A DNA stretch of 64,000 bases, from contig NZ_JFBL01000003.1 in the NCBI RefSeq assembly GCF_000597725.1, positions 124,001-188,000 of the forward strand, written 5' to 3'. Source of the DNA: Sulfurospirillum arcachonense DSM 9755 (GTDB lineage: Bacteria > Campylobacterota > Campylobacteria > Campylobacterales > Sulfurospirillaceae). Made by a program: the position numbers and the translations under genes. Below the pieces are notes generated by a model. It searched no databases. It was not told where the DNA came from and saw nothing but the letters and a program-made list of their open reading frames with translations. Below, in pieces: positions 1 through 64,000 of the stretch. How positions within the stretch are numbered: position 1 is the stretch's first letter; the number at the start of each line of letters is the position of its first letter.

Positions 1-22
1 ATAGTGTTTGAAAGGATAGAAG

Positions 23-703
23 ATGAATGCAATTTTTCTTGAAGAGTTACGTACTATTCCTATCTTATGTGTTGAGGATGAAGATGGAATTCGTCAAGTT
101 ATTGTAGAAACTTTGAAATATTATTTTGAAAATGTGTATGAAGCAAGAGATGGTGATGAAGCGTATGATAAATATTTAGAACATAAACCTAAAATTATTT
201 TATCAGACATTCAAATGAAAAATTGTGATGGAGTAGAGTTTGTTAGCAAGATTAGAAAACATGATTTACATACCAATATCATAATGCTAACAGCTTATTC
301 AAATGAAGAGTATTTAATGGATTTAATTAATTTAAATATAAATCACTATATTTTAAAGCCATTAAATTTAAAAAAACTAGACGAGGCATTGTTAAAGTAT
401 TTAAATAAAGAGCATAAGCCAATAACTTTGTTAAATGATTTTGTTTTAGATTTAGAAAAACGAGAATTAATCTATAAAAACATACAAACAATAACTTTAA
501 GAAAAAAAGAAAAAGAGTTTTTAAAACTATTATATGAAAAAGATAAAAGTGTATTAACTTATGAGCAAATAGAGAATGCATTATGGCTAGATAGAGAAAT
601 GACAGCATATGCTTTAAAGTCTTTTATAAAAGAACTTAGAGCTAAATTACCAGTAAATATCATTAAAAATATCCCACAAGAAGGCTATATTTTAAAGAAA
701 TAG
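23..703 (+). CDS. OmpR/PhoB-type response regulator
   Basis: A 226-residue two-domain response regulator. The receiver domain fills residues ~12-125, with an acidic pocket (E18, D19), phospho-acceptor D62 in the LSDIQM segment, T90 at the switch position and the conserved lysine K112 (LKPLN). A winged-helix DNA-binding domain follows (~135-226), ending in the usual GYxL wing. It should therefore be a phosphorylation-controlled transcription factor. A purine-rich stretch (GAAAGGATAG) sits just ahead of the ATG. The left window edge cuts off what lies upstream, so its sensor kinase cannot be named; none follows downstream. The wing helix is less typical than in PhoB, so the DNA target is unknown. 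Confidence 0.85.
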   Translation: MNAIFLEELRTIPILCVEDEDGIRQVIVETLKYYFENVYEARDGDEAYDKYLEHKPKIILSDIQMKNCDGVEFVSKIRKHDLHTNIIMLTAYSNEEYLMDLINLNINHYILKPLNLKKLDEALLKYLNKEHKPITLLNDFVLDLEKRELIYKNIQTITLRKKEKEFLKLLYEKDKSVLTYEQIENALWLDREMTAYALKSFIKELRAKLPVNIIKNIPQEGYILKK

Positions 704-733
704 TAAAAATATATTAAATAATAAAAATTATCA

Positions 734-762
734 TTGACAAATAATTATTATTTAGTTATAAT
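734..762 (+). promoter_or_regulatory. Consensus sigma-70 promoter ahead of desulforubrerythrin
   Basis: TTGACA (734-739) and TATAAT (757-762) are both perfect and separated by exactly 17 bases. Perfect -35 boxes are uncommon in Campylobacterota, where the -10 box usually dominates. The position fits transcription of the downstream rubrerythrin gene. The region around it (ATTATCATTGACAAATAATT) is also loosely Fur/PerR-box-like. Confidence 0.6.
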
Positions 763-771
763 TTCACATAT

Positions 772-815
772 ATAACATAAAACAGTTTATTTACTGTTCT
801 ATGTTATAATTTTTT
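772..815 (+). terminator. 15-bp hairpin plus U-tract in the rubrerythrin leader
   Basis: Left arm 772-786 (ATAACATAAAACAGT), loop 787-792, right arm 793-807 (ACTGTTCTATGTTAT), with one mismatch in 15 pairs and followed two bases later by six T (810-815). It is either the terminator of the upstream response regulator or, because a consensus promoter lies before it, an attenuator or operator in the rubrerythrin leader. Confidence 0.55.
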
Positions 816-836
816 ACTAATTAAAAAGGAGCTTAA

Positions 837-1496
837 ATGCGTCAATATGAAAGTTATAAATGTCCAAAATGTGGTAATGTTATCGAAGTACAAAATGTAG
901 GTGGAGGTACTCTAGCCTGTTGTGGTGTTGAGATGGAATGTATTACAGAAAATCTAACAGCAGTAAACCTAATGAAAGCATTTGCTGGTGAATCTCAAGC
1001 TAGAAACAAGTATGAGTATTTTGCAAGAGTGGCGCAAAAAGAGGGTTATAGAGATATAGCTGAGCACTTCCAAAGAGCTGCAAACAATGAAAAACATCAT
1101 GCAAAAATGGAGTATCAACTACATAATAAAATGGTTTATGGACAAGAGAGTGGTTTTGGAAACACACTAGAAAATCTTGCAGCAGCTAGAGATGGTGAAA
1201 GCTATGAAAATGTAACTATGTATCCTGATTTTGAAGCAATTGCAAAGGCAGAAGGATATAAAGATGCAGCAACACTTTTCAAAGGAATTGGAAAGATTGA
1301 AGTTGAACATGAAAATATGTATAAAATGCTTTTAGCAAGACTTGAAGCTGGAGAAGAGTTTGTAAGTGAAGATGGTGAAGAAGCTTGGATCTGTGAAATA
1401 TGTGGACATATCCATTATGGTAAAAAAGCATTGAAAAAATGTCCTGTATGTGCACATGGACAAGAGTACCAATCAAGATTTAATACTAAAAAATAA
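837..1496 (+). CDS. rrc: Desulforubrerythrin (non-haem iron peroxide reductase)
   Basis: A 219-residue protein with three iron modules in order. An N-terminal desulforedoxin-type Fe(Cys)4 site is formed by C9, C12, C28 and C29. A rubrerythrin four-helix di-iron domain (~40-170) carries the ligands E52, E85/H88 and E155/H158. A C-terminal rubredoxin Fe(Cys)4 site is formed by C186, C189, C202 and C205. This three-module order is that of Campylobacter jejuni desulforubrerythrin (Rrc), which reduces hydrogen peroxide in the cytoplasm with electrons from NAD(P)H via a reductase. The start is supported by AAGGAG a few bases upstream. The gene stands alone behind a strong promoter and a leader hairpin, as expected for an oxidative-stress gene. 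Confidence 0.93.
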   Translation: MRQYESYKCPKCGNVIEVQNVGGGTLACCGVEMECITENLTAVNLMKAFAGESQARNKYEYFARVAQKEGYRDIAEHFQRAANNEKHHAKMEYQLHNKMVYGQESGFGNTLENLAAARDGESYENVTMYPDFEAIAKAEGYKDAATLFKGIGKIEVEHENMYKMLLARLEAGEEFVSEDGEEAWICEICGHIHYGKKALKKCPVCAHGQEYQSRFNTKK

Positions 1497-1515
1497 TCAC
1501 TTAAGATAAAAAAAT

Positions 1516-1550
1516 ACTCCTGTAATTAGATATAATCCTTTTACAGGAGT
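1516..1550 (+). promoter_or_regulatory. Perfect 10-bp inverted repeat enclosing a -10 box and masking the RBS
   Basis: ACTCCTGTAA (1516-1525) and TTACAGGAGT (1541-1550) are perfect complements. The 15-base loop holds TATAAT (1531-1536), and the right arm contains the AGGAG ribosome-binding site of the next gene. The right arm is followed by TTT, so it could also end rubrerythrin transcripts. Confidence 0.6.
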
Positions 1551-1554
1551 TTTG

Positions 1555-2991
1555 ATGCATTTAAAATATAAAATTATTTCAGTAATAGCAGGTTTGTTAT
1601 TGTCTGTTTCCATTGTAAGTTCTATTATTAACTACCGAATAGATGTTCTCTCAACGCAGGATCAATTAAAAAATATTTCTTTACCCCTTTCTATTGACAA
1701 TATCTATACTGAAATACAACAACGAATAATTGAACCTTTGATAGTTTCTTCATTAATGGCAAATGATACTTTTTTAAAAGATTGGGTAATTTATGGTGAA
1801 AAAGATATCAAATCGATACAAAAATACCTTCAAGAATTGCAAAAAAAATATCAAATTTTTACTTCATTTTTAGTCTCAGACGATACAAAAAATTATTATC
1901 ATTCAAAGGGAATTATTGATAAAATTAATAAAAATAATGTTGAGGACGATTGGTATTTTAATTTTAAAAAAAGTCCTGATTTATACGAAGTTAATTTAGA
2001 CTATAATAAAAATTTAGGTGATTCTTTAGTTATGTTTATCAATTATAAAGTTAAAGATTATGCCAATGATTTTATAGCAATAACGGGTGTTGGAATTAAA
2101 CTTTTAGAAGTGGAGAAAATGTTACGCTCTTTTAAGCAAAAATATAAATATGATGTGTATTTTGCTGATGAAAATGGTGAGATTGTACTTTTTACAAAAG
2201 AACTGAATAAAAGAGGAAATATATCTAGCATTGAAGGTTTAAAAGATATTCAAGCAGATATTTTTGCAAATAAAATCAATAAATTTGAATATACATACAA
2301 AGATAATGAGTATTTATTGAGTACCAAATATATAAAAAAACTTAAACTTTATCTTTTAGTTGAGATTGATAAGAAAGAGTATATGGAGGATTTGAATAAG
2401 ACATTTTATATGAACCTTACTATCTCTGTTATTGTGACTTTACTTGTAGTTTTGATTATTATATATACTATTAATATTTATCAAAAGCAGTTAGAATTAC
2501 TTGCCGATGAGGATTCATTAACTGGACTTGCTAATAGAAGAAAATTTAATGAAAATTTTGAAAAAATGTTTGATTTATATTATAGAAGAAACCTCAAAAG
2601 TTTGGCATTAATTTTGATTGATATAGATGATTTTAAAAGTGTTAATGATACGTTTGGGCATCTTACAGGGGATAAAACGCTTGTACGGTTTTCAGAACTG
2701 TTAAAAAGTGAAGTCCGCAAAACTGATATACTTGCAAGATGGGGTGGTGAAGAGTTTGCTATCCTTTTAATTGACACTACTAAAGAAGAAGCTATTCAAA
2801 TTGCTGAAAAAATAAGAGTAGCTGTAAAAGAGGATGTAGATTTACACAGACTTTTAGAAAAGCAAATGACGATTAGTTTAGGACTTGGTGAATTAACAAG
2901 TAACGATAGTCAAGATGGTTTAATTTTAAAAGTTGATGAAGCTCTTTACAAAGCAAAAAATGCAGGAAAAGATCAGCTTATCATAATATAA
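1555..2991 (+). CDS. Membrane-bound diguanylate cyclase with periplasmic sensor
   Basis: About 478 residues. TM1 (~6-27) and TM2 (~285-310) enclose a ~250-residue periplasmic region that looks like a CACHE/PAS-type sensor, followed by a cytoplasmic GGDEF domain (~320-479). The catalytic motif is intact as GGEEF (within RWGGEEFAIL), preceded by the LTGLANRR signature and the DIDDFKSVND metal-binding segment, so it should make c-di-GMP. The RxxD inhibitory site is not clear. I chose the ATG at 1555 rather than the TTG at 1552 because AGGAG (1545-1549) is then five bases away. The sensed ligand is unknown. Confidence 0.9.
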   Translation: MHLKYKIISVIAGLLLSVSIVSSIINYRIDVLSTQDQLKNISLPLSIDNIYTEIQQRIIEPLIVSSLMANDTFLKDWVIYGEKDIKSIQKYLQELQKKYQIFTSFLVSDDTKNYYHSKGIIDKINKNNVEDDWYFNFKKSPDLYEVNLDYNKNLGDSLVMFINYKVKDYANDFIAITGVGIKLLEVEKMLRSFKQKYKYDVYFADENGEIVLFTKELNKRGNISSIEGLKDIQADIFANKINKFEYTYKDNEYLLSTKYIKKLKLYLLVEIDKKEYMEDLNKTFYMNLTISVIVTLLVVLIIIYTINIYQKQLELLADEDSLTGLANRRKFNENFEKMFDLYYRRNLKSLALILIDIDDFKSVNDTFGHLTGDKTLVRFSELLKSEVRKTDILARWGGEEFAILLIDTTKEEAIQIAEKIRVAVKEDVDLHRLLEKQMTISLGLGELTSNDSQDGLILKVDEALYKAKNAGKDQLIII

Positions 2992-2999
2992 AATAATAT

Positions 3000-3881
3000 T
3001 TAGTGAGCCAAGGTAAATTGGGATAAAATAGTTTTTACAGCATACACACTTAAAGAGTTTCCTATAAGTTTGTAAGACTGTCTTTTAGTTATGGTTTTTG
3101 GAAAGATGAAATTATCCCCAAAACCCATAAGAGAGGCTATCTCATTTGGTTCAAACAGTCTTACATTATCTTTACATGTAAGATAAGCACCTGAGTGCAT
3201 CCATGATTTTGAGTATGATGAGGTAAAACAAGTAGTATAAGCATCTTTATTAGTCGCTTCGATTATACGAAAACCATCTCTAAATTTTTCTAAAATATCT
3301 TTTGGTATCAAATAGGGCTCGTCAGGCTCTTTTATGTACTGGCTTAACTCTTTACATGTAAAGCTTCTTTTTATCTCTTTAAGAGGTTTTAAAGATGCAC
3401 ATAGATAGTATCTCATACGTCTATTTGGAATGCCTAGTTCACTTGGGCATAAAAGTGTCTCCGTGATATTGTAACCTACTTTTTCAAGTGTGCTTACGAG
3501 TAAATCTCTAGCTTGTGAGTTTTTAAATCCTTCTACATTTTCAAGGGCTACATGTAGAGGTGGATTTTTACATGTACAAATTGCGTTAAGTATGTTTTTA
3601 AAACTATCGCTTCTATTGTCTGCTAAATCTTTTTGTACACCTTTTTTTGTATAAGGCTGACAAGGAGGAGACATCCAAAGGAAGTTTACATGTAAAGCAT
3701 CTAAGTAATTGGCATCAAATTTTTCAAGGTTGAATTTTTCGGCTTTATGAGTAAAATTTGTATTGTAAGTAGCTATTGCAGCATCGTTTTGATCATAGGC
3801 ATATGTAACATCTATTTCATAATCTTCACAAGCTTTACTAAAACCACCAATACCACAATACAATTCAACTGCTTTAATCAA
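3000..3881 (-). CDS. Dnmt2-like (TRDMT1-type) cytosine-C5 methyltransferase
   Basis: A 293-residue single-domain C5-cytosine methyltransferase with SAM-binding CGIGGFSKA (9-17), catalytic PPCQP (C74), ENVEGF (114-119), PNRRMRYY (152-159) and C-terminal KLIGNSLSVY (271-280). Several segments look like the Dnmt2/TRDMT1 family rather than restriction methylases: MSPPCQPYTKKG, a CFT tripeptide followed by a Tyr (218-223), and a short target-recognition region. Dnmt2 enzymes methylate C38 of tRNA, and bacterial members are known in Geobacter. No restriction endonuclease gene is adjacent, which fits a tRNA role. The alternative is an orphan DNA methyltransferase. Five ACATGT-type palindromes lie inside this one gene. 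Confidence 0.8.
   Translation of the reverse strand: MIKAVELYCGIGGFSKACEDYEIDVTYAYDQNDAAIATYNTNFTHKAEKFNLEKFDANYLDALHVNFLWMSPPCQPYTKKGVQKDLADNRSDSFKNILNAICTCKNPPLHVALENVEGFKNSQARDLLVSTLEKVGYNITETLLCPSELGIPNRRMRYYLCASLKPLKEIKRSFTCKELSQYIKEPDEPYLIPKDILEKFRDGFRIIEATNKDAYTTCFTSSYSKSWMHSGAYLTCKDNVRLFEPNEIASLMGFGDNFIFPKTITKRQSYKLIGNSLSVYAVKTILSQFTLAH
3350..3696. repeat. Cluster of TTTACATGTAAA palindromes
   Basis: Perfect 12-mers lie at 3351-3362 (extended to the 14-mer CTTTACATGTAAAG) and 3685-3696. Partial copies lie at ~3171, 3548 and 3567. Other perfect copies start at about 8933, 15176, 15307, 19534, 20656, 27396, 40350, 48196, 50613 and 61964. Inside genes they are read as LHVK or FTCK; the third frame would contain a stop codon. 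Confidence 0.85.
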
Positions 3882-3899
3882 TATATGCCTTTTTTGGGC

Positions 3900-4286
3900 T
3901 TATTTTAGCATAGATTTGAGTTTTTTCTTTTCTTGTTGTTCAAGAAGGAGGATTTGAGTTTGTTGGATATAATATTTTATTGCATCTTTTTGGATTTTAT
4001 CTAATTTTATGATTTTTTGTCCTCTTAAATATTTCCCTTTTCCTAGCAAAAGTTGAGGAATATCTTCTATAGATGAGCCTTTAAACCAGCCAATATGTAC
4101 AGTATTATCTTTTGTTTTAATGTAACAAAAACCATTATTAAACTCTTTAGAAAAAATAGAAGTGATGTTCTGTGAGTATTTTTCTGTTACTTTTGTATTA
4201 TATTTTTCAATATTTTTGATGATGAAAGAGCGAACTTTTAAATAAAGCTCAGCAGTATTTGAATTTAAATCTTTGTCTATTTGCAT
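3900..4286 (-). CDS. DUF1801-type small protein
   Basis: A 128-residue cytoplasmic protein without signal peptide or membrane segment. The central part (GFCYIKTKDNTVHIGWFKG, then LLLGKGKYLRGQKI) matches the YdhG/DUF1801 fold: a beta-rich core with an aromatic/basic strand pair, followed by a helix. The C-terminus is Lys/Gln-rich and helical. Its function is unknown. It sits just upstream of the Dnmt2-like gene on the same strand with an 18-base gap, so the two are probably co-transcribed. Upstream lies the hairpin that ends the pst operon. Confidence 0.7.
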   Translation of the reverse strand: MQIDKDLNSNTAELYLKVRSFIIKNIEKYNTKVTEKYSQNITSIFSKEFNNGFCYIKTKDNTVHIGWFKGSSIEDIPQLLLGKGKYLRGQKIIKLDKIQKDAIKYYIQQTQILLLEQQEKKKLKSMLK

Positions 4287-4304
4287 GTTTTCTCTATGTG
4301 TAAA

Positions 4305-4348
4305 ATATCCTTTTAGTATTATACAGTGAAATTGTACTAAAAGGATAT
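4305..4348 (-). terminator. Terminator of the pstCAB operon
   Basis: A perfect 14-bp inverted repeat, ATATCCTTTTAGTA (4305-4318) and TACTAAAAGGATAT (4335-4348), with a 16-base loop, directly after the pstB stop on the minus strand. It lies between pstB and the DUF1801 gene on the same strand, so it separates the two units. Confidence 0.7.
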
Positions 4349-4358
4349 AAAGGGAAAA

Positions 4359-5117
4359 TCAACCAAACTTACCAGTGATATACTGTTCTGTTTTTTCTTC
4401 TTTAGGGTTTACAAATATTTTTTCAGTTTCATCGTATTCTATTAAATCACCCATATGAAAAAATGCTGTATAGTCTGCTATACGAGCAGCTTGTTGCATG
4501 TTGTGAGTAACTACAACAATAGTAAACTTTTCTTTGAGTTTTGTCATAAGGTTTTCGATGTTTTGAGTTGATATAGGATCAAGGGCACTTGTTGGTTCAT
4601 CCATCAAAATAACATCTGGTTTTACAGCTATGGTTCTAGCGATACAAAGACGTTGTTGTTGTCCACCTGAAAGTGCTGTTCCACTCTCTTGAAGTTTATC
4701 TTTTACTTCTTCCCATAATCCAGCATCTTTTAGTGAGTTTTCTACCAACTCATCACACTCTTTTCCTTTTTTGACCATATCATGCATAAGTGGAGCATAT
4801 GCGATGTTGTCATAAATACTTTTAGGAAAAGGATTTGGTTGTTGAAAAACCATACCGACTTTTTTTCTAACAGCTACTTCATCAACACCATCTTCATAAA
4901 TATCATGACCATCAAGCGTCACTTTACCATCAATTCGAACACTATCAATCAGATCATTCATACGGTTAAGACATCTTAAATATGTTGATTTACCACATCC
5001 AGAAGGACCAATAAATGCAGTGATTTTGTTTTCATATATATCTAAACTTACACCTTTTAGTGCTTGTTTTTCGCCATACCATAATTTTAATTTTTCTGAT
5101 TTTACTTTTACTGTCAT
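4359..5117 (-). CDS. pstB: Phosphate ABC transporter ATPase PstB
   Basis: ATPase of the high-affinity phosphate importer PstSCAB. Counting from an upstream in-frame ATG at 5132, Walker [10 protein letters not shown] is at 42-50, the Q-loop at VFQQPNPFP, signature LSGGQQQR at 154-161, Walker B VILMDEP at 174-180, and the switch His in VVTHNMQQA. Length (252-257) is normal. I prefer the ATG at 5117 because AGGA lies six bases before it, whereas the ATG at 5132 overlaps the pstA stop and has no RBS. It is the last gene of pstC-pstA-pstB, with PstA directly upstream. Confidence 0.96.
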
Positions 5118-5125
5118 TTCATTTC

Positions 5126-6295
5126 CTACCATGTTTTTGTATATTTTTTTCTAAGATAAATTGCTATTGCATTTAAAGACAATAAAATGCCTAAAAGCAC
5201 AAGAATACCTGCTGCTGTTCTTTCTACATATGCACGTTCAGGCATACCTGACCATGTATATATTTGAGCTGGCATGACAGTTGTAGCATCCATAAAAGAT
5301 GTACTAATATCAGGGATAAAGGCAATCATCCCTACCATAATGAGTGGAGCAGTTTCTCCCATAGCTTGAGCAAGTGCAATAATAGCACCTGTAAGCATAC
5401 CTGGTGATGAGATAGGAAGTACGTGATCACGTACAATTTGCCATTTTGTAAGTCCTAATGCAAATCCAGCTTGGCGAATTGAATCAGGAACAGATTTTAG
5501 AGCGGCTTTTGAGCTTACTACGATAACAGGAAGACTCATTAAAGCTAAAGTCATACCACCTACAAGAGGAGATGAGCGTGGAACTCCAAAAAAGTTTATA
5601 AATACTGCAAGTCCCAAAAGACCAAAAAGTATTGAAGGAATGGCCGCTAGATTGTTAATATTTATTTCAATCATTTGCGTAAACTTGTTATCACTTGCAA
5701 ACTCTTCAAGATATACAGCAGTCATAATACCTAAAGGAACGGCTATTAACATTGTGATAACCATCGTCATAACAGTACCTAAAATCGAAGCCATGAAACC
5801 AGAGAATTCAGGGATTTTTGAATCACCCTTTTTAAAAAATATATTGTTAAAACGTCGTTCAACTTTACCGTCTCTGTTCATCTGCTTGATTTTTTCAATT
5901 TGCTTTGGTTTGAGTCTATTGTATTTACCTTTTATGTATTGGTCAACATTTGAGTTTGCTAATGTCCAACGTTCTTCTTGTGTGTCCATCCATGAAGGAT
6001 TTTCTTTTATACGATTTGGTAAACCTCTAAGCCATGCACGACTCACTGCAAAACCATACTCTTTTCTATCAACTGCTAAGTGAGAAAATTTTGCTGTTTT
6101 TTGATTTATATTTACAGGTACTTTGACATAAGTTTGTGTAAATGCACCATAACCTTTAAAAAACATATCTGATAAAAAGAATACTAAAAATGTTACACTT
6201 GCTATAAGTGACATGAGTGTAAGTAGTCTAAACCTAGCTGCTTTTTTCTTTCTTTTTGCTAGTTGTGGTATGTGAAAATATTCATTTGAATTCAT
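5126..6295 (-). CDS. pstA: Phosphate ABC transporter permease PstA
   Basis: A 389-residue inner-membrane permease, longer than the usual ~290. TM1 (~24-47) is followed by a ~110-residue extracytoplasmic insert and then the standard five-helix permease core. The cytoplasmic EAA-type loop, which docks on PstB, is visible around [20 protein letters not shown]. The long periplasmic insert after TM1 is seen in several Campylobacterota and other PstA proteins; its role is unknown. A 15-base gap separates it from pstC, and pstB follows at once, so all three form one transcript. Confidence 0.95.
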
Positions 6296-6310
6296 ATAAT
6301 TATTTCTCTT

Positions 6311-7213
6311 TTATAGATTTGATATTTTGTATTTTTTGTGAAATTTACGGATAGTGTAAACTGAGACAATATTTATACTAAGCGTTACAACAAATAGTAC
6401 AAGTCCAAGGGCAAAAGCACTTAATGTTTCAGGTGAACTAAACTCTTGATCTCCTGTCATTGCATCGACAATACGAACTGTAACTGTTGTCATAGTTTCA
6501 AGTGGATCCCATGTAAGGTTTGCTTGAAGGCCTGCTGCCATAACAACTATCATTGTTTCACCCAAAGCTCTAGAAATTCCTAGTAGTGTTGCAGAAATAA
6601 TACCAGGAAGAGCAGAAGGTAAAACTACAAATTTTATAGTTTCCGCTTTTGTCATACCAAGAGCTAGTGAGCCATGACGAACATGTTTTGGAACTGAACT
6701 TATAACATCATCTGAAAGTGATGAGATAATAGGAATAATCATAATTCCCATAACAATTCCAGGAGCTAAGGCATTTTGAAAAGAGACATTAAAGCCAAAT
6801 ATTTCAAAAAACTCAACAATTGCAGGAGCTACTGTAATAGCTGCAAAGAAACCATAAACGACTGTTGGAATTCCTGCAAGTATTTCAAGCATAGGTTTTA
6901 CTGATTCTCTTGTTGTTTTATTTGCATACTCACTCATGTAAATTGCTGATGAAAGTCCAACTGGAAGTGCAATCAACATAGCAATAGCAGTGATGTAAAA
7001 AGTACCAGCAAAAAGAGGCAGTGCCCCAAATCTATCACCTTCAGGAAACCATTCACTCCCAAAGATAAAATAGAAGATACTTTGTACTTTAAAAAAAGCA
7101 ATAGATTCAAATAGGATTGAAAATAGTATGCCAAATGTTGTAAGTATAGTAATAAGAGATGCAAGCATCAAAAGGGCTTTTATAATCCCTTCTCTAAATT
7201 TTCTGTCAAACAC
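6311..7213 (-). CDS. pstC: Phosphate ABC transporter permease PstC
   Basis: A 300-residue permease with six predicted membrane helices, beginning with a long hydrophobic segment (residues ~12-40). Its EAA loop (RHGSLALGMTKAETIKFVVL) is typical of PstC. It forms the membrane channel of the phosphate importer with PstA. It starts a three-gene unit whose promoter region contains a Pho-box-like element, separate from the pstS promoter. Length and motifs are normal for the family. Confidence 0.95.
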   Translation of the reverse strand: MFDRKFREGIIKALLMLASLITILTTFGILFSILFESIAFFKVQSIFYFIFGSEWFPEGDRFGALPLFAGTFYITAIAMLIALPVGLSSAIYMSEYANKTTRESVKPMLEILAGIPTVVYGFFAAITVAPAIVEFFEIFGFNVSFQNALAPGIVMGIMIIPIISSLSDDVISSVPKHVRHGSLALGMTKAETIKFVVLPSALPGIISATLLGISRALGETMIVVMAAGLQANLTWDPLETMTTVTVRIVDAMTGDQEFSSPETLSAFALGLVLFVVTLSINIVSVYTIRKFHKKYKISNL

Positions 7214-7257
7214 TTATTTTCCTAATTATTTAATGTTTATTAGTATAGCTATGAAAT

Positions 7258-7273
7258 GTTACAAAATGGATAC
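7258..7273 (-). promoter_or_regulatory. Pho-box-like element upstream of pstC
   Basis: Read on the minus strand this is GTATCCATTTTGTAAC, matching the pstS box in 5+6+5 layout. The following bases (ATTTCATAG) also match the pstS promoter, and a possible -10 (TATACT) lies downstream. Confidence 0.65.
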
Positions 7274-7375
7274 AGCATGCATGTAAAGGGACTATTACTA
7301 AGTAGTTTTAGTCTATTTTGAATATTTTATTATTATTGAAAGTTTTAAATGTTGTAGTTTTTTTGAGGGTTTTAA

Positions 7376-7403
7376 AAGTGGTTGTCTATGAAGACAACCA
7401 CTT
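7376..7403 (-). terminator. pstS/pstC intergenic hairpin
   Basis: AAGTGGTTGTCT (7376-7387) and AGACAACCACTT (7392-7403) pair perfectly around a 4-base loop, just after the pstS stop. On the minus strand a short TTTT run follows. Partial termination here would give more binding protein than permease. Confidence 0.75.
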
Positions 7404-7415
7404 AATTTGTAAGTT

Positions 7416-8444
7416 TTAGTGAATTTTTCTAGCTTTAACCATATCAAGTGTAAGAGGAGTTAATTTACCTACGCTTGCTTGGATTTCTTGTTTTAAATCT
7501 TTAGCCATTGGGATAAGACCTATAGTTTTAAGTACACCATCTGAACTAATCATATTATCACTCATAAACATTTTAAGGTAAGGTTTCATAGCTTTTACCT
7601 TGTCTAAGTGAGATTTTTTTACATAGAAGTAAAGACTTCTAGAAACTGGATAACTTGCATCAGCAATTGTTAAAGGAGTTGGTTTTTTACCATCTATTTT
7701 TGCCGCATCAATTTTATCTGCATTTTCTGCTAAGAAGCTATATCCAAAGATACCAAAAGCAGCTTTATTACGCTCTAGTTTTTGAACGATTAAGTTATCA
7801 TTTTCACCTGAAGGGATATATACACCATCTTGTCTGATTGTATGGTATTTTTTCTTACCATATCCAGGCATTTTTTTACTCATTTTTTCCATTACTAGTT
7901 CTTCAAAAGCATCTCTAGTTCCTGAACTTGTTGGAGGGCCATAGATGATGATTTCTCTGTTTGGAAGACTCGCATCAATATCACTCCATTTTTTATATGG
8001 ATTATCAACCAATTTTCCATTTACTGGAACTTTTGCAGCAACTGCTAAAAGTAATTGTTTTCTTGTAAAAGATGCAGCACCATTTTTATTAGATTGTGCA
8101 AAAGCAATACCATCATAACCTACCATAGAACCAGCTATATCAGTTACACCGTTCTTTTGACATAAATTCCACTCTTTTACTTTCATAGCACGTGATGCAT
8201 TTGTAATATCTGGAGTATTCATACCATTACCAGCACAAAACAATTTCATACCACCACCTGAACCAGTTGATTCTACAACAGGAGTTGGGAAACTTGTAGT
8301 TGCACCTAGCTCTTCTGCTACATAAGATGAAAATGGATAAACAGTAGATGAACCTACTATTTTAATTTGGTCACGTGCTTGTGCAGCACTAGCCGCGATG
8401 ATTAATGCAGTTGTTGTTACCGCTACTTTTCTTAATAAACTCAT
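7416..8444 (-). CDS. pstS: Phosphate-binding periplasmic protein PstS
   Basis: A 342-residue periplasmic phosphate receptor. A Sec signal peptide ends in SAAQA at residue ~23. The phosphate-contact loops are visible: GSSTVYPFS at the mature N-terminus, STGSGGGMKLFC, and GTRDAFEELV. It captures phosphate and passes it to PstCA. AAGGAG sits ahead of the start. It has its own promoter with a Pho-box-like element and is separated from pstC by a hairpin, so it is transcribed both alone and probably with pstCAB. Confidence 0.95.
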   Translation of the reverse strand: MSLLRKVAVTTTALIIAASAAQARDQIKIVGSSTVYPFSSYVAEELGATTSFPTPVVESTGSGGGMKLFCAGNGMNTPDITNASRAMKVKEWNLCQKNGVTDIAGSMVGYDGIAFAQSNKNGAASFTRKQLLLAVAAKVPVNGKLVDNPYKKWSDIDASLPNREIIIYGPPTSSGTRDAFEELVMEKMSKKMPGYGKKKYHTIRQDGVYIPSGENDNLIVQKLERNKAAFGIFGYSFLAENADKIDAAKIDGKKPTPLTIADASYPVSRSLYFYVKKSHLDKVKAMKPYLKMFMSDNMISSDGVLKTIGLIPMAKDLKQEIQASVGKLTPLTLDMVKARKIH

Positions 8445-8486
8445 TTAATTCTCCTTAAAATGTTAAGGATATTGTAACTATGAATT

Positions 8487-8502
8487 ATTACAATTTGGAT
8501 AC
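8487..8502 (-). promoter_or_regulatory. Pho-box-like element upstream of pstS
   Basis: Minus-strand GTATCCAAATTGTAAT. The box overlaps the stop codon of the upstream glycosyltransferase gene. The downstream stretch AATTCATAG is shared with the pstC promoter. Confidence 0.7.
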
Positions 8503-9237
8503 AGTATTGTGCCTGCTTAGAATACTGTTTTTATACTCTATTTCTTCAACTACTTCATTTTGAAAAGGTGAATTAAGATGCTTTTTTAGGGCTTTTACTC
8601 TGTATAAATCTATAAGAGGAGTTGTAAACGAGAGTTGATTTTCATGTCCAGCTTGTTTGGTAATAAGTTCTTTGTTTATGAGTTTTATATCATATTTACT
8701 AAGAATTCTCAACCACAAATCATAGTCTTCACAAACCTTTAAATCTTCATCAAAAAGACCGATTTCATCAAAAATACTTTTATGTGCAAAAAACGTTGAA
8801 ACTCCAATCTTGCAAAGTCGTAATGAGTTTAAAAAAGTAGGTTCATCTTTTTTTTGATGCTTTTTTTTATTTATAGTTTTACCATTTCGCATCCATACTT
8901 CATCTGTATAGGATGCTTTTAATAACGGAGAGTTTACATGTAAAGATATATGTTCTTGTATCTTATCTTTGTGCCATATATCATCAGAGTCCAAAAAAGC
9001 TATCCATTCATATTTTGCCGCTTGAATTCCTTTGTTTCTTGCACTCGAAACTCCACGGTTTTTTTGATAGATATATGTTATATCTTCATTTTTTAAAAGC
9101 TCTCTTGTTCCATCGGTTGAGCCATCATCTACTACTATTATTTGCTTTACATGTAAGGATTGATTTTGTACACTTTTTATGGCATCTAGTATAAAGTTTT
9201 TTCTATTGTAAGTTGGGATTATAGCTGTGATTTTCAT
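8488..9237 (-). CDS. Family 2 glycosyltransferase
   Basis: A 249-residue GT-A fold enzyme. The N-terminal nucleotide-sugar site is clear (AIIPTYNR at 5-12, VVDDGSTDGT at ~35-44), followed by NRGVSSARNKG and the metal-binding FLDSDDIW. A later ED motif (CEDYDLW) is the likely catalytic region. It probably adds a sugar to a surface polysaccharide or lipid, but substrate and acceptor cannot be read from sequence. No membrane segment. It sits alone between pstS and a chemoreceptor, with no sugar-biosynthesis cluster nearby. It contains two LHVK/LHVN palindrome insertions. Confidence 0.85.
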   Translation of the reverse strand: MKITAIIPTYNRKNFILDAIKSVQNQSLHVKQIIVVDDGSTDGTRELLKNEDITYIYQKNRGVSSARNKGIQAAKYEWIAFLDSDDIWHKDKIQEHISLHVNSPLLKASYTDEVWMRNGKTINKKKHQKKDEPTFLNSLRLCKIGVSTFFAHKSIFDEIGLFDEDLKVCEDYDLWLRILSKYDIKLINKELITKQAGHENQLSFTTPLIDLYRVKALKKHLNSPFQNEVVEEIEYKNSILSRHNTVSKL

Positions 9238-9282
9238 AAAAGAGAGTTTAACAAAATATATGTTAAAACCTTACTAAATAGC

Positions 9283-11016
9283 TTATAAACTAAACTTACT
9301 CAAATCATTTTTTAAATTATCAGAATCCAGATCGATTTGTCTTGCAGATTCTCTTACTAGTTTGCTTGATTTTCTATTGTTTACTGACATATCAATTGTT
9401 TTTTGCATTTTTTCAATAAGGATTTTTGTCTTTTGTGATACATAGGTGTTTAGACTAATGACATTTGAAGATACTTTTACAGAGTCAATTAAGTTGTTTT
9501 GAGCAGTATTAGCAAAACTTACAAGTTGGCTTGCTGTTTTTGAGACATTTTTCATTTGTGTTGAGATGACAGCTATCTCATCATTGTTATTGTGGATTTC
9601 TTCAGATATGATATTGAGAGTTACATTGATTTGCTCTAGGCTCAAGCGAGTATTGTCTGCAAGATTTCTTACCTCATCTGCTACAACTGCAAAACTACGA
9701 CCGTGTTCACCAGCACGTGCTGCTTCAATAGCAGCATTGAGGGCTAAGAGGTTTGTTTGGTCCGCAATATCAGATATTATATTGAGCACTTCTTTTGTTT
9801 TTTTGGTTTGATCAGTTAAAGAGCTCATTTTTGATGCTATTGTTGATTGTTGCTCGCTACTTTCATTTACTGTTTTTATAACAGATTCTAATTGATACGT
9901 AAAAGATTCCATTGTATTTTTATTGTCATTTAAATCACTATTTGTTTTTATTGCCATATTTTCTGCTTTATCTAAGTTATCAACTACATCATTTACCAGT
10001 GTATTTATGGTGTCTATATCTCCTAATTGTGCTTTGATAGTTGCTGCTAAGTCAATAGAAGTTTCTTTAAGAACATCGCTTGTATTTACATTTTTATCAG
10101 AGATATCTATAGCAGATACAATAGCTTCTTTTACTTTAGCAAATACACTTTCTAAAGATTTAGCTATAAAGTTGATTTCATCATTTGAGTTCTTTGAGTA
10201 GCTTATCTTATGGTCAAGGTAAATAGTACCATTTTTGACTATATTATTTAAATAAGTAGTTATTCTTTGCATGTTTTTTGAGAGTTGTTTGACAGATAAA
10301 ATCATGATTGCAATAACACATACAAGTAAAATCATAGCGATAACTACACCAGTAAGTATAAAATTACTTTTTTTTGTAGTTTCATCTCTTTTTTTAGAAG
10401 CTGTTTGTAAAGAGTGTTTGTTTTTAGCAAGTGCACTATTGACTTGATTCATATCATTGTTTACATTATCTACCATTGCAAGAAAGCTATTATTAGTTTT
10501 AATAGTCCTTTTTAAGATATTGCTTGTTATATTTTTGATAGTTTCTTTTATATCTTTCCCCGCAAATTCATCTAAGTTCTTTTCCAAAATTTTTGCTTGA
10601 ATCTTTAATTGTTGTGCGAAAGATTTGATATACATATTTTGAGCTGTTTTACTTTGTGTCCATTTTTGTAGTTCTTTAGAGATGCGTTGTATCTTTCTTT
10701 TTTCTCTTAGTTTATATGTAAGCATTCCTAGTTGGTTATCGAGTTCTCTTAATATCTCTAAGTCTGCATAAAAAACGGCAATTTCATTAGTTTTATCTTG
10801 GATATTTAAAAATATATCTAAAGTTTTTTGATTTATATTTGTTATTTCATTGATATTTTTTGTAAAAATTTGAGAATTTTTTACTTCACTATTTTGATAA
10901 GAAGTTATATTTAACTGATAGATAAAAAAAAGACTAGCAAGTCCTAAAAAAGTGATGGATATTAAAATTGCAATAATTGTAAATTTTTTAACAATCGAAA
11001 GGTTTGATAAGTTCAT
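9283..11016 (-). CDS. Methyl-accepting chemotaxis protein
   Basis: A 577-residue transmembrane chemoreceptor. TM1 is at ~11-33, followed by a periplasmic helical-bundle sensor (~35-215, rich in Lys/Glu heptads), TM2 at ~218-241, a HAMP-like linker, and the cytoplasmic signalling coiled coil. The CheA/CheW-binding tip is unmistakable ([26 protein letters not shown]). No C-terminal NWETF-type CheR/CheB tether is present; the protein ends in LSKFSL. It senses a small molecule outside the inner membrane and controls flagellar rotation; the ligand is unknown. Confidence 0.93.
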
Positions 11017-11119
11017 ACTATATTCCTAATAAATTTTGGAAATTATATGCAAAATTTATTACAAAAAAGAGACAGATTTAATAATCTATTTGTCTCTTTT
11101 CATATCAAAATCTAATGTC

Positions 11120-11536
11120 TCATATCTCACTAGATAACAAAGCACGTTTATGAGCTTCGCTACATTGAATAGGGGCTTTTTCTCCATTTTTAGTAACAGA
11201 GACATAAGTGATAACACCACTTGTTACATGTACGCAACGTCTTATGCCTTCAATATTTCTCTCAGCAGTTACTTCTACGACAGTTTTTATTGATGTATTG
11301 CCTATTTTGATGATTCTTGCATAATAACTTACCGCATCACCTACGAAAATAGGCTCATGAAACTCCATTGCATTTACTGCTATTGTTACAACTCTCTCTA
11401 AGTGTAAATCACGAGCAGCTAAAGCCCCTGCAATATCCATTTGAGACATTATCCATCCCCCAAATATATTACCAGCAGGATTTGTATCTTTAGGCATTGC
11501 CAAAATTTTGATGCGTGGTTCACCCATGTCTTTCAT
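11120..11536 (-). CDS. Hotdog-fold acyl-CoA thioesterase (YciA-like)
   Basis: A 138-residue single hotdog domain. The family segment NPAGNIFGGWIMSQMD (catalytic Asp region at ~27-32 and helix start) is followed by alternating strands with MEFHEPIFVGDAVSYYARI, typical of YciA/BACH thioesterases that hydrolyse acyl-CoA to the free acid and CoA in the cytoplasm. TAGGA lies eight bases before the ATG. Single gene; neighbours are unrelated. The chain-length preference is unknown. A partial ACATGT palindrome codes for CVHV. Confidence 0.85.
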   Translation of the reverse strand: MKDMGEPRIKILAMPKDTNPAGNIFGGWIMSQMDIAGALAARDLHLERVVTIAVNAMEFHEPIFVGDAVSYYARIIKIGNTSIKTVVEVTAERNIEGIRRCVHVTSGVITYVSVTKNGEKAPIQCSEAHKRALLSSEI

Positions 11537-11592
11537 TAGTAAATTCCTATTTTTTTTGTAATAGTAGTCTAATTAAGGTAAAAACTATCTTA

Positions 11593-12717
11593 TTAATCCA
11601 TCAATAAAGCTACAATTTGTGCTTGAATTGTTGCAATCTGGGTTTGTATTGAACCTTTTGCATCAGAAGAGGCATAAGCGAGTTTTGATTGGAGTTTTTT
11701 AACCATTGCTTCAAGTTTTGATAATAAATCATTATTACTATGGTTTGTAGTATTGCTTTTATCAGTATAGATGTTTTTTGCCATTAGTTTGGAGATGTCT
11801 TGAGTTGTGGCATCTGCTTTTTCTAAGGTTTCTTTTGATTGAACCGCTAAATCAACTTGTGAAACTACTCCTGCTTTTCCATTTTCAAACAAAAAGAATC
11901 CACTTTTTTTGACTTCTCCCAAAAGCTCATTTGTTTGGGTTTTAATATCAAACGGTGTTTGTGTATTGCCTAAGTATATTGCTCCAATTCCCAGCTCACC
12001 TATCGAAACTAATTTATCTTTGTTTTGTGTTTTCATCCAAACTTGAAGGCGGTCAAAGATTTTGTCATTTTCATCTATCCAGCCATTTTTGTCATCATCA
12101 AATGTTGCTAAATCTTCAAATCCATTTCCTGATTTTGTTCCAAATAGTTCACTTCCATCATCAATCTTGCCATTTTTATTGTTATCGAGTGCTAAAAAAC
12201 CACTATTATGCTTAAGAGCGGATATTTGGTCGCTTGTGCCATCACTATCTATATCAAATTCAAATTTATGAGAACTTAGCATAGGAAGATCTGTATTAAG
12301 CGAGATAATAAGAGGATCTTTTAGTGCCTCAGTTGCAAGAGTTGTTTTTGTTTGATAAACAAAACTTCTTGAAAGTGATATATCTAAAGATATTTCTATC
12401 TCACGATCTTTTGATTGAATAAAAGCTTGCGTTTGGAAGTTAAGTGCTTGAGCTTCTGTATGAGTTCTTGTTATCTCTACATCTTCACCTATAGATTGCA
12501 TAGATACATTATTGAGATTTTTAAGTATGCTTGAAGAGAGTTTAGCATTTAGCTCATGCAGTGCTAATTCTTGTTTTATTTTATTTATATCAGTTTTTTG
12601 AACTTCTTTTGAAGAAGAGTTAGTGTTTGTACTATTTTGTATTTGTGCTTCAATAGAATCAGCTGCAAGGTTAAAATACTGAGAGTTCATCGAGATAGAA
12701 TGATTTTGAATATACAT
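11593..12717 (-). CDS. EF-hand-like calcium-binding protein of unknown function
   Basis: A 374-residue protein, not recognised as a named family. The first ~150 residues are polar, helical and Asn/Ser/Gln-rich. The middle (~145-215) holds three D-x-D-x-D-G/N-type calcium loops: DIDSDGTSDQI, DNNKNGKIDDGSE and DDDKNGWIDENDKIFD. A glycine-rich GELGIGAIYLG segment follows, resembling the EF-hand-containing regions found in RTX-type secreted proteins. The C-terminus is a coiled coil. There is no signal peptide, which would fit type I secretion or a cytoplasmic protein; no transporter lies nearby. AAGGAAG precedes the ATG. Confidence 0.6.
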   Translation of the reverse strand: MYIQNHSISMNSQYFNLAADSIEAQIQNSTNTNSSSKEVQKTDINKIKQELALHELNAKLSSSILKNLNNVSMQSIGEDVEITRTHTEAQALNFQTQAFIQSKDREIEISLDISLSRSFVYQTKTTLATEALKDPLIISLNTDLPMLSSHKFEFDIDSDGTSDQISALKHNSGFLALDNNKNGKIDDGSELFGTKSGNGFEDLATFDDDKNGWIDENDKIFDRLQVWMKTQNKDKLVSIGELGIGAIYLGNTQTPFDIKTQTNELLGEVKKSGFFLFENGKAGVVSQVDLAVQSKETLEKADATTQDISKLMAKNIYTDKSNTTNHSNNDLLSKLEAMVKKLQSKLAYASSDAKGSIQTQIATIQAQIVALLMD

Positions 12718-12772
12718 GATACTTCCTTGTACGTTTATTCATACACACATATATCGACAATTTAATAATACT

Positions 12773-13093
12773 CTAAAGAGTACTAGGCTCATGACACATG
12801 GCACAAACATTGTAAATAGTCTCTTCTTCACTAGGGTCTTTAGCAAATACTTTGAGTCCTCCAGGATGTTTTTTTGGAGCACCTTTGTGAGCAGTTTCTT
12901 CTGTGAGTGCATTTTTATCTCCACCATGACAGAGAGTACAATTTGGCTCGTTGATACTTTGGGCAAGTGTTGTTATTGTGTTCATCATGGTTATCTCTTG
13001 ATGAATCTCACTGAGCTGATTGTCGTGGCAAGATATACATTGATTTGCATAGATATTGCTTATAAGAATTAAAGTGATAATTAGTTTGTGCAT
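12773..13093 (-). CDS. Small tri-haem periplasmic c-type cytochrome
   Basis: A 106-residue protein with a Sec signal peptide (cleavage near NIYA at 13-16) and three CxxCH haem-binding motifs: CISCH (19-23), CTLCH (52-56) and CAMCH (97-101). It should be a periplasmic electron carrier. The third haem lies five residues from the stop, with no following distal ligand segment, so the protein may be the shortened front end of a longer multihaem cytochrome. I see no downstream continuation: the next 55 bases lead into the RBS of the EF-hand-like gene. The partner is unknown. Confidence 0.7.
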   Translation of the reverse strand: MHKLIITLILISNIYANQCISCHDNQLSEIHQEITMMNTITTLAQSINEPNCTLCHGGDKNALTEETAHKGAPKKHPGGLKVFAKDPSEEETIYNVCAMCHEPSTL

Positions 13094-13110
13094 AGTTGTC
13101 CTAAAGAAGT

Positions 13111-13138
13111 GTAGAAGTCTTATGAAAGACTTCTACAT
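13111..13138 (-). terminator. Terminator after phoX
   Basis: TGTAGAAGTCTT (13111-13122) and AAGACTTCTACA (13127-13138), a perfect 12-bp stem with a 4-base loop, between the phoX stop and the tri-haem cytochrome start. An ACATGTAAAG word overlaps its phoX-proximal end. Confidence 0.75.
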
Positions 13139-13144
13139 GTAAAG

Positions 13145-14923
13145 TTATTTATTTATAACAGGAAGTGGTCCAATGTATCCTGTATAACCCATCATTTGAC
13201 CTTTTGAATTAGCTATATTTGGCATATCTTTTTCTTTTGTAAGAGCATCACCTTCACCATAAGGGTGTTGTACAACACTCATAATATAACCATAACCTTT
13301 TACGTTATTGTTAAAATATAAAGAAGTTGTTTCACTTCCATATGGAGTAGTTTCTATTCTTGTTAATTTTTTATCATCAAGATTATATGCCCATACAAAG
13401 TCATTTTGGTGTCCGCTTCCTGTATCTTCACCAATAAGAAGTGTAGAAGTGTTTGGAATGTACGAGATATTATCTGGATTTGCTAATGAGCTTAGAGCAC
13501 AGGTATTTCCTTTTACTGATTTGTCTTGGAAGCCTGAAACCTCTCCGATCATCATATTTGGAACAAATGAAGAGTTGATAACATTACCATCTAAATCAAG
13601 AGGAGTGTTCATGCCAATACTTAGTTTATATACAGTTCCACAAGGATTGTAAGGAAGTTTTATATCGTTGTGTCCACCTTTATCATACTTAGTATTAGGC
13701 TTGTTTTTCTTTTTATTGTCTTCCATACCTTTACCAATAGAACTCATAGCAATGTATATCGAATGGTTGTTTTGGTTGTAAGAAAAACCTTCCATTTTTC
13801 TAAATTCTGTTGTAGCACCTTTGAGTGAAGCGTATCTTCTACTCTCTAATCTTGAAGCAATTTTTTCCATATTTGCTTTTACTTTTAGGTTTTCTTGTCC
13901 CATTGTTGTATTTATTGATGGATACTCTTTAGAAGAGTCAAAAATATCTTTAAAAGTAATTTTTTTATCAAGTGCAAGTTTTATTTCATCGCTTGTAGCA
14001 TGGCCTAAATTTACCCATTGAAGATATGCTTTTCCACCATTCTTACTACTTTGTTGAATCCATTTTGCAGCATAAAGTACACCAGCATCAAGTTTTTCTT
14101 CTTCATCTGCAATAAACATAAAAAGAGCTACGTTTGTTCCATCATCCGTTAAAAATACAGTTTTGTTATCTGGCATTACGTAAGCAAGCTCATGAGAAAA
14201 TCTTCCCATAGCGTAGTGTTTCGTAACTTTCACATCACCTTTTTCATTTAAAACTTTTATTTCAGGAGTCCAACCATAATCATAAGGATTAAGAGCATTT
14301 AAATCACCATTGACATAAGCGCCCATAGCATCATAATAAGCATTTATTGAACCATTTTCTTTTACTTTTGCTGCATTTGGTTCGTACTCTTCACTTCCTA
14401 TATGAGTATTCCAAGGAGTTATACTTCCAGCACATGGAACCCATAAACCATTAAATTGTGAAAAATCTATATTTCTTGTATTGATTGCTTTTAAATTTCC
14501 ATCTTTTTGCTGTTCTAATTCTGTAAGATACATAGCAGCAGGACGACTTTCAAAATGGTTTACCATAAAGATTTTTTCACCAACTGGTAGTAAAGATGTA
14601 TAGTCATTTGAATTAGATATTCTTAAAGAACCATCAGTATTTCTTATTGTATTGCCTTTTTTATCAAATAAAAGACCAAAAGTTCCACTACCAGATTTTT
14701 CTCCACTTCTTAAAATAGTATGAAAATCTATAGGGTATGTTTTACCGTCGATTGTAACTTCTTTTGAAGCTCTTACTTCTCTTTTTTCTTTATCTGTTGT
14801 TGGCACAGAAACCTCTTGGAAACTGATTGAATGTTTTTGTGTGTTTGATACTTGTGGTGAAGCTGTACAGCCAACTAACAATGAAGCAACAATTGTTGAT
14901 AACCCCAATAACTTATAATTCAT
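13145..14923 (-). CDS. phoX: PhoX-family alkaline phosphatase, predicted lipoprotein
   Basis: A 592-residue protein of the PhoX/DUF839 family, calcium/iron phosphatases that release phosphate from phosphomonoesters outside the cytoplasm. Family segments seen: PCAGSITPWNTHIGSEEYEP (~165-185), GRFSHELAYVMPD, DDGTNVALFMFIADEE, and the late metal-loop stretch LLIGEDTGSGHQNDFVWAY. Most PhoX proteins are Tat-exported; here the N-terminus has no twin arginine and instead carries a lipobox (LVGC, Cys19), so it should be a Sec-exported lipoprotein. A Pho-box-like element precedes it, and phoR lies just upstream. A related non-phosphatase DUF839 protein remains possible. Confidence 0.8.
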   Translation of the reverse strand: MNYKLLGLSTIVASLLVGCTASPQVSNTQKHSISFQEVSVPTTDKEKREVRASKEVTIDGKTYPIDFHTILRSGEKSGSGTFGLLFDKKGNTIRNTDGSLRISNSNDYTSLLPVGEKIFMVNHFESRPAAMYLTELEQQKDGNLKAINTRNIDFSQFNGLWVPCAGSITPWNTHIGSEEYEPNAAKVKENGSINAYYDAMGAYVNGDLNALNPYDYGWTPEIKVLNEKGDVKVTKHYAMGRFSHELAYVMPDNKTVFLTDDGTNVALFMFIADEEEKLDAGVLYAAKWIQQSSKNGGKAYLQWVNLGHATSDEIKLALDKKITFKDIFDSSKEYPSINTTMGQENLKVKANMEKIASRLESRRYASLKGATTEFRKMEGFSYNQNNHSIYIAMSSIGKGMEDNKKKNKPNTKYDKGGHNDIKLPYNPCGTVYKLSIGMNTPLDLDGNVINSSFVPNMMIGEVSGFQDKSVKGNTCALSSLANPDNISYIPNTSTLLIGEDTGSGHQNDFVWAYNLDDKKLTRIETTPYGSETTSLYFNNNVKGYGYIMSVVQHPYGEGDALTKEKDMPNIANSKGQMMGYTGYIGPLPVINK

Positions 14924-14966
14924 AATATCTCCTATGTAAAATGATGAGAAATATTAGTATGAATTA

Positions 14967-14982
14967 ATTACAATTTGGTTTC
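14967..14982 (-). promoter_or_regulatory. Pho-box-like element upstream of phoX
   Basis: Minus-strand GAAACCAAATTGTAAT, overlapping the phoR stop codon. A possible -10 (CATACT) follows. Confidence 0.65.
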
Positions 14983-16353
14983 AATTTTAAAAGAAAAATC
15001 AGAGCCAACTCCAACTTCACTTTGTATATCTAAATCACTATTATGAAGGTTTAAAATGTACTTAACAAGTGCAAGCCCAAGTCCTATAGAGTTATCCCAA
15101 GATAGGGTATTTGAGCGATAGAATTTGTTTGTAACTTTTTCTATTTCATCAGGAGCTATTCCTATACCTGTATCTTTTACATGTAAAGTTCCATTTTCTA
15201 TTTCTATATGAATGTCACTGTGGGAGTATTTGACAGCATTGTCAATAAGATTTGTAATTACGAGTTCAATCATTGTTTTATCAGCATTGACAATATAGCT
15301 TTCACCTTTACATGTAAATTCTCTATCATTGTTATTATCTTTAAAACTACTGAGTATATCTTGCGTTAAATTATATAAATCAAATTTTGTGAGTTTTGGA
15401 GATAGATCACCATTTTCAAATTTTGTTGCTAGGGAAAGTCTATCTATCATGCTTGAAATTTTGTGAGAATTTTTTATGATTTTTTCTAAAAATCTCTCTT
15501 TTATACTGGTATTTGCGTTAGGATCATCCATAAGAGTTTGAGCATATCCTATCACTGAAGCTATAGGGTTTTTAAATTCATGACTGATTGCTGAGATGAT
15601 ATCGCTTCTTTGTTTACTTATAAGTTTTATTTTTGCTGTATATTTTCTTTTTTGTTTTGATCTTTTTTCAAGTATACGAGCGAGTTTTTCTATGTGAGAT
15701 TCTATTGTAAAAAATTCTTTTGCAAAAGAAGCATTTACAACTGCTTTAAAATTTTTATTAGAAATCTCATCGAGGGTATTTGTTACTTTACCTATCTCTT
15801 TTTCAATTTTTTGACTTAGTTTATAAAAAACATAAAGACCTAAAAAAATAGAAGAAGCAAAGATAATAGTAAGTTTGATCCACATATTGTAAAATTCTTG
15901 AGAAATAGAGTTTAACTTCATAGAAAGTCGTATGAAAATAGGTTGTTCTTTGTAGTAAGTTTGACTTGCTAAGTATAAAAAGTCAATACCTATTGTTTTT
16001 GAGTGACGTACGGCATAACCATCTTCATTGGCTCTTGAAAGTTTTATTTCTCTTCTATCACTATGGTTTTCCATCTCTTTTTTATCATAATCACTCTCAG
16101 CCAGAATGACACCATCATCGTCTATAACAGTAAGTCTGTTGTTTGTAGCTTTTTTTACACGTAAAGCAAATTCATCTAAATTTTTAATCAAAGGAAGTTG
16201 TGCTTTTACGAGTTCTACTTCTTTTTTTATAAAGTTTTTATACTGTTGGAGATTTATCTCTTTTACTGTAAAATAACTTACTGCTGTAGTAAGAAGTAGT
16301 GTAGTAACAAATATAAGTAAAAAGTTGATGATAAAATGTTGGTGAAGCTTCAC
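14968..16353 (-). CDS. phoR: Phosphate-responsive sensor histidine kinase
   Basis: About 461 residues. TM1 (~6-27), a periplasmic domain of ~130 residues, TM2 (~160-180), HAMP-like linker, HisKA dimerisation helix with phospho-acceptor His in AISHEFKNPIASV, and HATPase with N-box NLIDNAVKYS, G1 DTGIGIAPDE and G2 GLGLALVKYI. I chose the GTG whose GTGA overlaps the stop of phoB, giving tight coupling; an in-frame TTG lies eight codons earlier. Its place beside phoB, phoU, phoX and pst indicates the phosphate sensor, corresponding to PhoR or C. jejuni PhosS. Two palindromes code for LHVK and FTCK. Confidence 0.88.
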   Translation of the reverse strand: MKLHQHFIINFLLIFVTTLLLTTAVSYFTVKEINLQQYKNFIKKEVELVKAQLPLIKNLDEFALRVKKATNNRLTVIDDDGVILAESDYDKKEMENHSDRREIKLSRANEDGYAVRHSKTIGIDFLYLASQTYYKEQPIFIRLSMKLNSISQEFYNMWIKLTIIFASSIFLGLYVFYKLSQKIEKEIGKVTNTLDEISNKNFKAVVNASFAKEFFTIESHIEKLARILEKRSKQKRKYTAKIKLISKQRSDIISAISHEFKNPIASVIGYAQTLMDDPNANTSIKERFLEKIIKNSHKISSMIDRLSLATKFENGDLSPKLTKFDLYNLTQDILSSFKDNNNDREFTCKGESYIVNADKTMIELVITNLIDNAVKYSHSDIHIEIENGTLHVKDTGIGIAPDEIEKVTNKFYRSNTLSWDNSIGLGLALVKYILNLHNSDLDIQSEVGVGSDFSFKIETKL

Positions 16354-17012
16354 GAGATACTGTACCCCACACCCCAAACAGATTTAATGTACTCTTTAGA
16401 GCCATCGGGGTCAATTTTCTTTTTTAAGCGATTGACTGCAACATTAACTGTTTTATCTTGAAAAAATGTTTCATCTTTCCAAACATGAGTGAGGAGATAC
16501 TCTCGATTTAAAACGTTGTTTTTATTTTCTATGAGAGTTTTTAAAAGTTCAAATTCTAGCTTTGTTAAATCAATTTCTTTTTTATTTACATATACTTTTC
16601 GTGATTTATTATCTAGTAAAATATCTTTATGTTCTATGGTTTCAAGGCTTGTTGGGTTTGTTCTTTTTAAAATAGCTTTGATTCTAAGGATAAGTTCTTT
16701 TATGTTGTATGGTTTTGTAAGATAGTCATCACCACCACGCTCAAAACCTTCTTCTATATCTTCATCTTTGTCTTTTGCAGTAGCAAAAATCGTTGGGATA
16801 TTAATCCCAACTTCACGCAAGTTTTTTACAAACTCACTGCCTTCAATATTTGGTAGGTTTCTATCTACTATCATTAAATCAACTTTTTCTTCTTTTAAAA
16901 GTTTTTCAACATTTTTAGTAGATAAAAAACCGACTGTTTCAAATCCAGCTTTTTGTAAGTTATACTCTAAAAGTTCTAATAAATCTTCTTCATCTTCAAT
17001 TATAACTATCAT
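16350..17012 (-). CDS. phoB: Phosphate-regulon response regulator
   Basis: A 220-residue OmpR/PhoB-family regulator. The receiver domain has the E6/D7 acidic pocket, phospho-acceptor D50 (MIVDRNLP), T79 and K100 (LTKPYN). The C-terminal winged helix ends in KSVWGVGYSIS. It should bind the Pho-box-like sites found at five promoters in this island. It follows phoU by nine bases and overlaps phoR by four bases, so phoU-phoB-phoR are one operon. It corresponds in role to PhosR of C. jejuni. Confidence 0.92.
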   Translation of the reverse strand: MIVIIEDEEDLLELLEYNLQKAGFETVGFLSTKNVEKLLKEEKVDLMIVDRNLPNIEGSEFVKNLREVGINIPTIFATAKDKDEDIEEGFERGGDDYLTKPYNIKELILRIKAILKRTNPTSLETIEHKDILLDNKSRKVYVNKKEIDLTKLEFELLKTLIENKNNVLNREYLLTHVWKDETFFQDKTVNVAVNRLKKKIDPDGSKEYIKSVWGVGYSIS

Positions 17013-17021
17013 ACAATGACC

Positions 17022-17693
17022 TTAACCAAAGTGTTTAATTTCCCCACCAACTCTTGCAAATAACATAAGTTTTGTTATGTTTACAGCACGATCTGCCATA
17101 CGTTCAAGTTTTCTCATTGTACTTAAAATTTCTATAGATTCTGCTGATTTTTCAATATCTTTACATAAATCAGCCATAATGTTTTTTTCTAAGATAGAGT
17201 ATAAATCATCAGTTTTACTCTCTTCAACACAAGTTTTTCTATAAAGGTCATTTGCTGCATCTTTTGAGTCCACTTCTAAAGACTCTATAGAACAAGTTAT
17301 CGCTTTAAAAGCACTTTTTGCAAGATGATTTGAGTACTCTTGAAGAGTTGTAAAGTCTATTTCACTTGTAATATGATTTTTCATGCGCTTACTAAAACTT
17401 TTTACATTGTCACTGAGTCTTACTAGTTCACTCGTGATTTTTAAGTAAGCAACAATTTCTCTAAGCTCAACTGCTTCTGGTTCAAACAGTGCTAAAATTT
17501 TTAAAATATTTTGATCAATGTCATTGGCACTTTGTTCAACATTTTTAAGAGAGTCTCTTGCATCATTAAATTTTGAAATATCTAGTGATTGAACACCGAT
17601 TTCAGCACTTGCAACAGCATCTTTGATATCTGCTCCTAAGTCATGTAATTGAACCTTTAACTCTTGTAATTGTTCTTCATATCTGTCTAACAT
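17022..17693 (-). CDS. phoU: PhoU phosphate-signalling regulator
   Basis: A 223-residue all-helical PhoU protein with two three-helix PhoU repeats, each with the acidic E/DxxxD-type metal-binding pattern (e.g. NVEQSANDIDQNI in the first, MRKLERMADRAVNI in the second). It binds metal clusters and links the PstB transporter to the PhoR kinase, keeping the regulon off when phosphate is plentiful. First gene of phoU-phoB-phoR. Its promoter region is shared, back-to-back, with the OlsF-like gene, and each side has its own Pho-box-like element. Confidence 0.95.
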   Translation of the reverse strand: MLDRYEEQLQELKVQLHDLGADIKDAVASAEIGVQSLDISKFNDARDSLKNVEQSANDIDQNILKILALFEPEAVELREIVAYLKITSELVRLSDNVKSFSKRMKNHITSEIDFTTLQEYSNHLAKSAFKAITCSIESLEVDSKDAANDLYRKTCVEESKTDDLYSILEKNIMADLCKDIEKSAESIEILSTMRKLERMADRAVNITKLMLFARVGGEIKHFG

Positions 17694-17736
17694 AATTTTC
17701 CTTGGTATTTTATTGCCTAAACTCTACTAAATCATT

Positions 17737-17752
17737 GTTACGATTTGGTAAC
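17737..17752 (-). promoter_or_regulatory. Pho-box-like element for phoUBR
   Basis: Minus-strand GTTACCAAATCGTAAC. It lies within the 128-base divergent region and implies positive autoregulation of phoB-phoR. Confidence 0.65.
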
Positions 17753-17769
17753 ACCTGATATAACTTACG

Positions 17770-17785
17770 GTTATCAAATTGTAAT
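17770..17785 (+). promoter_or_regulatory. Pho-box-like element for the OlsF-like gene
   Basis: Plus-strand GTTATCAAATTGTAAT, facing the OlsF-like gene; an AT-rich possible -10 (TATAGAATAATA) follows directly. Confidence 0.65.
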
Positions 17786-17821
17786 TATAGAATAATAAAA
17801 TAGCAAAATGAAGGAGATATT

Positions 17822-19531
17822 ATGGTAGATATTGAAAAAGCAATACAAAAGAAATTTCCAAAGTTTGAGCACTACCCACAGTTTGTAAAAAAGCCATTTA
17901 CATATATGAGTAAAAAACTGATGTATGAAGAAGAGATAAATAGTTTTTTAGAAAAATATAATACTTTGGAAAGTTTTGATTTTATTGAAGCTATATTAGA
18001 GTACTTTGGATTTGGATATAGTATTTCTAATAAAGCAAAGCGTAATATTCCAGCTTCAGGAAGAGTAGTAATTATAGCAAATCATCCTCTTGGTGCTTTG
18101 GATGCACTTAGCCTTATCTCTTTAATTAAAGAGATAAGAAGTGATGTAAAAATAGTTGCAAATGATATACTTATGCAAGTTCCTCAACTTCAATCTTTAC
18201 TAATCCCTGTAGATAATATCTCACAATCTTCTACAAAAGAGCAGATAAAAAACGTATATAAAGCACTTGAAAATGATGAAGCAGTTATCATTTTTCCTTC
18301 AGGTGAAGTTTCACGTGCAAGAGTTACTGGTATAAAAGATACGTATTGGCAAAAAGGCTTTTTAAGATTTGCAAAAAAGACAAATTCTCCTATATTACCA
18401 GTTTTTATAGAAGCAAAAAATTCTTCTTTTTTTTATACACTCTCAGCACTCAATAAAAAGCTTTCAGGACTTTTTTTAGTAAGAGAAATGTTTTTGCAAA
18501 GATCAAAAGGAGTAAGTTTTAAAGTAGGAGAGCTTATACCTTATAAAAATATATCAAAAACTGAATTATCTGAAAAAATGCTTGTTAATCTTTTAAAAAA
18601 ACACCTCTATAAAATAAGTAAAAATAAGCCAGGAATATTTCAAACACAAACTTCTATTGCTCATCCTGAAAATCGACAAGAAATAAAAAAAGAGTTAAAA
18701 AATGCAGAGTTTTTAAGTACAACGAATGATGGTAAAAAAATCTATTTAGCAGAGTATGAAAAGAGTCCAACTATTTTAAAAGAGATAGGACGACTTAGAG
18801 AATATAGTTTTAGAAAAGTAGAAGAGGGAACAGGATCTAAAAGAGATACAGATTCTTATGATAAATATTATAAGCATATAGTTTTATGGGATGATGAAGA
18901 GTTAGAAGTGGTAGGAAGTTATAGAATAGGAGAGTCAGGGTTTATAAAACAATATTTTGAAATTGAAGGTTTTTATTCGAGTACACTTTTTAAGTATCAA
19001 GAGTCATTCAATAAGTATCTTATAAACTCTATTGAATTAGGAAGAAGTTTTGTACAACCTAAGTATTGGGGTTCTCGAGCACTTGATTATCTTTGGCAAG
19101 GCATAGGCGCATATTTAGCTAAAAATAGTGATGTAAAGTATATGTTTGGACCAGTTTCTCTAAGTGATATGTATCCTAAAATAGCAAAAAATTTGCTAAT
19201 TACTTTTTATAAACTTTATTTTAGCCCTAAAGAGGAAATAGTTGTTGCAAAAAATAGTTTTTTTATGAGTAAGTTAGAAAAAGAAGAAGCAAGAAACTTT
19301 TTTTGTGCAAATGATTATGCTGCAGATTTTCGTATACTAAAAGAACAACTCTCTCACTTAGGACTTAGTGTTCCTACTTTATATAAGCAGTATGCTGATT
19401 TGTGTGAAGAGGGCGGTATAGAATTTGTGGATTTTAATGTAGATGGAGATTTCTCAAATTGTGTAGATAGTTTTATTATAGTAGATATAGATAAAATAAA
19501 AGAAGTAAAAAGAAAAAGATATATTAAATAG
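17822..19531 (+). CDS. olsF: Bifunctional ornithine-lipid synthase (OlsF-like)
   Basis: A 569-residue fusion. The N-terminal half is a PlsC/OlsA-type acyltransferase with the HX5D-type motif NHPLGALD (87-94) and IFPSGEVSRA (~158-166). The C-terminal half (~310-490) is an OlsB-type N-acyltransferase of the hemolysin/GNAT group, with EIGRLREYSF, VVGSYRIG, IEGFYSSTLF and IELGRSFVQPKYWG. OlsF makes ornithine lipid in two steps: N-acylation of ornithine, then O-acylation. This phosphorus-free lipid replaces phospholipids when phosphate is short, and the gene has a Pho-box-like element and faces phoU, which fits. GAAGGAG precedes the ATG. The amino-acid head group is inferred. Confidence 0.82.
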   Translation: MVDIEKAIQKKFPKFEHYPQFVKKPFTYMSKKLMYEEEINSFLEKYNTLESFDFIEAILEYFGFGYSISNKAKRNIPASGRVVIIANHPLGALDALSLISLIKEIRSDVKIVANDILMQVPQLQSLLIPVDNISQSSTKEQIKNVYKALENDEAVIIFPSGEVSRARVTGIKDTYWQKGFLRFAKKTNSPILPVFIEAKNSSFFYTLSALNKKLSGLFLVREMFLQRSKGVSFKVGELIPYKNISKTELSEKMLVNLLKKHLYKISKNKPGIFQTQTSIAHPENRQEIKKELKNAEFLSTTNDGKKIYLAEYEKSPTILKEIGRLREYSFRKVEEGTGSKRDTDSYDKYYKHIVLWDDEELEVVGSYRIGESGFIKQYFEIEGFYSSTLFKYQESFNKYLINSIELGRSFVQPKYWGSRALDYLWQGIGAYLAKNSDVKYMFGPVSLSDMYPKIAKNLLITFYKLYFSPKEEIVVAKNSFFMSKLEKEEARNFFCANDYAADFRILKEQLSHLGLSVPTLYKQYADLCEEGGIEFVDFNVDGDFSNCVDSFIIVDIDKIKEVKRKRYIK

Positions 19532-19533
19532 TG

Positions 19534-19545
19534 TTTACATGTAAA
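19534..19545. repeat. Intergenic TTTACATGTAAA palindrome
   Basis: A perfect copy in the 16 bases between the stop codons of the convergent OlsF-like and DUF2062 genes; here it cannot be explained by coding. Confidence 0.85.
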
Positions 19546-19547
19546 GT

Positions 19548-20051
19548 TTATTGTTTTTTGTTATCTTTTCTTTTTTGGTAGCGTTTTTCTTTTTTTACTG
19601 AGTGTATCCATAACCAATTGACTGTAAAATAAGTAAAGGTTGAAACTCCAATAGCATATACTAAGGTTCCAAGATATAAAGGAATAAAAATATTGCTAAG
19701 GTTGTTTTCAAACCATTGCATTGTAAGTTCTACACTTGCTACTTCACTTCCTAAAATAAAACTTCCTGTGATGTATTCCATATAGTACATAAAAGGCATA
19801 GTGATTGGGTTGCTTAACCAAACCGCTGTAAAGGCAATGGGGATATTAAATTTAAAAAAAGGAATCATAGCTACGACTGCAAGCATTTGAAAGGGCATAG
19901 GTATGAAACCCCAAAATATACCCACTAACAAACCACGAGTTGTAGCTTTCCTGTTTGATGAGAGATATTCTCTAGGAATATTATATTTTTTTATAAATGA
20001 ATCTAGGTTACTTTTTTTCTTATTTTTTCTTTTAAATACTCTTCTAATCAT
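19548..20051 (-). CDS. DUF2062 membrane protein
   Basis: A 167-residue membrane protein. A basic N-terminus (RRVFKRKNKKK) is followed by ~3 membrane segments and the DUF2062 hallmarks GIFWGFIPMPFQM and NPITMPFMYYMEY, then a Lys-rich C-terminal tail. The family is common, often near lipid or polysaccharide genes, and its function is unknown. It converges on the OlsF-like gene with a 16-base gap holding a perfect palindrome that may act as a weak shared terminator. It is placed next to a lipid-synthesis gene, but no functional link is shown. Confidence 0.85.
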   Translation of the reverse strand: MIRRVFKRKNKKKSNLDSFIKKYNIPREYLSSNRKATTRGLLVGIFWGFIPMPFQMLAVVAMIPFFKFNIPIAFTAVWLSNPITMPFMYYMEYITGSFILGSEVASVELTMQWFENNLSNIFIPLYLGTLVYAIGVSTFTYFTVNWLWIHSVKKEKRYQKRKDNKKQ

Positions 20052-20143
20052 GGAGTGAAGTATATCATAAATATAGTAGTCGTATAATAATAAATAAGAA
20101 CTATGTAAAAGTGTGTTAATGCCATGAAAATATATAAGGAGTC

Positions 20144-20998
20144 ATGATGTTTAGCAAAGAAAAAATCAAAGAGATAGTAACTATATCTTTAATCGCAGAT
20201 TCTTATAGCCTTGGAGCTCATTGGGTTTATGATGAGGAACAGCTCAAAAATTTAGATATTGATTGGGAAAAGTTAAATGCTCCACAAGCTATGTGGCATA
20301 AGGGTAAGAGTGCTGGAGATTTTACACATATTGGTGACCAAGCTTATTGGTTGTATCAGTTTTTACAAGACAAAGAAACTTTTTATCCTTTAGAGTATTT
20401 AACTTTTTGGAAAGAGAAAATGAGTGACTATGAAGGTTATATTGATGGTGCAACAAGAGAGACTTTAGAAAATATAGATAATGGCAAGTTGAGTGGTTCA
20501 AACTCTGATGACTTTTCTGTTATAGGAAGAATGTTTTCTTTGTTACTTGTTTCTAAAACGGAAGAAGATTTTTTAAAAAATGTAAAAAAATTTATAAAGT
20601 TATCACATGATAATGAAAAAGTTATAGAAGTAGCTCTCTTTTTTGCAAAATTACTTTTACATGTAAAGGATTCAAAAAATATAGAAATGAGTATGCGTAC
20701 ACTCTCAGAGCATTTTAGTGAGTATGTCAAACAAAGTGTCAAAGAAGGTATAGATTCCAAAGATAAAGACAGTTTTACTACAATAAGGAACTTTGGACCT
20801 GCTTGTGGGATAGATGAAGGTTTTCGTGGAATTATTCACCTTTTAGTGAAGTATCCAGATGATTTGAAAGAACTTTTAATGCAAAATGCAAAAGCAGGAG
20901 GAGATAGTTCATCTCGTTCTATGATTGCCTCTAGTATATTGACTGCTATAAAGACACAAGAGAGTCTTCCTAAAGATTGGTACAAAATAAATTTATAA
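20144..20998 (+). CDS. ADP-ribosylglycohydrolase-family protein
   Basis: A 284-residue all-helical protein of the ADP-ribosylglycohydrolase/DraG superfamily, with the N-terminal ADSYSLGAHWVYD segment, GDFTHIGDQAYW in place of the usual G-D/TDDT region, and a late AGGDSSSRSMIASS corresponding to GGDTDT. The substitutions in both metal-binding motifs suggest altered metal use or a different substrate from classical mono-ADP-ribosyl hydrolases. Two ATGs lie in tandem (20144 and 20147); AAGGAG spacing favours the second. A terminator follows. A palindrome codes for LHVK. The substrate is unknown. Confidence 0.8.
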   Translation: MMFSKEKIKEIVTISLIADSYSLGAHWVYDEEQLKNLDIDWEKLNAPQAMWHKGKSAGDFTHIGDQAYWLYQFLQDKETFYPLEYLTFWKEKMSDYEGYIDGATRETLENIDNGKLSGSNSDDFSVIGRMFSLLLVSKTEEDFLKNVKKFIKLSHDNEKVIEVALFFAKLLLHVKDSKNIEMSMRTLSEHFSEYVKQSVKEGIDSKDKDSFTTIRNFGPACGIDEGFRGIIHLLVKYPDDLKELLMQNAKAGGDSSSRSMIASSILTAIKTQESLPKDWYKINL

Positions 20999-21010
20999 TT
21001 TCCATATAAA

Positions 21011-21045
21011 AGGCTCAAACTTTATCCAATAGTTTAAGCCTTTTT
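21011..21045 (+). terminator. Intrinsic terminator
   Basis: AGGCTCAAACT (21011-21021) pairs with AGTTTAAGCCT (21031-21041), one mismatch, followed by a T-run. It ends the ADP-ribosylglycohydrolase gene. Confidence 0.85.
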
Positions 21046-21101
21046 ACTACACAAATACTACACATTTCATAAATAATTACTACACACTTAGCCGTTATAA
21101 T
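21044..21101 (+). promoter_or_regulatory. Phased TACTACACA operator and -10 box of the bufferin operon
   Basis: TACTACACA occurs at 21045, 21056 and 21078, i.e. on an 11-base grid with the third unit degenerate (TTCATAAATAA). TATAAT follows at 21096-21101. Direct repeats every 11 bases are the layout bound by PhoB/OmpR-family dimers, and the last copy covers the -35 region as for an activator. Confidence 0.7.
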
Positions 21102-21131
21102 TTCAGTACAAATCAAAACAAGGAAAGAAAG

Positions 21132-21410
21132 ATGAAGACAGGAAATAAGCTAAAATTAGCAGGAATTCTTTTAGGAACAACACTTATTACAGCAACTGCA
21201 GCAGTAGCTGGATCAGGTGATGGTAAATGTGGAGCAGGAAGTTGTGGTGATAAAAAAGTAAAATCTGAAAAGATGATGACTAAAGCTAAAGATGGTAAAT
21301 GTGGAGCAGGAAGTTGTGGTGACAAAAAAGCAATGACTAAAGAAGCAAAAAAAATGAAAAGTGCTAGTAAAAGTGCCGATGCAAAATGTGGCGCTGGTAA
21401 ATGCGGCTAG
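21132..21410 (+). CDS. bufA: Bufferin-type RiPP metallophore precursor (BufA/HvfA-like)
   Basis: A 92-residue peptide. The first ~27 residues are a signal sequence (LAGILLGTTLITATAAVAG); the rest carries three near-identical cysteine modules: DGKCGAGSCGDKK twice, then DAKCGAGKCG at the very C-terminus, giving six Cys, with Lys/Ala spacers between. Small peptides with GKCG-type modules next to an MNIO enzyme are bufferins or HvfA-like products, in which Cys is converted to copper-binding heterocycles; export follows. It is first in bufA-bufB-bufC-doxX, has GGAAAG before the ATG, and has a distinctive operator upstream. Copper as ligand is inferred from relatives. Confidence 0.88.
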   Translation: MKTGNKLKLAGILLGTTLITATAAVAGSGDGKCGAGSCGDKKVKSEKMMTKAKDGKCGAGSCGDKKAMTKEAKKMKSASKSADAKCGAGKCG

Positions 21411-21426
21411 TATTTGAGGTAAAGTT

Positions 21427-22245
21427 ATGAACAACATAAATGGATTAGGCTTAGGGCTTAGAAGAGATTTTTTACAAGAGATTGATGCTGATGGATTTTT
21501 ACCTGATTGGTGGGAAATTGCACCTGAAAATTGGTTTGATATTCCATTTCATCATAGAGAAAAATTTGAAGAAGTGATATCTTTGCGACCAGTAGTTGCT
21601 CATGGCTTATCTTTATCAATAGGTTCACATGAACCTATTGATAAAAAGTTTTTAAAACAGATGAAAAGTTTTTTAGATAGGTACAAAATAGAAGACTATT
21701 CAGATCATATTAGTTTTACTTCACTTTTGGGTTCACAAACTTATGATTTATTGCCTCTTAGTATGACTAAAAAAAGTATAGAGCATACAAGTGATAAGAT
21801 AAAAAGAGTGATGGATTATATGCAAAGAGAGCTTATTTTGGAAAATGCAACATATTATTATGTTCCTGATTCTGATATGAGAGAAGTTGAGTTTATAAAT
21901 GAGCTTATGGAAAAATCAGGAGCAAAATTGCTTTTAGATGTAAATAATATTTATGTAAATGCGCAAAATCATGGATTTGATGCACATGAGTTTTTAAATG
22001 AACTAGATGTAAGTAAAGCAGCATATATTCATGTTGCTGGACATTATGAAGATGAAGAGTTAGGTATGATTATAGACTCTCATGGAATGCCTGTCAAACA
22101 AGAAGTATGGGATTTTTTAGGTGATACTTTAAAAAAAGTGGATATTCCTGTAATGATAGAGAGAGATAACAATATACCTCAATACTCTGTCATGGAAAAA
22201 GAGTATAAAATACTCAAAAAGGTAGTTAAAAATGCGAGAATTTAA
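21427..22245 (+). CDS. bufB: MNIO (DUF692) RiPP-modifying iron enzyme BufB
   Basis: A 272-residue TIM-barrel multinuclear non-haem iron oxidase. Likely iron ligands lie in AHGLS (H59), SDHISF (H94), LENA (E139), LLDVNN (D171, N174), HVAGH (H206), DSHG (D217, H219) and MIERD (E245). MNIO enzymes install thiooxazole or oxazolone/thioamide groups on cysteines of the partner peptide. It is separated by 16 bases from bufA and overlaps bufC by 14 bases, so the products are made together. Length and the GLGLRRDF start are typical. Confidence 0.93.
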   Translation: MNNINGLGLGLRRDFLQEIDADGFLPDWWEIAPENWFDIPFHHREKFEEVISLRPVVAHGLSLSIGSHEPIDKKFLKQMKSFLDRYKIEDYSDHISFTSLLGSQTYDLLPLSMTKKSIEHTSDKIKRVMDYMQRELILENATYYYVPDSDMREVEFINELMEKSGAKLLLDVNNIYVNAQNHGFDAHEFLNELDVSKAAYIHVAGHYEDEELGMIIDSHGMPVKQEVWDFLGDTLKKVDIPVMIERDNNIPQYSVMEKEYKILKKVVKNARI

Positions 22246-22921
22246 AGCACAAAAAAAGCTTATTGATATTGCTTTTGAAAATGCCAAACTACCGAAAAAT
22301 CACCAAGGCTATAAGATATATAAAGCTTTGGTATTTCATAGATTTTTTGAAGTCTTAAGTAATGCTTATCCTATATTTTATGAAGAAGTGGATAAAAAGA
22401 GATTTGAAAAAATTATTTATGAATTTATGAGGTATGGTGCTAAGAGTGAAGTGATGTGGAAGTTACCCAATGAATTTAGGACTTTTGTAAAAAAACACAA
22501 GAAGTTCCAAGAAATTCCTTATGTGAATGAGCTTTTATGGTTTGAGTGGGTTGAAGTAGCATTGATGATGAGAAATTACAAAAGCCAAAAAGAAAAAAAG
22601 TTTTCTTATTCTAAAAATTATAAATTAAACTCTAGTGTACTTTTAAAAAAGTTAGACTATAAGGTCTTTGAGAAAGAAAGCTATGATAAAAAAGGTGAGT
22701 ATTATCTTTTAGCATATTATGATTTTAATGATTTGCAAGTCTATTATAGAGAGATTTCTTTACCAATGTATATGTTTTTAAAAGAGTTAAACAAAAATGG
22801 CTTAAATCAAGCGATTAATTTGATAGCAAAAAAAAGCAAACAAACGAAAAAAGAAGTAAAAGAGTTTTTTAAAGCTTCATTAGAAGAGTTAATAAACCTA
22901 AGAATTTTAAAAAGGATCTGA
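22232..22921 (+). CDS. bufC: BufC/HvfC-like MNIO partner protein (DUF2063)
   Basis: A 229-residue protein. The N-terminal ~110 residues show the DUF2063 pattern: helical, with HRFFEVLSNAYPIFYEEV and a following FMRYGAKSE segment. A C-terminal ~100-residue domain (~150-229) has a winged-helix-like tail. Partner proteins of this class bind the precursor peptide and present it to the MNIO enzyme. The start overlaps bufB, and DoxX follows after one base. Similarity is weaker than for bufB, but gene order makes the assignment secure. Confidence 0.85.
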   Translation: MREFKAQKKLIDIAFENAKLPKNHQGYKIYKALVFHRFFEVLSNAYPIFYEEVDKKRFEKIIYEFMRYGAKSEVMWKLPNEFRTFVKKHKKFQEIPYVNELLWFEWVEVALMMRNYKSQKEKKFSYSKNYKLNSSVLLKKLDYKVFEKESYDKKGEYYLLAYYDFNDLQVYYREISLPMYMFLKELNKNGLNQAINLIAKKSKQTKKEVKEFFKASLEELINLRILKRI

Positions 22922-22922
22922 G

Positions 22923-23357
22923 ATGTCAATGAAAAATTGTTATTTCAAAGTAGAAAAAATCACAGATAATTTTCAAAGTATTGCATTATTGTTTGCAAGA
23001 CTAACTATAGCGTATGGTTTTTTTGAACCAGCTATGAAAAAGTGGCAAGGTATGGATAATGTAGTGGCATGGTTTGGTTCAATGGGAATTCCTTTTCCTT
23101 CCCTAAACGCTTATATGGCAGCTTCTACGGAAACTTTAGGAGTAGTTTTACTTACGTTTGGATTGTTTACGAGACTTATATCTATACCACTTATAGTAAT
23201 TATGTTAGTAGCTATATTTTTAGTGCATTTTCAAAATGGTTTTAGTGCAGCAGCAAATGGATTTGAAATACCATTTTATTATATGTTGTTTTTGATGATT
23301 TTTACATCTTTTGGAGCAGGTAAGATAAGTTTGGATAATTTTTTCTTTAAAAAGTAG
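22923..23357 (+). CDS. DoxX-family membrane protein of the bufferin operon
   Basis: A 144-residue inner-membrane protein with four predicted helices, starting LLFARLTIAYGFFEPAMKKW, typical of DoxX/BufD/HvfD. DoxX proteins accompany many MNIO operons; proposed roles are electron supply from the quinone pool or handling of the metal-peptide complex, neither proven here. It is the last gene of the operon and ends before a clear shared terminator. GAG lies just before the ATG. Confidence 0.88.
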   Translation: MSMKNCYFKVEKITDNFQSIALLFARLTIAYGFFEPAMKKWQGMDNVVAWFGSMGIPFPSLNAYMAASTETLGVVLLTFGLFTRLISIPLIVIMLVAIFLVHFQNGFSAAANGFEIPFYYMLFLMIFTSFGAGKISLDNFFFKK

Positions 23358-23364
23358 GAGAGTT

Positions 23365-23383
23365 GGGAGTGAAAGTCACTCCC
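23365..23383. terminator. Bidirectional terminator
   Basis: GGGAGTGA (23365-23372) and TCACTCCC (23376-23383), a perfect 8-bp stem between the convergent DoxX and histone-H1-like genes. Confidence 0.8.
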
Positions 23384-23390
23384 TCTTAGA

Positions 23391-23591
23391 TTATGCAGCT
23401 TTTTTAATTACTTTTTTAGCAACTTTTTTAGCAACTTTTTTTGCAGTTGGTTTTGCTTTAGTAACAGCTTTAGTAACTTTTTTTAGTACTTTATCAGCAC
23501 ATTTTTTAGTTATAACTTTTTTAGATACAGCTTTTTTTGTAGCTTTCTTAGCAACTTTTGATACAGCTTTCTTCTTTAGAACTTTAGACAT
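23391..23591 (-). CDS. Histone H1-like Lys/Ala-rich DNA-binding peptide
   Basis: A 66-residue peptide with 27 lysines, many Ala/Val, one Asp, no Glu or aromatic residues, and one Cys (C31). Its KKVAKKVAKKV pattern is that of histone-H1-like tails (Hc1, AlgP type) that coat or condense DNA. Composition could in principle be a false ORF, but a GGGG-containing RBS region (AAAAGGGGAC) lies ahead of the ATG and stop/terminator placement is sensible. It is divergent from a small regulator that also has a Lys-rich tail. It probably acts in the nucleoid; the trigger is unknown. Confidence 0.7.
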   Translation of the reverse strand: MSKVLKKKAVSKVAKKATKKAVSKKVITKKCADKVLKKVTKAVTKAKPTAKKVAKKVAKKVIKKAA

Positions 23592-23718
23592 GTTATGTCC
23601 CCTTTTAATTTAATTTTTAATTACTAATAGTAATAAATTATAGTAATTGTATACTTTTTATTCTTTTTTGTCAAGAAATAAGTTATAATTATAAGAGATT
23701 ATGGTGAAGGATGAGGAA

Positions 23719-24003
23719 ATGACTTTTATAGAGTTTAAAAAATATTTATTAGAGGCAGAAATAACATTGCCTAAATTTAGTAAATTAATTAAAGTAAGTG
23801 AAAAAAATATTCAATCGTATAAGAAAAAAGGTGAAGTTCCAAATACTATAGCTGTTATAGTAAAAAGTTTTTCAAAAATGCATGAAGTTGGTATTGATTA
23901 CCGTAGTAGCATAGAAGAATTAGAACTTGTTGCAAAAGTAAAAAAAGGTGCAGGATTTGCAAAAAAAGCTGAAAAAGTTAAAAAAGAAGAGAAAGCCTTT
24001 TAA
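23719..24003 (+). CDS. Small XRE-like DNA-binding protein
   Basis: About 94 residues. The N-terminal ~60 residues form a helix-turn-helix-like fold (FKKYLLEAEITLPKFSKLIKVSEKNIQSYKKKGEVP, in two blocks), resembling phage/XRE regulators; the C-terminus is a Lys/Ala-rich tail. The ATG at 23719 is preferred over 23701 because a TATAAT box at 23684-23689 would leave almost no leader for the earlier start, and AAGGA sits eight bases before 23719. Divergent to the H1-like peptide, possibly its regulator. Function is unknown. Confidence 0.65.
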   Translation: MTFIEFKKYLLEAEITLPKFSKLIKVSEKNIQSYKKKGEVPNTIAVIVKSFSKMHEVGIDYRSSIEELELVAKVKKGAGFAKKAEKVKKEEKAF

Positions 24004-24016
24004 CGTATACATGTAG

Positions 24017-24083
24017 ACTACACATAAAAATACTATAATAGAATTCAATAAAGACAGAACTTATAAGAATGTGTTTCTTATAA
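24017..24083 (+). promoter_or_regulatory. Promoter region of the two-component operon with shared ACTACACA element
   Basis: ACTACACA at 24017-24024 and TATAAT at 24034-24039 have the same 17-base offset as in the bufA promoter. Downstream, TTATAAGAA (24061-24069) and TTCTTATAA (24075-24083) form a perfect 9-bp dyad touching the AAAGGA RBS. Confidence 0.65.
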
Positions 24084-24093
24084 AGGAAAAACA

Positions 24094-24750
24094 ATGAAAA
24101 TTTTATTATTAGAAGACGATTTGATTTTATCAGATATTTTAACACACCATTTAAGAGAAAGTGGTTTTGAAGTTATACATGTAGAAGATGGAGAGAGTGC
24201 ATTGGAATGTGCTACTGAATCTAAGTTTGATTTAATGCTTTTGGACATAAATGTTCCGAAAAAAAGTGGACTTGAAGTTGTCAAGACTTTAAGAGAGTAT
24301 AACAATACAACCCCAGCAATTATTATAACAGCTTATCACGATACGTCACATATGAAAAATGGTTTTGAAAGTGGTTGTGATGACTATATAAAAAAACCTT
24401 TTGATTTAGAAGAGTTAGATTTACGTATAAAAAATATTCAAAAAAGATTTTCAATAGAGAGTGAAGATGAGATCAAATTGGATATTGATACAACTTTAGT
24501 ATCAACAAAAAATAGGCTAGTTGTTCAAGGTAAAGAGTATCAATTAGCAAATAAAGAGTGTGAAATTTTAGGTTATCTTTTAGCCCATAAAAAAAGAGTC
24601 GTCTCTTCAGATGAGTTGATGCAAAATTTGTGGGAGTATGAATCTATGCCTAGTGATGCTACAATTAGGGTATATATCAAAAATTTACGAAATATTTTAG
24701 GAAAAGATAGAATTAAAACCATAAGAGGAAGTGGGTACTACTTTGAATAA
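24094..24750 (+). CDS. OmpR-family response regulator near the bufferin operon
   Basis: A 218-residue regulator with receiver domain (E7/D8/D9 pocket, phospho-acceptor D51 in LLLDINVP, T79, K101 in YIKKPF) and C-terminal winged helix ending KTIRGSGYYFE. AAAGGA precedes the ATG. It overlaps the kinase gene by 20 bases, so the pair is co-translated. Its promoter carries the ACTACACA element also found three times in front of bufA, so it probably activates both itself and the bufferin operon. Metal (copper) sensing is the obvious hypothesis but is not shown by sequence. Confidence 0.88.
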   Translation: MKILLLEDDLILSDILTHHLRESGFEVIHVEDGESALECATESKFDLMLLDINVPKKSGLEVVKTLREYNNTTPAIIITAYHDTSHMKNGFESGCDDYIKKPFDLEELDLRIKNIQKRFSIESEDEIKLDIDTTLVSTKNRLVVQGKEYQLANKECEILGYLLAHKKRVVSSDELMQNLWEYESMPSDATIRVYIKNLRNILGKDRIKTIRGSGYYFE

Positions 24751-25897
24751 AGAAGAAAAAAGAGCACTGATTAGTTTTTTAGCTATATATATTTTTTCAG
24801 CTATGATATTGGTGAGTATTATTGGTGTTTTGTATTATAAAAAAGAGATAGTAGCTATAGATGATAGATGTTCTATTGAAATGGCAAATGCAGCCATGAT
24901 AGTTGAAAAAGATTTGATACAAGCAAAAATGGAGGGTAGAGAGTATAAGTTTGCTTCGCCTTCAAAAACTTTAAATATAGGGCTTTATGACAAAGATGGA
25001 AAAGCTATTTTATCAAATATACAAAGTAAAAAAGTTTATGTTTCAAAAAAAGCTTATAAAAGTAATACTCACGAGTATCATATAGATAAACTTTCAATGC
25101 CTGTGTTTGGTATACACTACATTGCTGTAGAAGGAAATGAAGCGGATTCTCAAAAATTTAGACTTATTCTAATCATAGCAACTGTGATTTTGATTGCAAC
25201 TATTTTTGTAGGTTTTGTTGGGTATTTTTTGAGCAAGTTACTTATAGCTCCTATAAAATCAAGAATGGAAAAACTTAATTGTTTTATAAAAGATAGTTCA
25301 CACGATTTAAATACACCAATATCTGCTTTAATGATGAGTGTTTCTTCTTTAAGACATAAAGATAAGATAGATAGTAGAGTTTTAAATCATATCTCAATTA
25401 GTACAAAACTTATCTCACAGATATATAATTCTCTCTCTTTTATTGCTTTTAACGATAAAGATGAAGTACTAAATCAAGATTTTGATTTAGCAGATATTGT
25501 AAGAGAGAGCGTAAAGTTTTTTGATGAAATAGCAGTAAATAGAGGTAATACAATACTTTGTGAGTTAGAACCTACTATAATAAATATGGATAAATCTCGT
25601 ATACAAAAAGTTATTAATAATCTAATATCGAATGCATTAAAGTACTCTTATCCAAAAACAGAAGTTTTGATCAAATTAAAAGATCATGTTTTTAGTATAC
25701 AAGATAAAGGAATTGGTATTGCTAAAGAAGACCAAGAAGCAATCTTTAACCGATACGAGAGAAAGAGTAAAGATATAGGGGGTTTTGGTATAGGACTCGA
25801 TATAGTAAAATCAGTTTGTCATACGTACAACATAAAAATTGGAATAGATTCAAAACTTGAAGAGGGAACTACTTTTTATCTAAACTTTTCTAGTTAA
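24731..25897 (+). CDS. Sensor histidine kinase near the bufferin operon
   Basis: A 388-residue kinase: TM1 (~12-36), a small periplasmic domain (~37-143) containing His residues in SNTHEYHIDK (H114, H117) and at H129, TM2 (~144-170), HisKA with H191 in SSHDLNTPISA, and HATPase with NNLISNALKYS, DKGIGIAKED and GFGIGLDIVK. The GTG start overlaps the regulator gene; a TTG twelve bases on is an alternative. The short His-containing sensor is compatible with metal binding, but that is inference. Confidence 0.88.
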   Translation: MGTTLNKEEKRALISFLAIYIFSAMILVSIIGVLYYKKEIVAIDDRCSIEMANAAMIVEKDLIQAKMEGREYKFASPSKTLNIGLYDKDGKAILSNIQSKKVYVSKKAYKSNTHEYHIDKLSMPVFGIHYIAVEGNEADSQKFRLILIIATVILIATIFVGFVGYFLSKLLIAPIKSRMEKLNCFIKDSSHDLNTPISALMMSVSSLRHKDKIDSRVLNHISISTKLISQIYNSLSFIAFNDKDEVLNQDFDLADIVRESVKFFDEIAVNRGNTILCELEPTIINMDKSRIQKVINNLISNALKYSYPKTEVLIKLKDHVFSIQDKGIGIAKEDQEAIFNRYERKSKDIGGFGIGLDIVKSVCHTYNIKIGIDSKLEEGTTFYLNFSS

Positions 25898-27017
25898 ATT
25901 TTTTAAGTTCTCTTTTTAAATCACCAATAAGACCAGTTTGTCTTAAGGCTATATACGTTCGTAGTTTAGATTTAATAAGTCTATTTGGAGTGATGTTTAA
26001 TACAATTTTATTGTTTATAATACTATATAAAACAGCTTTTGTTTTTACCATAGTTAAGAAACTTTTTTTTGTAGGAATTTGAAATTGTAAAGTAAGTTCT
26101 GTATTCCAAAGAGGATTTTTTGTAAGAGTTTCTAAATTGGTTGGTTTTACATCCAAAACAACAGAATTCTCAGAGAGTGATATGATAGATCCTTCAAGTA
26201 ACTTTTTATTTTCTAAAGATAAAGAAGCATAGATATTTCGTTCAGGTTCCACCCTTATACCACTTCTCTCTACAGGAGAAGAGTCTAAAAATTCTAAATT
26301 GCTTAAAACCATTAAAGATTTGTTTGGCTCAATCTTTGTTATCGATGCTTTTATAATAGCAGGGATAAGGTCATGTTGGATAAAAGTAAATTTTTCAATT
26401 TCATAAAAAGGAAGTTTTATTGGGTCTATTTTTATTTGAATAAGTCCTTGGTCAAATTTTAAAACTTGCACTTTTTCTGTTATTGGAAGACCTTGATAAA
26501 AATTATAGAGTTTTATATCGCTTACTTTTTTAAATATATTGTTTAAAACTTTTTTATCACTTTGTGTTTCATAAAAATCAAAATCAGATGTTCCATAAAA
26601 AGTTTTTGTTTTAGAAGATAATTTGGACATAACATAATATTTGTCTAGTCTGTCTAGTAGAGTTTTATAGGTATCATTTTCATGAAGAAGTGTAATTCCT
26701 ATGTTAGTTATTTCAGTTTTAAATTTGAATTTAATTTTTTGTATCATTTGGGTGATGATAGATTTTGCTTCATGGATTTTACAATCTCTGAGAAAAATAA
26801 TAAAAGTATCATTGGGTTGTTGCAAAATAGAGTTAAAATCAGAAAAAGAGTGTATAAAAGATATGAGGTCTTTAAAGAAGAAGCTATCTTCAAGATCGAC
26901 ATCATAGCCAAACTTGACTATGCTAAGAGGAGTGTTGTGGTTTTGAGCAAACTCTATATTTGCTTCAATAATACCTTTATTAATGATATTGTTGATTTGA
27001 ATTTCTCTTGTTTCCAC
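25890..27017 (-). CDS. Degenerate GGDEF / PilZ-like c-di-GMP effector
   Basis: A 375-residue cytoplasmic protein. The first ~140 residues have the secondary-structure rhythm of a GGDEF domain (IVKFGYDVD... FIIFLRDC... IGITLLHENDTYKTLLDRLDKYYVMSK, in parts) but lack the GGDEF sequence, so no cyclase activity is expected. The last ~170 residues look PilZ-like, with an RxxxR-type stretch at VERSGIRVEPE and a SLSENSVVLDV strand. It may therefore read c-di-GMP rather than make it. It converges on the upstream kinase gene, overlapping its 3' end by eight bases. Confidence 0.6.
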   Translation of the reverse strand: METREIQINNIINKGIIEANIEFAQNHNTPLSIVKFGYDVDLEDSFFFKDLISFIHSFSDFNSILQQPNDTFIIFLRDCKIHEAKSIITQMIQKIKFKFKTEITNIGITLLHENDTYKTLLDRLDKYYVMSKLSSKTKTFYGTSDFDFYETQSDKKVLNNIFKKVSDIKLYNFYQGLPITEKVQVLKFDQGLIQIKIDPIKLPFYEIEKFTFIQHDLIPAIIKASITKIEPNKSLMVLSNLEFLDSSPVERSGIRVEPERNIYASLSLENKKLLEGSIISLSENSVVLDVKPTNLETLTKNPLWNTELTLQFQIPTKKSFLTMVKTKAVLYSIINNKIVLNITPNRLIKSKLRTYIALRQTGLIGDLKRELKKFN

Positions 27018-27064
27018 GTGTTCCCTATCTTTTTTATCTAATCATACCAAAAAAAAACTATTTC

Positions 27065-27535
27065 TCAAACTCTCATCCAGCCATGCATTTTTTTTGCTGA
27101 GATTATATTATATTGGGCATTTAATTCTATAGAATTTAATGCAACAAAATTAGAATTTTCAAATGTTTTAGAGAGACTATCTGTAGACTCTTTTTTAGAA
27201 AGTATAAAAAGATGTCCCGCATTTTTAATGATTCTATAGAGTTTATTCGCTATTTCTGTGATATCTTCTTTTTTTTCTAGGCTAGCACATAAAAATAAAA
27301 AATCATATTGGATGGCATTATGGTTGTACCTATTTTGCTCAAAGCTAAAATCATCTACATGTAAATGATTTGGATAAATTTTTTGTTTTAAACTCTTTAC
27401 ATGTAAAGAAGCATTTATACTTTGTGAAAACTTGGCTAAACTTGTAACACACTCATAATTTTCATCTTCTATGATCGAGATAAAAAGACCAGGATGATGA
27501 GGAATAAGATCATATAGTAGTTCTAGCTCTTTCAT
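27065..27535 (-). CDS. Conserved protein of unknown function, possible methyltransferase-like fold
   Basis: A 156-residue protein not assigned to a family. Alternating strands and helices, with FLFLCASLEKKEDI and IIKNAGHLFILSKKES resembling the late strands of a SAM-methyltransferase fold, but the SAM-binding glycine loop is absent. No signal or membrane segment. Its ATG abuts the stop of the 96-residue gene upstream, so the two form an operon. Two palindromes lie inside (LHVK and LHVD), the second within 45 bases of the first. Confidence 0.5.
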   Translation of the reverse strand: MKELELLYDLIPHHPGLFISIIEDENYECVTSLAKFSQSINASLHVKSLKQKIYPNHLHVDDFSFEQNRYNHNAIQYDFLFLCASLEKKEDITEIANKLYRIIKNAGHLFILSKKESTDSLSKTFENSNFVALNSIELNAQYNIISAKKMHGWMRV

Positions 27536-27825
27536 TAGCTAGTTACCTCATGAAGTTCTCTAAACATATATGCTTCAACAATATCTTCAATACTTCTTTG
27601 CATAGGAGCTACTAAAATACCAATGCCTTCAATAAAAAACTCACTGATAAATTCTTGTGAACTAATAACAACAACATAATCTATAAGCTCATTAATATCT
27701 TCCTTTTTTTCATAGGTGTCGAGTTGTTTTAGTGTTCCATTGTCTAATGAAGCCAATGCCCAAGCAGAGTTTTCTTCCATGCTGCATAAATTATTTTCAG
27801 AATTTATAGGAATAAGTAAATTCAA
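27535..27825 (-). CDS. Small protein with NifX-like pattern
   Basis: A 96-residue protein. The pattern MNLLIPINSE..., a central YVVVISSQEF, then GIGILVAPMQRSIEDIVEAY and FRELHEV resembles the NifX/NafY/DUF dinitrogenase-cofactor-binding fold, in which a small alpha/beta domain carries metal-sulfur clusters. No conserved ligand set is obvious, so the call is tentative. First gene of a two-gene unit with the 156-residue protein. Divergent from ciaB. Confidence 0.4.
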   Translation of the reverse strand: MNLLIPINSENNLCSMEENSAWALASLDNGTLKQLDTYEKKEDINELIDYVVVISSQEFISEFFIEGIGILVAPMQRSIEDIVEAYMFRELHEVTS

Positions 27826-27909
27826 AATTTTCCTTTTTTTTCATAGTTTACCATTTAAGAGTTATTTTGTCTTCTTAATTTGGTATAATTCACTTTTAAA
27901 AGGAAGAAA

Positions 27910-29766
27910 ATGAGTAAAAATTTTACAAATGAGTTAAAAGAAGTATATACATTAGTTGGAAATAGACAAAAAGAGTTAGGGGAGTATTTTAAAATACTAG
28001 AAGAAGACGATGATGATACATTTGCTGATATGAATAGATATATAGATAAGTTTATTCAAAAGATTGGACTCTCTTTAGTAAAAGAAAATAGGCTTTCAGT
28101 TTTAAGTAGACTTATATCTTTAAGAGATGAGCAGTTAGTACAATCTTTAGTAAAAGAGAATTTTAGTGATGAGAAAATTAGTGAGATAAAAGAGTTAGCT
28201 TATCTATGGGTAAAAGAGTTTTATATACAAAGACATGAAGAGTTTTTACAAAGCATAGAAGAAAAAGAACTTTTAAATGAGTTTTATAGAAGACTTTTAA
28301 GAGGGGTTCATGAAGTGGGAATTGCTATGAGTGAATGGCAAAGTTTATGGACAAAACATATTATTAACACAATTAACCCTGAACTTCAACATGAGTTTGG
28401 AGATGAAACAGTAGCTTTCTTAGAGAAACAAAAGCTTTATGATACGGATGAAAATGGAAATAAAGCGGATAGAGCGTATTCCGTTTTGAAAAAAGATAAA
28501 TCAGGATACAGTGTTCAAGCATATGCTGAGTTTTTTGAAAATGAAGTAAATGAAGTAACTAAAGCGTATGAGACACTGATAAAAGATTTAGAATTATTAG
28601 AAGATGAAGATACGAATCAAAAAGAGGTTTATATATCGTATTTTAAAACTCTTCAAAATGCTTTTGGAGAAAAAGAAAGAAAAAATCTTATTCAAAGATG
28701 GCAAGATGTTGATAGAGCTTGGATGAAAGTAACGAGTCCTCTTCAAGTAGGTCATCCTTTAGAGTATTATGAAGATCATTTTAGAAAAGCTGTTGCATTA
28801 GAATGGGATGTTAGAATATCAAATCCAGATAATCTTGGGGCAGATAAAACATACAAAAATATTCTTTACATGTATAATACTTTATTTGAAAAATTAGGAA
28901 GTCAAAAGAAAAAAGTTTTAGAGTTAACTCTTGCAAATTTACAAAGAGTTGGATTATATATTGGTCGTCCTGCACTTTTTTATGGAGCAGAATTTAACGG
29001 ACTTTTTTCAGCTCAAGTTGTTCCAAATGATGAACAAGTAAGTAAAGAAGAGGGAAAAAAGATATTTGCATTTTCGGATAATATTCTTGATTCTTTAAGA
29101 GCAAAACCATTTTTAAAAATTCAAAATAAAATCTTTGGAAAAGAGTTTATGGATGTTGAGAGAGAATTGGTTTTCAAAAAGAGTGAGCTTTGGCACAAAG
29201 TATATGAAGTAACAACTATAGGACATGAATATGGACATATTTTATGGCTAGATAATGATACTGAGAGTAGAATGAATGTTAGTGGAGTTTTTAAAAATAT
29301 AGAAGAGTTTAAGGCAACCACTGGTGGATTGATGGCATTTTTTATGAATGAAGATGAGAGTTGTAAGTCTTATGTACTCAGTGATGTGATCAAAAGAGCT
29401 GTTGGTTTGATAGGTTGGATGAAAACAGATGAGGTGCAACCTTATTATTGTGAAGGGTTGATTCACTTGAAAGGGTTATTTGAAACACAGGTATTAAGTT
29501 TTGATGAAAGTTTGAGCATAGATACAAGTGATGATGCTTATGAGAGACTCAAAAAATGGTATCAAACTACATATGAAGATTTAGCATCTCACTATTTGGC
29601 AAAAAAAGATGCAAATGAGTTTTTATCAAAATATGCAGTAAAAATCAACCATTCGTATATGCCACTTGATAAAAAAGTTAAATCTTTTGTAGACTACTAT
29701 TGGAGTTTACATCAAGATATTGGTAGAGATATTGATGAGGATGAACATAGAGAAGATTGGATTTGA
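27910..29766 (+). CDS. ciaB: CiaB-family protein with HExxH metalloprotease motif
   Basis: A 618-residue cytoplasmic protein matching the length and character of the Campylobacterota CiaB family, named after Campylobacter invasion antigen B. No signal peptide. A zinc-peptidase-type helix HEYGH is at ~439-443 (GHEYGHILWLDNDTE), with a downstream acidic region (EEFKATTGG) that could supply the third ligand, as in dipeptidyl-peptidase-III-like enzymes. In free-living relatives the protein is present without host invasion, so a peptidase role is more likely than a virulence one. AAAAGGAAG precedes the ATG. Confidence 0.8.
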   Translation: MSKNFTNELKEVYTLVGNRQKELGEYFKILEEDDDDTFADMNRYIDKFIQKIGLSLVKENRLSVLSRLISLRDEQLVQSLVKENFSDEKISEIKELAYLWVKEFYIQRHEEFLQSIEEKELLNEFYRRLLRGVHEVGIAMSEWQSLWTKHIINTINPELQHEFGDETVAFLEKQKLYDTDENGNKADRAYSVLKKDKSGYSVQAYAEFFENEVNEVTKAYETLIKDLELLEDEDTNQKEVYISYFKTLQNAFGEKERKNLIQRWQDVDRAWMKVTSPLQVGHPLEYYEDHFRKAVALEWDVRISNPDNLGADKTYKNILYMYNTLFEKLGSQKKKVLELTLANLQRVGLYIGRPALFYGAEFNGLFSAQVVPNDEQVSKEEGKKIFAFSDNILDSLRAKPFLKIQNKIFGKEFMDVERELVFKKSELWHKVYEVTTIGHEYGHILWLDNDTESRMNVSGVFKNIEEFKATTGGLMAFFMNEDESCKSYVLSDVIKRAVGLIGWMKTDEVQPYYCEGLIHLKGLFETQVLSFDESLSIDTSDDAYERLKKWYQTTYEDLASHYLAKKDANEFLSKYAVKINHSYMPLDKKVKSFVDYYWSLHQDIGRDIDEDEHREDWI

Positions 29767-29782
29767 TTTTAAAGGATTTTCG

Positions 29783-30379
29783 ATGCATAAGTATATATTG
29801 ATTTTATTAGCTCTATTTTTAGTTGGTTGTTCTCCAAAATATGTCGTGAAAAAACAGTATATTCCTAAAAAAGAGAAAAGTTTTGCAGGCTGTGTACAAA
29901 CTTGTGAAGTAGAAAAAAGTGTATGTAAGCAGGATTGTAAAAATCAATTTGATTTTTGTATGAGTGATGCATATACTAGGTCAAAAGATATTTCTAATAT
30001 AGAATTTTTAAAATATGATGAGGAGTATGAAGAGTATCTTTTAAAACTAAGTGATTATAAAAGGCATAGACATCAGTTTGATAGAAATTATCGTAAGGTG
30101 GAAAATGATTATAGATATTTTCGTAAACGGTGTGCTAGAACAAAAAAACATTATCCTTGTTATCGAGAACATGAGTTAAATAAAAAATTATTACATATGA
30201 GAAGCAATGTTATAGTTTATCCAGTAGCACCTATAAAACCATCTTTTGAAGCTATTTTAGTTAAGCAACAGAGTTTTTGTAAAAGTAATTGTGGATGTGA
30301 TGAGAGTTTTGATAGATGTTATGTAGAGTGTGGAGGAGCAGTAGTCCCTTATAAATTTTGTATAAAAAACTGTGATTAA
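29783..30379 (+). CDS. Cysteine-rich lipoprotein of unknown function
   Basis: About 198 residues from the ATG at 29783 (AAGGA eight bases upstream); the frame is open further upstream into ciaB but that part lacks an RBS. Lipobox LVGC gives a lipidated Cys at ~16. The mature protein has 16 further Cys, mostly in CxxxC patterns at both ends (CVQTCEVEKSVCKQDC; CKSNCGCDESFDRC; CIKNC), separated by a charged helical middle. The spacing suggests disulfide pairs or metal binding on the outer or inner membrane surface. No family was recognised. It follows ciaB closely and is probably co-transcribed. Confidence 0.7.
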   Translation: MHKYILILLALFLVGCSPKYVVKKQYIPKKEKSFAGCVQTCEVEKSVCKQDCKNQFDFCMSDAYTRSKDISNIEFLKYDEEYEEYLLKLSDYKRHRHQFDRNYRKVENDYRYFRKRCARTKKHYPCYREHELNKKLLHMRSNVIVYPVAPIKPSFEAILVKQQSFCKSNCGCDESFDRCYVECGGAVVPYKFCIKNCD

Positions 30380-30437
30380 TTTTGTAACTGTTTAGTAATT
30401 TCGATTTAATATACTTTGAAAAAAGGAGTAGATTAAA

Positions 30438-32186
30438 GTGGATAAAAAATGGCTAGATTTAATAGACACAGTTGATTATGCTTTTCAGCCTATAGTAAAT
30501 ATTCATAGTGGAAAAATGTATGGGCTTGAAGCATTGATTCGCAATTATGAGTCTGACGAATTTCACTCAATAGACTCCGTTTTTGATACAGCTTATAGTG
30601 AAAATGTTTTGTATAAGTTGGATATGATTTTAAGACAAAAAGCCATAGAAAAATTTGCAAATTATGAGTTTGCAAAAGATTTAAAACTTTTTTATAACCT
30701 TGACAATAGAATAACTTCGATGCCTGATTTTTCTTCTGGTAAAACAATTGATGTCATGGATATGTTTGATTTAGATAAAGCTAACATATGTTTTGAGCTC
30801 TCTGAAAAACATCAAGCAGGAGCATTTACGGGAATCGATCATTTAGTTTTAAATATATACAAACAACAAGGTTATAAAATGGCTATTGATGATTTTGGAG
30901 TTGGATTTTCTGGACTTCAAATGTTGTATCGCTCAGAACCAGACATTATTAAAATAGATAGATTTTTTATATCTGATATAGATACAAATAAAAAGAAAAA
31001 ACTTTTTGTAAATTCTATTGTTGAAATGTCACAAGCTATGGGTATTTATGTGGTTGCTGAAGGTGTTGAAACCCTCAAAGAGTATGAAGAGTGTAAACGT
31101 CTTGGTTGCAATATGATTCAAGGATATTTTGTAGCAAAACCTACTCAAAATTTAAAAGATTTAAGATTAGAATATAAAAATATTTCTGATTTATCGTTAC
31201 AAAACAAAAGAGACAACCATAAAATACAAAATATAAAAGATTATTTAGAAATTTTGCCTACACTTAAAGATACATCAAATCTAGATGATGTATTTGAATA
31301 TCTTAGAGATAATTTAGGAACATCAATTATACCTATACTCTCAAAAGATTTAGGACCAGTTGGCATTATAAAAGAAGTAGATTTAAAACAATATACTTAT
31401 TCTCAATTTGGATATTCGATTTTAAAAAATCAGACGAAAGGAGAGATTAAAAAGTTTACAATTCCTTGTGGGATTGCTGATATTAATGATCCTTTAGGCA
31501 AAATACTTAAAATATACTCTTACAATAGTGATAATGGCGGTATTATAATAACACAAGATAATCAATATGTGGGGTATTTAAGTGCTAAAGTTATTTTGGA
31601 TATAGTCAATGAAAAAAGCGTATTAGATGCAAAAGAGCAAAATCCACTAACGGGTTTAAATGGAAATAAAATTATTAATGAATATATAAGCGATAGATTA
31701 AAATCAGGACAAGAATATGTGATGATTTATTTTGATTTTGATAATTTTAAACCTTATAATGATTTTTATGGATTTAGAAAAGGTGATAGAGTTATATTAC
31801 TTTTTGCTGATATCCTTAAAAAAGATTCTAAATTTAAAGATCATTTAGTTGGTCATATTGGCGGAGATGATTTTTTCTTGGCATGGAATTGTTCAGAAGA
31901 TTCGTATGATAAAATATATGAAAAAATTAAAAAGATAGTAGATAAATTTTCTCATGATGTGGAAAGTTTTTATGATGAAAAAGATAGAAAAAATGGCTAT
32001 ATAAATGCAAAAAATAGAGAGGGAGAATTGAAAAAATTTGATCTTCTTACTGTAAGTGCAGCAGCAATTTTAGTAAAAAGCACTGAAAAAACAAAAGAAG
32101 AAACAGTAGTTGAAGAACTCTCTAGACTTAAAAAAAGTGCAAAAACTATGAAAAATCATATAGCTTTAGCTACATTTTTAAATTAA
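30438..32186 (+). CDS. EAL-CBS/linker-GGDEF c-di-GMP signalling protein
   Basis: A 582-residue soluble protein. The N-terminal EAL domain has intact EALIR (~30), FELSE, DDFGVGFSG, KIDRFFI and AEGVE, so it should hydrolyse c-di-GMP. A middle region (~270-400) has CBS-like strands (VGIIKEVDL, GGIIITQDNQYVGYL). The C-terminal GGDEF domain has LTGLNGN, FDFDNFKPYND and the variant GGDDF (~474-480), so cyclase activity or only GTP binding remains open. Start is GTG at 30438, with GGAG about nine bases before. Stand-alone gene. Confidence 0.88.
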   Translation: MDKKWLDLIDTVDYAFQPIVNIHSGKMYGLEALIRNYESDEFHSIDSVFDTAYSENVLYKLDMILRQKAIEKFANYEFAKDLKLFYNLDNRITSMPDFSSGKTIDVMDMFDLDKANICFELSEKHQAGAFTGIDHLVLNIYKQQGYKMAIDDFGVGFSGLQMLYRSEPDIIKIDRFFISDIDTNKKKKLFVNSIVEMSQAMGIYVVAEGVETLKEYEECKRLGCNMIQGYFVAKPTQNLKDLRLEYKNISDLSLQNKRDNHKIQNIKDYLEILPTLKDTSNLDDVFEYLRDNLGTSIIPILSKDLGPVGIIKEVDLKQYTYSQFGYSILKNQTKGEIKKFTIPCGIADINDPLGKILKIYSYNSDNGGIIITQDNQYVGYLSAKVILDIVNEKSVLDAKEQNPLTGLNGNKIINEYISDRLKSGQEYVMIYFDFDNFKPYNDFYGFRKGDRVILLFADILKKDSKFKDHLVGHIGGDDFFLAWNCSEDSYDKIYEKIKKIVDKFSHDVESFYDEKDRKNGYINAKNREGELKKFDLLTVSAAAILVKSTEKTKEETVVEELSRLKKSAKTMKNHIALATFLN

Positions 32187-32282
32187 TTGTCAATATTTTT
32201 AAAAAAAAACCTATTTCTTATGCCTATTTAAGGCTAATGGGTTATAATCGCCATTATAATACTTTTTATGTAAAGAATCGTT

Positions 32283-33686
32283 GTGAAAAAACACATTGCT
32301 GAACAAACAGTTATATTTTTTAGTGTTTCAAAATGGTTGATTTTATCTTCAGCAGTCGGAATTATGATTGGTGCATTGATGTCAATCTTTTTAAAACTTT
32401 TACATTCTGCAGAAGATAGCAGAAATATACTTCCTTTTAATTATTATTATTTACTTCCTTTTGCTTTAATGTTAACTATTTGGATTGTAAGAACTTTTGA
32501 TCGAACAGCGACTGGGCATGGTACAGAAAAAGTGATAGAAGCCGTTCATAAAAAAGATGGTTTTATTAATGTAAAAGTTATACCTGTAAAACTTGTTGCA
32601 ACTATTATTACTATTTTTGCAGGGGGTTCAGTAGGTAAAGAAGGACCTGGTGCACAAATAGGTGCTGGAGCTGCCTCATTTGCTTCAACAATACTAAAAT
32701 TTTCTAAAAAAGATAGAAAGAAACTTGTAATTTGTGGTATTAGTGCAGGGTTTGCTTCAGTGTTTGGTACACCAATAGCAGGAGCTGTATTTGGAATCGA
32801 AGTTCTTATCATCGGTGTAATTATGTATGATGTTCTTTTACCTTCTTTTATAGCAGGATTTGCAGCTTTTACAACAGCCAAGTTCTTAGGTGTACATTAT
32901 ACTTACTATGATATAGATTTTTTTAGAAGTTTAAATTTAGATTTAATGTTAATATCTCAAGTTGTAGTTGCTGGCATATTTTTTGGAGTAGTTTCAGATT
33001 TATTTATAACTATTACTCATAAAGTGGAAGCTTTTATGGATAAAATACCTTATGACAGATACTTAAAAGCATTTGTAGCTGGTCTTATTATGGTTATCTT
33101 ATCTTTGCTTATTTCAGATAAATATTTAGGATTAGGATTAGATACTATATCAAATGCACTTCATTCAGAAGTGATATTTTCAGATACTGTTCATTGGTAT
33201 GATTTTCTTTTAAAAACGTTATTCACCTCTTTAACTTTAGGTGCTGGAGGAAGTGGTGGTGTTATTACTCCTGTATTTTTTGTAGGAGCAACGAGTGGTG
33301 TTGCTTTTGGTCATATTATTGGGGATAATATAGCTCTTTTTGCTGCACTTGGTTTTGTAAGTGTACTTGCAGGAACAACAAACTCTCCAATAGCTTCAAT
33401 TATTATGGCAGTTGAGCTTTTTGGGACTCAAATATCTAATTATGCTGCAGTTAGTGTTGTTATTGCATTTTTAATAACAGGACATAGAAGTGTTTTTCCT
33501 TCTCAGCGTATAGGTGGATTTTCTAAAGCAGAAAACATTGAAGTAGGAGAAGGTAGTGATATAGAGCATACTCCAATTAGTGTTAATATGAAAGATATTG
33601 AAAAATTAAGACATATTAGAAGTAAGTTGCGTTATAAAAGTATAAAGTGGCAAATTAAGCATTTAAAAGATGAAAAAAAATCATAA
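32283..33686 (+). CDS. CLC-family chloride channel/transporter
   Basis: A 467-residue polytopic membrane protein of the ClC family. The signature loops are present: GGSVGKEGPGAQIG (~114-127), with the gating Glu in GKEGP, and GAGGSGGVITPVFF (~320-333). The presence of the gating Glu fits a Cl-/H+ exchanger or voltage-gated channel rather than a fluoride type. No C-terminal CBS pair: only a ~50-residue charged tail follows. GTG start at 32283. A good -10 (TATAAT) lies ~40 bases upstream. Its role may be acid or osmotic homeostasis. Confidence 0.92.
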   Translation: MKKHIAEQTVIFFSVSKWLILSSAVGIMIGALMSIFLKLLHSAEDSRNILPFNYYYLLPFALMLTIWIVRTFDRTATGHGTEKVIEAVHKKDGFINVKVIPVKLVATIITIFAGGSVGKEGPGAQIGAGAASFASTILKFSKKDRKKLVICGISAGFASVFGTPIAGAVFGIEVLIIGVIMYDVLLPSFIAGFAAFTTAKFLGVHYTYYDIDFFRSLNLDLMLISQVVVAGIFFGVVSDLFITITHKVEAFMDKIPYDRYLKAFVAGLIMVILSLLISDKYLGLGLDTISNALHSEVIFSDTVHWYDFLLKTLFTSLTLGAGGSGGVITPVFFVGATSGVAFGHIIGDNIALFAALGFVSVLAGTTNSPIASIIMAVELFGTQISNYAAVSVVIAFLITGHRSVFPSQRIGGFSKAENIEVGEGSDIEHTPISVNMKDIEKLRHIRSKLRYKSIKWQIKHLKDEKKS

Positions 33687-34289
33687 ACTATCATAAAGTG
33701 TATAAGCAACAAAAAACATAACAAGAGCTGTAAAAAAGTCTAGATATTTCCATGTAATTGGTTGTTTAAATAAAGGTATAAGTACACGACTCCCATAGGC
33801 TAAGGCAAAAAACCAAATAATAGATGCTGCAGTTGCTCCTAAAACAAAAAGATTTTGCTGTATTCCCACATATTTACTCCCAATAGTTCCTATTAGAATA
33901 ACTGTATCTAAATAAACATGAGGATTTAAAAAAGATAAAGAAAAAAGAGTTGCTAAAATGAGTAGAGTAGATTTTTTACTAGAATGAGTATCTACTTTCA
34001 TAGAGTGTTTACTAAAAGTAGATTTGAGTGCTATAACACCATAGGCTATTAGAAAAATGATACCAAACCAAGTAATATATATGATAAATTGAGGAAATGC
34101 TTCTAAAAGCTTACCCAAGCCTTTTACTCCTGCTATAATAAGAGCAGCATCAATCAAAGAACAAGTAAGTGCTACAGCAAATACAGACTCTTTTAATAGA
34201 CCACGTTTGAGTACATAAATATTTTGTGCACCAATTGCCACTATGAGTCCAATACTTATTAAAAAACCATTGATAAAAGAACTTAACAA
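33681..34289 (-). CDS. argO: LysE/ArgO-family amino-acid exporter
   Basis: About 202 residues and six membrane helices. The family start FLISIGLIVAIGAQNIYVLKRG and the FLNPHVYLDTVILIG block are typical of LysE/ArgO arginine/lysine exporters. I place the start at the TTG at 34289, eight bases after AAAGG, because family members begin a few residues before this helix and the open frame further upstream is unlike them. It follows proX and could be read from the betaine-uptake transcript, although a 100-base gap lies between. The overlap of its last bases with the convergent CLC gene is small. Confidence 0.82.
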   Translation of the reverse strand: MLSSFINGFLISIGLIVAIGAQNIYVLKRGLLKESVFAVALTCSLIDAALIIAGVKGLGKLLEAFPQFIIYITWFGIIFLIAYGVIALKSTFSKHSMKVDTHSSKKSTLLILATLFSLSFLNPHVYLDTVILIGTIGSKYVGIQQNLFVLGATAASIIWFFALAYGSRVLIPLFKQPITWKYLDFFTALVMFFVAYTLYDSL

Positions 34290-34389
34290 TATAAATACCT
34301 TTGAAAATTTGTATGAATTGTAGCCAAAGCGAAAGTACTTTGCAAGAAGAGTGTAGCTAAGAGAAATTCCCTTAGCTACATGTAAAGAA

Positions 34390-35346
34390 TTATTTTGCAG
34401 CTTTGGCTTGTTTAATCCAGCTATCAAAAGTTGTTTTATTTTGTTTTATCCACATTTTTGCATGTTTGATAATATCTTTTTCTTTATTTTCACCTTTGCT
34501 CATTAGCATATTTTCACCACTAACATCATTTACACTTAGTTTCATAATAGCAAATAGTTTTGCTATGTCTTTGTGATTTTGTGCTGCTTTATTTGCTACT
34601 ATTCTTTGAGAATTTATAGCAAAACCATAGTTTGCACCATTTGAAAGCTTAGTACTTTTTAATACTGGATGCGCTGATTTTTTTACTTGTAAAAAAACAA
34701 CATCTTTACCAGGAACAAGTTTTCCACTTACCCAATAAGGTGTCCATGTATAATAAAGAATAGATTTACCCGTACGGTAACTAGCAATAGTATCAGTAAT
34801 AATCGCAGCATACTGACCTTGATTATGTGTGATTGTATCTCTTAATCCAAATGCATCAAGTTGATGCTCAATTACTTTTTCACAGCCCCATCCAGGTGCA
34901 CAACCAGCTAAATCTGCTTTACCATTTCCATTAGAATCAAAAAGCTTTGCAATTTTTGGATCTTTTAAATCGTTGATATATTTAATATTGTATTTGTCTG
35001 CAGTTTTTTTATCTATTAAATAACCTTGAGCACAGTTAGAGATATAATCTCCTGCAATAAAAAGATTTTCTTCTCCTACTGCTTTTATCATATTACTTTG
35101 AAGTGGTGCCCAGTTTGCTGCCATAAAAGAAACACCATCTTTATCTTGAGCAATAATTTTATATGCCACTGCATAATCTACACCATTTGTTACTTCAACA
35201 TCATGTCCTAAAGCTCTTAGTGCCTCAGCAACAATTTGCATTTGAAAGCCTTCTTCGGCTATGCTTGTTTTAACAGCTGTAACTTTTACAGCAAATAGAT
35301 TACTTGCCAATAAAATTGACAACATCATAAATACGATTTTTTTCAT
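34390..35346 (-). CDS. proX: Glycine betaine/proline-betaine-binding protein ProX
   Basis: A 318-residue periplasmic binding protein with a Sec signal peptide (~1-19, ending NLFA). The substrate class is indicated by Trp-rich segments able to form the aromatic cage for a quaternary ammonium group: FMAANWAPLQSN and YYTWTPYWVSGK. It delivers betaine or related osmolytes to ProW/ProV. It lies 11 bases downstream of proW in a proV-proW-proX operon; order and sizes match E. coli ProU. A palindrome copy overlaps the region just downstream. Confidence 0.93.
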   Translation of the reverse strand: MKKIVFMMLSILLASNLFAVKVTAVKTSIAEEGFQMQIVAEALRALGHDVEVTNGVDYAVAYKIIAQDKDGVSFMAANWAPLQSNMIKAVGEENLFIAGDYISNCAQGYLIDKKTADKYNIKYINDLKDPKIAKLFDSNGNGKADLAGCAPGWGCEKVIEHQLDAFGLRDTITHNQGQYAAIITDTIASYRTGKSILYYTWTPYWVSGKLVPGKDVVFLQVKKSAHPVLKSTKLSNGANYGFAINSQRIVANKAAQNHKDIAKLFAIMKLSVNDVSGENMLMSKGENKEKDIIKHAKMWIKQNKTTFDSWIKQAKAAK

Positions 35347-35357
35347 TTTTTTTCCTT

Positions 35358-36371
35358 TTAATTGAGTTTATTTTTTAGTTTATAAAAAAATCCTATTGGC
35401 CCTTTTTCAAACCAACGAATTTTTTCATCTTTATTTTTATGTCCCATTGACTGAGTTAGTCTATCTAACACAACAGCTAGTAAAACGATACCAAGTCCAC
35501 CAACAGCAGCCAAACCAATATCTAATCTACCAATTCCTCTTAAAACCATTTGTCCCAATCCTCCAACAGCTATCATAGATGCAATTACAACCATTGATAG
35601 TGCTAGCATAAGTGTTTGGTTAATGCCAGCCATGATAGTAGGCATAGCAACAGGAAGTTGGACGCGAAATAGCATTTGAGCTTCATTTGCACCAAAAGAA
35701 CGAGATGCTTCAATTAGGTCTTCAGGAACTTGTCTTATACCCAAATTGGTAAGCCTTATAAGAGGAGGTAAAGCAAAGATAATAGTAACGATAACTCCAG
35801 GAACATTTCCTATACCAAAAAGCATAACTATTGGGATAAGATAAACAAAAGCTGGTGTTGTTTGCATAGCATCTAGTAATGGCCTTACAATAGAATCGAC
35901 TCTGTCACTTTTTGCACTCCATATTCCTAGTGGGAGTCCTATAAGTACAGAAAAGAGTACGGCTGTAAAAACAAGTGCAAGTGTTATCATTGATTCTTCC
36001 CACGCTCCAACTAATCCAATCGTAACAAATGAGATGAGTGTCCCTAATGCTAGTTTTTTTGAAGAAAATTGCAATGCCAAAAGTACAAAAAATATAATAA
36101 TAACATATGGAGAAAGTGAAAGTAAAAAGTTTTCAATAAATTTAAGCATAATTTCAATTGGCATTTTTGCAGCAAGAAAAAATTCTCTAAAGTGATCAAC
36201 ACTCCAGTTTATACCATCATTTGTCCATGTATCAAAAGGTATAATTGTTTCATTAAATGGATGCAATATATCAAATTCTTTTACTTTTTCAACACTCGTT
36301 TGAGACCAATCAACTGAAGTGACTTTATCAGCTTGGGCTGTTGAAGCATTGCCCCATGGATCAGATTGCAT
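35358..36371 (-). CDS. proW: Glycine betaine ABC transporter permease ProW
   Basis: A 337-residue permease. As in E. coli ProW, a ~90-residue soluble N-terminal region precedes the membrane domain (about six helices), with the conserved [25 protein letters not shown] and the EAA loop [20 protein letters not shown]. It forms the channel of the osmoprotectant importer. Its start overlaps the end of proV by 11 bases, showing translational coupling. Confidence 0.94.
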
Positions 36372-37557
36372 ATTCTACTCCTTCATCAAGAGTTTTTAGT
36401 AACTTAGTTTTAGAGATACTACCTTGATATTTACCATTTTCATCAACCACAACTGTTTGAAAACTACAATCTGCAACTGTACCTATGAGGTCACTAATAG
36501 CTGTAGTATTCACTATTGAGGTATTTTCAACAATAGCATCAGTGATGGTTTCGTGTTTTTTAAGAGAATCCATAGTTACAACACCAAGATATTTACCATT
36601 TTTAGTAAGATAGTATCCATAGTCACTATCATAATCATCCATATATTTGTATGCTGACTTTACTCCAAAACCTTCTTTTTGAATAAGTGTTGGGATACTT
36701 TTCTTTACAATATGTGAGGCACTTAAAATTGAAGTGACATCAACACCTTGAAAGAATGAACGTACATAATCATCTGCAGGATTTGAAATAATCTCTTCAG
36801 GAGTACCTATTTGAGATATAACACCGCCTTGCATAATAGCTATTCTATCTCCGATTCTTATAGCTTCATCTAAATCATGGGAGATAAATACAATCGTTCT
36901 TTTTGAATTTTCTTGAAGTTCGATAAGTTCATCTTGCATTTGTGTTCTTATGAGTGGATCAAGGGCTGAAAAAGCTTCGTCCATAAGTAAGACATCAGGA
37001 TCATTAGCAAGTGCACGAGCTAAGCCAACACGTTGTTGCATACCACCACTGAGTTCACTCGGATATGATAGTTCATGATGCTCAAGTCCTACTTGTTTAA
37101 GAGCAGCTTTTGCGCTTTCATATCTATTTTTTTTATCAATACCACTTAACTCTAATCCAAAAGAGACATTATCAATGATATTCATGTGTGGCATAAGAGC
37201 AAAGGATTGAAAAACCATAGAGAGTTTTTTACGTCTTATCTCTATGAGTTCCTTATCACTAAGGTTAGTTATATCAGTATTGTCGATAATAATTTGTCCA
37301 GAACTTGGCTCTATGAGTCTATTTAATAGTCTGACAAGAGTTGATTTTCCTGAGCCTGAAAGACCCATTATAACAAAAATCTCTCCTTCATATATTTCAA
37401 AACTAGCGTCTTTGACACCTATTGTCATTCCTGTTTGTTTAAATATCTCATCTTTGTCAATGCCTTCTTCTAAAAGTTTCATGGCTTTTTTAGGGGTATT
37501 ACCAAAGATTTTATATACATTTTTTACTACAATTTTCGTCTTTTTCTTTTCAGAAAT
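36361..37557 (-). CDS. proV: Glycine betaine ABC transporter ATPase ProV, apparent AUU start
   Basis: An ABC ATPase with two C-terminal CBS domains that sense ionic strength. Walker A (GLSGSGKST), signature [10 protein letters not shown], Walker [13 protein letters not shown]. The first ATG is at 37482, but the ProV family begins earlier: in frame upstream of it is [18 protein letters not shown], matching E. coli ProV KNLYKIFGE. Between that and the stop at 37561-37563 there is no ATG, GTG or TTG; an ATT codon at 37555-37557 lies six bases after AAAGGA. I therefore take AUU as the start; if not, the protein starts at 37482 and lacks its conserved N-terminus. Confidence 0.85.
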
Positions 37558-37570
37558 AATTTATCCTTTA

Positions 37571-37607
37571 TGTTTAAATTAAACAATATAGATGTAATAT
37601 ATTTACA
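37571..37607. promoter_or_regulatory. Two palindromes in the proV / MerR divergent region
   Basis: TGTTTAAATTAAACA (37571-37585) is a perfect 15-base palindrome just before the proV RBS. TGTAA-TATAT-TTACA (37593-37607) follows 8 bases later. Either could be an operator for the divergent MerR-type regulator, whose partner unit is the betaine-uptake operon. Confidence 0.5.
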
Positions 37608-37707
37608 TTGAGTGTGTATAAATATAACATATTAGTCTTATTTTGAAGTTAAAAGTATAAATTTTAATAATTGATAAAGTATAATTTGAAAAAGTAAAAG
37701 GATGATT

Positions 37708-38049
37708 TTGGCACTTTTAGATAATGATAAATTGATTCTTCCTATTAGTAGTATTGCAGAATTGCTGAATGCGAAAGTAAGAACATTAAAAATGTATGAA
37801 GATAAAGGACTTTTTCCTAAAAAAAATGGACAGCTTAAAAAACTGTATTCGATTAATGATATAAAGCTTATCTCTTTTGTATATTATCTTGCAAGTGTTA
37901 AAAAAGTTAATGCAAATGGAATTAGATATATACTTGATATTTTAGAGAACAATATGGATGAAAACAATAGACAAGAGTTTTTAGATATTGTTGAAGCAAA
38001 AATGGAATCGTTATCTGGTATTGATGTTAAAGATGTAGAAATTATTTAA
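37708..38049 (+). CDS. MerR-family transcriptional regulator
   Basis: About 113 residues. N-terminal winged helix with the MerR pattern (SSIAELLNAKVRTLKMYEDKGLF, in pieces), a YSINDIKLI wing, then a long helix for dimerisation; no C-terminal metal-binding Cys. It resembles HspR-like or osmotic-response MerR proteins. The ATG at 37702 directly touches the AAAAGG ribosome site with no spacing, so the TTG at 37708, six bases away, is the more workable start. Divergent from proVWX, so it is a good candidate for its regulator. Confidence 0.72.
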   Translation: MALLDNDKLILPISSIAELLNAKVRTLKMYEDKGLFPKKNGQLKKLYSINDIKLISFVYYLASVKKVNANGIRYILDILENNMDENNRQEFLDIVEAKMESLSGIDVKDVEII

Positions 38050-38062
38050 TACCCAAGGGAAG

Positions 38063-38116
38063 ATGTCTATTTTATAAAAATGTTAGGTAATATAAGGTTA
38101 TTGTAAAAATAGACAT
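38063..38116 (+). terminator. Inverted repeat after the MerR gene
   Basis: ATGTCTATTTT (38063-38073) pairs with AAAATAGACAT (38106-38116) across a 32-base loop. The long AT-rich loop makes it a weak terminator. Confidence 0.4.
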
Positions 38117-38169
38117 TTATAAAGATATTATTTGTAATTTAACATATGGTTTGGGATTTTCTTAAGGAG

Positions 38170-38245
38170 TGGTGGCCTGACTCGGAATCGAACCAAGGAC
38201 ACGATGATTTTCAGTCATCTGCTCTACCGACTGAGCTATCAGGCC
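38170..38245 (-). tRNA. tRNA-Phe (anticodon GAA)
   Basis: The minus strand folds into a normal cloverleaf: acceptor GGCCTGA/TCAGGCC, D-arm with GCTCAGTCGGTAGAGC, anticodon stem GATGA/TCATC around loop CTGAAAA (anticodon GAA), T-arm CTTGG-TTCGATT-CCGAG. Discriminator A and an encoded CCA end follow. A possible -10 (TATACT) is upstream at ~38266. Confidence 0.95.
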
Positions 38246-38389
38246 ACTGTGTTAAAGAGATGAAAGTATAGCCAAATAGTCTTAAATTTAGATAAAATAA
38301 ATGTGAGGTATCTCTTCTATTTTAGTGTGTTGTAAGTCACTACGTGATAACATTCTTTTCTAGTTTAACGAATAGGGTAATTTATTTAT

Positions 38390-40297
38390 ATGAGAATTTT
38401 TTTGTTTATTGCAGTTTTTTTATTTACTTTTGTAGAGAGTGGACAAGCTAAAGATATAAGTTCACTATTAGATGAATTAGTAAGAAAAGATGATTTATCT
38501 GAGTATACAAAAAAAGAAACAGCAGGTTTTATTAAGGTTTTTACACGTGAAGATTTAGATCGTATGAAAATTAAATCTTTTGATGAACTTTTAGAAAAAA
38601 TTCCTTATGTAAAAAATAAGACAAATCATTTTGGGTTAAGTGACCCATACTACAAACCTTATCAAATAAGCAATCCTTCAAGAACTAGACTTTTTATTAA
38701 TGATAAAGAAGTTTTAGCACCGCTTTATGGTAGTGGGTTAGGACTTTTTGGTCAGATTGATATGAGCTATATTAATCATGTGGAAATTTATATTGGAATT
38801 CCTTCTTATGAGATAGCAATAGAGCCTTCTATTGCAGTTATTAAAGCATATACTAAAATTGGTAAGAGAGAAAATACTACAACATTAGGAACATCTTTAG
38901 CAAATCATGGTACATATGATGGATATGCATATAAATCTGAAAAGCTAGATGAGTATTCATATTTATCATATATTAACCATAGGAATTTAAAAAGAGATAA
39001 GGTAAATAGTCTGGGAAGTAAACTTTCTCGTGATAAAAAAAATACACATTTATATACTCAAATATCTAATGAGACATCAAACTTTGAATTACAAGCATTT
39101 GATGCTTCTGTTGATACTTTTGTAGGTTATAGTACAAATATGAATCCGGATGATGCATATTCAAATGCACAGTATTTTTCTGCTGGCTATACATATCAAA
39201 CACTTGAGAAAGATTTAAAAGCAACTTTTTATTATACGTACTTTAATGCTTATTATAATGAGACATCAACTAGTCCTGTGGGATTTGTTGGAATATCACC
39301 TTTTTATGAGTATGAAAGAGATACAAAAGAACATATGATTGATGCTAGAATAACGAAAATATATGATTATAAGAACGGTTCTATTTTATTTGGTTTTGGT
39401 GATAAATTGAAAAAATTTAATCTTGATTTAATAAAAGTAGATGGTGTTGAGCACAACATAAATTCTTCTTATGATACAGAAAATATAACCTCTTTATTTA
39501 CAGAGATAAAATATTTTCCAGACACATATAATCAAATCATTTTCTCTTTAAATGCACAACATTATTATGAAAATGCTAGTGTGGATGATGATGTCATCTA
39601 TGGCTCTAGATTGGGGCATATTTATAGTAAAGATAATTTTACTCAAAAAACATTTCTTGTTTATGGCAAGTTTCATCCTTCTACTAGTATATTATTAAGC
39701 AATGATGAAAGCTCATTGGGAAATAATCAATTAGAAGCAGAAAAAGTATATTTTATTTCGACAGAGTTATTATTAGATTATGATAACTTCAACTATTCGT
39801 TGACTTTTTCAAGAGGTGCATATGAAAATGGTCTTATAGCAGATCCCATAAAAAATAAATATATAAATTTAGAAAATAAGTATATTATTAATGGTACATC
39901 TCTTAGAGGGGCATTTTCTTTTAATAGTACTGATAAAATTGATTTTATGGCTTGGGCTTTAATAATGGATTATGGAGAAAATACTTCTGATAGATATCAA
40001 AATAGCTATGGAGGATTTTTATCTTTGTATAAAAAGATATTAGTATTTGATACGTATAATTCGATTTCTTATGTCAAGGGAGAGAATAATAATCCAGATG
40101 GTTGGAATTATAATGCAACCATTAAATATGCATATTCAAAAAAGTTATCTTTTTTTATTAAAGGTAAGAATTTACTCAATAAAGCATTAACGAGTGATTA
40201 TATAAGAGTAAATCCTATAAATGGTAATGTAACACAATTAGATAATGTAGCAAATATAGATAGAACAGTGTGGTTTGGATTGGAGTATAAGTTTTGA
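38390..40297 (+). CDS. TonB-type outer-membrane receptor
   Basis: A 635-residue outer-membrane protein. The signal peptide ends near GQA (20). A plug-like domain (~45-165) shows IKVFTREDLDRMKIKSFDELLEKIPYV and a SRTRLFINDKEVL strand, typical of TonB-dependent receptor plugs. The rest is a beta-barrel with aromatic strand ends, ending in EYKF (a C-terminal Phe). It may import a ligand or only sense one; a TonB box is not obvious. It overlaps the next gene by 4 bases (TTGA). The three genes downstream and their spacing make a signalling role plausible. Ligand unknown. Confidence 0.72.
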   Translation: MRIFLFIAVFLFTFVESGQAKDISSLLDELVRKDDLSEYTKKETAGFIKVFTREDLDRMKIKSFDELLEKIPYVKNKTNHFGLSDPYYKPYQISNPSRTRLFINDKEVLAPLYGSGLGLFGQIDMSYINHVEIYIGIPSYEIAIEPSIAVIKAYTKIGKRENTTTLGTSLANHGTYDGYAYKSEKLDEYSYLSYINHRNLKRDKVNSLGSKLSRDKKNTHLYTQISNETSNFELQAFDASVDTFVGYSTNMNPDDAYSNAQYFSAGYTYQTLEKDLKATFYYTYFNAYYNETSTSPVGFVGISPFYEYERDTKEHMIDARITKIYDYKNGSILFGFGDKLKKFNLDLIKVDGVEHNINSSYDTENITSLFTEIKYFPDTYNQIIFSLNAQHYYENASVDDDVIYGSRLGHIYSKDNFTQKTFLVYGKFHPSTSILLSNDESSLGNNQLEAEKVYFISTELLLDYDNFNYSLTFSRGAYENGLIADPIKNKYINLENKYIINGTSLRGAFSFNSTDKIDFMAWALIMDYGENTSDRYQNSYGGFLSLYKKILVFDTYNSISYVKGENNNPDGWNYNATIKYAYSKKLSFFIKGKNLLNKALTSDYIRVNPINGNVTQLDNVANIDRTVWFGLEYKF

Positions 40298-40707
40298 AAA
40301 TAATTTTTATACTTATGTTAAGTTTTATATCATTGTTTAGTTTTGATGCTTTACATGTAAAGGCTGAGATATTATCACATATAGCTCATGAATTAGTCAA
40401 AAAAGATGTAGTAAATATATATATTGATGATAAAAAATTCATAAAAACGAAAGGTCTTATATCAAGTGTAAAATATACTTCTTGTCAAAATGCAGATGTT
40501 ATTTTTATATCTAAAAAAGAAACTTTAAATAAAAAGTGTAATTCTAAGTATCTTTTTACTACGTCTTACTATTTATATCAATCTCTTCCTGATGTAATAG
40601 GGGTGTTTTTTTGGCAAAAAGGCAGACCAAATATAATTATCAAATCCTCTATGATAAAAAAACTCAATATTTCTTTATCTGAATCATTTAAAAAATATGT
40701 TGAGTAG
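40294..40707 (+). CDS. Small periplasmic protein, YfiR/DUF4154-like
   Basis: A 137-residue protein with a Sec signal peptide (~1-17). The rest is alpha/beta. The pattern CQNADVIFISKKETLNKKC, then VIGVFFWQKGRPNIIIKSSMIKKLNISLS is suggestive of the YfiR/DUF4154 fold, a periplasmic inhibitor of a membrane diguanylate cyclase in Pseudomonas YfiBNR. Two Cys (C62-C80 region) could form a disulfide, as YfiR does. Start is TTG overlapping the receptor stop. The next gene is a membrane diguanylate cyclase, as the YfiR role would predict. Similarity is weak, so the fold is a hypothesis. Confidence 0.55.
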   Translation: MKIIFILMLSFISLFSFDALHVKAEILSHIAHELVKKDVVNIYIDDKKFIKTKGLISSVKYTSCQNADVIFISKKETLNKKCNSKYLFTTSYYLYQSLPDVIGVFFWQKGRPNIIIKSSMIKKLNISLSESFKKYVE

Positions 40708-40713
40708 CATCAT

Positions 40714-41862
40714 ATGAAAAAGATTTTATTTGTAAATAAAAATTTATTTTTTGTAATCTCAATAATAACTCTTCTTGGGAGTTTTTGGTTGTATTTCAAC
40801 TTTAAAGATGTACTTGGAAAACATAAAGATGAAATTCAGCGTATAGAGATAAATAGAGCTCATAAAACATCAGAAAAGATTTTATTAAACATACAACCAC
40901 ATATTATAGATAAGGTATTAAGTCTTAAAGATAATTTGAAAATAACTACAAAGATATCGAAACTTTTAACATATTATCGTAATGATGAATTTAAATATGT
41001 ATATATCATCTATATTGATGAAAATGGAGCTTACCGTTACTTAGCTGATGGTTCTGAATTGGATGAGAGAGCATACTTAGCACAAAAATTTACACCAAGT
41101 AAAACTCTTTTATGGCAAAGAGTTCTCAAAGAAAAAAAAGAAGTATATGATTTACAAGATAATGCTGAAGGTTTATGGCTAACGTATTTAACACCTATTT
41201 TAAAAGATGGAAAAGTAGAGGGAATTTTAGCTTTAGATGTTTCAACTCAAGAATTTAACAATTTTTCTAAACTAATAACACCATTAAATAAAGCACTCAA
41301 TATTTTCTTTCTTTTAATATTTGCTATTTTTGTTGTTATATTACTTCAAGGAATACTTTTTTATAATGAGCTTAAAAAAAGTATGATAGATTCTTTAACA
41401 AAATTGTATAATCGGCACTATTTAGAACAGGTTTCTTCAAAAATTAAATTAGATAAAATGGCAATTATTATGTTAGATGTTGATCATTTTAAATCAGTAA
41501 ATGATAGATATGGTCATGCTATAGGAGATTTAGTTCTTATCGCAACCGCAAGAAAATTGATTGCGGCTACTAGGTTGGAAGATAAAGTCATAAGATATGG
41601 TGGTGAAGAATTTCTTATATTAATTAAGTCGGCTAAAGTAAAACAAGATGTAATAAAAGTAGCACAAAGAATTAAAAATGCCATTGGTAAAGAAAAAATT
41701 AGAGTAAATGATGAATTAAGCATTAATATTACAGTATCCATTGGTCTGAACCTTTGTGAAAATTCTACGAAGTTTTTTTACGATGAAGTAAAACATGCAG
41801 ATGAAATGTTATATAAAGCAAAAAGAAATGGACGTAATAGAATAGAAATTTATAAGAATTAA
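40714..41862 (+). CDS. Membrane diguanylate cyclase of the receptor cassette
   Basis: A 382-residue protein: TM1 (~11-30), periplasmic region (~31-195, helical then beta, CHASE/dCACHE-like), TM2 (~197-220), then cytoplasmic GGDEF (~225-382). Active-site GGEEF is present (RYGGEEFLIL), with LTKLYNRHY and LDVDHFKSVND. It should synthesise c-di-GMP in response to a periplasmic event, presumably relayed by the small protein upstream. It is six bases after that gene. Its 3' end overlaps the convergent solute-binding gene by four bases. Confidence 0.9.
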   Translation: MKKILFVNKNLFFVISIITLLGSFWLYFNFKDVLGKHKDEIQRIEINRAHKTSEKILLNIQPHIIDKVLSLKDNLKITTKISKLLTYYRNDEFKYVYIIYIDENGAYRYLADGSELDERAYLAQKFTPSKTLLWQRVLKEKKEVYDLQDNAEGLWLTYLTPILKDGKVEGILALDVSTQEFNNFSKLITPLNKALNIFFLLIFAIFVVILLQGILFYNELKKSMIDSLTKLYNRHYLEQVSSKIKLDKMAIIMLDVDHFKSVNDRYGHAIGDLVLIATARKLIAATRLEDKVIRYGGEEFLILIKSAKVKQDVIKVAQRIKNAIGKEKIRVNDELSINITVSIGLNLCENSTKFFYDEVKHADEMLYKAKRNGRNRIEIYKN

Positions 41863-42701
41863 TCTACTTTTTGAACTAATGCTTTATTATATCTCTTTAA
41901 AGAATTAGGAGAGATCCATTTTTTATAAGACTCAGTAAAATAATTTTTGTTTTTGTCTATAATTTTATTAATTTTTTCAATTATTTTTTTGCCATTTTGA
42001 GTTTTTGAACATCCAACATAAATTTTAATCAAACTACTAGAATCTTTTATAGGGTATTGGATAAACTCTTCTTGCATATTGTATTTTTTTTTAATATATT
42101 TCACCATAGTAGGATATTCTATTATAAAATCTACTCTTTTATAAGCTAGCATATAAAGCAATCCTTTTGTTAAATCTTCTCCTTTTCTTGGCATTGAAGT
42201 TAGGTTTGATTGATATTTTTTAATAAGTTTATCTGTGTTGTTACTATAAGATCTTTTTTCAACATAACCAAATATAAATTTATTATCTTTTAAAAGTTTT
42301 TCTAAATCTATCTCATTGTTAGAGGTTAAATATTTTTCATATTTTTGTTTATCTTGTTTTCTTATAGTTAATTCATTTGGCAAGGAATATAGGGCTGGCT
42401 TTGAGTATTCTACAAAATTTATTCTATCTTTATTCATATTCATTCCTGCTATACAAGCATTATCTAAACGTTTTAGATTAATAAGAGATACTTTTACAGT
42501 TGCTATTTCTAAAGTATGTTGCAGTTCAGGTAAGTTTTTTATAATAGTTGTACGAATAGCATCACAATACCCACGCTCTTTTAGGGGACCTTCTGTAATA
42601 TCTGCAGGAGGAAAAGATGCACTACTCCAGTATATTGAAGAGATATCTTTTGAGAAAGAAAAAGTAAATAAAATAGATAGTAAATAAAAATATTTCAACA
42701 T
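41859..42701 (-). CDS. Periplasmic solute-binding protein (family-3-like)
   Basis: A 280-residue secreted protein with a signal peptide ending at ~17 (FSFS), then the two-lobed alternating pattern of family-3 binding proteins: IYWSSASFPPADIT near the start, ACIAGMNMNKDRINFVEYSKPA, and KGLLYMLAYKRVDFIIEY in the second lobe. No ABC permease or ATPase genes are near, so it may feed a signalling protein rather than a transporter. The convergent cyclase gene overlaps its 3' end. The ligand (amino acid or other small molecule) is unknown. Confidence 0.72.
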   Translation of the reverse strand: MLKYFYLLSILFTFSFSKDISSIYWSSASFPPADITEGPLKERGYCDAIRTTIIKNLPELQHTLEIATVKVSLINLKRLDNACIAGMNMNKDRINFVEYSKPALYSLPNELTIRKQDKQKYEKYLTSNNEIDLEKLLKDNKFIFGYVEKRSYSNNTDKLIKKYQSNLTSMPRKGEDLTKGLLYMLAYKRVDFIIEYPTMVKYIKKKYNMQEEFIQYPIKDSSSLIKIYVGCSKTQNGKKIIEKINKIIDKNKNYFTESYKKWISPNSLKRYNKALVQKVD

Positions 42702-42836
42702 ATTTAAACCTATATATAATAAATTTTATTAAGTATATCATATTTATTCCAAATAAACTAAGAGAAAAAATATAAGATTAAAATGCAGATTGTGTTTTAA
42801 AATTTTTTGTTATAATTTCTTCAAGGAGTTATAAAA

Positions 42837-43610
42837 ATGAAAGATTTAGTATTTGTATCATGGAATGTTAATGGTATAAGAGCAGTTGATAAAAAAGAAG
42901 CACTAAAATGGGTAGATAAAAAACAGATTGATTTTTTAGCTTTACAAGAGATCAAAGCACAAAAAGAGCAAATCCCAACAAGTATATTTGATAAAGAATT
43001 TTTAGAGTTACATGTAAACTCATCTTCAAATAAAGGACAATCAGGTGTTGCAGTATATAGTGATGTAAAATCAAAACATGTAGATACAACAAAGGATGTA
43101 GATATATTGGATGAAGGGCGTATCAATGAATTTCATTTTGATGATATAGCTTTTTTTAATGTTTATTTTCCAAATGGACAAAGAAATGAAGAGAGATTAG
43201 AATACAAAATGGCTTTTTATGATAGATTTTTAGAATATATTGAAGAGTTAAAGAAACAAGGAAAGTCTATTGTAATTTGTGGAGATGTAAATACAGCTCA
43301 TACAGAGATAGACATTGCACGTCCAAAAGCAAATGAGAATACATCAGGTTTTTTAAAGATGGAGCGAGAATGGATAGATAAGTTACTATCTCACGGATAT
43401 ATAGATACTTTTAGGCATGTACATGGTGACATTAAAGATAGATATTCTTGGTGGTCATATCGTGCAAGTGCAAGAAAAAATAATGTAGGATGGAGAATAG
43501 ATTACTTTTACGTATCTGATGATTTAAAAGATAAAATACTAGGAGCTGAGATTCATGATGATATCTTAGGAAGTGATCACTGCCCTATAAGTTTAACTTT
43601 AAAAAGATAG
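42837..43610 (+). CDS. xth: Exodeoxyribonuclease III / AP endonuclease
   Basis: A 257-residue EEP-fold nuclease of the ExoIII family that cleaves DNA at abasic sites and removes blocked 3' ends in base-excision repair. Active-site segments: SWNVNGIRA (Asn), ALQEIKAQ (Glu), CGDVNTAHTEID (Asp/Asn), GWRIDYFYVSD and SDHCPI (Asp/His). CAAGGAG precedes the ATG. Free-standing, with a normal length for the family. Confidence 0.96.
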   Translation: MKDLVFVSWNVNGIRAVDKKEALKWVDKKQIDFLALQEIKAQKEQIPTSIFDKEFLELHVNSSSNKGQSGVAVYSDVKSKHVDTTKDVDILDEGRINEFHFDDIAFFNVYFPNGQRNEERLEYKMAFYDRFLEYIEELKKQGKSIVICGDVNTAHTEIDIARPKANENTSGFLKMEREWIDKLLSHGYIDTFRHVHGDIKDRYSWWSYRASARKNNVGWRIDYFYVSDDLKDKILGAEIHDDILGSDHCPISLTLKR

Positions 43611-43648
43611 TGGAAAATAAATTAAACAATAATTTTTATTAATTAGCA

Positions 43649-45622
43649 ATGAAATTTGTATTAATATTCATTATTATGATTACAAATACAGATTCAAAAA
43701 CACAATATACAAATGCCCTCATTAAAGAAGATTCTCCTTATCTCCAGCAACATGCATATAATCCAGTAGCATGGTATGCTTGGGGAGAGGAAGCCTTTGA
43801 GTTGGCAAAAACACAAAATAAGTTGATATTTCTTTCTATTGGGTACAGTACTTGTCACTGGTGCCATGTTATGGAAGAAGAATCCTTTGAAAATGAAGAA
43901 ATAGCAAAAATTTTAAATAAATACTTTATCAGCATAAAGGTAGATAGAGAAGAGATGCCTCATATAGATAAATACTATCAAGATGTTCATAATCTTTTAA
44001 ATAAACGTGGAGGAGGATGGCCTTTAACTATAGTTATGACGCCTTTTGCAAAAGCTTTTTTTGCTGCAACGTACATACCAAATCAGCCAAAATATGGAAG
44101 AAGTGGTATAAAAGAACTCTTACTTCAAATAGAAGGTGTTTATCAAAGAGATACGCAAAAAGTGATACAAAGTTCTTTAGAAATTGAAAGAATTTTGAAA
44201 GAACATAAAGACTCCTCAAATAAGGAAAAGGTAGTTCTTAATAGCACTATAGTAAGTCAGTTTATTAGTGATGTTGAAAGCTCATTTGATAATAAACATT
44301 TTGGAATTGGAATAGAGCCTAAATTTCCTCATGCTTCTACAGTTGAAACACTTTTGGATATATATAGTGTGTATAATGATGAAAAAGCTTTAGATATGGC
44401 TACAAGTATGTTAAAAGCTATGGCAAATGGTGGTATAAATGACCAGATAGAAGGAGGGTTTTATAGATATAGTGTAGATGCTGCTTGGATGATACCTCAT
44501 TTTGAAAAGATGTTGTACACAAATGCAGAACTTTTAAGTGCCTATGCAAAAGCTTATAAAATTACTCAAGATGAATTTTATAAAAATCAAGTTGATGCCA
44601 TTGTAAACTTTGTAAGAGTTAGATTTGAAAAAGACTTACTTCATTATAGTGCAAGTGATGCTGATTCTCTTGTTGGTGAAACAAAAGAGGAGGGTGCTTA
44701 TTTTGTATTTGATTATAAGCAAACTAAAGAGTATTTGCAGCAAAAAGGTTATAAAAATACACAAGAAATTTTAGAGTATTTTAATATTTCAAAACAAGGA
44801 AACTTTGAACATCAACAAAACAATCCTTATTTAAATGGAAAAAATGAACCTGAAAATTTATCACAGATAAAAAAAGATTTAAAAAAATTGCGAACTCAAA
44901 AAGAGTATCCTTTTATTGATTATAAAATTTTAACAGCTTGGAATGCTCTGTATATAACGTCTTTGTTTGAAGCAGGATATTCTAAAGAAGCATGCATATA
45001 CTTAGATACTTTAGTGAATAAATTATATATTGATGGTGAATTATATCATCAAAGGTTAATAGAAAAAAAACCTAAAGTAAAAGGACTTTTTGAGGACTAC
45101 TCTTTTTTAATTTCTGCTCTTATAAAAGCTTATGATAGTAGTTTAGATCAAAAGTATCTAACTTTGGCATTAACACTTAATGATGAAGCAATAACTAAGT
45201 TTTATAAAAATGAAAATTGGTATATGAGTGATGATACGTTTCAAACAGTAAGTTCAATTTATGATAGTTCATATAAAAGTGCACTCTCAAATATGTTAGA
45301 TAATCTTTTAAAACTAGCTGTTCTTCACGAAGATTTAAATTTACAAAAAATCTTTAAAGATAGTTTGGATACAAATTCATTAACTCTTACTTCAAGTCCT
45401 AGTAATTCAGCTTGGTTAGTAAGGAATTATATCTCTTTTGAAAAAGGTTATATAGTTTTAAAAGCAACGAAAGAGATGTTAAAAAAAGAAAAAATACCTT
45501 TAAATCCATTTTTACTTAAAAAAGTTATAAACGAAAAAAAATATTTAGCATGTTCAGTAAATAGTTGTTTTGCATATAGTAATAATCTTGATGAAATTCT
45601 AAAAAAAATTGAAGCATATTAG
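43649..45622 (+). CDS. Thioredoxin-domain DUF255 (YyaL/Spata20-like) protein
   Basis: A 657-residue two-part protein. The N-terminal thioredoxin-like domain (~25-140) has [15 protein letters not shown] and a CHWC motif in [14 protein letters not shown], in the place of a thioredoxin CxxC. The rest is an alpha/alpha toroid resembling the N-acylglucosamine-epimerase/glucoamylase fold ([24 protein letters not shown]). The family is found from bacteria to mammals; the activity is unproven. No usable RBS is visible for the ATG at 43649 or the ATG at 43676, so the exact start is uncertain. A hairpin follows the stop. Confidence 0.85.
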
Positions 45623-45641
45623 GGATAAATATTTATTTATC
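45622..45641 (+). terminator. Terminator of the DUF255 gene
   Basis: GGATAAATA (45622-45630) pairs with TATTTATCC (45633-45641), followed by TTTAATA, directly after the stop codon. Confidence 0.6.
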
Positions 45642-45790
45642 CTTTAATATACTTATTAGTTGATTAATCTTATAATTTCACCTAATGCTGTTAGATCTAA
45701 GTTTAGATACACATGAATAGGCACTTCATCCAATAAATTCCTCTTACATGTACAACTATAATTCGGCATAATTTTTTTAAGGACAATAAA

Positions 45791-47110
45791 ATGGGCGTAG
45801 AAGCACACAAAGATTTGTTAGCAAGTATAGGTGTTGATGTCGATAGACATGCAAAAATGATGGGAATGGGATTAGAGGCTTATCAAAATCAATTTTTATT
45901 ACAAAATAATAGACCAGAAGCAATGAAATATTTTGATTGGTTTATGAGTGAAATTCAAGGCGATAGAATCGCAGAAATAAATAAGCTAAAAGAACAAAAA
46001 AAACCAGCTGTTGGTACTTTTTGTATTTTTGTTCCAGAAGAGATAATTGTAGGTGCTGGTGGTGCCTGTTTTGGTCTTTGTGGCGGAAGTGGTGCTACTA
46101 TTGCCGATGCTGAAACGGAGTTACCAAGAAATATCTGTCCTCTTATAAAATCAGCTCATGGTTTTAAACTTCAACGTACCTGTGCTTATACGCAATCTTC
46201 GGATTTTATTTATGGTGAAACTACCTGTGAAGCAAAGAAAAAAACATGGGAGATTCTCAATAAACATCATCCTGTACATGTAATGAATATTCCACACATG
46301 AAACGTGAAAAAGATTTAAAAATGTGGAAAGAAGAGATAGTAGAATTTAAAGAACATATAGAAGAAGTAACAGGTAAAAAACTTAGTGTAGAAGAGATGA
46401 AAGAGGGCACAAGAATCGTTAATGAAAAAAGAAAAGCTCTTTTAAGATTGGATAGTCTAAGAAGTATGAATCCTGATGTTGTACCAATAAGCGGTAAAGA
46501 TGGATTATTTGTAACGCAAATGGGATTTTTAGATGATCCTGTGAGATATACACAAAAAGTGAATGAACTTTGTGATGAATTAGAAAAAAGAGTAGAAGAT
46601 AAAGTAAGTGTTTTTGAAAAAGAAACGCCTCGTCTTATGGTTTTAGGTACTCCTTTTGCACCACCAAATTGGAAACTTCATACAGCAGTTGAAACCACTG
46701 GTGGAGCTATTATCAATGAAGAGTCTTGTATAGGACATAGATACTATAAAGACAATGTTGATTTAGAAGGTGTAGAAGATGAAGATACATTGATGAGTAG
46801 ATTAATGAACAGATATAGTAAAATTGATTGTGCATGTTTTACTCCAAATACTCCAAGAATTGATAAAATTTTAGAAATGTATAAGGACAGAAAAGCAGAT
46901 GGCGTGATTTATTATTCACTTTCATTTTGTCACACTTATAATGTAGAATCTCATTTAGTAACAGAAGCCTTAGAAAAAGAAGGTATTCCTTGTTTAGTGA
47001 TTGAGTCTGATTACTCACCAGAAGATGCAGGACAAATTAAAACTCGTGTAGAAGCATTTTTAGAGAGTTTAACTTTTAAGAAAAAAGCACAAGCTTTTAA
47101 AGGCAAATAG
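45791..47110 (+). CDS. 2-hydroxyacyl-CoA dehydratase-family protein, double-cubane type
   Basis: A 439-residue HgdB/BcrB-family protein. Conserved Cys-containing blocks suit an iron-sulfur cluster: GACFGLCGGSGA, RNICPLIKSA, TCAYTQSSDF, ESCIGHRYY, DCACFTPNTP, FCHTYNVE. True dehydratases use two different subunits; only one is encoded here, next to its activase, the layout described for double-cubane-cluster proteins (YjiM-like). These reduce small, hard-to-reduce substrates with ATP-driven electrons. The physiological substrate is unknown. The activase follows after one base. Confidence 0.78.
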   Translation: MGVEAHKDLLASIGVDVDRHAKMMGMGLEAYQNQFLLQNNRPEAMKYFDWFMSEIQGDRIAEINKLKEQKKPAVGTFCIFVPEEIIVGAGGACFGLCGGSGATIADAETELPRNICPLIKSAHGFKLQRTCAYTQSSDFIYGETTCEAKKKTWEILNKHHPVHVMNIPHMKREKDLKMWKEEIVEFKEHIEEVTGKKLSVEEMKEGTRIVNEKRKALLRLDSLRSMNPDVVPISGKDGLFVTQMGFLDDPVRYTQKVNELCDELEKRVEDKVSVFEKETPRLMVLGTPFAPPNWKLHTAVETTGGAIINEESCIGHRYYKDNVDLEGVEDEDTLMSRLMNRYSKIDCACFTPNTPRIDKILEMYKDRKADGVIYYSLSFCHTYNVESHLVTEALEKEGIPCLVIESDYSPEDAGQIKTRVEAFLESLTFKKKAQAFKGK

Positions 47111-47111
47111 T

Positions 47112-47864
47112 ATGTTTTGGGGCGTGGATGTAGGTTCGACTTATACAAAGATTACAGGGATAAATGAAAAACAAGAGATAACTCATAGTACAGTTATCCC
47201 AACTATTGTAAATCAAGATATAGTAGTACAAGAGTATTTAAGCGATAAAGCAGTTGAGATGATAGTTTCAACTGGTTATGGCAGATATATGATTGAAGAT
47301 ACGTTTTCATGCCCCGTTATAAGTGAGATAAAAGCTCATGCAAAAGGTGCTTATTTTTTTAATCAAGAAGCTGAGCTTGTGATTGACTTGGGTGGACAAG
47401 ATAGCAAAGTGATAAAACTAGATTCTCGTGGTGGTTTTGTGGATTTTCGTATGAATGACAAATGCGCAGCGGGAACAGGAAAGTTTTTAGAAATTGCAGC
47501 AAATCGTATGGGTTTAGATATGACAACTTTTTCAAATATTGGTTTTGATGCCAATAAAGAGTTAGTCATCTCTAGTATGTGTGCAGTTTTTGCTGAGAGT
47601 GAAGTCATCTCTTTGATAGCAAAAAAAGAGAGTGCAGCAAATATCACTTATGGAGTGCATGAATCAATAGCTTCTCGTTTAGCCTCTATGGCACAAAAGT
47701 TTGCCAATAAAAGTGAGCATATAGTTTTTACAGGTGGGGGTGCGATGAACCCTTTTTTAAAACATTTACTAGCTCAAAAATTAGAAAAAAATATAATAGT
47801 CCCCAAACAACCTCAGTTGATTGGTTCACTTGGTGCAGCGTTGAGTGGTTTAGAGTTTAGTTAA
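47112..47864 (+). CDS. BadF/HgdC-type ATP-dependent reductase activator
   Basis: A 250-residue ASKHA-fold ATPase with GVDVGSTYTKITGI (nucleotide phosphate loop 1), IDLGGQDSKVI (loop 2) and the cluster-binding Cys segments NDKCAAGTGKFLE and SSMCAVFAESEV. In a dimer it holds one [4Fe-4S] cluster and uses ATP hydrolysis to drive an electron into its partner, here the dehydratase-like protein just upstream. Known as HgdC, BadF or YjiL family. A hairpin terminator follows. Confidence 0.9.
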   Translation: MFWGVDVGSTYTKITGINEKQEITHSTVIPTIVNQDIVVQEYLSDKAVEMIVSTGYGRYMIEDTFSCPVISEIKAHAKGAYFFNQEAELVIDLGGQDSKVIKLDSRGGFVDFRMNDKCAAGTGKFLEIAANRMGLDMTTFSNIGFDANKELVISSMCAVFAESEVISLIAKKESAANITYGVHESIASRLASMAQKFANKSEHIVFTGGGAMNPFLKHLLAQKLEKNIIVPKQPQLIGSLGAALSGLEFS

Positions 47865-47872
47865 AAAAGAGT

Positions 47873-47919
47873 AAAAGGATATGTGGAGGAAAAAGTTCAC
47901 AGTATCCTGATATCCTTTT
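47873..47919 (+). terminator. Terminator after the activator gene
   Basis: AAAAGGATAT (47873-47882) pairs with ATATCCTTTT (47910-47919), with a 27-base loop; lies between convergent activator and murD genes. Confidence 0.55.
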
Positions 47920-47972
47920 TATAAGTCGATAATTTTTCATTTTAGAAACCAGATAGATAATTTAACTACAAA

Positions 47973-49163
47973 TTATAAAAGGGCAAGTTTTTTAAACAAC
48001 TCCCCACGCTGGGCATATGAGCTAAATTGGTCTAAACTAGCAGCTGCTGGCGAGAGAAGAGCTAAAGTCTTGTTTGTATGTTCTTTATGAATAAGAGGCA
48101 TAGCATCTTTTAACTCATAACAAGCAATGACCTCTTTGTTTATTTTATTTGCTAAATTTACTATCTTATCAGTATTTGAACCTATAGCAAATATCTTTAC
48201 ATGTAAAGGTTTCATAATTTCAAAGAGAGGGTCTAAGGAGACACCTTTATCATCTCCACCTAAGATAAGTAGTATCTTCTCATCTTTGTATCTTTTTAAA
48301 GCTTCTATTGTAGCATCTACATTAGTTCCTTTGGTATCATCAACCCAGATTCTACCTTTGTTATCTGTAAACTCTTCAAGTTTATGAATATCAGTTTTAA
48401 AAGAGTTTATTTTTGCATAATCTATTTCATCATAAATGATAAGTGAAGGAGCCATTGCTAAAATAGCATCCATTAAAAAAGGTGATTTAAACTCTACTTT
48501 TTTTATGTCTATACCAAGAGTTTTTGCTAAATCATATTCATCTGTATAAGTTATTTTTTTAGCATTGGTTGGATAGTTTTCATACTCTTTTGGAATAATC
48601 ACTACGCTTCCCTCTTTCATTCTATCAAGCGGCGTAAGTTTTGCTTTTTCATACTCTTCAAAACTTTGATGCCAGCTAATATGGTCTGGTTTGATTGGAA
48701 GAAGTAGATATAATCCTGGCGTTGCTTTTTTTGTGTAATGAAGCGTAAAAGAGCTACTCTCTAGTATCCAAATAGGAGCATTTTTATCAAGTTCTGCTAG
48801 AGGTGTACCTATGTTTCCTCCACTGATTGCTCCTTTTTGTTTTAAAAGATGTGTTGCCATCTGTGTAGTAGTTGTTTTTCCATTTGTTCCACTTATCCAG
48901 ATAGAAAAAGGCATATCTTCATGAAAAAAATCATATTCGCTTACAAGATTGTTTGCATTTTTTACTAATTCGTGTTGAGGAGGAAATCCTGGGCTTGGGA
49001 TTTGCATTGTACTCTTACATGTAGAAAATTTTGCAGGAGGTAAAAGTCTGTTTCCATACTCATCTACACTCTCTTCTTTAAAATTGTCATCAAAAATTAA
49101 ACAATTTTGTAATTTTTTTGCAATTGCTTTTGTTGTTTTTCCATAACCAAATAGTGAAATCAT
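47973..49163 (-). CDS. murD: UDP-N-acetylmuramoylalanine--D-glutamate ligase
   Basis: A 396-residue Mur ligase that adds D-Glu to UDP-MurNAc-L-Ala in peptidoglycan synthesis. ATP-binding [11 protein letters not shown], the mid-domain [10 protein letters not shown] and [15 protein letters not shown] are present. The frame is open 18 codons further upstream, but the ATG at 49163 overlaps the mraY stop (ATGA), which fits translational coupling and family length. It follows mraY, as in the dcw cluster, although the rest of that cluster is absent here. Two palindromes lie inside (LHVK and TCKS). Confidence 0.94.
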
Positions 49164-50224
49164 CTTACTTTTAACTCCATTAATGCTAATAAATTTGACA
49201 TAAGGGCTATAATCCAAAATCTTACAATAATCTTATTTTCTGCCCAACCTTTTATCTCAAAATGGTGATGAATTGGTGCCATGTGAAAAATTCTTTTTTT
49301 ACGAGTTTTAAAACTACCAATTTGAAGGATAACAGATACGGTTTCAATAACAAATACTAACCCAACAAGAAGGAGTAAAAGTTCATTCTTAGAAATGATT
49401 GCCATATATGCTATAAATGCACCAATGCTCAAACTCCCACTATCTCCCATGAAAAGTTCAGCTGGGTAACAGTTGTACCAAAGAAAAGCAGTTAAAGCAC
49501 CTATAAGTGCAGCAGCTAAGATAACAACTTCTCCAGAACCACTTACCTTTGGTAAAAACAGATAACTGCTTAATACAGCATGTCCACCGATGTACACAAA
49601 TACACCAAGACTTAGCAGTGAAAAAATAGAAGGAACAGTAGCTAGTCCATCAAGTCCATCTGTTAGATTAACAGCATTACTTGCTGAAACCATTACTAAA
49701 ATCCAAAAAATAATAGCAAATAGTTCCATATGTATAACAGGGTTTTTATAAAATGGTACAAATAGTTCATTCCCTATACTTGAACCAAAAAAGAGAATAA
49801 ATGCTATTAGAGCAGCAGATATTGTTTGAAGTATGATTTTTGCACGTCTACTAAGTCCTGATTGGTTCGTTCCACCAAATATTTTTGATAAATCATCTTT
49901 AATACCAATTAGTCCAAAAAGTATAATAGTCAAAGTTCCTGCAATAACATAAATATTTTGGAGTTTTGCACAAAGTAAAGTGGCTAATATAGTTGAAGTT
50001 AAAAAGACTATACCACCCATCGTTGGAGTATTGCATTTTTCTTGATGTGCTTTTGGGGCTAGTTCATATATGGGTTGGCTCGCATTTTTATTTTTAGCCC
50101 ATTTTATAAATTTTGGTACTAAGTATAGAGTGAGCAAAAAAGAAACAAAGAACGCAATTCCTGCACGTACAGTAATGTATTGAAAAATATTTATAGTAGT
50201 TATTTGATAAAGCCAATAGAGCAT
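49160..50224 (-). CDS. mraY: Phospho-N-acetylmuramoyl-pentapeptide transferase
   Basis: A 354-residue membrane enzyme with about ten helices, making lipid I by moving phospho-MurNAc-pentapeptide to undecaprenyl phosphate. Family segments: [25 protein letters not shown] (Asp pair in the active site), [15 protein letters not shown] and [13 protein letters not shown]. First gene of mraY-murD, divergent from gpmI. Confidence 0.97.
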
Positions 50225-50307
50225 TTATGATTCCCATTTGTAATATATTTTATTAAAAGTTTTATTCTAGTAAAATATTACTTATAAGCTAATAATAAAG
50301 GTTGAAT

Positions 50308-51771
50308 TTGCCAATAAAATGTAAAAAAACGGTACTTATTATCACAGATGGTATCGGACACTGTCAAACAAAAAAAAATAATGCATTTATGAGTGCAAAA
50401 AAAACAACGTATGATAAATTATTTAAAGAAATTCCAAATTCTCTTATACAAACATCAGGATTAAGTGTAGGTTTGCCTGAAGGGCAAATGGGAAATAGTG
50501 AAGTAGGCCATATGAGTATAGGAAGTGGTAGAGTTTTATATCAAAATCTTGTGAAAATCTCTATGGCTTTGAAAGATAATTCACTTCGCACCAATGAAGC
50601 TTTAAAAAGTCTTTTACATGTAAAGGGTGATATTCATATAATTGGGCTCTTAAGTGATGGAGGTGTTCACTCTCATATAGATCATATTATAGGATTAGAA
50701 AAGATTGCTAAAGAGTGTGGCAAAAATGTCTATATTCATGCCATTATGGATGGAAGAGATGTTTCTCCAACTTCAGGGATAAATTATATTCAACACTTAG
50801 AAAAAAACAATATAAAAATCGCTTCGATTAGTGGACGTTTTTATACAATGGATAGAGATAACAGATGGGATAGAGTCAAAAAAGGTTATGACTCTTTATT
50901 TGGAAAATCTCTTACATGTAAAGAGACTCCAAGTGAATATATACAAAAGATGTATGCACAAGATATAACAGATGAGTTTATTGAACCAATCTCTTTTGGA
51001 GTAGCTATAAAAGAAGATGACGGTGTGCTTTTTGCAAATTTTAGAAATGATAGAATGAGAGAGATAAGTAAGGCTGTTGGGAGTGAAAACTTTGAAGAGT
51101 TTCAAAGAGATCTGCTTCCTGCAAAAGTGATTACGATGACTGAGTATGATAGTTCTTATGACTTTGATATTATGTTTAAAAGTGAAGCACCAAAAAATAC
51201 TTTGGCTGAGGTTATCTCAAATGCAGGACTTTCTCAACTTCATACTGCTGAGACTGAAAAGTATGCTCATGTTACTTTCTTTTTAAATGGAGGCATAGAA
51301 GAGCCATTTGCTAATGAGAGCAGAGTTTTAGTTCCAAGTCCAAAAGTAAAAACATATGATATGAAACCTGAGATGAGTGCAAAAGAGGTTTGTGATGAGG
51401 TCTTAAGAGCGATGCAAAGTGAATATGATTTTATAGTTGTAAACTTTGCAAATGGCGATATGGTAGGGCATACTGGGAATTTTGAAGCAGGAGTAAAAGC
51501 TGTTGAAGCAGTTGATACTCAATTAGGTCGTATCTATGATAATAGTAAAGATTATAATATAATTCAAATCAGTGACCATGGAAACTGTGAAGAGATGGTA
51601 GATAATAAAGGTAATGTTTTAACAAATCATACAACATATGATGTGTATTGTTTTTTAAAAGCCCAAGGTGTAAAAAAAATAAAAAATGGTGGCTTAAATA
51701 ATATAGCTCCAACTATTTTAAAACTCATGGATTTAGAAATCCCATTAGAAATGGATGAAGCTTTAATTTAA
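50308..51771 (+). CDS. gpmI: 2,3-bisphosphoglycerate-independent phosphoglycerate mutase
   Basis: About 487 residues. Interconverts 3- and 2-phosphoglycerate in glycolysis/gluconeogenesis using two manganese ions. Motifs: ITDGIGH (metal Asp), GNSEVGHMSIGSGR (catalytic Ser), DGRDVSPTSG, then late metal ligands NFANGDMVGHTGN and SDHGNCEEM. The open frame begins with TTG at 50302, but AAAGG touches it; the second TTG at 50308 has six bases of spacing and gives the usual short N-terminus, so I prefer it. Two palindromes (LHVK, LTCK) lie inside. Confidence 0.95.
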   Translation: MPIKCKKTVLIITDGIGHCQTKKNNAFMSAKKTTYDKLFKEIPNSLIQTSGLSVGLPEGQMGNSEVGHMSIGSGRVLYQNLVKISMALKDNSLRTNEALKSLLHVKGDIHIIGLLSDGGVHSHIDHIIGLEKIAKECGKNVYIHAIMDGRDVSPTSGINYIQHLEKNNIKIASISGRFYTMDRDNRWDRVKKGYDSLFGKSLTCKETPSEYIQKMYAQDITDEFIEPISFGVAIKEDDGVLFANFRNDRMREISKAVGSENFEEFQRDLLPAKVITMTEYDSSYDFDIMFKSEAPKNTLAEVISNAGLSQLHTAETEKYAHVTFFLNGGIEEPFANESRVLVPSPKVKTYDMKPEMSAKEVCDEVLRAMQSEYDFIVVNFANGDMVGHTGNFEAGVKAVEAVDTQLGRIYDNSKDYNIIQISDHGNCEEMVDNKGNVLTNHTTYDVYCFLKAQGVKKIKNGGLNNIAPTILKLMDLEIPLEMDEALI

Positions 51772-51832
51772 TTAAGAAGAAGGCAAAGTTCTTTTTAAAT
51801 TCTACTCAAGAAGTAAGTTTTAGTGAGAGGAA

Positions 51833-51859
51833 TTTAAAAGGGACTTTGTTCCTTTTAAA
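51833..51859 (+). promoter_or_regulatory. Leader hairpin in front of fabG
   Basis: TTTAAAAGGGAC (51833-51844), loop TTT, GTTCCTTTTAAA (51848-51859), with one G-T wobble. The 3' arm runs into the AAAGGAG ribosome site (51857-51863). Confidence 0.5.
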
Positions 51860-51871
51860 GGAGAAATAAAA

Positions 51872-52615
51872 ATGAAATTTACAGGAAAAAATGTATTAGT
51901 AACAGGTGCTGCGAGTGGCATAGGAAAACAATTAGCTATAACTTTAGCTGGATATGGTTTGAAAGTATGGATAAATTACCGTTCTCGTCCAGAATCAGCT
52001 GATGCAATTAAAGAAGAAATAGAAGCTAATGGTGGAGAAGCCGCTGTTATAGGTTTTGATGTGGCTGATGAAGAAGCATTTATAGAAGGAGTAAAAACTA
52101 TTATTTCGAGTGATGGAGAAATCTCTTATCTTGTAAATAATGCAGGAATTACGAATGATAAACTTGCTATGAGGATGAAAAAAGAAGATTTTACATCTGT
52201 AATAGATATCAATCTAACTTCTGCTTTTGTAGGCTGTAGAGAAGCTCTTAAAGCAATGGGTAAAAAACGTTTTGGTGCTATTGTAAATATAGCTTCTATT
52301 GTAGGTGAAACTGGAAATGCAGGACAAGTAAATTATTCTGCAAGTAAAGGTGGGCTTATTGCGATGACAAAAAGTTTTGCGCAAGAAGGTAGTGCAAGAG
52401 GAATTAGATTCAATGCAGTAACTCCAGGTTTCATCGCAACTGAGATGACAGATAAATTGAGTGAGGAAATTAAAGATAGCTATACATCAAAAATTCCTCT
52501 TAAAAGATTTGGTAACCCTGAAGATATAGCTGAAGCAGTGGCATTTTTACTCAGTGATAGTTCAGCATATATAACAGGAGAAGTACTAAAAGTAAATGGT
52601 GGAATGTATATGTAA
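51872..52615 (+). CDS. fabG: 3-oxoacyl-ACP reductase
   Basis: A 247-residue short-chain dehydrogenase that reduces 3-oxoacyl-ACP with NADPH in fatty-acid elongation. Rossmann loop TGAASGIG (11-18), NNAG segment, catalytic Ser before YSASKGG (Tyr/Lys), and the typical PGFIATEMT loop. AAAGGAG precedes the ATG. First of fabG-acpP-fabF-accA. Confidence 0.97.
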   Translation: MKFTGKNVLVTGAASGIGKQLAITLAGYGLKVWINYRSRPESADAIKEEIEANGGEAAVIGFDVADEEAFIEGVKTIISSDGEISYLVNNAGITNDKLAMRMKKEDFTSVIDINLTSAFVGCREALKAMGKKRFGAIVNIASIVGETGNAGQVNYSASKGGLIAMTKSFAQEGSARGIRFNAVTPGFIATEMTDKLSEEIKDSYTSKIPLKRFGNPEDIAEAVAFLLSDSSAYITGEVLKVNGGMYM

Positions 52616-52694
52616 AATAGCTTTGTTTTACGTAAACAAACTAGTTTTAAAGATTATTTTGGTAGAATAACAAAAATTTTTATAAGGAGCTGTA

Positions 52695-52925
52695 ATGGCA
52701 CTATTAGATGATGTAAAAGAAGTTGTAGTTGAACAATTAAATGTTAACCCTGATGAAATCAAAGAAGATTCAAAATTTGTTGAAGATTTAGGTGCAGATT
52801 CATTAGATGTAGTTGAGTTAGTAATGGCATTAGAAGAAAAATTTGATATTGAAATTCCTGATGCAGATGCTGAAAAAATCGCAACTGTTAGTGATGCAAT
52901 TAAATACGTAGAAGACCACCAATAA
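52695..52925 (+). CDS. acpP: Acyl carrier protein
   Basis: A 76-residue acidic four-helix protein. Phosphopantetheine is attached at S36 in [10 protein letters not shown]. It carries the growing acyl chain for the Fab enzymes. AAGGAG precedes the ATG. Between acpP and fabF a hairpin gives partial termination, so acpP should be the more abundant product. Confidence 0.98.
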
Positions 52926-52932
52926 GTAAAAT

Positions 52933-52957
52933 TCCCCTTATTGGGGATTTTATTTTA
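52933..52957 (+). terminator. Terminator/attenuator after acpP
   Basis: TCCCC (52933-52937) pairs with GGGGA (52943-52947), followed by TTTTATTTT; the fabF RBS follows within 30 bases. Confidence 0.75.
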
Positions 52958-52982
52958 TGTATTTTAAACTAAGGGAGCAAAG

Positions 52983-54191
52983 TTGAGAAGAGTAGTAGTT
53001 ACTGGTATAGGTATGATAAATTCGTTGGGCTTAGATAAAGAGAGTTCTTTTAAGGCTATAGTAGATGGACAGTGTGGCATTAAAAGCATTTCCTTGTTTG
53101 ATACAGAGAAGCACTCTGTAAAAATAGCAGGCGAAATTACAGACTTTGATCCTACAACAGTAATGAATCCAAAAGATGTAAAGAAAGCAGATAGATTTAT
53201 TCAGCTTGGATTAGCAGCAGCAAAAGAAGCTATGGCTGATGCAAAATTTGAATCATTTGATGCAGATACTTTTGGAGTGAGCTCAGCTTCAGGGATTGGT
53301 GGATTACCAACAATCGAAAAACACTCTATAATTAATAATACAAGAGGACCAAGAAAGATATCTCCGTTTTTCATTCCTTCAGCTCTTATCAATATGCTAG
53401 GTGGGTTAGTTTCAATAGAACATGGGACAAAAGGACCTAATCTTTCTTCTGTAACAGCATGTGCTGCTGGAACTCATGCTATTGGTGAAGCTGTGAAAAC
53501 TATACTTTTAGGTGGAGCAGATAAAATGTTAGTAGTTGGGGCAGAATCAGCTATATCAGAAGTTGGTATTGGTGGATTTGCAGCTATGAAGGCACTATCA
53601 ACTAGAAATGATGAACCACAGCGTGCTTCACGTCCATTTGACAAAGACAGAGATGGTTTTGTTATGGGAGAGGGTGCTGGATCACTTGTTCTTGAAGTAT
53701 ATGAAGATGCTGTTAAACGTGGTGCTCATATTTATGGTGAAGTTGTTGGTTTTGGTGAGAGTGGTGATGCACATCATATAACAACTCCAACACTAGATGG
53801 TCCACTTCGTGCTATGAAAGCAGCACTTAAAATGGCTGGTGATGTGAATGTTGATTATATTAATGCTCATGGAACTAGTACTTCTGCAAATGATAAAAAT
53901 GAAACAGCAGCTATAAAAGAAGCATTTGGTACAAGTGTCCCAGTAGTTAGTTCTACAAAAGGACAGGTTGGACATTGTTTAGGAGCTGCAGGTGCTATTG
54001 AAGCAGTTATATCTTTAATGGCAATGAGAGATTCTGTAATTCCTCCAACAATTAACCAAGAAAACGCTGATGAGGATTGTGATTTAGATTACACTCCAAA
54101 TAGTGCTAGAAAGCAAGAATTAAATTGTGTTATGAGTAACTCTTTTGGTTTTGGTGGAACTAACGGTTCAGTTATATTTAAACGTATCTAA
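52983..54191 (+). CDS. fabF: 3-oxoacyl-ACP synthase II
   Basis: A 402-residue condensing enzyme that extends the acyl chain by two carbons. Catalytic Cys in [11 protein letters not shown] (~161), His pair in [14 protein letters not shown] and [16 protein letters not shown] start at 52983 with GGGAG before it. Its stop overlaps the RBS of accA, so the genes are tightly coupled. Confidence 0.97.
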
Positions 54192-54199
54192 GGATAGAT

Positions 54200-55138
54200 G
54201 TGGCTACTTACCTAGACTTTGAAAAGAGTATAAAACAAATAGATGAAGATATAGCATCTGCAAGAATAAAAGCAGATAATCATGCTGTTGAGATTTTAGA
54301 AAAAGAGCTTGAAAAAGAAGTTTCTAAAACGTATAAAAATTTAAGTGATTATCAAAAACTTCAACTTGCTCGTCACCCTGATCGTCCTTATGCAATAGAT
54401 TATATAAGATTACTTTTACAAGATAGTTATGAATTACATGGAGACCGTGCATTTAAAGATGATTTAGCGATAGTATGTTATATAGGATATATCGCTGAGC
54501 GTAAAGTCATGGTTATTGGTGAGCAAAAAGGTCGTGGTACTAAAAATAAATTAAAAAGAAACTTTGGGATGCCAAATCCTGAAGGCTATAGAAAAGCACT
54601 TCGTATGGCAAAAATGGCAGAAAAATTTGATTTGCCAGTTTTATTTTTAGTGGACACTCCGGGTGCTTATCCTGGAATTGGGGCTGAAGAGAGAGGTCAA
54701 AGTGAAGCAATTGCTAGAAATCTTTATGAAATGAGCAAATTAAATACGAAAAGTGTTTCAGTGGTCATTGGTGAAGGTGGAAGTGGTGGAGCACTTGCTA
54801 TTGGTGTAGCTGACCGTGTTGCTATGATGAGATATTCTGTGTTTTCAGTAATTTCACCAGAAGGTTGTGCTGCAATTTTATGGAATGATCCAGCAAAACA
54901 AGAGAGTGCTACAAAAGCTATGAAAATAACGGCTGATGATTTGCTTGGATTTGATTTAATTGATGATGTGATTGAAGAGCCTATAACAGGTGCTCATAGA
55001 GATAAAGTAGCCGCTGCTAAGGTTTTAGCTGACTATTTTATCAAGTCACTTGAAGAGATGGATCAATTAAGCGATGAAGATAGAATGAATAAACGATATG
55101 AAAGAATTTGTTCTATGGGAGCTTTTGAAGAAAAATAA
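54200..55138 (+). CDS. accA: Acetyl-CoA carboxylase carboxyltransferase alpha subunit
   Basis: A 312-residue subunit that with AccD transfers the carboxyl group from carboxybiotin to acetyl-CoA, giving malonyl-CoA. Typical segments: [58 protein letters not shown] start at 54200 with AAGGA overlapping the fabF stop. Terminators follow. accD is not in the window. Confidence 0.97.
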
Positions 55139-55144
55139 AGAGAG

Positions 55145-55160
55145 GGGGAAATGATTCCCC
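55145..55160 (+). terminator. Terminator after accA
   Basis: GGGGAA (55145-55150) pairs with TTCCCC (55155-55160) directly after the accA stop. Confidence 0.7.
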
Positions 55161-55214
55161 TTAACTCAACTAACTATTTCTCACAGTATTCATATAAATA
55201 TTTATACATTAGGT

Positions 55215-55237
55215 AGTGACCCTTTTTAAGGGTCACT
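55215..55237 (-). terminator. Terminator after the bc1 operon
   Basis: AGTGACCCTT (55215-55224) pairs with AAGGGTCACT (55228-55237), a perfect 10-bp stem and 3-base loop, six bases after the petC stop on the minus strand. Confidence 0.8.
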
Positions 55238-55242
55238 TATCT

Positions 55243-56262
55243 TTAATGTACTTCTCTCCAAATTTTAACTTTCCAAAGGTAAGCTAAAATAGTAAAGATA
55301 ATCATAAAACCTACTACTTTCATTCCAAGTGATTCACGTTCTTCTTTTTTTCTATCACCTGTATCTTCAAGGAAGTTTATAACTTGTTCTTGAGACTCTT
55401 TTGTTAATCCAACTCTAGGCATAGCAGTACCATGAAGTTGTTTTTGAGGGTTGTTAATAAACGTTTGTAAGTAATCTTTCCCTTTTGATCTAATCATCAT
55501 TGAAAGATCAGGAGGAGTACTACCCATATAGTTTGCTAATGCACCTTTTTCAGTATTGCTAAATCTTTTAGCATATTTGATGTCATGACAACGTTGACAT
55601 GCATTTTCAAAAACTTCTTCATCTTTTAAAGTTTTTGGAGCAATTGATTTAAGATAAGCTACTATATCAGCTAACTCTTGATTCATATCTCCACCTAGGC
55701 CAAAAAACTGAGGCATTGGGTGAGGTTTTGTTTCACTAAATTTATGTTCTACTTTGAGTGCTTTTACAGGGTCTTTAATAAGTGCAGCTAAAAAAGTACC
55801 ATCATAAAGTTTACCAGCTGTACTTAAATCAGGAGGAACTACACCAAATGAAGCTGAAGCAGTTGCATCATCCATTGGACTTGGCATACCTTGGCTTTTA
55901 ATACCATGACAACCAACACATCCTGCATTCATAAAAGTTTCAGCACCTTTAGTAGCATCTCCTTTAGATAAATCAATCTTAGCAATTTCATTCCAAAAAG
56001 TAGTTGTACTATCCAATAGTTTTTTATCAGCTTTTAGTTGATTTTCTGCAATTTCAACATTTTTATTATTACTTTTTGCTTCATCAAGCTTTTCTTCTGC
56101 TTTTTTAACTTCTTCTGTTGCATAGTCAATAGATTCTTCTTGAAAGTTAAAATTTGCAGGAGCAACATGAGGATGCATTTGAGAATGAGCAAATGGTTCA
56201 ACACCAATATACACTACCAATGTAAAAAATATAACTACACCAAGTATTTTTAATTCTCTCAT
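55243..56262 (-). CDS. petC: Di-haem cytochrome c subunit of the bc1 complex
   Basis: A 339-residue membrane-anchored c-type cytochrome with two CxxCH motifs, CVGCH and CQRCH, in two cytochrome-c domains, instead of the one-haem cytochrome c1 of mitochondria. An N-terminal anchor helix (~4-24), a coiled-coil stretch (~45-80), and a C-terminal helix (~312-333) are visible. It takes electrons from the Rieske protein to periplasmic oxidase or cytochrome acceptors. The tandem-haem form is normal for Campylobacterota QcrC. Overlaps petB by four bases. Confidence 0.94.
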   Translation of the reverse strand: MRELKILGVVIFFTLVVYIGVEPFAHSQMHPHVAPANFNFQEESIDYATEEVKKAEEKLDEAKSNNKNVEIAENQLKADKKLLDSTTTFWNEIAKIDLSKGDATKGAETFMNAGCVGCHGIKSQGMPSPMDDATASASFGVVPPDLSTAGKLYDGTFLAALIKDPVKALKVEHKFSETKPHPMPQFFGLGGDMNQELADIVAYLKSIAPKTLKDEEVFENACQRCHDIKYAKRFSNTEKGALANYMGSTPPDLSMMIRSKGKDYLQTFINNPQKQLHGTAMPRVGLTKESQEQVINFLEDTGDRKKEERESLGMKVVGFMIIFTILAYLWKVKIWREVH

Positions 56263-57512
56263 TTTACACCTCCTGTATGTTTAGCATCGCATTTTGTTAT
56301 AAATGGAAGAGCAACAAATAGAAGTATAAATGACACAGCTGCTACAAATCCTATATATGTATTTATTCCCATAGGAGGTAATTTACCATACACAGTAAGA
56401 ACAATCATATCTATTAGAAGTAACCAAAACCAAATTTTAAATTTAGGACGTCTATGTGCAGGAGCAACATTAGGGTCTCTATCTAAGAAAGGAAATACCA
56501 TAAAGATTACATTTGCAAAACCAAATGCAGCTAAGCCTATATCCATCGCAGCCATTGGACCAACATCAAAGAAAAATCCTCTAAGAACTTCGTAGCTCCA
56601 TAAGAAATACCACTCAGGATAAATGTGTGCTGGTGTTTTCATTGGATTTGCTGGTTCAAAGTTAATTGGATCCATTGCAAAATCAAAATGATAAAATGTT
56701 AAGTAAAAATAAAATACTAAAAATGCACCTGATACAAAGAAATCTTTTGATAAAAAGACTGGCCAAAAAGGGACAACTTTTGATTCTTTTTTATTTCCTG
56801 CTAAATATTTATCTGATTCTTTATCAAAATCAATATCTTCTGATTCTTGATTATTTACATGTGGGATTCTTAATGAATAAAAGTGAACTACAATTAAGAC
56901 AATAATTACTAATGGTAAAAGAAGTACATGTAACATAAAAAATCTTGTTAGAGTAGGATCTGCAACCGCAAAGTCACCACGAATCCAAATTACAAGAGCA
57001 TCACCTATAACAGGAATACCTCCAAATAAGTTAGTGATAACCTGTGCAGCCCAATAACTCATCTGACCCCAAGGTAACATATATCCACTAAATGCTTCAG
57101 CTGAGAACATGCCAAATAGAGCCATTCCTGTTAGCCAAATCATTTCACGACCTTTTTTATAAGAGCCATAATAGATACCTGTAAACATATGAATATAAAT
57201 AACTAAAAAGATTGCAGATGCAGCAACACCATGCATATGTCGCCATAACCAGCCATATTCAACTTCTTGCATAATTGTATAATTTACACTATCAAACGCT
57301 AATTTTACATCTGGTTTGTAGTACATTAAAAGAAAAATTCCACTAATAATAAGGATTGTAAATAAAACTACTAAAACTACACCCATTGCCCATAAAAAGT
57401 TAATATTTTTTGGGATCCAATACTCTGTCATTAAAACTTTTGTTAGTTTTTTTGTCGCTAGACGTTGGTCAAACCAATCACCAATGCCTTCAGCTTTTCT
57501 GATTTCTGCCAT
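56259..57512 (-). CDS. petB: Cytochrome b subunit of the bc1 complex
   Basis: A 417-residue membrane protein with about nine helices. The haem-ligand His pairs lie in RHMHGVAASAIFLVIYIHM and in MLHVLLLPLVIIVLIVVHFY; the quinol-site PEWY motif is intact (PEWYFLW). It oxidises menaquinol or ubiquinol and moves electrons across the membrane, building proton gradient. Middle gene of petA-petB-petC; ATG preceded by GGA. Confidence 0.96.
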   Translation of the reverse strand: MAEIRKAEGIGDWFDQRLATKKLTKVLMTEYWIPKNINFLWAMGVVLVVLFTILIISGIFLLMYYKPDVKLAFDSVNYTIMQEVEYGWLWRHMHGVAASAIFLVIYIHMFTGIYYGSYKKGREMIWLTGMALFGMFSAEAFSGYMLPWGQMSYWAAQVITNLFGGIPVIGDALVIWIRGDFAVADPTLTRFFMLHVLLLPLVIIVLIVVHFYSLRIPHVNNQESEDIDFDKESDKYLAGNKKESKVVPFWPVFLSKDFFVSGAFLVFYFYLTFYHFDFAMDPINFEPANPMKTPAHIYPEWYFLWSYEVLRGFFFDVGPMAAMDIGLAAFGFANVIFMVFPFLDRDPNVAPAHRRPKFKIWFWLLLIDMIVLTVYGKLPPMGINTYIGFVAAVSFILLFVALPFITKCDAKHTGGVK

Positions 57513-57521
57513 TTTTAATCC

Positions 57522-58025
57522 TTACGCTTTTGGAACTAATTTTTTGTACTCTGGGCCTTCTTCACCCAAAACAAGTTTCGTACCGTCAATTTTAAATGGA
57601 GGTATATCAAGTGGACGAGGAGGAGGACCAAAAGTATTGACACCACTAGCATCAAATTCTCCACCATGACAGGCACATTTAAATTGCTTAGTTGCAGGAT
57701 ACCAATTAGGAATACAGCCAAGATGGGTACAAAGACCAATTACAACAGTGTAGTTAGCATCTCCAACTACAACATCTCTTGATTCTTCTTTTTTCATTTC
57801 ATCTGTTTTTTTGAGTAGAAAAATTGGTTTTCCTCTCCATGTAATTGTTCTTAATTCTCCCGCTTCAAGTGGTGAGAGATCAACAGTGGTAAATCCAGCG
57901 GCTTTTACACTTGGAAGTGGATCCCAAGTCTTTTTCATTGCAACAAGTGAGAATGCCCCACCAACAGCAGCAACGCCACCAAATGCCATGCCAAGAAAGT
58001 CTCTTCTACTTTGCTTAACTGCCAT
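57522..58025 (-). CDS. petA: Rieske iron-sulfur subunit of the bc1 complex
   Basis: A 167-residue Rieske protein. The N-terminus is a Tat-type signal anchor (SRRDFLGMAFGG) followed by one helix. The [2Fe-2S] centre is bound by CTHLGC and CACHGG, with a disulfide pair in the same two loops. It shuttles electrons from quinol at cytochrome b to the di-haem cytochrome. First gene of the operon; AAAGGAAT precedes the ATG. Confidence 0.97.
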   Translation of the reverse strand: MAVKQSRRDFLGMAFGGVAAVGGAFSLVAMKKTWDPLPSVKAAGFTTVDLSPLEAGELRTITWRGKPIFLLKKTDEMKKEESRDVVVGDANYTVVIGLCTHLGCIPNWYPATKQFKCACHGGEFDASGVNTFGPPPRPLDIPPFKIDGTKLVLGEEGPEYKKLVPKA

Positions 58026-58343
58026 TCTTAATTCCTTTCATCTAGTTTGATTTGTTTTATCTTATCGTATTGCTTTAAGAAAACATATGATTAAAGTCAA
58101 ATGTAATATAAATGTCACTATTTTATCATAAAAATTTACAAAATACCTTTATTCGAGACATTATGACTAAATAAAGTGGCAAAAAAGTGCCTAAAAATAA
58201 TTATTTATTTAATTTTTTTAAATAATAAGTGGTTTTTTTGAATATTTTATAGTAATTTTTTATTTTAATAAATATAATTTTTACTTAAATTAAAGATAAT
58301 AGTATCTTAAAATTTGATTTACGTTAATAAATTTTTAATTGGT
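58026..58343. other. Non-coding AT-rich spacer between petA and the Crp/Fnr gene
   Basis: About 318 bases without a credible gene. It holds the petA RBS and should hold its promoter; AT-rich runs dominate. I see no long inverted repeat. A half-match to an FNR-type site (TTGATTTACGTTAA, ~58315) is not convincing. Confidence 0.6.
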
Positions 58344-58976
58344 TTATTTATTATTGTGAAGCATTATATATCCTCTATAAAGTTCCAATTCTCCTTCTTT
58401 TTCTAAATCTTTTAAAATTCTACTTATGACAACTCTTGAAGTTCCCATATTTTGGGCTATTTTTTCATGAGTTATATGTATCTTGTTGATTTTTTTATTT
58501 TTTAAAAAAGAGAGTATTCTTGTTTTGAGAGGTTTGAATTTTATATCTTCTATTAAAGTTGCTAAAGAAGTTAGTTTGAGTGTAAAAATATTAAACATAT
58601 GTTCTTGGTAAGCTAAGGATTCTTTCATTAGTTTTTTGACACTATTTTTATCTAGTATATAGCCACTTATTTCACTTAGGCTTACTGCACTTCCAAGAGC
58701 TGGGGTTGATGAAATAGTACTTGAAGTATTGACAACACATTGCTCCCCAGCTTCTAAAGTATAAAGTGTGATTTCATCACCATTTTCATTTTGTAGATAC
58801 ACTTTTAAGCTACCCGTTTCAAGGTAGAGAATACCTTCACATAAATCACCTTGCCAAAAAAGAATCTGCCCTTTAGGAAAACAGACTCTTTTTGCATGGT
58901 TAAAAAATACCTTTTTTTCTTTACTTGACAAGTTTTTGAAAAAGCAATAGCTTTCTTCTATTGTTTTGTGCAACAT
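58344..58976 (-). CDS. Crp/Fnr-family transcriptional regulator
   Basis: A 210-residue regulator with a cyclic-nucleotide-binding beta-roll (ILFWQGDLCEGILYLETGSLKVY, in parts), dimerisation helix and a winged helix (ITHEKIAQNMGTSRVVISRILKDLEKEG, in parts). The N-terminus has C14, and a few other Cys are scattered (C33, C47, C77), too sparse to claim an FNR [4Fe-4S] cluster. It overlaps the end of the small DUF2892 gene by 19 bases, so they are one transcript. A palindrome fitting this family lies upstream of that gene, which suggests autoregulation. Confidence 0.85.
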   Translation of the reverse strand: MLHKTIEESYCFFKNLSSKEKKVFFNHAKRVCFPKGQILFWQGDLCEGILYLETGSLKVYLQNENGDEITLYTLEAGEQCVVNTSSTISSTPALGSAVSLSEISGYILDKNSVKKLMKESLAYQEHMFNIFTLKLTSLATLIEDIKFKPLKTRILSFLKNKKINKIHITHEKIAQNMGTSRVVISRILKDLEKEGELELYRGYIMLHNNK

Positions 58977-59167
58977 CCACCATCTTTGTTACAAGTTGTA
59001 TTAACGTTAAAAATGCAGTAAGCTGGGCAAAAACCTAATAAGCCTGTTATTGCAGGAACCACACCAATATACGCTAATGGTTGTTGTCCAAGATATGCAA
59101 ATGCTATTAATCCTAAACCTACTAAAACTCTCACTACTCTATCTATTTTTCCTACGTTAGATTTCAT
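58958..59167 (-). CDS. DUF2892 (YgaP-like) membrane protein with Cys-rich tail
   Basis: A 69-residue protein. The N-terminal MKSNVGKIDRVVRV and two membrane helices (~15-32, ~33-52) are typical of DUF2892, the membrane part of YgaP-type sulfur-handling proteins. The C-terminus has Cys in CPAYCIFNVNTTC and GGCC, which could bind metal or persulfide. The rhodanese domain of YgaP is absent. It is co-transcribed with the Crp/Fnr gene downstream, a common pair in related bacteria. AAGGA precedes the ATG. Confidence 0.82.
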   Translation of the reverse strand: MKSNVGKIDRVVRVLVGLGLIAFAYLGQQPLAYIGVVPAITGLLGFCPAYCIFNVNTTCNKDGGCCTKQ

Positions 59168-59197
59168 AATATATTCCTTATGTTAATTTATAATATA

Positions 59198-59240
59198 AGT
59201 ATAGTAGTTTGCTTTTCTTTTGTCTGTAACCTATGTTACA
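59198..59240 (-). promoter_or_regulatory. Crp/Fnr operator at -41.5 and -10 box
   Basis: TGTAAC-CTAT-GTTACA (59225-59240) is a perfect 6-4-6 palindrome; TATACT on the minus strand lies at 59203-59198. With a start site seven bases after the -10 box (59191), the palindrome centre is at -41.5, the class II activator position of Crp/Fnr proteins. Confidence 0.65.
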
Positions 59241-59460
59241 TTATAATTTCTTTATTCAAAATATTATATAAAATATAAACTTCCTCTACTATTTTTTAGA
59301 AAGAAAATAAAGAACTTTAACGTTCAAGAGTTCAATTGTTTTAATCATAAAAAAAGGTTTCAATTTAATGAGAGTTTTTGATTAAGTTTTTTAAATAAAA
59401 ATATTATTAAAAGGAATATATTTTGCTTGTATTTATTATGTTCAATATAAAGGAGCAAAA

Positions 59461-59889
59461 ATGAATGTTAATTCAATTGTAAGTTCTCAATCAATATCTC
59501 AAGTAAAGAATACTGAACAAGTGAGAGAATCTAAAAACAAAGAAGAACTTTCCTCAAGTTTTAATATTGATAATCATCAACTTGAAAGCTTAGATGAAAG
59601 AGGCAATGAAATACTTAATCAACTTTTAGTTGGTAAAACAGATCGTGAAAAAAGTGATATTAAAGTTATTTTAGATGGTATGTTAATGTTTGAAGCACAT
59701 TTGGATTCTTCTGGTAATCCTGTATTTACAGTTAATAAAGATACAAGTGAGGAATCAATTTTAGCTAAACTAGATAAGAAAATGCAAGAACAGAAAGCAA
59801 ACACAGGTAATCAAGAAATTTTAAGAATAATGGAGCAACTAAAAGAGTTATATGAAGTTGGTTATTCTCCCTTAGACCAAAAGGTTTAA
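59461..59889 (+). CDS. Protein of unknown function, 142 residues
   Basis: A 142-residue soluble, acidic protein with no recognised family. The N-terminus is Ser/Gln-rich (VNSIVSSQSISQVKN), the rest amphipathic helices with charged patches (DREKSDIKVILDGMLMFEAHLD; MQEQKANTGNQEILRIMEQL). AAAGGAG precedes the ATG, so it is likely expressed. It sits alone between the DUF2892 promoter and mnmG; a palindromic terminator follows. A Ser/Asn-rich N-terminus is shared in style with the EF-hand-like protein at 11.6 kb, but this is not evidence of homology. Confidence 0.6.
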   Translation: MNVNSIVSSQSISQVKNTEQVRESKNKEELSSSFNIDNHQLESLDERGNEILNQLLVGKTDREKSDIKVILDGMLMFEAHLDSSGNPVFTVNKDTSEESILAKLDKKMQEQKANTGNQEILRIMEQLKELYEVGYSPLDQKV

Positions 59890-59939
59890 GAAAAAAGTAT
59901 TATCTAAACAAATGGTTTTTGTTTTGTAAACCTGTTAGT

Positions 59940-59974
59940 CTTGACATGTAGGAGAAAATCTCTTACATGTCAAG
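59940..59974. terminator. Bidirectional terminator built from ACATGT arms
   Basis: CTTGACATGTAGGAGA (59940-59955) pairs with TCTCTTACATGTCAAG (59959-59974), 16 bp with one mismatch and a 3-base loop, between convergent genes. Both arms contain ACATGT. Confidence 0.85.
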
Positions 59975-59982
59975 GTATAAAT

Positions 59983-61851
59983 CTACTTTCTTCTGTGGTG
60001 CATTTTTATGTATATATGAAGGATATCAATAGCTGCTGGAGTCATTCCACTTATTTCACTAGCTGCAAAAAGTGTTGGTGGTGTAAACTTTTGTAGCTTT
60101 TCAACAACTTCGTTACTTAAACCACTTATTTCACTAAAGTCCATCATTGGAGGGATTTTTATGTTTATCATCTCTTTCATATGGTCAATTTGATTTTTTT
60201 GTTTTTCTATATAGTTTTTGTACTTTGCTTCTACTAAGATTTGCTCTTTTGCTTCTGGAGTAAAGCTAGCAATTTCTTCAGATAATTTTTCAAGTTTTTC
60301 TATTGTAAAAGTTTTTCTTGCAACTATTTTTTGTAAAGAGACTTTGTCTGTTATTTTATCTTCACCAAGTTCTTCTAAGTATGCAATATTCTCTTTTGAA
60401 GGGGTTAAAAAAGTTTCTTCGAGATACTCTAGACCTCTTTTTGTTTCATCTATTTTTTGTACCACTTTTTTATGAGTTTTTTCATCTATAAGACCTATTT
60501 TATAACCGTAAGGAGTTAATCTTATATCAGCATTATCTTCACGTAAAAGCAAGCGATACTCAGCACGACTAGTAAACATACGATAAGGCTCTTTCGTTCC
60601 TTTTGTAACTAAATCGTCTATAAGCACACCGATATAAGCTTCATCACGTCTAAAGATAAGAGGTTCTTCATCGTTAAGACTTAATATGGCATTTATACCT
60701 GCCATAAGACCTTGTGCTGCTGCTTCTTCGTATCCTGTTGTTCCATTAATCTGTCCCGCACAATACAAGCCATTTACTTTTTTTGTCTCTAGTGCGTGAG
60801 TTAATTCTGTTGGATTTACGTAATCGTACTCAATTGCATAACCATATCTTACGATTTTTGCATTTTCTAAACCACTGATGGAGTGTAACATACTTAGTTG
60901 AGTATCGGGTGGCAAAGAAGTGCTCAGTCCATTTATGTAGTACTCTGTTGCTTCTTCCGTTTGAGGTTCTACAAAAAGATGGTGTCTATCTTTATCTCTA
61001 AATCTATTTATCTTATCTTCAATACTAGGACAATATCTTGGACCTGTTCCTTCAATTTGACCTGTAAAAAGAGGGGCTCTATGAAAGTTTCCTTCTATGA
61101 TATTGTGTGTATTTTCATTGGTATAAGCAATATAACATGGAAGTTGATGGGGTTTAAAAGTGCTTTTTTCTGTTCTAAAACTAAAAGGCATTGGGTCTTC
61201 ATCCCCTGGTTGTATTTCCATTTTTGAAAAATCTATACTTTTACCATCTACTCTAGGACATGTTCCTGTTTTTAATCTTCCCATATCTAGTCCAAGTGAT
61301 TTTAATGAATCAGATAAATTGACTGCTGCAAACTCTCCAACACGTCCAGCTTCTTGTTTATATTCACCAATGTGAATTAAACCTTTTAAAAATGTTCCTG
61401 TTGTAAGAATAATTTTTTTAGCATGGTAGTGATTTTTTAGGTGAGTAATTATACCTGTAACAGCACCATCTTTAGTGATGATTTCTTCTGCTATTTCTTG
61501 TGCTACATCAAGGTTTTCACTGTTGAGCACTAAGTTTTTCATATAAACTCTATATTTATCCATATCGATTTGAGCACGACTTCCTCTTACTGCTGGACCT
61601 TTTGATTGGTTTAAAATTCTATATTGTATTCCATTGATATCCGTTGCCAATCCCATTTGTCCACCAAGTGCATCAAGCTCTTTTACTAGATGACCTTTTG
61701 CAAGTCCTCCAACAGCTGGATTACAGCTAGTAGCTCCTATTTGTTCTGCCAGTATTGTTATAAGTAGTGTTTTTTTGCCAAGTCTTGCACTTACTAGTGC
61801 CGCTTCTATACCAGCATGACCTCCACCAACTACAATAACATCATATTTCAT
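59983..61851 (-). CDS. mnmG: tRNA uridine-34 carboxymethylaminomethyl enzyme MnmG
   Basis: A 622-residue FAD enzyme that with MnmE modifies uridine-34 of several tRNAs. N-terminal FAD loop [17 protein letters not shown] (8-24), [14 protein letters not shown], and [21 protein letters not shown] are family signatures. Length and start are normal. The partner gene mnmE is not in the window. Confidence 0.97.
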
Positions 61852-61962
61852 AAAATTCCTTAAATATATTATTGCGACATTATACTACTTATTTACTGTA
61901 AATATGTTTGAATATTGACTTTAGTATACTTAAATTATCTTTTTAAATGTGATATAATAATT

Positions 61963-61976
61963 CTTTACATGTAAAG
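61963..61976. repeat. Intergenic CTTTACATGTAAAG palindrome upstream of ribE
   Basis: A perfect 14-mer between TATAAT (61953-61958) and the ribE start; its right half runs into the AGG of the ribosome site, so it lies at the predicted transcription start. Confidence 0.85.
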
Positions 61977-61986
61977 AGGAAAACAA

Positions 61987-62595
61987 ATGTTCACAGGACT
62001 TATAAGAGAATTTGCAACTGTAGTGAGTTACGAAAATAGCTATTTAACTTTAAAAGCAAAATACAAACCAGGGATAGGCGATAGTATAGCAACTAATGGA
62101 GTATGTTTAACAGTTGTAAGCGTAGCAAAGGATACTTTTACAGTAGAACTTTCAGCAGAAACTAGAGAAATTATGGCAATAGAAAATTTAAAAGGTAAAG
62201 TTCATATAGAACCAGCCATGGCTATTGGAGATAGACTTGAAGGTCATATAGTACAAGGTCATATAGATTGTGTAGGGACTATAAAATCAATCACAAAAAA
62301 TCAAAATGCAACAGATATGGTTGTTGCTTTACCAAAAGAGTATCAAAAGTTTATTATTCCAAAAGGCAGTATTGCCATTGATGGTGTGAGTTTGACTCTT
62401 AATGATATAAAAGAAGATGGTTTTAGGCTTACTATTATTGCTCATACTTTAGATCAAACCATTTTTAGTGATTATAGGGTAGGAAGACGTGTTAATATTG
62501 AAACAGACATGTTTGCAAGATATATTTATCATATGTTTAAGGGTAAAAAAGAGATAACTTGGGATAATGTCGATAATTTGATGGCATTGTATTAG
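61987..62595 (+). CDS. ribE: Riboflavin synthase alpha subunit
   Basis: A 202-residue enzyme of two lumazine-binding barrels; joins two 6,7-dimethyl-8-ribityllumazine molecules to riboflavin. The start MFTGLI and TNGVCLT in the first repeat, IDGVSLT and GHIVQGHIDCVG in the second, are typical. No FMN-riboswitch structure fits in the short leader. First gene of ribE-pgeF-cupin-small protein. Confidence 0.96.
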   Translation: MFTGLIREFATVVSYENSYLTLKAKYKPGIGDSIATNGVCLTVVSVAKDTFTVELSAETREIMAIENLKGKVHIEPAMAIGDRLEGHIVQGHIDCVGTIKSITKNQNATDMVVALPKEYQKFIIPKGSIAIDGVSLTLNDIKEDGFRLTIIAHTLDQTIFSDYRVGRRVNIETDMFARYIYHMFKGKKEITWDNVDNLMALY

Positions 62596-63203
62596 TGTAT
62601 TTTTTTACAGATAGATTTGTTGGTGTCGATAGAGAAAAATTACAAAAAAAAGTAGGCAATAAAAAACTTATTTTTATGAACCAAATCCACTCATCTAATG
62701 TAAAAGTAGTGAACAAAAACTCACCAAGTGCTCTAGAGAAAACGGATGCAATGATAACAAACGATAAAGATGTAGCTTTATGTGTTGTTGTAGCTGATTG
62801 TAATCCTGTTATTTTTTTAGATGAGAGTAAAGGTGTAGTTGGGGTTGCTCATGCTGGCAGAGTTGGTTCTTATGAAAAGATTGCACAAAAAACGGTTTTA
62901 GCGATGAGCGAAGAGTTTGGTTGTGTAAAAAAAGATATACATGTGAAGATTGGACCATCTATCAAAGCGTGCTGTTATGAAGTAGGCAGTGAGGTTATAG
63001 GTGGATTTGAAACCTTTACATGTAAGAAAAATGCAAAGATATTTTTGGATTTAATTGCTTTAAATAAACAACAATTACAAGAAGTAGGAATAGAAGAGAA
63101 AAATATAGAAATTTCTTCTACATGTACCTGTTGTGATGAAAACTATTTTTCATACAGAAGAGAAGCGACAAAATCAAGATTTTGTGGTGTCGTGAGTTTA
63201 TGA
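62595..63203 (+). CDS. pgeF: Multicopper-oxidase-like peptidoglycan-editing factor PgeF (YfiH)
   Basis: A 202-residue laccase-domain protein of the YfiH/PgeF family. Zinc/copper-binding-type ligands lie in VVADCNPV (Cys), GVAHAGRVG (His) and STCTCCDENYFSYRR. Family members either remove L-Ser from peptidoglycan precursors or act as purine nucleoside phosphorylases; both are proposed. GTG start at 62595 overlaps the ribE stop by one base. Two palindromes (FTCK and STC) lie inside. Confidence 0.86.
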   Translation: MYFFTDRFVGVDREKLQKKVGNKKLIFMNQIHSSNVKVVNKNSPSALEKTDAMITNDKDVALCVVVADCNPVIFLDESKGVVGVAHAGRVGSYEKIAQKTVLAMSEEFGCVKKDIHVKIGPSIKACCYEVGSEVIGGFETFTCKKNAKIFLDLIALNKQQLQEVGIEEKNIEISSTCTCCDENYFSYRREATKSRFCGVVSL

Positions 63204-63502
63204 ATATATTTGAAAATCTTAATATTCCTAAAGTTGGAGAAAATTTTGAGGCTTTGTATGAGAAAGATGGTATTCTTATAGAGAGAATTATAAGTTCAGA
63301 TACACCTGATATTAAAGAGTATAGTCAGCCTTATGATGAATGGCTTGTTCTTTTAAAAGGAGAAGCCACTCTTGAAATAAACCATGAGATGATTTTACTT
63401 GAAGTTGGAGATACAAAGCTCATAAAAAAAGATACTCCACATAAGGTAATAAGTACAAAAAAAGGAACTATTTGGTTATGTATTCACCTAAAAAACAGAT
63501 AA
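63200..63502 (+). CDS. Small cupin-domain protein
   Basis: A 100-residue cupin with the LLKGEATLEIN and LEVGDTKLIKKDTPHKV blocks of a one-domain cupin barrel. The first block lacks the usual metal-binding His pair, so it may not hold a metal in the standard way. ATG at 63200 overlaps the pgeF stop (ATGA), so I reject the earlier in-frame ATG at 63182. Its substrate is unknown. It is co-transcribed with pgeF. Confidence 0.8.
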   Translation: MNIFENLNIPKVGENFEALYEKDGILIERIISSDTPDIKEYSQPYDEWLVLLKGEATLEINHEMILLEVGDTKLIKKDTPHKVISTKKGTIWLCIHLKNR

Positions 63503-63705
63503 ATCAAATATTTACTCCAAGAGAAATTAAAATAATGCAAAAAGCAAAGGCTTATGGTATAGGAACTTTAAGTAATGAAGATTTAGCAAAGGAACTTTTT
63601 AATCTTACTTTTTATGTAGATTTGGATAAAAAATATATACAAGAGATACTTAAACTTTATAGTATTTTTGATAAAACCGTAGAAACTGCTCAAATAAGTT
63701 CATAA
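63478..63705 (+). CDS. Small conserved protein of unknown function
   Basis: A 75-residue, basic, helical protein. No family recognised. A predicted helix-turn (SNEDLAKELFNLTFYVDLDKKYIQEILKL, in parts) might bind nucleic acid, but no wing or motif supports this. The ATG at 63478 is preferred over a TTG at 63472. It overlaps the cupin gene by about 25 bases and ends ahead of a shared terminator. Confidence 0.55.
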   Translation: MYSPKKQINQIFTPREIKIMQKAKAYGIGTLSNEDLAKELFNLTFYVDLDKKYIQEILKLYSIFDKTVETAQISS

Positions 63706-63737
63706 TAGAATTCAGATAAACACTACCTGAATTCTAT
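63705..63737. terminator. Bidirectional terminator
   Basis: ATAGAATTCAG (63705-63715) and CTGAATTCTAT (63727-63737) are perfect 11-bp complements with an 11-base loop, between convergent genes. Confidence 0.75.
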
Positions 63738-63748
63738 AAATCACTTAA

Positions 63749-64000
63749 TTATGAACAACTACCACCACAACAACTTTTTGCAACTGTTGCTTCTTTGATT
63801 GCAGCTAAAGCAGCATCATAGTTAGGCTCTTCAGTAATTTCTGAACAAATTTCTTTGTAAGCTATTTTACCACTTGCATCAAGTATAAAAATTGCTCTAG
63901 CAGTAACACCAGCTAATGGACCATCTGCGAGAAGAACACCATAAGCATTAGCAAAATCTTTATTTCTAAAGTCACTACCTACTGCTAAGTTTTCAATACC
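63749..64000 (-). CDS. tpx: Thiol peroxidase (Tpx), 3' part
   Basis: The 3' 83 codons of a minus-strand gene, cut by the window end. The peptide includes FRNKDFANAYGVLLADGPLAG and TARAIFILDASGKIAYKE, then EEPNYDAALAAI, typical of the C-terminal half of Tpx, an atypical two-Cys peroxiredoxin that reduces peroxides with thioredoxin. The catalytic Cys lies outside the window. Unlike usual Tpx, the sequence ends with an extra SCCGGSCS tail, four residues of which form a CCxxxC pattern. Confidence 0.88.
   Translation of the reverse strand, partial: GIENLAVGSDFRNKDFANAYGVLLADGPLAGVTARAIFILDASGKIAYKEICSEITEEPNYDAALAAIKEATVAKSCCGGSCS

Follow-up and report, generated by a model that had tools for sequence, protein, structure and literature searches.

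The window (the whole 64,000-nt stretch of Sulfurospirillum arcachonense DNA that was analysed) contains a bufferin operon, bufABC-doxX, followed on the same strand by a two-component system (TCS) composed of an OmpR/PhoB-family response regulator (RR) and a sensor histidine kinase (HK), as listed in Table 1. The BufA precursor exhibits the repeats KCGAGSCG and KCGAGKCG, which conform to the KCGxxxCG pattern of the bufferin (EGKCG/HvfA-like) cluster, and the MNIO enzyme and the DUF2063 partner that go with such a cluster are both present (PF05114, PF09836); the score of BufA against NF050188 (20.3, cut-off 95) leaves it outside the HvfA equivalog proper. Between doxX and the RR gene, the window has a Lys-rich ORF on the minus strand and a 100-aa ORF, both small. 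Reading of the ORFs between 17 and 30 kb and scanning of the operon neighbours revealed neither an ECF sigma factor nor an NrsF-type anti-sigma factor beside the buf operon, as SigF-type bufferin clusters would have; what is present is a TCS.

Table 1. Genes and putative promoter features of the bufferin/TCS locus (coordinates in the window)
Feature	Coordinates	Strand	Evidence or remark
Tandem unit 1, TACTACACA	21045..21053	+	exact; just 3' of the terminator-like hairpin of the upstream gene
Tandem unit 2, TACTACACA	21056..21064	+	exact; unit 1 + 11 nt
Degenerate unit 3, CATAAATAA	21067..21075	+	same 11-nt grid; 2 mismatches to the pattern
Promoter-proximal unit 4, TACTACACA	21078..21086	+	exact; 9 nt 5' of TATAAT
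bufA promoter -10 box, TATAAT	21096..21101	+	sequence
bufA, bufferin-type (EGKCG/HvfA-like) RiPP metallophore precursor, 92 aa	21132..21410	+	NCBIfam NF050137, 28.2 bits (cut-off 19.5)
bufB, MNIO (DUF692) peptide-modifying enzyme	21427..22245	+	Pfam PF05114, 288.6 bits
bufC, DUF2063/HvfC-like partner	22232..22921	+	PF09836, 31.6 bits (cut-off 27.2); NF050145, 68 bits
DoxX/HvfX-family membrane protein	22923..23357	+	PF07681; NF050144, 123.9 bits (cut-off 80)
Degenerate distal unit, TATACATG	24006..24013	+	11 nt 5' of 24017; sequence
Proximal unit, ACTACACA	24017..24024	+	exact; 9 nt 5' of TATAAT
Regulator promoter -10 box, TATAAT	24034..24039	+	sequence
OmpR/PhoB-family response regulator (RR), receiver + winged helix, 218 aa	24094..24750	+	PF00072, PF00486
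Sensor histidine kinase (HK), small periplasmic domain, 388 aa	24731..25897	+	PF00512 just below cut-off; PF02518

Both domains of RR score above the Pfam cut-offs (PF00072, 90.9 bits; PF00486, Trans_reg_C, 74.3 bits), the phospho-acceptor D51 as well as D8, D9 and K101 are invariant in an alignment of 19 orthologues, and the recognition helix A-T-[IL]-R-V-Y-I-[KR]-N-L is nearly invariant. The score against the PhoB equivalog TIGR02154 (150.9, cut-off 296.2) lies below the threshold, as do those against the CusR/CopR heavy-metal families TIGR01387 and NF007346 (116.9 vs 279.2 and 104.3 vs 420, respectively). Judged by its domains, RR is an ordinary OmpR-family member; by the curated cut-offs and the type of its putative box it is not PhoB, CusR or HprR. 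The other regulator encoded in the window (16350-17012), which is closest to PhoB, was set aside as a candidate; the divergence of its recognition helix also argues against it.

Tandem element of the bufA and regulator promoters

Exact copies of TACTACACA occur in the bufA promoter at offsets 0, 11 and 33, and the remaining position of the grid, at 21067, is occupied by CATAAATAA. The preliminary description had reported the three copies (21045, 21056 and 21078) on an 11-nt grid, a copy of ACTACACA at 24017 ahead of RR, and a distance of 17 bases to TATAAT at both places; all these positions are exact, and the 17 nt hold from start to start at both promoters (from the ACTACACA at 21079 in that of bufA), with 9 nt between the unit and the box. 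The degenerate third position recurs in the bufA promoters of G009, G013 and L161, which share with the window the four-position layout (11+22), and a pair of the unit 1 type is kept 5' of bufA in relatives. Two regulator dimers could be accommodated on the four grid positions. In the regulator promoter of the window the distal unit is degenerate (4/6 matching); it is better kept in G004 and G005, as TAAACG. The bare 9-mer with one mismatch occurs 17 times in the window, 17.0 occurrences being expected by chance, hence it is the tandem array, its constant spacing from the -10 box and its conservation that carry the signal.

Conservation was analysed in 77 Sulfurospirillum, Sulfurovum and Arcobacteraceae loci, which yielded 70 distinct 150-nt stretches upstream of RR. 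The pattern TAMACA-N5-TAMACA-N9-TANNAT with at most one mismatch was found in 41 of the 70 (mean 0.04, maximum 1 in shuffled sequences). Repeats at the 11-nt pitch upstream of the -10 box are thus a conserved feature of the regulator's own promoter: exact matches number 31 at the 11-nt pitch and 0 at any other unit gap, and 34 at N9 from TATAAT as against 1 at most for any other distance. The element is kept 5' of RR even where no bufferin is encoded nearby. As the pitch, the gap to the -10 box and the presence of the repeats are all preserved in the relatives, the tandem element is the likely autoregulatory site of the regulator, a conclusion that does not depend on bufferin. About 40% of the RR upstream regions lack a recognizable element, partly because RR is co-transcribed with the buf genes. 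Clustering of the neighbourhoods revealed no conserved neighbour gene of the TCS in Arcobacteraceae and Sulfurovum beyond lineage-specific housekeeping synteny.

In the window's family, where the orthologous kinases form a clear group (about 49-72% identity), all 8 of the 8 genomes with bufB possess the TCS (Fisher P=0.013). Six of them (G001, G003, G004, G006, G009 and G033) have the TCS in the same orientation 3' of the buf genes, directly adjoining except for a gap of ~1 kb in G001; the remaining two are the window's genome, with its two intervening small genes, and G013, in which the loci are on separate contigs. The regulator/kinase pair, described at first as orphan-looking, is therefore no orphan: in bufferin-bearing relatives it mostly forms the downstream part of the bufABC-doxX operon. 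Every bufA promoter read in the eight family genomes (G000, G001, G003, G004, G006, G009, G013 and G033) has the element with its gap of 9 nt, as has that of L161, and the element also precedes short bufA-like precursor genes beside the TCS in G016, G030 and G034. The unlinked bufA genes of the Poseidonibacter-type genomes G066, G067 and G072 are preceded by CTACACACTTACTACACA, with a 9-nt gap to an AT-rich -10 region. The preliminary description had suggested that RR controls both itself and the buf operon via the shared element, and had named absence of the element upstream of orthologous operons as evidence to the contrary. The element was found to precede bufA in all clearly orthologous bufABC operons whose promoter was read, far beyond the genus, which supports the suggested control at the level of sequence.

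A TTGCACA variant was also observed upstream of bufA in G039 and G058.

A genome-wide search for the tandem pair, which the preliminary description had called for, identified ACTACACA-N3-ACTACACA with 0-1 mismatch in only two places, the promoters of bufA and of a YgaP-like membrane protein. In the window's genome the promoter of a YceI protein also carries an exact ACTAMACA-N3-ACTACAYA, and in each of these three promoters 9 nt separate the element from a TATAAT-like box; a looser scan of the genome, allowing 3 mismatches, returned matches mostly inside coding genes. Within the family, the 23 TCS-positive genomes hold 49 motif matches and the 14 TCS-negative ones 4 (P=3e-5, relatedness ignored), the negative ones mostly keeping kinases of about 30% identity. 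The pattern yielded 74 matches vs 18 for the reversed control in 60 relatives and the window's own genome, and 86 vs 5 in 20 Sulfurovum/Arcobacteraceae genomes. Matches with TACTCATCAATTAAACA in G026, G007, G008 and G030 were set aside, since these nearly identical copies, as many as 6 in one genome, probably belong to a repeated element.

Sensor domain and genes downstream of the element

The preliminary description had attributed to HK a His-containing periplasmic sensor, which does not hold as a conserved feature: His117 is present in only 22 of 72 orthologues, compared with 66 of 72 for the periplasmic Cys47. Met51, Met56 and Met67 are found in about two thirds (46-51 of 72), and the Cys is absent from the kinases of the Sulfurospirillum group proper. 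Since Cys47 and the three Met residues are conserved and His117 is rare, the Cys/Met-bearing sensor domain favours sensing of Cu(I) or of an oxidant through sulfur. In the structural model of the kinase (pLDDT 78; 19 sequences) this domain consists of a long helix followed by a small β-sheet. The fold search with the model picked up chiefly the shared cytoplasmic core, including the CusS and HprS structures, and returned no informative relative of the sensor domain.

Genes found downstream of the matches encode MsrA (including MsrA-Trx-MsrB), periplasmic MsrA, MsrP, YceI, DoxX, cytochrome P460-like and YgaP-like membrane proteins, and further DUF302, DUF1223, thioredoxin-fold, Dsb-like, MlaA, SoxY and HMA proteins; the assignments by Pfam/NCBIfam include MsrP (422 bits, cut-off 207), MsrA, YceI, P460, DoxX and MlaA. 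The cytochrome P460-like gene follows the element in seven genomes of one genus, and four loci of the Sulfurospirillum type (L175, L176, L178 and L179) have the MsrP gene after that of the kinase. Matches in single genomes at one or two mismatches are weak, and the targets that are independent of bufferin vary by lineage. The reliable core of recurring targets comprises MsrA, YceI, P460, the YgaP-like protein, bufA and the regulator itself, and this core is one of periplasmic protein repair and metal binding. Such a composition suggests a putative regulon for periplasmic methionine/thiol oxidation and copper stress. The view of the locus as a complete stress-sensing and buffering system thus likely understates its scope, as the element also lies 5' of periplasmic methionine-sulfoxide repair and redox genes.

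A proposed circuit and its alternatives

We consider it very probable that the RR/HK pair at 24.1-25.9 kb is dedicated to regulating the bufferin operon as well as its own genes, acting via the shared tandem element. Starting from the observed element, spacing, conservation, co-occurrence and linkage, we infer a circuit in which HK, by means of its conserved Cys47 and Met residues, would sense a periplasmic disturbance (most likely copper or Met/Cys oxidation) and would phosphorylate RR. RR would then dimerise head-to-tail on the TAMACA units at the 11-nt pitch and, bound at the last unit, which ends 9 nt before TATAAT in the -35 zone, it would recruit the sigma-70 polymerase as PhoB does, so that bufABC-doxX and the regulator's own genes would be activated together rather than repressed. 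Where the RR-HK genes sit directly behind the buf operon, activating bufA would increase the level of the regulator as well. Since the same element lies 5' of MsrA/B, MsrP, YceI, DoxX, P460 and thioredoxin-fold genes in relatives, bufferin may be one arm of a wider regulon of periplasmic metal handling and redox repair.

Perhaps the regulator is identified correctly and the response is specifically one to copper excess, with the repair genes belonging to copper tolerance, like MsrPQ under CusSR; we regard this as possible but somewhat doubtful. Bufferins improve growth under copper stress (PMC12452194), MsrPQ of E. coli is induced by copper via CusSR (PMC9302797), and DoxX/HvfX, an HMA protein and a multicopper oxidase are encoded downstream of matches in single genomes. 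On the other hand, the recurring targets are mostly redox-repair proteins, the sensor has no conserved His, and no Cus-like efflux gene is among those seen under the element where the TCS occurs.

It is improbable that the element is bound instead by a paralogous OmpR-family regulator (e.g. that of contig C8 of G000, ~43% identical) or a CusR-like protein, with the neighbouring pair as a bystander or a second input. The paralogues do share part of the recognition helix (RTYIKNLR), CTMCACA-N4-CTACACA repeats are located beside the genes of other regulators in G009, G044 and G052, and in other families CTMCACA repeats are found close to Cus-like genes for copper efflux; judging from these motifs, paralogous regulators appear to rely on similar units, and cross-talk is possible. 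Yet it is the promoter of the neighbouring regulator that carries the element in dozens of genomes, whereas the region upstream of the C8 paralogue carries none, and almost no elements are found in those family genomes that lack the TCS and have kinase matches only at the level of the C8 paralogue (~30% identity). That the repeat arose by chance or reflects the structure of an AT-rich promoter (e.g. an extended A/T-phased sigma-70 promoter) with no dedicated regulator is extremely unlikely, as this would agree with the chance frequency of the single one-mismatch 9-mer in the window but not with the exact pitch and -10 distance across families, the excess over reversed and shuffled controls or the coherent functions encoded downstream.

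Relationship to known regulatory systems

In class II activation by PhoB, tandem 11-bp repeats, the last of them ~10 nt upstream of the -10 box, replace the -35 box. The dedicated regulator proposed here resembles the PhoB/OmpR class II arrangement in the family of its RR, in the direct repeats every 11 nt and in the position of the last unit near the -10 box, but differs from PhoB in its unit (TAMACA instead of the pho-box CTGTCA) and falls far below the cut-off of the PhoB equivalog. In E. coli, periplasmic methionine-sulfoxide repair by MsrPQ is controlled in response to HOCl and copper by HprSR (YedVW) and CusSR, and CusR and HprR share one box, the inverted repeat CATTACAAAATTGTAATG (PMC9302797). 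The TCS of the window would likewise control periplasmic methionine-sulfoxide repair, and its kinase core matches the CusS and HprS structures; unlike these systems, its kinase has a Cys/Met-bearing periplasmic part, its putative site is a direct repeat of TAMACA instead of the palindromic CATTACAAAATTGTAATG, and its RR does not reach the CopR/CusR cut-offs. Within Campylobacterota, CrdRS responds to copper and nitrosative stress, and DccR, of the DccRS system, activates a small set of periplasmic and membrane proteins (PMC9449129); both are OmpR-type systems from the same phylum.

The succession of precursor, MNIO enzyme, DUF2063 partner and DoxX in the window follows the gene order of bufferin/HvfABC-X clusters. 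Bufferins are recently recognized copper-binding peptides whose known regulator has so far been an ECF sigma factor; sigma factors in the vicinity of bufferins are noted in a 2025 survey of MNIO clusters, whose main text contains no occurrence of two-component systems. We found no description of a link between a TCS and bufferin in the open-access literature searched; the kind of system is known, while the regulon and the bufferin link appear undescribed there. On balance, we lean towards a phylum-wide, hitherto undescribed TCS regulon of Campylobacterota that would join copper-buffering RiPPs with methionine-sulfoxide and thiol repair, employ a Cys/Met sensor and take the place of SigF. Such a regulon would place bufferins within the physiology of periplasmic protein repair, and a conserved TCS with a readable DNA code would provide a regulator for the whole phylum and allow prediction of its targets genome by genome.

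The nearest functional parallel, together with CusSR/HprSR, is the SigF-NrsF system of Caulobacter, in which bufferin operons (DUF2282-DUF692-DUF2063-DoxX) and YedY/MsrP are under one regulator in metal stress (PMC3511200). Bufferins and MsrP would be targets of a single regulator in both cases, but SigF is an ECF sigma factor while a TCS is present here, and the precursors are of the DUF2282 type there and of the EGKCG/HvfA type here. If our prediction is true, two unrelated regulators, the TCS and the Caulobacter SigF, have converged on one periplasmic programme.

Surroundings of the element in the window

The ADP-ribosylglycohydrolase gene ends in a terminator-like hairpin, which is located immediately ahead of the first TACTACACA copy of the tandem TAMACA element. 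Two small ORFs occupy the interval between doxX, the last gene of bufABC-doxX, and the gene of the OmpR/PhoB-family regulator (see the Table). Relatives of the longer ORF (64–66% identity) were found within ~5 kb of the orthologous two-component system in several loci from Arcobacteraceae.

Table. Hairpin and small ORFs around the bufferin genes and the regulator gene
Feature	Position	Strand	Size	Remarks
Terminator-like hairpin	21010-21046			AAAAGGCT...AAGCCTTTTT; read from the window sequence
Lys/Ala-rich ORF	23391-23591	-	66 aa	between doxX and the regulator gene
ORF without known family	23701-24003	+	100 aa	between doxX and the regulator gene

Other genes associated with the element

In genus g5, a gene encoding an 83-aa membrane protein precedes the regulator gene at three loci (L080, L082, L165), and at L168 such a gene is likewise found near the regulator gene; in the promoters that were read (L080 and L082) the gap between the element and TATAAT is 7 nt rather than 9 nt. 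The same genus encodes a secreted cytochrome P460-like CxxCH protein (e.g. L104, L108, L127, L135), whose ACTACACAATAACTTAACA promoter is strongly conserved in most of seven genomes. A P460 fragment is also present in G004, directly upstream of bufA and with a 2-mismatch element. The element was further identified at the gene of a small MC(M/V)M-type protein (60 aa, without known family) in three genera (contig C8:102843 of the window's own genome, G000; L110; L145), followed in G000 and G006 by an lpxB-like gene.

Variant units in bufferin and copper loci

In another family (L245 and L246, from G058 and G039), TTGCACA-type units with the 11-nt pitch and 9 nt to the -10 box are located just upstream of bufA, and a different kinase gene lies ~2–4 kb from bufA; with such a combination, it is possible that the regulator and its unit have diverged together in this family. 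Sites of the form CTMCACA-N4-CTACACA-N9-(-10) were found upstream of genes for Cus-like efflux, FixH/YtkA-like and CopZ-like proteins (genomes G037, G040, G044, G052; loci L090, L119, L120, L121, L124), which suggests the presence of a related regulator for copper whose unit would be nearly identical.
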